Assembly: GCA_030628225.1 (NCBI GenBank)
Contig: DAOVRJ010000010.1
Span: 1 to 18,965, forward strand
Reading direction: 5' to 3'
DNA length: 18,965 bases
Source: Candidatus Zixiibacteriota bacterium
GTDB lineage: Bacteria > SM23-81
Shown: positions 1 through 18,965 of the stretch, one piece after another
Numbering within the stretch: position 1 is the first letter of the stretch
Layout of the letters: every line of letters starts with the position of its first letter
Program-made: the position numbers and the translations under genes
Notes under the pieces: model-generated
Databases searched by the model: none
The model's input: only the letters and a program-made list of their open reading frames with translations
What the model was told of the DNA's origin: nothing

Positions 1-1
1 C

Positions 2-769
2 GTATACGTGGGCTGGAACCTGTGCAACCCCCTTTTTCAGGATGTGCGGGTCAGGCAGGCCCTGACCATGGCCACCAACCGCCAGGGCATTATCGATGGA
101 CTGCGCTTCGGGCTGGGCCAGCTGTGTATTGGCCCCATCGTGCCCACCTCCTGGGCTTACAATTCCGATATTCAGCCCTACCCCTTCGACCCCCAGCGGG
201 CCAGGGACCTTTTGGCCGAGGCCGGCTGGCGAGACAGCGATGGGGATGGCTTGCTGGACAGGGACGGCCGGCCCTTTACCTTCACCATGAAGATCATCAG
301 CGACAACCGTATCTCCGAGGAGATATCCACTGTGATGCAGGAGGAGCTTAAGCATCTGGGCATGCGCTTGACCATTCAGGCTGTGGAGTGGAACGTTTTC
401 CTCAAACAGACGCAGGCCAAAGATTTTGACGCCTGCATTCTGGCCTGGCGGGCCGGCTTTGTGATCAATCCCACCCCTGTCTGGCACTCCAAGTCAATCT
501 CGGGCAAGTACAACCACGTCTCCTATGCCAACCCCGAGGTAGACGAGCTGATCGAGAGCGGCCGTCTGGCCTTTGATCGGCGGGAGGCCAGGAAGATCTG
601 GTATCGTTTTCAGCAGATCATTGCCCGGGAGCAGCCATACACATTTCTATACGTCTCCCAGGATTGCCATGCTATCGACCGGCGGTTCAGGGGAGTTCAC
701 ATGGATATCCGCGGACCCTACCAGAACCTGCACCAGTGGTGGGTGCCCAGGGAAGAGAGGAAATATTGA
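2..769 (+). CDS. ABC transporter substrate-binding protein, family 5 (3' part)
   Basis: The reading frame is open from base 2, so the gene begins left of the window; about 255 C-terminal residues are visible. It is recognisable as the C-terminal half of a family 5 (oligopeptide/dipeptide/nickel type) extracytoplasmic binding protein. The visible marks are the segment [16 protein letters not shown], the [14 protein letters not shown] segment with an acidic [12 protein letters not shown] stretch after it, and a C-terminal WWVP motif shortly before the stop. Such proteins capture peptides or other small ligands outside the inner membrane and deliver them to an ABC permease. The signal peptide and the permease and ATPase genes are not visible. 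The ligand cannot be told from sequence. The stop is one base before the gcvPB start, so the two genes are probably cotranscribed. Confidence 0.88.
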
Positions 770-770
770 T

Positions 771-2252
771 ATGGCAGAAGATGAACACAGCGGACGCCAG
801 CCGGAGAAGTTGATCTTCGAGCTCAGCTCCCCGGGTCGCCGGGGAACACGGCTCCCGGAGATCGATGTGCCCTCTCGTCCCCTGGATGAGCTTTTGCCGC
901 AGGAAAGCCGGCGCTCAGAGCCGCCCCCCCTGCCCCAGGTGAGCGAGGCCGACACGGTTCGTCATTTTACCAGGCTCTCAACGCTCAATCATCATGTGGA
1001 CAGTGGATTCTATCCCCTGGGATCCTGTACCATGAAGTACAACCCCAAGTTCCATGAAAGTCTGGCCCGATTGCCCGGCCTCTGTGGTCTGCACCCTTTT
1101 CAGCCTGCGGAGACGGTTCAGGGAACTTTGTGTCTGATGTATCGTCTGGGCCGCTGGCTCTGCGAGATCTCCGGTCTGGATGAGATCACCCTGCAGCCTG
1201 CCGCCGGAGCTCACGGCGAGCTGACCGGCTTGCTGATGATCCGCGCTTTGCTGACAGACAGGGGGGACCCGCGCAGCAAGGTGATCATCCCCGACTCGGC
1301 CCATGGCACCAACCCGGCCAGTGCTCGCATCGCCGGCTATGGTGTGGTCCAGGTGCGATCCAACGAAAAGGGCCAGGTGGATGTGGAGGCCTTGAAGCGG
1401 GTCCTGGACGATCAGGTGGCCGCCCTGATGTTGACCGTGCCCAACACCCTGGGGCTGTTCGAATCGCAGATTGTCCAGATCGCCGAGATGGTGCACCGTG
1501 CGGGGGGCATGATGTACATGGACGGGGCTAACCTGAACGCCCTGCTGGGCCTCGTCCGCCCCGGCGATATGGGCTTCGACGTGGTGCACTTCAATCTGCA
1601 CAAGACCTTTTCCTCGCCCCACGGCGGCGGCGGACCCGGATCTGGTCCCCTGGGAGTGAAGAAAGAGCTGGCCCCATATCTGCCGGTGCCCGTGATCGTC
1701 AAGAGGGAAGAGGGAAACTTTGTCCTGGATGCCGATCGGCCCAGGTCCATCGGAAGAGTACAGGCTTTCTACGGCAACTTCGCCGTGATGCTCAGGGCTT
1801 ACGCTTACCTGCGTAGTCTGGGGCCGGAGGGGCTTCGGCGGGTCAGTGAGAATGCCATCATCAACGCCAATTACCTGATGAGGCGGCTGCAGCCGGTCTT
1901 CGATCTTCCATACCAGCAGCACTGCCAGCACGAGTTCGTTCTGTCGGGGAAGAAGTTCCGGGCGCAGGGGGTGAGAACCCTGGACATCGCCAAGAGATTG
2001 CTGGATTTTGGCGTGCACGCTCCGACCATCTATTTTCCCCAGATCGTGTCCGAGGCCCTGATGATCGAGCCCACAGAGACGGAGAGCCGGCAGTCCCTGG
2101 ATGCCTTTGTGGAGGCCATGGTGAGCATCGCCGGGGAAGCGGAGTCCGACCCCCAGTTGCTGAAGACGGCTCCGCACAGTACTCCCCTGGCCCGGCTGGA
2201 TGAGGTCAAGGCGGCCCAGGATCTGAAGCTCCGCTGGCAGCCCGAGGGATGA
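771..2252 (+). CDS. gcvPB: Glycine dehydrogenase (decarboxylating) subunit 2
   Basis: This is the PLP-binding subunit of the two-subunit P-protein of the glycine cleavage system. The system decarboxylates glycine and passes the aminomethyl group to lipoylated H-protein in the cytoplasm. The 493 residues are a normal length for this subunit. Family marks are the [14 protein letters not shown] segment near the N-terminus, the [10 protein letters not shown] segment, and [18 protein letters not shown], in which Lys278 is the expected PLP lysine. I chose the ATG at 771 because GGAAGAGAGG lies just upstream, at the end of the binding-protein gene, and because family homology starts after it. Extending to 573 would overlap the previous gene. 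The stop overlaps an upstream ATG of the next gene (ATGA). Partner genes for subunit 1, the H-protein and the T-protein are not in the window, so the enzyme must be completed from elsewhere. Confidence 0.95.
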
Positions 2253-2257
2253 ATCTG

Positions 2258-3157
2258 ATGACCCCAGAAAAAGAGGGGGGAACGAGGGCCAGCGGGGTAG
2301 AGCAGGGGCGCTGTGAGGTGTGTGAGGGCCTGCTGGCGGCCTGGCAGGTGGCCCGCGGATGTCGTCTGCTCAGATGTTCCCTCTGCGGACACGTGATGCG
2401 GGATCTGCGCCTGTGCCCGGCCGGCGCCCGGGAACAGGTCTATGGCGGATCGGAGGAGTTCGACCGGGTCCGCCTTTTTTTCACTCGCCGCAAACTCATC
2501 AAGATGCTCTCCCGGTTCCCCGCGGACCGGAAACTCCACGTTCTGGAGGTCGGCTTCGGCAATGGCCAGCTGCTCAGCTTTTTTCAAAAGCTGGGACACC
2601 AGGTCTACGGAGTGGAGGTGAGCCGGCCGCAGAGCTCCCGGCTGGAGGAGCTGAGCGCCCAGGGTGCCCGGCTCTTTTTTCAGGGGCTGCAGCGAGCGGA
2701 ACTGCCCGCCGAGACCCTTGATCTGATCTACATGATCCACGTGGCAGAGCATCTGCCGGACCCGGTGGGCGGCCTGCGGAAGCTGTGTGCCGCTGCCGGG
2801 AAGGACGCCCTGCTGTATTTGGTGACGCCCGATGGCCATTCGGCGGGACTGCGGGTTTTCCGGGATCGCTGGTGGCATCTGGAGGATCACACTCATCGGC
2901 GCTTTTTTACACCCCGGTCCATGAGTGCCTGTCTCGACCAGGCCGGTTTCGTTCCCCTGCAGATCCAGTCCCCCCTGCTGGATAGCCTGACCCTGGAGAT
3001 CAACAGCTTCATGCGTCTGTTCTATCGCCGGGGGGCGGTGATGGACCATGCCCTGGTACGGGCCCTGGATCTTCTCCTGTTCCCCGTGGCCCTGGCGGGC
3101 CGTCTGCTGTGGCCGGCGATCAGGCCGAACATGGAGGTCCTGGCCCGGAGGCAATAG
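2258..3157 (+). CDS. Zinc-ribbon class I SAM-dependent methyltransferase
   Basis: The protein has about 299 residues. Near the N-terminus are two CxxC pairs (CEVC and CSLC, 15 residues between them), which look like a small zinc ribbon. This is followed by a Rossmann methyltransferase domain with motif I VLEVGFGNG and a later MIHVAEHLPDP segment, the HxxEHxxDP form common in Methyltransf_23-type enzymes. A later WWHLEDHTHRRFFT segment also fits this family, which often acts on sugars, quinone precursors or small metabolites. The substrate is unknown. Two in-frame starts are possible. The ATG at 2249 overlaps the gcvPB stop. The ATG at 2258 lies 9 bases after GAGGG and is better spaced, so I chose it. 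Cotranscription with gcvPB is likely; a functional link is not shown. Confidence 0.82.
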   Translation: MTPEKEGGTRASGVEQGRCEVCEGLLAAWQVARGCRLLRCSLCGHVMRDLRLCPAGAREQVYGGSEEFDRVRLFFTRRKLIKMLSRFPADRKLHVLEVGFGNGQLLSFFQKLGHQVYGVEVSRPQSSRLEELSAQGARLFFQGLQRAELPAETLDLIYMIHVAEHLPDPVGGLRKLCAAAGKDALLYLVTPDGHSAGLRVFRDRWWHLEDHTHRRFFTPRSMSACLDQAGFVPLQIQSPLLDSLTLEINSFMRLFYRRGAVMDHALVRALDLLLFPVALAGRLLWPAIRPNMEVLARRQ

Positions 3158-3170
3158 GACCTTGTTCAAG

Positions 3171-3369
3171 TTCTGGATACTAGATGCTGAAAACCTGAGA
3201 TTCGAGGCTCGAGAGTCGAGATTCGTAAGGGCTGAAATGCTGAGGCTAGAGACTGCTAATTAAGGCAAAAAATATTTAGCCTTTGCATTTTATCCAGCAT
3301 CCAGGATCCGGGATGGGAGGGGATTATGGGGGGAGGATCTAGGATCGGGGATTGGGAATTGGGGGAGGG
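3171..3369. repeat. Degenerate heptad repeat array A
   Basis: This stretch after the methyltransferase stop is largely made of 7-base words. GGATACT-AGATGCT starts at 3175. From about 3196 to 3230 run TGAGATT, CGAGGCT, CGAGAGT, CGAGATT and CGTAAGG. From 3293 to 3369 eleven consecutive 7-mers can be read, including TCCAGCA, TCCAGGA, TCCGGGA, GGATCTA, GGATCGG, GGATTGG and GAATTGG, and they end at the ribosome binding site of the next gene. The middle, 3231-3292, is AT-richer and only loosely periodic. The reverse complement of 3197-3229 matches 5235-5267 of array B at 28 of 33 bases by eye, so part of this copy is inverted relative to array B. No coding function is expected because 7 is not a multiple of 3. 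Confidence 0.75.
3310..3369 (+). other. Two candidate G-quadruplex motifs in the ecfA leader
   Basis: Two sets of four G-runs lie on the plus (mRNA) strand. The first is GGG, GGG, GGGG, GGGGGG at 3310-3333 with loops of 2, 1 and 5 bases. The second is GGGG, GGG, GGGGG, GGG at 3347-3369 with loops of 3, 4 and 1 bases. The second includes the Shine-Dalgarno region of the ATPase gene, whose ATG is at 3373. Folding would be expected to hinder ribosome access. The G-runs fall in the heptad array, so they may be a by-product of the repeat rather than selected structure. Confidence 0.4.
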
Positions 3370-3372
3370 AAA

Positions 3373-5154
3373 ATGATCGAGATCAGGGATCTGGTGTTCA
3401 GCTACAGGCTCAGGGAGGGGGGCCATCTAGTGGCCCTGAACAGGATCTCCCTGCAGATCTCCGAGGGCGAGTCAGTGGCCATCATCGGCTCCAATGGCTC
3501 GGGCAAGAGCACTCTGGCCCTTTGCCTGAACGGTCTGCTGCTTCCCCGGGAAGGAGAGGTGTGGGTGGATGGACTGGACGTTCGTCAGCGGAGCAGCCTG
3601 GAGAAGGTTCGCCGCCGGGTGGGCATGGTCTTTCAAAATCCGGATAACCAGATCATCTCCACCACGGTGGAGCGGGAGATCGCCTTCGGACTGGAGAACC
3701 TGGCCCTGCCCGAGGAGCGTCTGAGGGAGCGGGTGGAGGAGACCTTGCAGCAATTTCACCTGACCGGCTTTCGCCATCGTCCGCCGCACCTGCTCTCCGG
3801 GGGGGAGAAGCAGCGCCTGTCCATCGCCGCCGTTCTGGCCATGCGTCCCAAGTACCTGATTCTGGATGAACCCACCTCGCTGCTGGATCCCGTGGGCCGG
3901 CGGGAGGTGGGGGAGCTTCTGAGACGGCTGCGCGCCCAGGGTGGGGTGACGGTGGTGCATATCACCCAGTTCCCGGAGGAGGCCGCCGAGGCCCAGCGGG
4001 TCCTGGTCCTGCACGATGGAGAGCTGGTCATGGAGGGGTCTCCCCGGGAGATTTTCGCTCAGGGGGAGCGGCTGGCCCGGCTGGGTCTGAGACCGCCCTT
4101 TCCCGTGGAGCTGGCCAACAGGATCAGGAAAGCCGGCGTCCATCTTCCCGAACATATTGACGATATGGGCGAGCTGGCCGCGGGTCTTCTCGCTCTCCCT
4201 CAGTGCCAGATCGATTTCACAGGGGAACCTGACGGAGGGAAGGAGAGGAATGGTCGGGAGGGATCTCCTTCTATGAGCAAGGGTGAGGAGCGGGTGCGGA
4301 CCGAAGACCTGTGTTATCGATACAACGCCGGTTTACCCACGGAAAGGATGGCCCTGCGGCAGGTGAACCTGTCGGTGCGCCGCGGGGAGCTGATCGGCCT
4401 GGTGGGGCCCATCGGGTCCGGAAAGAGCACCCTGGTCCAGCACCTGAACGCCCTGCTGCGGCCCTCCTCGGGGAGGGTGCTGGTGGACGGGTGGGACCTG
4501 AGCGATAAGCGGCTGGATCTCCAGAATTTACGCCAGAAAGTCGGGTTGGTGTTCCAGTTTCCCGAGAAGCAGCTCTTCGAGGAGACGGTCTTTGACGATG
4601 TGGCTTTCGGGCCGCGGAACCTGAGGTTGTCGGACTATGAGGTGGACAGAAGGGTTCGCCAGGCCCTGAAGTTGGTGGGTTTGGATGTCGAGAGCTTCGC
4701 AGCTCGCTCCCCCTTCGATCTCAGCGGAGGTGAGCAGCGGCGCGTGGCCATCGCCGGGGTTCTGGCTTTGCAGCCGGAGATGCTCATCCTGGACGAGCCC
4801 TTTGTGGGCCTCGACCCCAGGGGCTGTGAGCAGATTCTGGGAATTCTGGGGCAGCTTCGCCGCAAGGGGGTGACCATTGTGCTGATCACTCATCACATGG
4901 ACCTGATGGTTCCCCTGGCAGATCGCGTGGTGGTGATGGGGGAGGGTGCGGTGGCCGCCGACGATTCGCCGGAGGGAGTATTCTCCGACTCTGCACGGAC
5001 CGCCCAGCTGGGCATCGAACTGCCCCAGGCCGCTCAGTTGACGGCCCGGCTCCGCGAGGGGGGTTGGCGGTTGGAGGCCACGGTTCTGACCATGGAGGGG
5101 GTTTTGGAGGAGATTTTGGGATATTTGGCAGCTAACCGTGAGAAAGAAGAGTAG
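3373..5154 (+). CDS. ecfA: Fused two-domain energy-coupling factor transporter ATPase
   Basis: This 593-residue protein carries two complete ABC ATPase domains of the EcfA/CbiO class, which power ECF-type vitamin or metal uptake at the inner membrane. Domain 1 (about 1-255) has Walker A GSNGSGKST at 39-47, a Q-loop FQNPDNQ, signature LSGGEKQR and Walker B LILDEPTSLLDP. Domain 2 (about 310-560) has Walker A GPIGSGKST at 345-353, FQFPEKQ, LSGGEQRR and LILDEPFVGLDP. ECF systems normally use two separate subunits (EcfA1 and EcfA2); here both are on one chain. Domain 1 has Gln199 (ITQ) where the switch histidine is normally found, while domain 2 keeps His507 (ITH). ATG 3373 was chosen because GGGGGAGGG lies just before it; an in-frame TTG at 3352 is less likely. 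No EcfT or substrate-binding S component is in the window, so the substrate is unknown. Confidence 0.88.
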   Translation: MIEIRDLVFSYRLREGGHLVALNRISLQISEGESVAIIGSNGSGKSTLALCLNGLLLPREGEVWVDGLDVRQRSSLEKVRRRVGMVFQNPDNQIISTTVEREIAFGLENLALPEERLRERVEETLQQFHLTGFRHRPPHLLSGGEKQRLSIAAVLAMRPKYLILDEPTSLLDPVGRREVGELLRRLRAQGGVTVVHITQFPEEAAEAQRVLVLHDGELVMEGSPREIFAQGERLARLGLRPPFPVELANRIRKAGVHLPEHIDDMGELAAGLLALPQCQIDFTGEPDGGKERNGREGSPSMSKGEERVRTEDLCYRYNAGLPTERMALRQVNLSVRRGELIGLVGPIGSGKSTLVQHLNALLRPSSGRVLVDGWDLSDKRLDLQNLRQKVGLVFQFPEKQLFEETVFDDVAFGPRNLRLSDYEVDRRVRQALKLVGLDVESFAARSPFDLSGGEQRRVAIAGVLALQPEMLILDEPFVGLDPRGCEQILGILGQLRRKGVTIVLITHHMDLMVPLADRVVVMGEGAVAADDSPEGVFSDSARTAQLGIELPQAAQLTARLREGGWRLEATVLTMEGVLEEILGYLAANREKEE

Positions 5155-5278
5155 GCAGGAGGCAGGAAAAAAAAATGCAGAATGAAAAATGAAAAGTGAA
5201 AAATGCAAAATGTTAGGGGCAGTGGAACTTTCTTTTTACGAATCTCGATTCTCGAATCTCGAGTCTCGATTTTTCAGA
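5154..5278. repeat. Degenerate heptad repeat array B
   Basis: The array starts on the last base of the ATPase stop codon and can be read as about 18 consecutive 7-mers. It opens with GGCAGGA twice and an A-run. Then come ATGCAGA, ATGAAAA, ATGAAAA, GTGAAAA, ATGCAAA and ATGTTAG, a transition, and five units beginning at 5239: CGAATCT, CGATTCT, CGAATCT, CGAGTCT, CGATTTT. Bases 5203-5244 align without gaps to 9540-9581 of array C, 32 of 42 identical by eye. ORFs across it are translations of repeat and should not be called genes. Confidence 0.85.
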
Positions 5279-5334
5279 GGGGGTAGCGGAGGCCCGGAGA
5301 GGCTGGCGGCTGGCCGAACGAATAGTGAGGACAG

Positions 5335-5408
5335 TATGGCCGCAGGCCATAGCCAGCCGGTGGCGCGAAGCGCCACGCCGGCCGCAGCGAGGGGGAAACT
5401 TCCCCCTC
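5335..5408. repeat. GC-rich three-hairpin palindromic element
   Basis: Three stem-loops stand in a row upstream of the pyr promoter. The first is TATGGCC/GGCCATA with loop GCA at 5335-5351. The second is at 5356-5382, where an inner TGGCGC/GCGCCA stem with loop GAA extends through GCCGG/CCGGC across a CG bulge. The third is GAGGGGG/CCCCCTC at 5389-5408. None is followed by a T-run, so they are not typical intrinsic terminators. The element resembles a REP-type intergenic palindrome, but only one copy is seen here. The preceding 5279-5334 is GC-rich and without a gene. Confidence 0.6.
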
Positions 5409-5419
5409 AAAAATATTCC

Positions 5420-5451
5420 TTGACATTTCCCCCAGATCATGTTATCTATAC
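5420..5451 (+). promoter_or_regulatory. Candidate sigma-70-type promoter of the pyr operon
   Basis: A perfect -35 box TTGACA is at 5420-5425. An AT-rich -10 region follows within 5442-5451; with a 17-base spacer it reads TATCTA at 5443-5448, and TATACG overlaps downstream. A transcript from here would start near 5455, just before the PyrR-binding hairpin at 5461, which supports the call. Confidence 0.65.
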
Positions 5452-5460
5452 GAAGACAGT

Positions 5461-6105
<645 letters not shown>

Positions 6106-6112
6106 TGGATTC

Positions 6113-7045
6113 ATGAAGTGGCAGAGCAGACATCTGTTGGGATTGGAGGGGGTCTCGGCAGAGGAGATCCGGCTGATCCTGGACACCGCCGGTTCCTTTA
6201 AGGAGATACTGGAGCGGCCCATTAAAAAAGTACCGGCCCTGCGGGGAATAACGGTAGCCAACCTGTTTTTCGAACCGAGTACGCGCACTCGGTTTTCTTT
6301 TGAGCTGGCCGAGAAGAGGATGAGCGCTGATTCGGTGAGCTTTTCTACGGCGACCAGCAGCGTCAAGAAAGGGGAGACGCTCAAGGATACCGTGAAGAAC
6401 ATCGAGGCCATGAGGGTGGATATGGTGGTGATCAGGCATTCGGCTGCCGGAGCCCCCCATTTTTTAGCCAGGTGCGTCGACGCAGCCGTGATCAATGCCG
6501 GGGATGGGGCTCATGAACACCCCACTCAGGCCCTGCTGGATATGATGACCCTGCGGGAGAAATACGGCAGCCTGGAGGGTTTGCGCGTGGTCATCGTGGG
6601 CGATATCGCCCACAGCCGTGTGGCCCGCTCGAACATCTGGGGCCTGAGAACCATGGGTGCGTCGGTGATCGTCTGTGGTCCCAAGACCCTTCTGCCACTG
6701 GACGTGGAACAGCTGGGTGTGGATGTCTCTGTCAACCTGGACGAGGCCCTGGAGGGAGCCGACGTGATCAATGTGCTGCGGCTGCAGTTGGAGAGGCAGA
6801 CCCAGGGGCTGTTGCCCTCCATGCGCGAGTACAACCGCGAGTACGGCATTACTCTCCAACGGCTGGCCGGCGCCAAGGAGAGCCTGACCATCATGCATCC
6901 CGGACCCATCAACCGGGGGGTGGAGATCACTCCGCAGGTGGCCGATGGCCCGTATTCAGTTATCCTGGATCAGGTGCTTAACGGAGTGGCCGTGCGCATG
7001 GCGGTGCTCTTCCTGCTCAGCGGGGGCGAGCCCAAATTAACATAA
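6113..7045 (+). CDS. pyrB: Aspartate carbamoyltransferase catalytic subunit
   Basis: The enzyme joins carbamoyl phosphate and aspartate to give N-carbamoyl-aspartate, the second step of pyrimidine synthesis. The 310 residues match the catalytic chain. The carbamoyl-phosphate loop STRTR is at 56-60, HPTQALLD starts at His136, and HPGPINRGVEI lies near the C-terminus. The start ATG 6113 follows GAGGTGAT at good spacing. No regulatory chain gene (pyrI) is adjacent, so control is more likely through PyrR attenuation. The following gene, pyrC, encodes a type I dihydroorotase; in some bacteria this pair forms a stable complex, which is plausible here but not shown by the sequence. Confidence 0.96.
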   Translation: MKWQSRHLLGLEGVSAEEIRLILDTAGSFKEILERPIKKVPALRGITVANLFFEPSTRTRFSFELAEKRMSADSVSFSTATSSVKKGETLKDTVKNIEAMRVDMVVIRHSAAGAPHFLARCVDAAVINAGDGAHEHPTQALLDMMTLREKYGSLEGLRVVIVGDIAHSRVARSNIWGLRTMGASVIVCGPKTLLPLDVEQLGVDVSVNLDEALEGADVINVLRLQLERQTQGLLPSMREYNREYGITLQRLAGAKESLTIMHPGPINRGVEITPQVADGPYSVILDQVLNGVAVRMAVLFLLSGGEPKLT

Positions 7046-7081
7046 TGGAGCGCTGGCAGGTCAGGCTGGATGGGAGATGGA

Positions 7082-8383
7082 ATGAGTCGAAAGAAAAGTC
7101 TGTGGATCAGATCCGGGCGGGTACTGGACCCGGGAAATGATCTGGATCAGATCGCCGATGTGCTCATTCGCGACGGGAAGATCGCCTCCATAGGGCGGGT
7201 GAAGAAACCGCCCGTCGGGGCGGAGATCTACGATGCCCGGGACAAGCTGGTGGTTCCCGGATTGATCGACATGCACGTGCATCTGCGGGAGCCGGGCCGG
7301 GAGGATGAGGAGACTATTCTCACCGGGGCCCGGGCCGCGGCCGCCGGTGGATTTGTGGCCGTCGCCTGCATGCCCAACACCAGCCCGCCTATCGACAATC
7401 AGGAAACGGTGCGCTTTATCCGCCACAAGGCCGAGGAAGCGCCGGTGCGGGTTTACCCCATCGGAGCAATCACCAGGGGGCGCCGGGGTGAGGCGCTCAC
7501 CGAGGTGGCTGAGCTGGTGGCGGCCGGGATCGTGGCCATCTCCGACGACGGGGATACGGTGAAGAACTCGGCGATCTTTCGCCACGCTCTGGAATACGCC
7601 AGCATGTTCGAGATCCCGGTCATCTCCCACTGCGAGGACCCGGATCTTCGGGGAATGGGGGTGATGAACGAGGGTTTTGTCTCCACTGTGCTTGGCATGA
7701 AAGGCATGCCGGCCATCGCCGAGCAGGTGGCCGTTGCCCGGGATATCGGGATCGCCGAGTTCACCGGAGCACGCCTGCACATCGCCCACGTGAGCACAGC
7801 CGGAACGGTGGAGTTGATCAGAATGGCCAAGAGCCGCGGCGTCCGGGTGACCGCCGAGGTCACAGCGCATCATCTCGTCCTCACCGATGAGGCCGTGCGC
7901 AGCTTTGATTCCAACACCAAGATGAACCCGCCGTTGCGGGATGAGGTAGATCGACAGGCCCTTCGAGATGGATTGGCCGATGGAACCATCGATTGTGTGG
8001 CCAGCGACCACGCCCCTCACTCACAGGAGGAGAAGGAGGTGGAGTTCGATGCCGCCCCCTTCGGCATCGTCGGTCTGGAAACCAGCCTGGGCCTGGTCTT
8101 GACGGAGTTGGTCGGGGGTGGTGTGCTCACTCTGCCCCAGGTTCTGGCCAAGATGAGCCTCAACCCGGCTCGTATTTTGGGCATCCCCGGTGGGATGATA
8201 CGCCAGGGGAACGTGGCCGACCTGACCATCATCGACCCCGATCTTCGCTGGACAGTGGATCGCCGGGCATTTCAGTCCAAGTCCAAGAACACGCCCTTCG
8301 ATGGATGGGAGCTGACCGGATGTGCCGTGGCCACCATTGTCGGGGGGCAGATCGTCTACCGGAGGGAAGAGAATGAAACATGA
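7082..8383 (+). CDS. pyrC: Dihydroorotase, type I
   Basis: The enzyme cyclises N-carbamoyl-aspartate to dihydroorotate. It belongs to the amidohydrolase family and has 433 residues. The metal-site residues expected for an active enzyme are present: HxH at 65 and 67 in DMHVHLREPG, Asp156 in the ISDDGD segment, His183 in SHCEDPDL, His236 in AHVST, and Asp309 in ASDHAPH. It is therefore unlikely to be one of the inactive pseudo-dihydroorotases that accompany some PyrB proteins. ATG 7082 was preferred because GGGAG precedes it by 5 bases; an in-frame ATG at 7070 has no good ribosome site. The 3' end overlaps the next gene by 11 bases. Confidence 0.96.
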   Translation: MSRKKSLWIRSGRVLDPGNDLDQIADVLIRDGKIASIGRVKKPPVGAEIYDARDKLVVPGLIDMHVHLREPGREDEETILTGARAAAAGGFVAVACMPNTSPPIDNQETVRFIRHKAEEAPVRVYPIGAITRGRRGEALTEVAELVAAGIVAISDDGDTVKNSAIFRHALEYASMFEIPVISHCEDPDLRGMGVMNEGFVSTVLGMKGMPAIAEQVAVARDIGIAEFTGARLHIAHVSTAGTVELIRMAKSRGVRVTAEVTAHHLVLTDEAVRSFDSNTKMNPPLRDEVDRQALRDGLADGTIDCVASDHAPHSQEEKEVEFDAAPFGIVGLETSLGLVLTELVGGGVLTLPQVLAKMSLNPARILGIPGGMIRQGNVADLTIIDPDLRWTVDRRAFQSKSKNTPFDGWELTGCAVATIVGGQIVYRREENET

Positions 8384-9014
8384 CACTTCCTGGTATCACG
8401 AGGCCAGGGTGAAAACGACCATGGTCGCTCTGAAGCGGAGGAACATGGCTGCCGTATTCGTGCCCGATGGACCGGCTGCCGCCAAAACGGCTCTGCAGAT
8501 GATTACCCCGGGAGCCACTGTGGGCCTGGGGGGATCCCTGACGGTCAAGCAGATCGGGCTTCTGGACGCCCTGCACTCCGGGAAGTGCATCCTTTATGAT
8601 CAGTACGCCAAGGGTATCTCTCCGGAGAAGAGCATGCAGCTGCGCCGCAAAGGTCTGCTGGCCGACTTCTTCGTCACCGGCACCAATGCCGTCACCATGG
8701 ATGGGCGCCTGGTCAACCTGGACGGCTGCGGCAATCGCGTGGCCGCCCTCACCTTTGGTCCCCCAAAGGTGATCGTGGTGGTGGGCAGGAACAAGATCGT
8801 CGCCGACGTGGATGAGGCCCTGGGGCGAATTTGGAATTATGCCGCTCCGCTCAATGCCAAACGGCTGAACCGCAAGGTGCCCTGCACCGTCAGCGGCCAG
8901 TGCGAGGACTGTTTTTCCGCGGAGCGGATCTGCAACCACCTGGTGATCACCGAGCGTCAGATGGCCGAGGGCAGGTTGACGGTGATCATCGTTAATCAGG
9001 ATCTCGGGTTTTAG
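8373..9014 (+). CDS. LUD-domain (DUF162) protein
   Basis: The 213-residue protein matches the LUD/DUF162 family, which includes LutC-type lactate-utilisation proteins, but its own role is unknown. Family marks are a VGLGGSLTVKQIGLLD segment, an FVTGTNAVTMDGRLVNLDG segment, a VIVVVGRNKIVADVDEAL segment and a C-terminal Cys cluster, C-x6-C-x2-C-x6-C (CTVSGQCEDCFSAERIC). The start is set by GGAGGGAAGAG just upstream, inside pyrC, so translation is probably coupled to pyrC. The iron-sulfur partners LutA and LutB are absent from the window. Its place in a pyr operon suggests a different or moonlighting role, for example with nucleotide or redox cofactors, but that is speculation. Confidence 0.85.
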   Translation: MKHDTSWYHEARVKTTMVALKRRNMAAVFVPDGPAAAKTALQMITPGATVGLGGSLTVKQIGLLDALHSGKCILYDQYAKGISPEKSMQLRRKGLLADFFVTGTNAVTMDGRLVNLDGCGNRVAALTFGPPKVIVVVGRNKIVADVDEALGRIWNYAAPLNAKRLNRKVPCTVSGQCEDCFSAERICNHLVITERQMAEGRLTVIIVNQDLGF

Positions 9015-9057
9015 GGGCTGCCAGCGCCCTTATCTCGATGACCGGGGGATCGCGAAG

Positions 9058-9474
9058 ATGTCAGTCTCAACGCAGTCTTTTACCCTGCAAACGCGGGGTA
9101 ACACCGATGTATTGGACATCACCCCTCAGGTGATTCAGACTCTCCGGCAAAGCGGCCTTCAGAATGGCATCGCCACGGTGTTCGTCCCCGGCTCCACCGG
9201 GGGCATCACCACGGTGGAGTTCGAGCCGGGGCTGAGACGCGACCTGCCGGAGATAATGGAAAAACTCATCCCTGCCGGTCGATATCACCATGACGAAACC
9301 TGGCACGATGGCAACGGCCATGCCCATCTGCGCTCCGCCCTGGTGGGCACCTCGTTCACCGTGCCCTTCGTGGCCGGAAGACTGACCCTGGGCACCTGGC
9401 AGCAGATCGTGTTTCTGGATTTCGATAACCGATCCCGGCGGAGGGAAATTCTGGTTCAGCTGGTGGGGGAATGA
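9058..9474 (+). CDS. yjbQ: YjbQ/UPF0047 family protein (secondary thiamine-phosphate synthase type)
   Basis: This is a 138-residue protein of the UPF0047 family, small trimeric proteins. The E. coli member YjbQ has weak thiamine-phosphate synthase activity and the true role is unclear. Family marks are an FVPGSTGGITTVEFEPGL segment, the His-rich YHHDETWHDGNGHAHLR with likely metal-binding histidines, and the LTLGTWQQIVFLDFD segment. GGGGGA is 8 bases before the ATG. It lies 43 bases after the LUD gene with no clear terminator between them, so it is likely the last gene of the pyr transcript. A heptad array begins just after its stop. Confidence 0.9.
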   Translation: MSVSTQSFTLQTRGNTDVLDITPQVIQTLRQSGLQNGIATVFVPGSTGGITTVEFEPGLRRDLPEIMEKLIPAGRYHHDETWHDGNGHAHLRSALVGTSFTVPFVAGRLTLGTWQQIVFLDFDNRSRRREILVQLVGE

Positions 9475-9476
9475 AT

Positions 9477-9641
9477 TTCTGGATACTGGTAAAAGAAATG
9501 CAAAGTGAAAAATGAAAAATGAAAAATGCAAAGTGAAAAATGCAAAATGGAAAAAGCAGTTGAGCTTTGCCTTTACGAATCCCGGATCCCGAACCCCGGT
9601 TCCCGGTAATTCATCGAATCTCGAATCTCGAATCTCGCTCT
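9477..9641. repeat. Degenerate heptad repeat array C
   Basis: This is the clearest array. From 9481 it reads as 23 consecutive 7-mers in one register: GGATACT, GGTAAAA, GAAATGC, AAAGTGA, AAAATGA twice, AAAATGC, AAAGTGA, AAAATGC, AAAATGG and AAAAAGC. A transition follows, then ATCCCGG, ATCCCGA, ACCCCGG, TTCCCGG, then TAATTCA, TCGAATC three times and TCGCTCT. The word families change along the array while the 7-base period holds. TTCTGGATACT at 9477-9487 also occurs at 3171-3181 in array A. The following 9642-9684 is the unremarkable mtnA leader. Confidence 0.87.
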
Positions 9642-9684
9642 ATTTAGGCATTACGCATCAAACACCTCCCCACAAGGCAAACAC

Positions 9685-10755
9685 ATGTTTAAGCCGCCGA
9701 CCATAGCCTGGGAAGATAACCGGGTGGTGATGATCGATCAGACCAGGCTTCCGGGAGAGCTCATTCTGCACCGATGTGACACCGTCGAGCAGATGGCGGA
9801 GGCCATTCGATCACTTCGTGTCAGGGGCGCTCCGGCCATTGGGATCGCCGCCGCCTATGGGGTCATTCTGGGGTTGCAGGGTTGTTCCGCGTCCACCTTT
9901 GAGGAGTTTGAGGAACAGATGGAGCGGGTAATGGCCCTGATGCGAGCCACCAGACCCACTGCCGTCAATTTGTCGTGGGCATTGGAACGCCTCAGATCTG
10001 TGGCTGTGGAGCACAAGGGTGCCTCTGTGGCCGAGATCAAGAAGGCCCTTTTAGTAGAGGCCCAGGCCATTCATCAGCAGGATGCCCGGCTGTGCCGTCA
10101 GATCGGAGAAAACGGCCAGGAACTGGTGCACGAGGGAGCCAGGGTGTTGACTCACTGTAATGCCGGGAGGCTGGCCACCGGGGGAATTGGGACGGCCCTG
10201 GGCATTCTCTACGTGGCTCACCGGCAAGGCAAGAAGATCACCGTTTATGCGGACGAGACCCGGCCTTTGTTGCAGGGAGCCCGGCTGACCACCTGGGAAT
10301 TGATGCAGGAGGGCATTCCGGTGACCCTGATCTGTGACAGCTCCGCTGCCCGTCTTATGGCCCGGGGCCAGGTGGATTTTGCCCTGGTCGGTGCCGATCG
10401 CATCGCCGCCAACGGCGATGTGGCCAACAAGATAGGCACGTATAACCTGGCAGTTCTGTGCGCAAAACACAACCTGCCCTTTTACGTAGCCGCCCCTTCC
10501 TCCACCTTGGATCTTGCTCTTTCCGACGGGGATCAGATCCCTATCGAGGAGCGGGCCGCCGAGGAGGTCACCGAGGTCTGTGGACGGCGCAGCGCTCCGT
10601 TGGGGGTTGCGGTGAGCAACCCGGCCTTCGATGTGACCCCCGGGGGGTTGGTATCGGCCATTATCACCGAGAAGGGGGTCTTTAGGTCGCCCTATCGGCG
10701 CAGCTTATCCCGGATGAAAAATCATCGGGGGAACCAGGGACCTGCCCGATTATAG
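9685..10755 (+). CDS. mtnA: S-methyl-5-thioribose-1-phosphate isomerase
   Basis: MtnA converts 5-methylthioribose 1-phosphate to the ribulose form in methionine salvage. The 356 residues fit the family, which is related to eIF2B subunits. RVRGAPAIGIAAAYG is near the N-terminus. The catalytic cysteine is expected at Cys158 in THCNAGRLATGG, and the catalytic aspartate at Asp238 in GADRIAANGDVANKIGTYN. No other methionine-salvage gene is in the window. In organisms lacking the rest of the pathway the same family can feed an alternative shunt, which cannot be judged here. The ribosome site is weak (AAGG at 9674, 7 bases before the ATG). It is set apart from neighbours by array C and by the rplM promoter. 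Confidence 0.93.
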   Translation: MFKPPTIAWEDNRVVMIDQTRLPGELILHRCDTVEQMAEAIRSLRVRGAPAIGIAAAYGVILGLQGCSASTFEEFEEQMERVMALMRATRPTAVNLSWALERLRSVAVEHKGASVAEIKKALLVEAQAIHQQDARLCRQIGENGQELVHEGARVLTHCNAGRLATGGIGTALGILYVAHRQGKKITVYADETRPLLQGARLTTWELMQEGIPVTLICDSSAARLMARGQVDFALVGADRIAANGDVANKIGTYNLAVLCAKHNLPFYVAAPSSTLDLALSDGDQIPIEERAAEEVTEVCGRRSAPLGVAVSNPAFDVTPGGLVSAIITEKGVFRSPYRRSLSRMKNHRGNQGPARL

Positions 10756-10799
10756 CGGGTTGCTGATATAAGTTCACCGCGATCAGGGCTAGTTTTTCC

Positions 10800-10828
10800 T
10801 TGACAAACTTTGTAAAAAATAGTATTTT
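10800..10828 (+). promoter_or_regulatory. Strong sigma-70-type promoter of the ribosomal cluster
   Basis: TTGACA at 10800-10805, a 17-base AT-rich spacer, then TATTTT at 10823-10828. The region is markedly AT-richer than its surroundings and stands 40 bases before rplM, as expected for a strongly expressed ribosomal protein operon. Confidence 0.75.
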
Positions 10829-10867
10829 AGAAAATTCAATAACTTAAAAATTGATTTTGGGGGAAGG

Positions 10868-11299
10868 ATGAGAACATTTAGTTTAAAAGCAAGCCAGATC
10901 GAGAGAAAGTGGTATCTCGTCGACGCCCAGGGCAAGGTGCTGGGCCGTTTGGCCACGGAGCTTGCCTCCGTGTTGCGAGGCAAGAGGAAACCTACCTATA
11001 CCCCGCATTTGGATAATGGGGATAACGTGGTGGTGATAAATGCTGAGAAGGTGATGGTAACCGGGAAAAAGAGGGAGCAGAAGCTCTATTACCACCACAC
11101 CGGATATCCCGGAGGTCTGCGAACGAATACATTCGCTGAGCTTCAGGCCCGGAAACCGGAGCAGATTGTGAAACTGGCCGTGAAGGGGATGTTGCCTCAT
11201 AATCGTCTGGGTCGAAAGATGCTAAAGAAGCTGCACATCTATGCGGGATCTGAGCACCCACACAACTCTCAGAATCCCCAGCCGTTAGAGATGCTCTGA
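10868..11299 (+). CDS. rplM: 50S ribosomal protein L13
   Basis: L13 is an early-assembling protein of the large ribosomal subunit. The 143 residues are the usual length. Marks are [16 protein letters not shown] near the N-terminus, the [16 protein letters not shown] segment, [11 protein letters not shown], and [19 protein letters not shown] with YAGSEHPH near the C-terminus. A GGGGGAAGG tract ends directly at the ATG. It is the first gene of the cluster downstream of the promoter at 10800. Two hairpins with T-runs separate it from rpsI, its usual cotranscribed partner. Confidence 0.98.
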
Positions 11300-11309
11300 T
11301 TGGTATCAT

Positions 11310-11330
11310 CCGGAATACGTCCGGTCTTTT
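11310..11330 (+). terminator. Small hairpin with T-rich tail after rplM
   Basis: CCGGA at 11310-11314 pairs with TCCGG at 11320-11324 around ATACG and is followed by TCTTTT. The stem is only 5 bp, so it would be a weak terminator or a processing or pausing site. Confidence 0.35.
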
Positions 11331-11343
11331 GAAATTGCACTGC

Positions 11344-11384
11344 CCACCGACGGAAGCGGTCTTTTAGCCGTCAGTGGTTTTTTT
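11344..11384 (+). terminator. Terminator-like hairpin between rplM and rpsI
   Basis: CCAC-C-GACGG at 11344-11353 pairs with CCGTC-A-GTGG at 11368-11377 (9 pairs and one C-A mismatch) around a 14-base loop, followed by seven T residues at 11378-11384. It has the form of an intrinsic terminator or attenuator. Because no clear promoter lies between it and rpsI, it is more likely a partial terminator or regulatory attenuator than a full operon end. Confidence 0.65.
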
Positions 11385-11418
11385 GCAAGGTAGATTCGTC
11401 AACAAGGGGGAGTTCTCA

Positions 11419-11811
11419 GTGGAGAAAAAAACATATCGTGCCTTAGGAAGAAGGAAAGAGGCCGTGGCCCAGGTGCGTCTTGTGGAGGGAAAGGGCCAGC
11501 GGTACATCAACGGAAAGCCCATGAAGAGCTACTTTGGGCGCGAGACCCTGGACATGATTGTAGAACAGCCGTTTAAGTTGACAGACACTCAGGACCGGTT
11601 CGATATGCTGGTCAACGTGAAGGGCAGCGGTCTCTCCGGACAGGCTGGGGCCATCAGGCTGGGTGTTTCCCGGGCACTGACGAAGAGTGACCCGGACTTG
11701 CGCGGCCAGTTGAAATCAGCCGGTTTTCTCACCAGGGATCCGCGGATGACAGAGCGCAAGAAATACGGTCTCGCCGGAGCCCGAAAACGGTATCAGTTCT
11801 CAAAGAGGTAA
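11419..11811 (+). CDS. rpsI: 30S ribosomal protein S9
   Basis: S9 lies in the head of the small subunit and its C-terminal tail reaches the P-site tRNA. The 130 residues match the family. Marks are [19 protein letters not shown], the [12 protein letters not shown] segment, [19 protein letters not shown], and the basic tail [18 protein letters not shown] chose the GTG start at 11419 because GGGGGAG lies 6 bases upstream and the N-terminus [13 protein letters not shown] fits the family; the frame is open further upstream but runs into the terminator hairpin. rpsB follows after 45 bases. Confidence 0.98.
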
Positions 11812-11856
11812 TTTGAAGGGTTTGCTGCTGTTTTTCCAGAGAGAGGAGCTTGCTGT

Positions 11857-12600
11857 ATGGCTATAGTTACCATGAAACAGCTTCTAGAGGCTGGCGTTCA
11901 TTTCGGACATCAAACCCGGCGATGGAACCCGAAGATGAAGAAATTCATCTTCACCGACCGGGGCGGCATCTACATCATCGATCTCAAAAAAACGGTCGAG
12001 CGCATCGGGAAAGCCTACAACCTGATAATGAAGAACGTTGAGAAAGGGGAATCGGTTCTTTTCGTGGGCACTAAAAAACAGGCCAGGGAGGCGGTAACAG
12101 CCGAAGCGCAGAGGTGCGAAATGCACTATGTCACCGAGCGTTGGCTTGGTGGGATGCTGACCAATTTTCAGACCGTCAGGCAGAGCCTGAAGCGTCTGGA
12201 GGGAATTGAGAAGATGAGCCAGGACGGCTCCTTTGAGAAATTTACAAAAAAAGAAGTTCTCAAGCTGGAGAAAGAGCAGAAGAAATTGGAGAAAACACTG
12301 GGCGGCATTCGGGCCATGGGTCGTCTGCCCGGGGTTGTCTTCGTCGTGGACACCAAGAAGGAGAAAATCGCTGTAGCGGAAGCCAACAGGCTGAATATTC
12401 CCATTGTGGCAATACTTGATACTAACTGTGACCCGGATGTGATTGATTACCCCATTCCCGGCAACGATGATGCCATCAAATCCATCAAGCTTATCTCCAA
12501 GATAGTTGCCGATGCCGTGCTTGAGGCGAAGGGGAAAACGGCTGCTATCCAGGCAGCAGAAGAAGAAGAAAAGGCAAAGGAAGAACAACCTCAGGCGTGA
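11857..12600 (+). CDS. rpsB: 30S ribosomal protein S2
   Basis: S2 is a late-assembling small-subunit protein at the head-body junction. The 247 residues include the N-terminal [34 protein letters not shown], the [13 protein letters not shown] segment, the [16 protein letters not shown] segment and the [20 protein letters not shown] stretch, all typical of S2. The C-terminus ends in an acidic-lysine tail rich in EEEEKAKEE, which is variable in the family. GAGAGGAG lies 8 bases before the ATG. The tsf gene follows after 35 bases, the classic rpsB-tsf pair. Confidence 0.98.
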
Positions 12601-12635
12601 GGTTGTCCAGCAACAGAGCATCGCAGGAGGATTGC

Positions 12636-13229
12636 ATGAGTGTTTCAGCAAAGATAGTTAAAGAATTAAGAGATAAAACGGGCGCCGGAATGATGGATTG
12701 TAAGCATGCCCTGGAAAAGGCCGGTGGAGACATTGAGAAGGCGGTGGAGGTTTTGCGGAAGAAGGGGCTTGCGGCGCTGGCCAAGAGGGCGGGGAGGAAG
12801 ACCACAGAGGGGGTCATCGCCTCCTATATCCATCCTGGCGAACGTTTAGGGGTTCTAGTTGAGGTTGACTGTGAGACCGATTTCGTGGCCCGGACCCCAG
12901 ACTTCCGGGCCTTTGTAAAAGAAATTAGCATGCAGGTAGCGGCGGCTAATCCGCTGGTAATGCGTCGGGAGGATCTGCCTGAGGAGGATGTGGAGCGGGA
13001 GAGGGAGATATATCGCGACCAGGCCCGCAGTCAGAACAAGCCGGAGAAGATCATCGAAAAGATAATCCAGGGCAAGATCGAGAAATACTATCAGGAGGTC
13101 TGTCTTCTCGACCAGCAATATATCAAAGACAGCGATAAGCAGATTTACCAACTGCTGGAAGATATCAGGATGAAGGTGGGCGAGAATGTGGTCATCAAGA
13201 AATTTGCCCGATTTCGTCTTGGCGAATAA
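12636..13229 (+). CDS. tsf: Elongation factor Ts (short form)
   Basis: EF-Ts releases GDP from EF-Tu. The N-terminal UBA-like domain is clear (VKELRDKTGAGMMDCKHALE), followed by LVEVDCETDFVART, the conserved core that contacts EF-Tu. At 197 residues it is much shorter than the E. coli protein (about 283) and corresponds to the short form with a single copy of the core domain, known in Thermus and several other phyla. The C-terminus FARFRLGE is normal for short forms, so this is not a truncation. GGAGG sits 5 bases before the ATG. pyrH starts 32 bases downstream. Confidence 0.97.
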   Translation: MSVSAKIVKELRDKTGAGMMDCKHALEKAGGDIEKAVEVLRKKGLAALAKRAGRKTTEGVIASYIHPGERLGVLVEVDCETDFVARTPDFRAFVKEISMQVAAANPLVMRREDLPEEDVEREREIYRDQARSQNKPEKIIEKIIQGKIEKYYQEVCLLDQQYIKDSDKQIYQLLEDIRMKVGENVVIKKFARFRLGE

Positions 13230-13261
13230 AGACCTTGCTGGACCGCCTGCCGGGGGAGGAG

Positions 13262-13984
13262 ATGGCCAGAGCGGTATTCAAAAGGATTTTGCTAAAGCTC
13301 AGCGGAGAGACTCTGTCGGGGGTTCAGGAAAGAGGGGTGAACCACGATCGAACTGATCATCTGGCCCGCAACCTGAAAGAGATCGTGCAGTTGGGTGTGG
13401 AGTTGGCGGTGGTGTTGGGAGGGGGGAATATATTCAGAGGTATTCCGGCCAGCTCTCAGGGTATTCAACGGGAGACGGCCGACTACATGGGCATGTTGGC
13501 CACGGTAATAAATGGATTGGCCTTGGAGGATGCTCTCCGCAGAGAGGGAGTTGAGGCCCGGGTTCTCTCGGCAATACCCGTGGGGGAGGTGGTGGAGACA
13601 TACAGTCTCCGCCGTGCCAGGTATCATCTCCAGAAGGGAAGAGTGATCATCTTGGTGGGGGGGACGGGAAAGCCGTATTTCAGCACAGATACAGCAGCAG
13701 CCCTTCGCGCTGTGGAATTGGGTGCCGAGATCCTCTTGAAGGCCACCAAGGTGGATGGCGTTTACGATGACGATCCTATTGGCCATCCCGGGGCGAAGCG
13801 CTTCCCATGCATTTCCTATATGGAGATTATCGACCGCCGCTTGCGGGTGATGGACACCACGGCGGTGGTTCTATGTATGGAGAATAAAGTACCCATTATC
13901 GTCTTTAACATGACCGAGCAGGGTAACCTCAGGCGAGTTATCCTGGGAGAAAAAGTGGGTTCACTGATCAAGGAGGAGTGCTGA
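13262..13984 (+). CDS. pyrH: UMP kinase
   Basis: The enzyme phosphorylates UMP to UDP with ATP. It is a bacterial hexameric kinase of the amino-acid-kinase fold, commonly inhibited by UTP. The 240 residues carry RILLKLSGETLSG at the N-terminus, the VVLGGGNIFRG glycine loop, DYMGMLATVINGLALEDAL, GGTGKPYFSTDTAAALRA, and the KATKVDGVYDDDP segment. The ATG at 13262 follows GGGGGAGGAG; an in-frame TTG at 13235 is too long for the family. It takes the end product of the pathway started by pyrB and pyrC in this window. Its stop overlaps the frr start by one base (TGATG). Confidence 0.97.
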   Translation: MARAVFKRILLKLSGETLSGVQERGVNHDRTDHLARNLKEIVQLGVELAVVLGGGNIFRGIPASSQGIQRETADYMGMLATVINGLALEDALRREGVEARVLSAIPVGEVVETYSLRRARYHLQKGRVIILVGGTGKPYFSTDTAAALRAVELGAEILLKATKVDGVYDDDPIGHPGAKRFPCISYMEIIDRRLRVMDTTAVVLCMENKVPIIVFNMTEQGNLRRVILGEKVGSLIKEEC

Positions 13985-14541
13985 TGGTCAAAGAGCTTTT
14001 CATAGAAACCGAGAAGAGGATGAAAAAGGCAATTCAGGCCAGCCAGCACGAGTTAGCTATGATTCGCACGGCGAAGGCCACGACGTCATTGCTGGACGGC
14101 ATTAAAGTGGATTATTATGGTACATCCGTACCCATCAATCAGGTAGCGGCGGTTAGCGTTCCAGAGCCGCGGATGCTTGTCGTGCAGCCCTGGGAGAAGA
14201 ACATGATTGGGGAGATCGAAAAGGCTCTGCTGAAGTCGGATTTGGGCTTGACCCCGAACAGCGATGGTACCGTCATTCGGCTGCCCATTCCGGCCCTTAC
14301 CCAGGAGCGAAGGGGGGAATTGGTGAAGGTGGTCCATCGGCTGGCGGAGGAGGGCCGGGTGGCCATCCGCAATATCCGCAGGGATGCCAATGACAAGCTG
14401 CGCGATGCCGAAAAGACCGGTGATCTTCCCCAGGATGACAGCAAGAGAGCCCAGGAGCATATTCAGGAGCTTACCGACAAACATACCAAGCTGATCGACG
14501 AGATCGTAGAAGCGAAAGAGAAGGAGACCATGGAGGTCTAG
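13984..14541 (+). CDS. frr: Ribosome recycling factor
   Basis: RRF works with EF-G to split post-termination ribosomes. The 185 residues are the normal length. Marks are the N-terminal helix with LAMIRTAKATTSLLDGIKVDYYG, the VPINQVAAVSVPEPRMLVVQPW segment, and the C-terminal RRDANDKLRDAEKTGDLPQDD region. AAGGAGG lies inside the end of pyrH, and the ATG overlaps the pyrH stop, so translation is probably coupled. The following 226 bases hold no gene and no clear terminator that I can see. Confidence 0.97.
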   Translation: MVKELFIETEKRMKKAIQASQHELAMIRTAKATTSLLDGIKVDYYGTSVPINQVAAVSVPEPRMLVVQPWEKNMIGEIEKALLKSDLGLTPNSDGTVIRLPIPALTQERRGELVKVVHRLAEEGRVAIRNIRRDANDKLRDAEKTGDLPQDDSKRAQEHIQELTDKHTKLIDEIVEAKEKETMEV

Positions 14542-14767
14542 ACTCCCGGGCGGTGGAGTGGACCATCCTGAAGACAAATCCCCCTATTTCCCTCTCACAA
14601 GGACCGTATTTTCTGCAGATCAGGTTTTGCCCGGCAAGAGCTCGCTCGAACGTTCCCGCTGTTGCCAGCCGAGTTCTGGCCCCCCCTGAAGAACTATAGC
14701 CTTTCCATACCCATCGGCTCGATGGTTTCCCCCCTCAGCAGGCGTCATCTACATCCCTTGAGGTGCT

Positions 14768-15514
14768 ATGGTGACTGACAACTTATCCCAGCTTAAAGAT
14801 AAGATTTTAGAGACCGGAAATCTGCCCAGGCATATCGCCATCATCATGGATGGAAATGGAAGATGGGCGCGACAGAGAAGACTCCCTCGGATTGCCGGCC
14901 ATCGAGAGGGCATTAACTCGGTGCGGGAGGTGGTTCGTGTCACGGGTGAGCTGGGAGTCGATGTGCTGACCCTGTACGTTTTTTCTGCCGAGAACTGGAG
15001 AAGACCAAAGCGGGAGATCGGAGCGTTGATGCGGTTGCTGCGGGAAACTACCAGGAGGGAGATCGAAGACCTGATGCGGAACAAGGTAAGGCTGGCGGTC
15101 ATTGGAAGATTGCAGGACGTGGCTCCCGCGGCCCGTCAGGTTTTGACGGATGCTGTGCAGGCGACTGCGCAAAACACGGGACTTCTGCTGAACCTGGCCA
15201 TCAACTATGGCGGACGGGCCGAGTTGATAGACGCCGTTCGGGGGCTTGTCCGGGACGTCCGGGAAGGCGATTTATCCCCAGAGGCCATAGACGAGAAGGT
15301 CTTTGAGAAATACCTGTACACCGGGCAACTGCCCGACCCCGATCTGCTGATACGCACCAGCGGCGAGATGAGAATCAGCAACTTCCTGCTGTGGCAGATA
15401 GCCTACACGGAGATCTATGTGACTGATGTGCTCTGGCCTGACTTCCGCCGAGAGCACCTCTATCAGGCCATTCTGGATTACCAAAATCGGGAACGCCGAT
15501 TTGGAGGCGTCTGA
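14768..15514 (+). CDS. uppS: Undecaprenyl diphosphate synthase
   Basis: This cis-prenyltransferase extends farnesyl diphosphate with isopentenyl units to make the C55 lipid carrier for peptidoglycan and other wall polymers. The 248 residues include the catalytic Asp28 in IAIIMDGNGRWA, the HREGINSVREVV segment, LTLYVFSAENWRRP, ALNLAINYGGRAEL-like LNLAINYGGRAEL, and DPDLLIRTSGEMRISNFLLWQ near the C-terminus. GAGG is 4 bases before the ATG. A 226-base leader without an ORF separates it from frr. cdsA follows after 2 bases, giving the common uppS-cdsA pair. Confidence 0.97.
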   Translation: MVTDNLSQLKDKILETGNLPRHIAIIMDGNGRWARQRRLPRIAGHREGINSVREVVRVTGELGVDVLTLYVFSAENWRRPKREIGALMRLLRETTRREIEDLMRNKVRLAVIGRLQDVAPAARQVLTDAVQATAQNTGLLLNLAINYGGRAELIDAVRGLVRDVREGDLSPEAIDEKVFEKYLYTGQLPDPDLLIRTSGEMRISNFLLWQIAYTEIYVTDVLWPDFRREHLYQAILDYQNRERRFGGV

Positions 15515-15516
15515 AT

Positions 15517-16377
15517 TTGGATTCCAACCGAGACGCGGGTAAGACAAAAGGCTCAGCGCTTCTCTCCAGGATTTTGGTGGGGGCGGTGGGTATACCATTT
15601 CTAGTATTTATGGTGCTGAAGGGTGAGCTCTTTCTTCTCGTTCTGGTAGATCTCATCATCGTCTTGGGCCTCTGGGAGTTCTACCGCATGCTTGAGGTCA
15701 AGGGGATCTGTCCCTTTAGGTCGTTGGGAATTGGAGGCGGGCTTTTATTATCCTGGCAACTCTATTTTAAAACTGGCGTTGGGAATGAAGTTATCATCAC
15801 CTTTATTCTTCTGGTTATCATGGTCGCGGAGCTGGCCAGGAGGAGGCAGCGGAATTCGATTCTGCACATCGCGGTCACTATCCTGGGGATTTTTTATGTG
15901 GGCTGGCTTAGCAGTCACTTCATTCTCTTGCGGGAGCTCCCCCGACTGGTGGGGGTTGATTATTCCGCCGGGGGATGGTATCTGCTGGCCATATTTATCA
16001 TTACCTGGATCTGCGACACTGGAGCATACGGGGTGGGCCGGGCCTTTGGAAGACACCCGCTGTTGCTCCGGGTGAGCCCCAAGAAGACGGTGGAGGGCGC
16101 CATTGGGGGATTGGTCTCAGCGCTGCTGGCCGGCTTGCTGCTGGGAGGCGTTTTCCTGAAAGATTTTCTGCCCCTGCGGCATTTCGTCATCATAGCCATC
16201 ATCGTCGGCACCATCGGCCAGATCGGGGACCTGGTGGAGTCTCTGCTGAAACGAGATGTGCAGATAAAGGACACCTCACGCCTTCTGCCTGGGCACGGGG
16301 GGGTTTTAGACCGCTTCGACAGTCTTCTGTTCATCGTCCCGGTCACCTACTGGTACTTGAAAATACTGGTTTTTTAA
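15517..16377 (+). CDS. cdsA: Phosphatidate cytidylyltransferase (CDP-diglyceride synthetase)
   Basis: CdsA makes CDP-diacylglycerol from phosphatidate and CTP at the inner membrane, feeding all phospholipid classes. The 286-residue protein is mostly hydrophobic with several membrane segments. Near the C-terminus it carries the full family signature: SLLKRDVQIKDTSRLLPG followed by HGGVLDRFDS. The start is a TTG at 15517, two bases after the uppS stop, with GGAGG 9 bases upstream inside uppS; no ATG near the N-terminus is as well placed. The dxr and rseP genes that often follow are not here. Confidence 0.95.
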   Translation: MDSNRDAGKTKGSALLSRILVGAVGIPFLVFMVLKGELFLLVLVDLIIVLGLWEFYRMLEVKGICPFRSLGIGGGLLLSWQLYFKTGVGNEVIITFILLVIMVAELARRRQRNSILHIAVTILGIFYVGWLSSHFILLRELPRLVGVDYSAGGWYLLAIFIITWICDTGAYGVGRAFGRHPLLLRVSPKKTVEGAIGGLVSALLAGLLLGGVFLKDFLPLRHFVIIAIIVGTIGQIGDLVESLLKRDVQIKDTSRLLPGHGGVLDRFDSLLFIVPVTYWYLKILVF

Positions 16378-16457
16378 GATGATTGAGAATAAGCTTGGTC
16401 CTCCCTTGTAGTGTAATTTTACTCCTGCTGAAATCCTTTTCCGCATTGATAACACCG

Positions 16458-16485
16458 TGGACAGTGTTTCCATGAGAAGTATACC
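16458..16485 (+). promoter_or_regulatory. Possible promoter of the Eis-like gene
   Basis: TGGACA at 16458-16463 and TATACC at 16480-16485 with a 16-base spacer stand in the 129-base gap after cdsA. AACAC/GTGTT arms at 16450-16467 form a small inverted repeat over the -35 box. The match is moderate and could be chance. Confidence 0.35.
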
Positions 16486-16506
16486 GGCGTATTATCGGGA
16501 GACGCG

Positions 16507-17763
16507 ATGACAGCCCGGCAAAAAGATCCTCAGGTAAAGATTCGCGACTACGATCCCAGGAGAGACAGATCTGCCGTTCACCGCATCTGGCTGGAGACCG
16601 GCTGGCTGGAGAAGGGCAAGGAAAGGGCTGTGGACCTTCTCGTGGGGTGCGGTCGCGCCCTGGTTGCCGAGATCGGCGGCAAGGCGGAGTGTTTGGTCAC
16701 CTCTGCGCCGGGGATCATTCGTTACCTTGAGGAGGATCTCCCGTTTTCCGGCCTCACCTGCGTCACCACCAGCCGGATCGCCCGCAAGCAGGGTTTGGCC
16801 AAGCAGCTAACGGCCCTGACGGTGGCCGCGGTCGCCGCTGAGGGAGCGCTGGTCTGCGGCCTGGGGATGTTCGAGCAGGGGTACTACGACCAGTTTGGCT
16901 TCGGCACCGGGGGCTACGAACATATTATCACCTTCGATCCCTCGTCCCTGTGCAGCGGAGAAAAAGCCCGGGTACCCCGTCGTATCACCAGCGCCGACTG
17001 GTCCATGGTGCACGCTTCCCGGCTGGACCGCGCTCGTGGCCACGGTTCCTGTAATTTCAACCCACCCGAGATCACCAGGTCGGAGATGCTATACACAAAA
17101 AAAGGCTTCGGCCTGGGCTATTGCGACGGCCCAGGGGGCAAGCTCAGCCACCACTTCTGGTGCTGGGTCAAGGAAGTAGAGCAGGGTCCCTACCAGGTGA
17201 TGTGGATGACATTCCAGACCCGGGAGCAGTTCCTGGAGCTGATGGACCTGATCAGGGGTCTGGGGGATCAAGTGCGTTTGGTGAAGATGCGCGAGCCCCA
17301 GGGGATTCAGCTTCAAGATCTGATCAGGGAGCCGTTTAAGCAACGGCAGGTGAGCGAGAAATCCAAATTCGAGAGCAGTATGCGCGCCTTAGCTTACTGG
17401 CAGATGCGCATATGCGATCTGCCGGGTTGTCTGGAGCGAACGCACCTGAGAGGGGATGAGCTGCGCTTTAACCTGGCGCTCACCGATCCAATCGAGCAAT
17501 TTCTGAACGATAGCGCTCCGTGGCGTGGCCTCAGTGGAGATTACGTGATTAATCTGGGATCTTCCTCAGGGGTGGAGAAGGGAAAGGATGAAACTTTGCC
17601 GACCTTGCAGGCCTCGGTGGGAACCTTTACCAGGCTGTGGCTGGGTGTTCGCCCGGCCACCGGATTGGCCATGACCGGTGAGCTCTCCGGTGCGCAGGAT
17701 CTTCTGCAGCGGCTTGATAGTGTGTTTTGCCTGCCGGAACCCAAGCCTGACTGGGATTTTTAG
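16507..17763 (+). CDS. Eis-like GNAT N-acetyltransferase with C-terminal SCP2-like domain
   Basis: The 418-residue length and layout fit the Eis group: an N-terminal GNAT domain, a second degenerate GNAT-like region and a C-terminal sterol-carrier-protein-like domain. The acetyl-CoA loop is RKQGLA at 93-98 within TSRIARKQGLAKQLT, followed by a GLGMFEQGYYDQFGFGTGGYEH segment typical of these enzymes. The C-terminal part has FTRLWLGVRPATGLAMTGEL and ends in a Phe carboxyl terminus, which in Eis proteins takes part in catalysis. Known members acetylate aminoglycosides, polyamines or lysines; the substrate here is unknown, so a resistance role should not be assumed. GGGAG precedes the ATG. It seems to be a single-gene unit, ended by the terminator at 17911. 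Confidence 0.8.
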   Translation: MTARQKDPQVKIRDYDPRRDRSAVHRIWLETGWLEKGKERAVDLLVGCGRALVAEIGGKAECLVTSAPGIIRYLEEDLPFSGLTCVTTSRIARKQGLAKQLTALTVAAVAAEGALVCGLGMFEQGYYDQFGFGTGGYEHIITFDPSSLCSGEKARVPRRITSADWSMVHASRLDRARGHGSCNFNPPEITRSEMLYTKKGFGLGYCDGPGGKLSHHFWCWVKEVEQGPYQVMWMTFQTREQFLELMDLIRGLGDQVRLVKMREPQGIQLQDLIREPFKQRQVSEKSKFESSMRALAYWQMRICDLPGCLERTHLRGDELRFNLALTDPIEQFLNDSAPWRGLSGDYVINLGSSSGVEKGKDETLPTLQASVGTFTRLWLGVRPATGLAMTGELSGAQDLLQRLDSVFCLPEPKPDWDF

Positions 17764-17910
17764 CGTACACATAATCGAGCATCACAATTTCAGATATTGC
17801 TTTAGGTAATTAGCATAACTTTCTTGATTTCTTTAGATAACACATGTTGGTTAAGGGGAGCATAGTAATTTTGAAATAGAGATTCTTGATAATTCCTGTT
17901 TTTTCAGATC

Positions 17911-17943
17911 CGCCAGATGATTCATCGTCAGGCGTTTTTTTTT
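17911..17943 (+). terminator. Intrinsic terminator downstream of the Eis-like gene
   Basis: CGCC-A-GATGA pairs with ATC(G)TC-type arm 17925-17934 ending AGGCG (nine pairs with one A-A mismatch) around loop TTCA, and nine T residues follow at 17935-17943. On the minus strand no T-run follows, so it acts for plus-strand transcripts. The 147 bases between the gene stop and the hairpin are AT-rich with nothing recognised. Confidence 0.8.
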
Positions 17944-18259
17944 GCTCACTGACCGAGCAATCTGCGAAATCATGAAGGGCGTTTGTGTCCGGTTTGAGAT
18001 CGATCAATTAGCTTGTGATGATGAATTTGCATCGCATAGACAACTGGCTCAAAGGGTTTTGTCGGCAGGATTCCCGGTGGCGGAAAGTCCGTTCCAGGTG
18101 GCCTATTATTTGCTCTATTTCGTTTTTGATAGATATAACATGGTTGCAGGTGTCGTCCGACTTTTTCAATGATCTCTACTGTCTGGCCAGAAGGAGGCAC
18201 CACTGATTTCCTGGACATGTCTACAACACGCCAGATTCATTAGATTTGCGTTTTTTTAA
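17944..18259. other. Intergenic stretch with no recognised gene
   Basis: About 0.3 kb of lower-GC sequence. Short frames exist on both strands (for example 17942-18172 plus, 76 codons; 17970-18218 minus, 82 codons), but none has a convincing ribosome site, recognisable motif or codon pattern like the neighbours. It may be a decayed gene, a regulatory region for the next gene or spacer. A TTTTTTT-AAAAAA run at 18251-18263 lacks a preceding stem and is not a terminator. Confidence 0.5.
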
Positions 18260-18273
18260 AAAAGGAGAATCCA

Positions 18274-18965
18274 ATGAGAGCACCGTATTCAGTGCCGGGC
18301 ACGTTCGTTTTGCTGCTTTTCCTTTTGGTTCCTCAATCCGGCCACTCTCTTCTGATCAGTGGGATGGGTACTTGGGGGAGCTTCGAAGGGTCGATAACAT
18401 ATAACTGCGAACAAGCCAGCGGGGAGGGGACCCTCATAGTGGAGTTGACAAACACAAGCCCTTCGGCCAATGGCGGCTACCTGACGGGATTCGCCTTGAA
18501 CAATCCAGGAGGGCGTATTGCCAGCGCAACTTTTTCCGATGCAGATTTTGAGCTGCTGGGAGCCCCGTCTTTCGCCGATGGCGTGAGTGCCGCGCCGCTG
18601 GGACACTTCGATATTGGTGCTGCCCGGGGAGGGAGCTGGCTGGGTGGTGGGAATCCTGCCCCCGGAATTGCCGTTGGCCAGACCAAAACGTTCATCTTCG
18701 CATTTAGCGGAACAAGCCTCTGCGAACTAGATGATCTCAGTTTTGTGAACGAGCTATCGGAAGGGGGTAGCGAGTTTTTCGCCGCCCGCTTCCGCGGATT
18801 TGAGAATGGGCAGAGCGACAAGGTCCCCGCCGATGAGATGATCGTGCCCGTCACCCTCTCATCTTTCACGGCCATCGCTCACCAGGGTTACATCGATGTC
18901 AACTGGACCAGTCAGTCCGAGGTCAATGTCCTGGCCTATCACCTGTATCGCGGTGAGCATGAGTA
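18274..18965 (+). CDS. Secreted multidomain protein, N-terminal part
   Basis: The frame starts at ATG 18274, 6 bases after AAGGAG, and stays open to the window end, giving about 230 residues. The N-terminus is a signal peptide: a basic start, hydrophobic FVLLLFLLVP, and a likely cleavage near SGHS. Residues about 30-185 form a beta-rich extracellular domain with LTNTSPSANGGYLTGFALNN and an FFAARFRGFENGQSDKVP stretch, which from memory resembles domains found in PEP-CTERM-anchored proteins. From about residue 190 comes VTLSSFTAIAHQGYIDVNW followed by SQSEVNVLAYHLYRGE, typical of the Fn3-like stalk near the C-terminus of secreted proteins in FCB-group bacteria. The end and any sorting signal lie beyond the window. 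Function is unknown. Confidence 0.75.
   Translation, partial: MRAPYSVPGTFVLLLFLLVPQSGHSLLISGMGTWGSFEGSITYNCEQASGEGTLIVELTNTSPSANGGYLTGFALNNPGGRIASATFSDADFELLGAPSFADGVSAAPLGHFDIGAARGGSWLGGGNPAPGIAVGQTKTFIFAFSGTSLCELDDLSFVNELSEGGSEFFAARFRGFENGQSDKVPADEMIVPVTLSSFTAIAHQGYIDVNWTSQSEVNVLAYHLYRGEHE

Follow-up and report, generated by a model that had tools for sequence, protein, structure and literature searches.

The STRR of heterocystous cyanobacteria are tandem 7-mers located between genes, with few words per genome. Heptanucleotides of Calothrix are mentioned in PMC4692102, where the Xanthomonas GGGAATC/GGGANTN and Nostoc GGGGA(C/T)T repeats were studied for G-quadruplexes (Rehm 2015) and Xanthomonas was reported to carry G-rich pairs in convergent orientation. 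TAACTGA repeats have been described in Beggiatoaceae, Microcystis and Bacteroidetes (MacGregor 2015, PMC4679880). As it is cited in these two papers, a 2007 survey found heptanucleotide simple sequence repeats (SSRs) to be over-represented in prokaryotes, and, as cited in PMC4692102, already proposed a slippage origin tied to a 7-nt polymerase contact. The preference of bacterial simple repeats for a 7-nt unit has been a standing question since that survey.

The window analyzed here, the whole stretch of 18,965 nt, is one contig of a draft genome (G000; 2.34 Mb in 306 contigs). The sole same-family comparison was with a single genome from another genus (G001). The window contains three heptad arrays, A, B and C, at the positions given by the initial annotation. 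In array C (9477–9641), the identity between bases 7 nt apart was 0.61, compared to a mean of 0.264 in dinucleotide-preserving shuffles (z 9.4). Array B gave 0.57 (z 7.7 against shuffles), and array A gave 0.55 at 3175–3230 and 0.59 at 3293–3369, with z about 4.5 for each. The coding DNA of the window was flat at lag 7 (identity 0.251). The annotation's view that the arrays have no coding role was supported. The arrays share tandem repetition with a 7-nt unit and an intergenic location with the heptanucleotide SSRs and STRR, but neither B nor C consists of one or a few identical words. Instead, as the annotation had suggested, they are mosaics, in which two to three word families are joined together with a non-periodic linker. 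Array C thus runs through CTGGATACTGG, eight AARTGMA heptads, the linker, which lacks periodicity, CCCGNNY heptads and three TCGAATC heptads, and its lag-7 identity drops to chance at two breaks, 9554–9575 and 9607–9613. The parts of the arrays are listed in Table 1.

Table 1. Parts of heptad arrays A, B and C in the window.
Feature	Position	Strand	Description
Array A, left arm	3173–3230	-	TGGATNC-type then GAGATTC-type words; purine-rich side
Array A, right side	3293–3363	+	ATCCAGN words, then AGGATCT / GGGATTG words
Array B, left arm	5150–5212	-	AGGCAGG words then AARTGMA words; purine-rich
Array B, right arm	5239–5269	+	TCGANTC words, pyrimidine side; T-rich leader CTTTTTAC ahead of them
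Array C, outer left	9479–9495	-	CTGGATACTGGTAAAAG, a TGGATNC word pair with A-rich tail
Array C, left arm	9496–9554	-	Eight AARTGMA heptads; purine-rich
Array C, centre	9555–9575	.	Non-periodic linker, about GCAGTTGAGCTTTGCCTTTAC; 88–100% identical in dispersed copies
Array C, right arm inner	9576–9607	+	Four to five CCCGNNY heptads; align with G001 orthologue
Array C, right arm outer	9614–9637	+	Three TCGAATC heptads

After array B, at 5271–5425, is a GC-rich repeat of about 150 nt. Copies of at least 87 nt with 71–88% identity were found in several sampled contigs, and fragments in others; several of the copies adjoin AARTGMA tracts. The sequence CCTTTAAACTAGCACGGTGAGGCTAGAAAGGGC at 5455–5495, upstream of pyrR and kept in G001, resembles a PyrR-binding leader, and all Rfam families scored below threshold for this candidate.

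The sequence of array C matched 61 places in G000. Many of these copies have the linker GCAGTTGAGCTTTGCCTTTACGAATC in common, with 88–100% identity. The ungapped alignment of B 5203–5244 with C 9540–9581, previously given as 32 of 42 bases, was reproduced, and a better register yielded 39/42, compared to at most 30 in dinucleotide shuffles and at most 36 after the heptads of C were reordered. The word order is indeed conserved between copies, as had been proposed. Since the shared linker is not itself heptad sequence, this conservation is, on the sequence evidence, due to common descent of a dispersed composite rather than to a grammar arising anew at each site. The description of array C as 23 consecutive 7-mers in one register could not be upheld: the phase between unrelated words is arbitrary, the linker carries no lag-7 signal, and among the indels of at least 4 nt between 25 dispersed copies, only 51/215 were multiples of 7. 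Indels of 7 and 14 were enriched among the copies, yet far from phase lock. In-phase word change does exist elsewhere, as in the G001 orthologue of locus C, which reads GAGTCTC-TAGTCTC-GATTAAC-GATAAAC.

The tracts within the composite point away from its centre, and a tract read in the pyrimidine orientation often has a T-rich leader ahead of it (CTTTTAC, GGCCTTTAA or TTTTCAC). Words vary at one or two positions, as in TCGANTC, TGGATNC and AARTGMA, and at positions 2 and 5 of GTGAATC; the same N is found in the Xanthomonas unit GGGANTN. Such positional variation counts against plain slippage with random mutation. It could reflect descent from mixed founders, which would account for it, or an unexplained constraint.

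Period 7 also stood out in other intergenic DNA, both in G000 and in G001, as expected from the initial annotation. There were 73 lag-7 tracts in the 556 kb sampled from G000 and 35 in 713 kb of G001. Lag 9, which is a codon multiple, gave 14 tracts in G000 and one in G001, and all other lags between 4 and 13 gave 0–3 tracts each, with 0–2 in G000. On contigs picked regardless of arrays, there were 13 tracts at lag 7 and four at lag 9, and each remaining lag in the range 4–13 had at most one. The arrays occur between genes and are absent from the genes themselves, apart from one array cluster inside an ORF among the first-sampled stretches (222 kb from G000, 333 kb from G001), edge clusters aside. 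The G000 contigs C42, C81, C100, C110, C111 and C267 have ends inside or beside heptad arrays, so the arrays probably break assembly and are under-counted.

G001 is syntenic across almost the entire window, with proteins that are 62–86% identical, and its orthologous gaps A and C both contain heptad arrays. At locus A, 82 nt aligned with the G001 orthologue with a score of 46, compared to at most 24 for other G001 array loci, and the TGGATNC arm is retained. Judged by this alignment, the array at A is clearly orthologous between the two genomes, contrary to the lack of conserved word order at orthologous loci that would have counted against the annotation. At locus C, the score with the orthologue was 32, while one G001 paralogue scored 34; only the family therefore seems securely conserved, and the identity of the individual copy is uncertain. 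The AARTGMA block is absent from locus C in G001, which has an (ATTAACG)n block after TCGANTC, joined in phase. Array B is not conserved; the gap B arrays of the two genomes are unrelated, and outside locus A the words turn over between G000 and G001. A mode of nested growth, in which outer words are kept and inner ones replaced, was considered and set aside; the pattern is visible at A, and a quartile identity test was uninformative.

Of the 20 syntenic gaps that measured 60 nt or more, five had arrays in both genomes (counting gap B, despite its unrelated arrays), three in G000 only, none in G001 only and 12 in neither (Fisher p 0.0036). Some of the G001 contigs were chosen for hits, which biases these frequencies; the association is probably unbiased. 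Another dispersed inverted repeat, resembling GGATTCCCGC...GCGGGAATGAC, was seen in G001 at L239 (G001:C33; the orthologue of gap B plus the cdsA–gnat gap) and at L195, where it sits beside or within heptad composites.

The arrays also have a consistent handedness. When neighboring tracts within 250 bp were counted as purine-rich followed by pyrimidine-rich or the reverse, the purine-left order prevailed by 21:2 in G000 (p 7e-5), 9:0 in G001 (p 0.004) and 44:1 in other phyla (p 3e-12). The loci in other phyla were seeded with CGAATCY, which cannot bias the order. The handedness persisted (13:1 and 8:0) when a pair's two words were not reverse complements of each other, showing that more than hairpin formation is involved. 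The purine-rich tract was to the left of the pyrimidine-rich one in 25/27 loci, in codirectional, convergent and divergent gaps, and array-free gaps showed no purine-left trend. The handedness appears general, and its independence of word relatedness and gene orientation suggests a process at the level of DNA. This is a strong constraint on mechanism, arguing against transcript-level functions and pointing towards a strand-symmetric, two-ended DNA process.

Arrays were also found between genes in unrelated bacteria. Lag 7 exceeded all other lags that are not multiples of 7 in stretches of one Planctomycetota, one Vicinamibacterales and two Acidobacteria genomes, most of them chosen regardless of arrays, and the linked pairs in these stretches were purine-left in 4/4 cases. 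The words there are mostly the lineages' own (AGTAGCC, AGAAGCA, GAACTTC, ACCAACC, TCCGACT, GTGGGAA), with in-phase word change included. A universal word list was rejected: among 44 genomes of other lineages holding CGAATCY, AARTGMA triples were present in two and TGGATNC in none. With these two G000 words nearly absent from those genomes, the lexicons are lineage-specific. Across phyla, it is the period and the handedness that are shared, and the words mostly differ. Few or no arrays were seen in most of the other genomes sampled, and two genomes from the same phylum but another family together had a single tract over the stretches that were read.

The reading that we prefer, and to which we give an even chance, is that the arrays are intergenic mutational products that arose by slipped copying in steps of 7 nt, were spread by recombination and have been passed on by descent, with no function shown. 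Short stretches would be recopied by a host DNA polymerase with a 7-nt step, through slippage or microhomology priming, giving tracts of 2–8 similar heptads; several such tracts lie side by side in a two-armed composite, with purine-rich heptads in the left arm and pyrimidine-rich heptads in the right. Because the handedness is symmetric between the strands and does not depend on gene direction, we infer two-sided growth of the tracts at a gap or break. The new strand at each 3′ end would carry a purine bias, and the right-hand extension would read as pyrimidine-rich, being the reverse complement. Recombination or ectopic repair would then carry finished composites to other loci. Composites stay at their loci across genus divergence and keep changing by gain or loss of units and by base changes. 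Period 7, dispersal, handedness, retention at orthologous loci and absence from genes are seen in the data; the two-ended growth, the polymerase and the purine bias are what we infer from them. Arguing against slippage, the larger indels by which copies differ are mostly not multiples of 7. No Ku genes were detected in either genome, G000 or G001 (both about 92% complete), so that, within this completeness, Ku-dependent end joining was rejected as the joining step. A polymerase contact as the reason for 7 nt was proposed earlier, and nothing in the present data proves it. To our knowledge, a 7-nt step has not been demonstrated experimentally for any bacterial polymerase. It is a tentative and, we think, unlikely extension that many bacterial phyla share an unrecognised synthesis with a fixed 7-nt step, placing purine-rich tandem heptads at both 3′ ends where DNA has a break or gap, and that the handed, mosaic composites are fossils of repair.

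Alternatively, the composite could be a small non-autonomous mobile element (MITE or REP-like), with a heptad body, inverted heptad arms as ends and a transposase supplied in trans. We regard this as doubtful but credible. The many copies per genome with a common linker would fit, as would the near-inverted outer words CTGGATCCTGGTAAAAG ... CTTTTATCCAGGATCC, which are present in some copies and missing from others, and the genes of the Y1 transposase family, four in G000 and three in G001. In one gene gap, G000 has 16 nt (L289, about 11998–12014), while G001 has 372 nt with three heptad tracts (L189, 5842–6214). This gap, short in one genome and holding a composite of roughly 350 nt in the other, is a candidate empty/occupied site and the sole such candidate. 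However, no target-site duplication was seen at this site, the only occupied/empty pair compared, and the ends of the copies are ragged and modular, with varying module content. No clear scar of break repair was seen at the same single site, which counts against the preferred reading. Reading of the copies showed no constant head, and no GT(A/G)G head with an imperfect palindrome was noticed. Y1 transposases are equally common in array-poor relatives, and at the best Y1 locus (the one inspected of the four in G000) the gene has heptad tracts on both sides but belongs to an IS200-like element that ends in hairpins of its own and lies inside a heptad tract, so that the tract looks like a target and not like cargo. 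A Y1 transposase as the driver was therefore rejected, being unspecific and, at one locus, part of an element sitting in an array. The IS200/IS605-like element at L305 1330–1940 (G000:C221), with hairpin ends CCCCCGCTCGTGAGCGGGGG, is inside an AARTGMA-type tract, which suggests that heptad tracts serve as landing sites for this type of element.

A selected function in the nucleic acid, whether as a structured RNA, as a terminator acting in both directions or a loading site for Rho, or as a ladder for a protein that moves in 7-nt steps, would explain why arrays are retained at orthologous loci with fixed handedness and conserved core positions within words, and some loci do out-fold their shuffles (array A, z -3.2). 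Yet in codirectional gaps, purine and pyrimidine arrays on the sense strand were equally common (18/13 and 20/26), and divergent gaps also hold arrays (5/16 in G000, 1/20 in G001). No preference for terminators or start codons was found. RNA structure as a common feature was rejected as well, since array C folds no better than shuffles (z +0.4) and array loci are only slightly above controls. With no Rfam match for the arrays and a handedness that ignores gene direction, the evidence argues against a function at the transcript level. The two G000 words tested are almost absent from other phyla, and each lineage largely has its own words. The protein ladder offered by the annotation is thus not supported, whereas slippage and a dispersed repeat are supported as candidates. 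We consider a selected function quite unlikely.

RNA-templated tandem synthesis by a telomerase-like reverse transcriptase, with integration at breaks, was suggested by the purine-rich tandem tracts at the inferred 3′ ends and the (A/G)GGGTTA word, which resemble telomere addition, and by DRT10, which yields tandem-repeat DNA off an RNA template (PMC12632851). This is very improbable and was rejected: PF00078 genes were absent from G000 and G001 (each about 92% complete) in a search that was positive in three other genomes, and the repeat length of DRT10 depends on the system (9 nt in the best-studied one), whereas it is 7 everywhere here. The fragmented draft, with several contigs ending in arrays, might raise suspicion of chance, low complexity or an assembly artefact, but the large z-scores, the recurrence of arrays in the corresponding gaps of an independent syntenic genome and the heptad arrays in records of named strains, e.g., Xanthomonas and Vibrio, make this explanation negligible. 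In light of these comparisons, the arrays look like a long-lived trace of DNA copying in 7-base steps, and not like a code or a protein ladder.

Compared to known systems, the composites share dispersed intergenic positions and inverted arms with REP/BIME and RAYT (PMC2817692), and Y1-family genes are present in G000. In contrast to REP/BIME, the arms are tandem heptads of variable number, and the GT(A/G)G head and palindrome were not noticed. The TAACTGA repeats are heptamers that likewise lie scattered between genes, and in Microcystis they occur among other heptamers, but they consist of one word in short sets, mostly upstream of start codons, whereas here there are many words and starts are not preferred. 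STRR are homogeneous tandem copies in another phylum, unlike the multi-word composites here. The 7-nt unit is the same as in the SSRs of the 2007 survey, but here several word families make up a composite, the purine/pyrimidine handedness is fixed, and arrays are retained at orthologous loci across genera.

The arrays also resemble the Xanthomonas and Nostoc repeats (PMC4692102), which are likewise intergenic, have heterogeneous units and convergent pairs on opposite strands, and are kept between species while changing in length and sequence. The Xanthomonas GGGANTC belongs to the same word class as CGANTCC here. Unlike those repeats, most arrays here have no G-tracts (AAAAATG, GAGATTC, TGGATAC), and their arms often carry unrelated words. 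The at least four G-tract units of a quadruplex are lacking, as AARTGMA, GAGANTC and TGGATNC have no GGG, which is found only in the CCCGNNY and GGGGTTA words. The distinction drawn by the annotation between these mosaics and known heptad repeats therefore stands for homogeneous STRR, but not for Xanthomonas, where heterogeneous heptad arrays are on record. The surprising and testable features are that the period is exclusively 7 nt and that the composites are handed, rather than any hidden code. Heptanucleotide repeats and the convergent pairs of Xanthomonas were already known; the mosaic, handed and conserved form is new.
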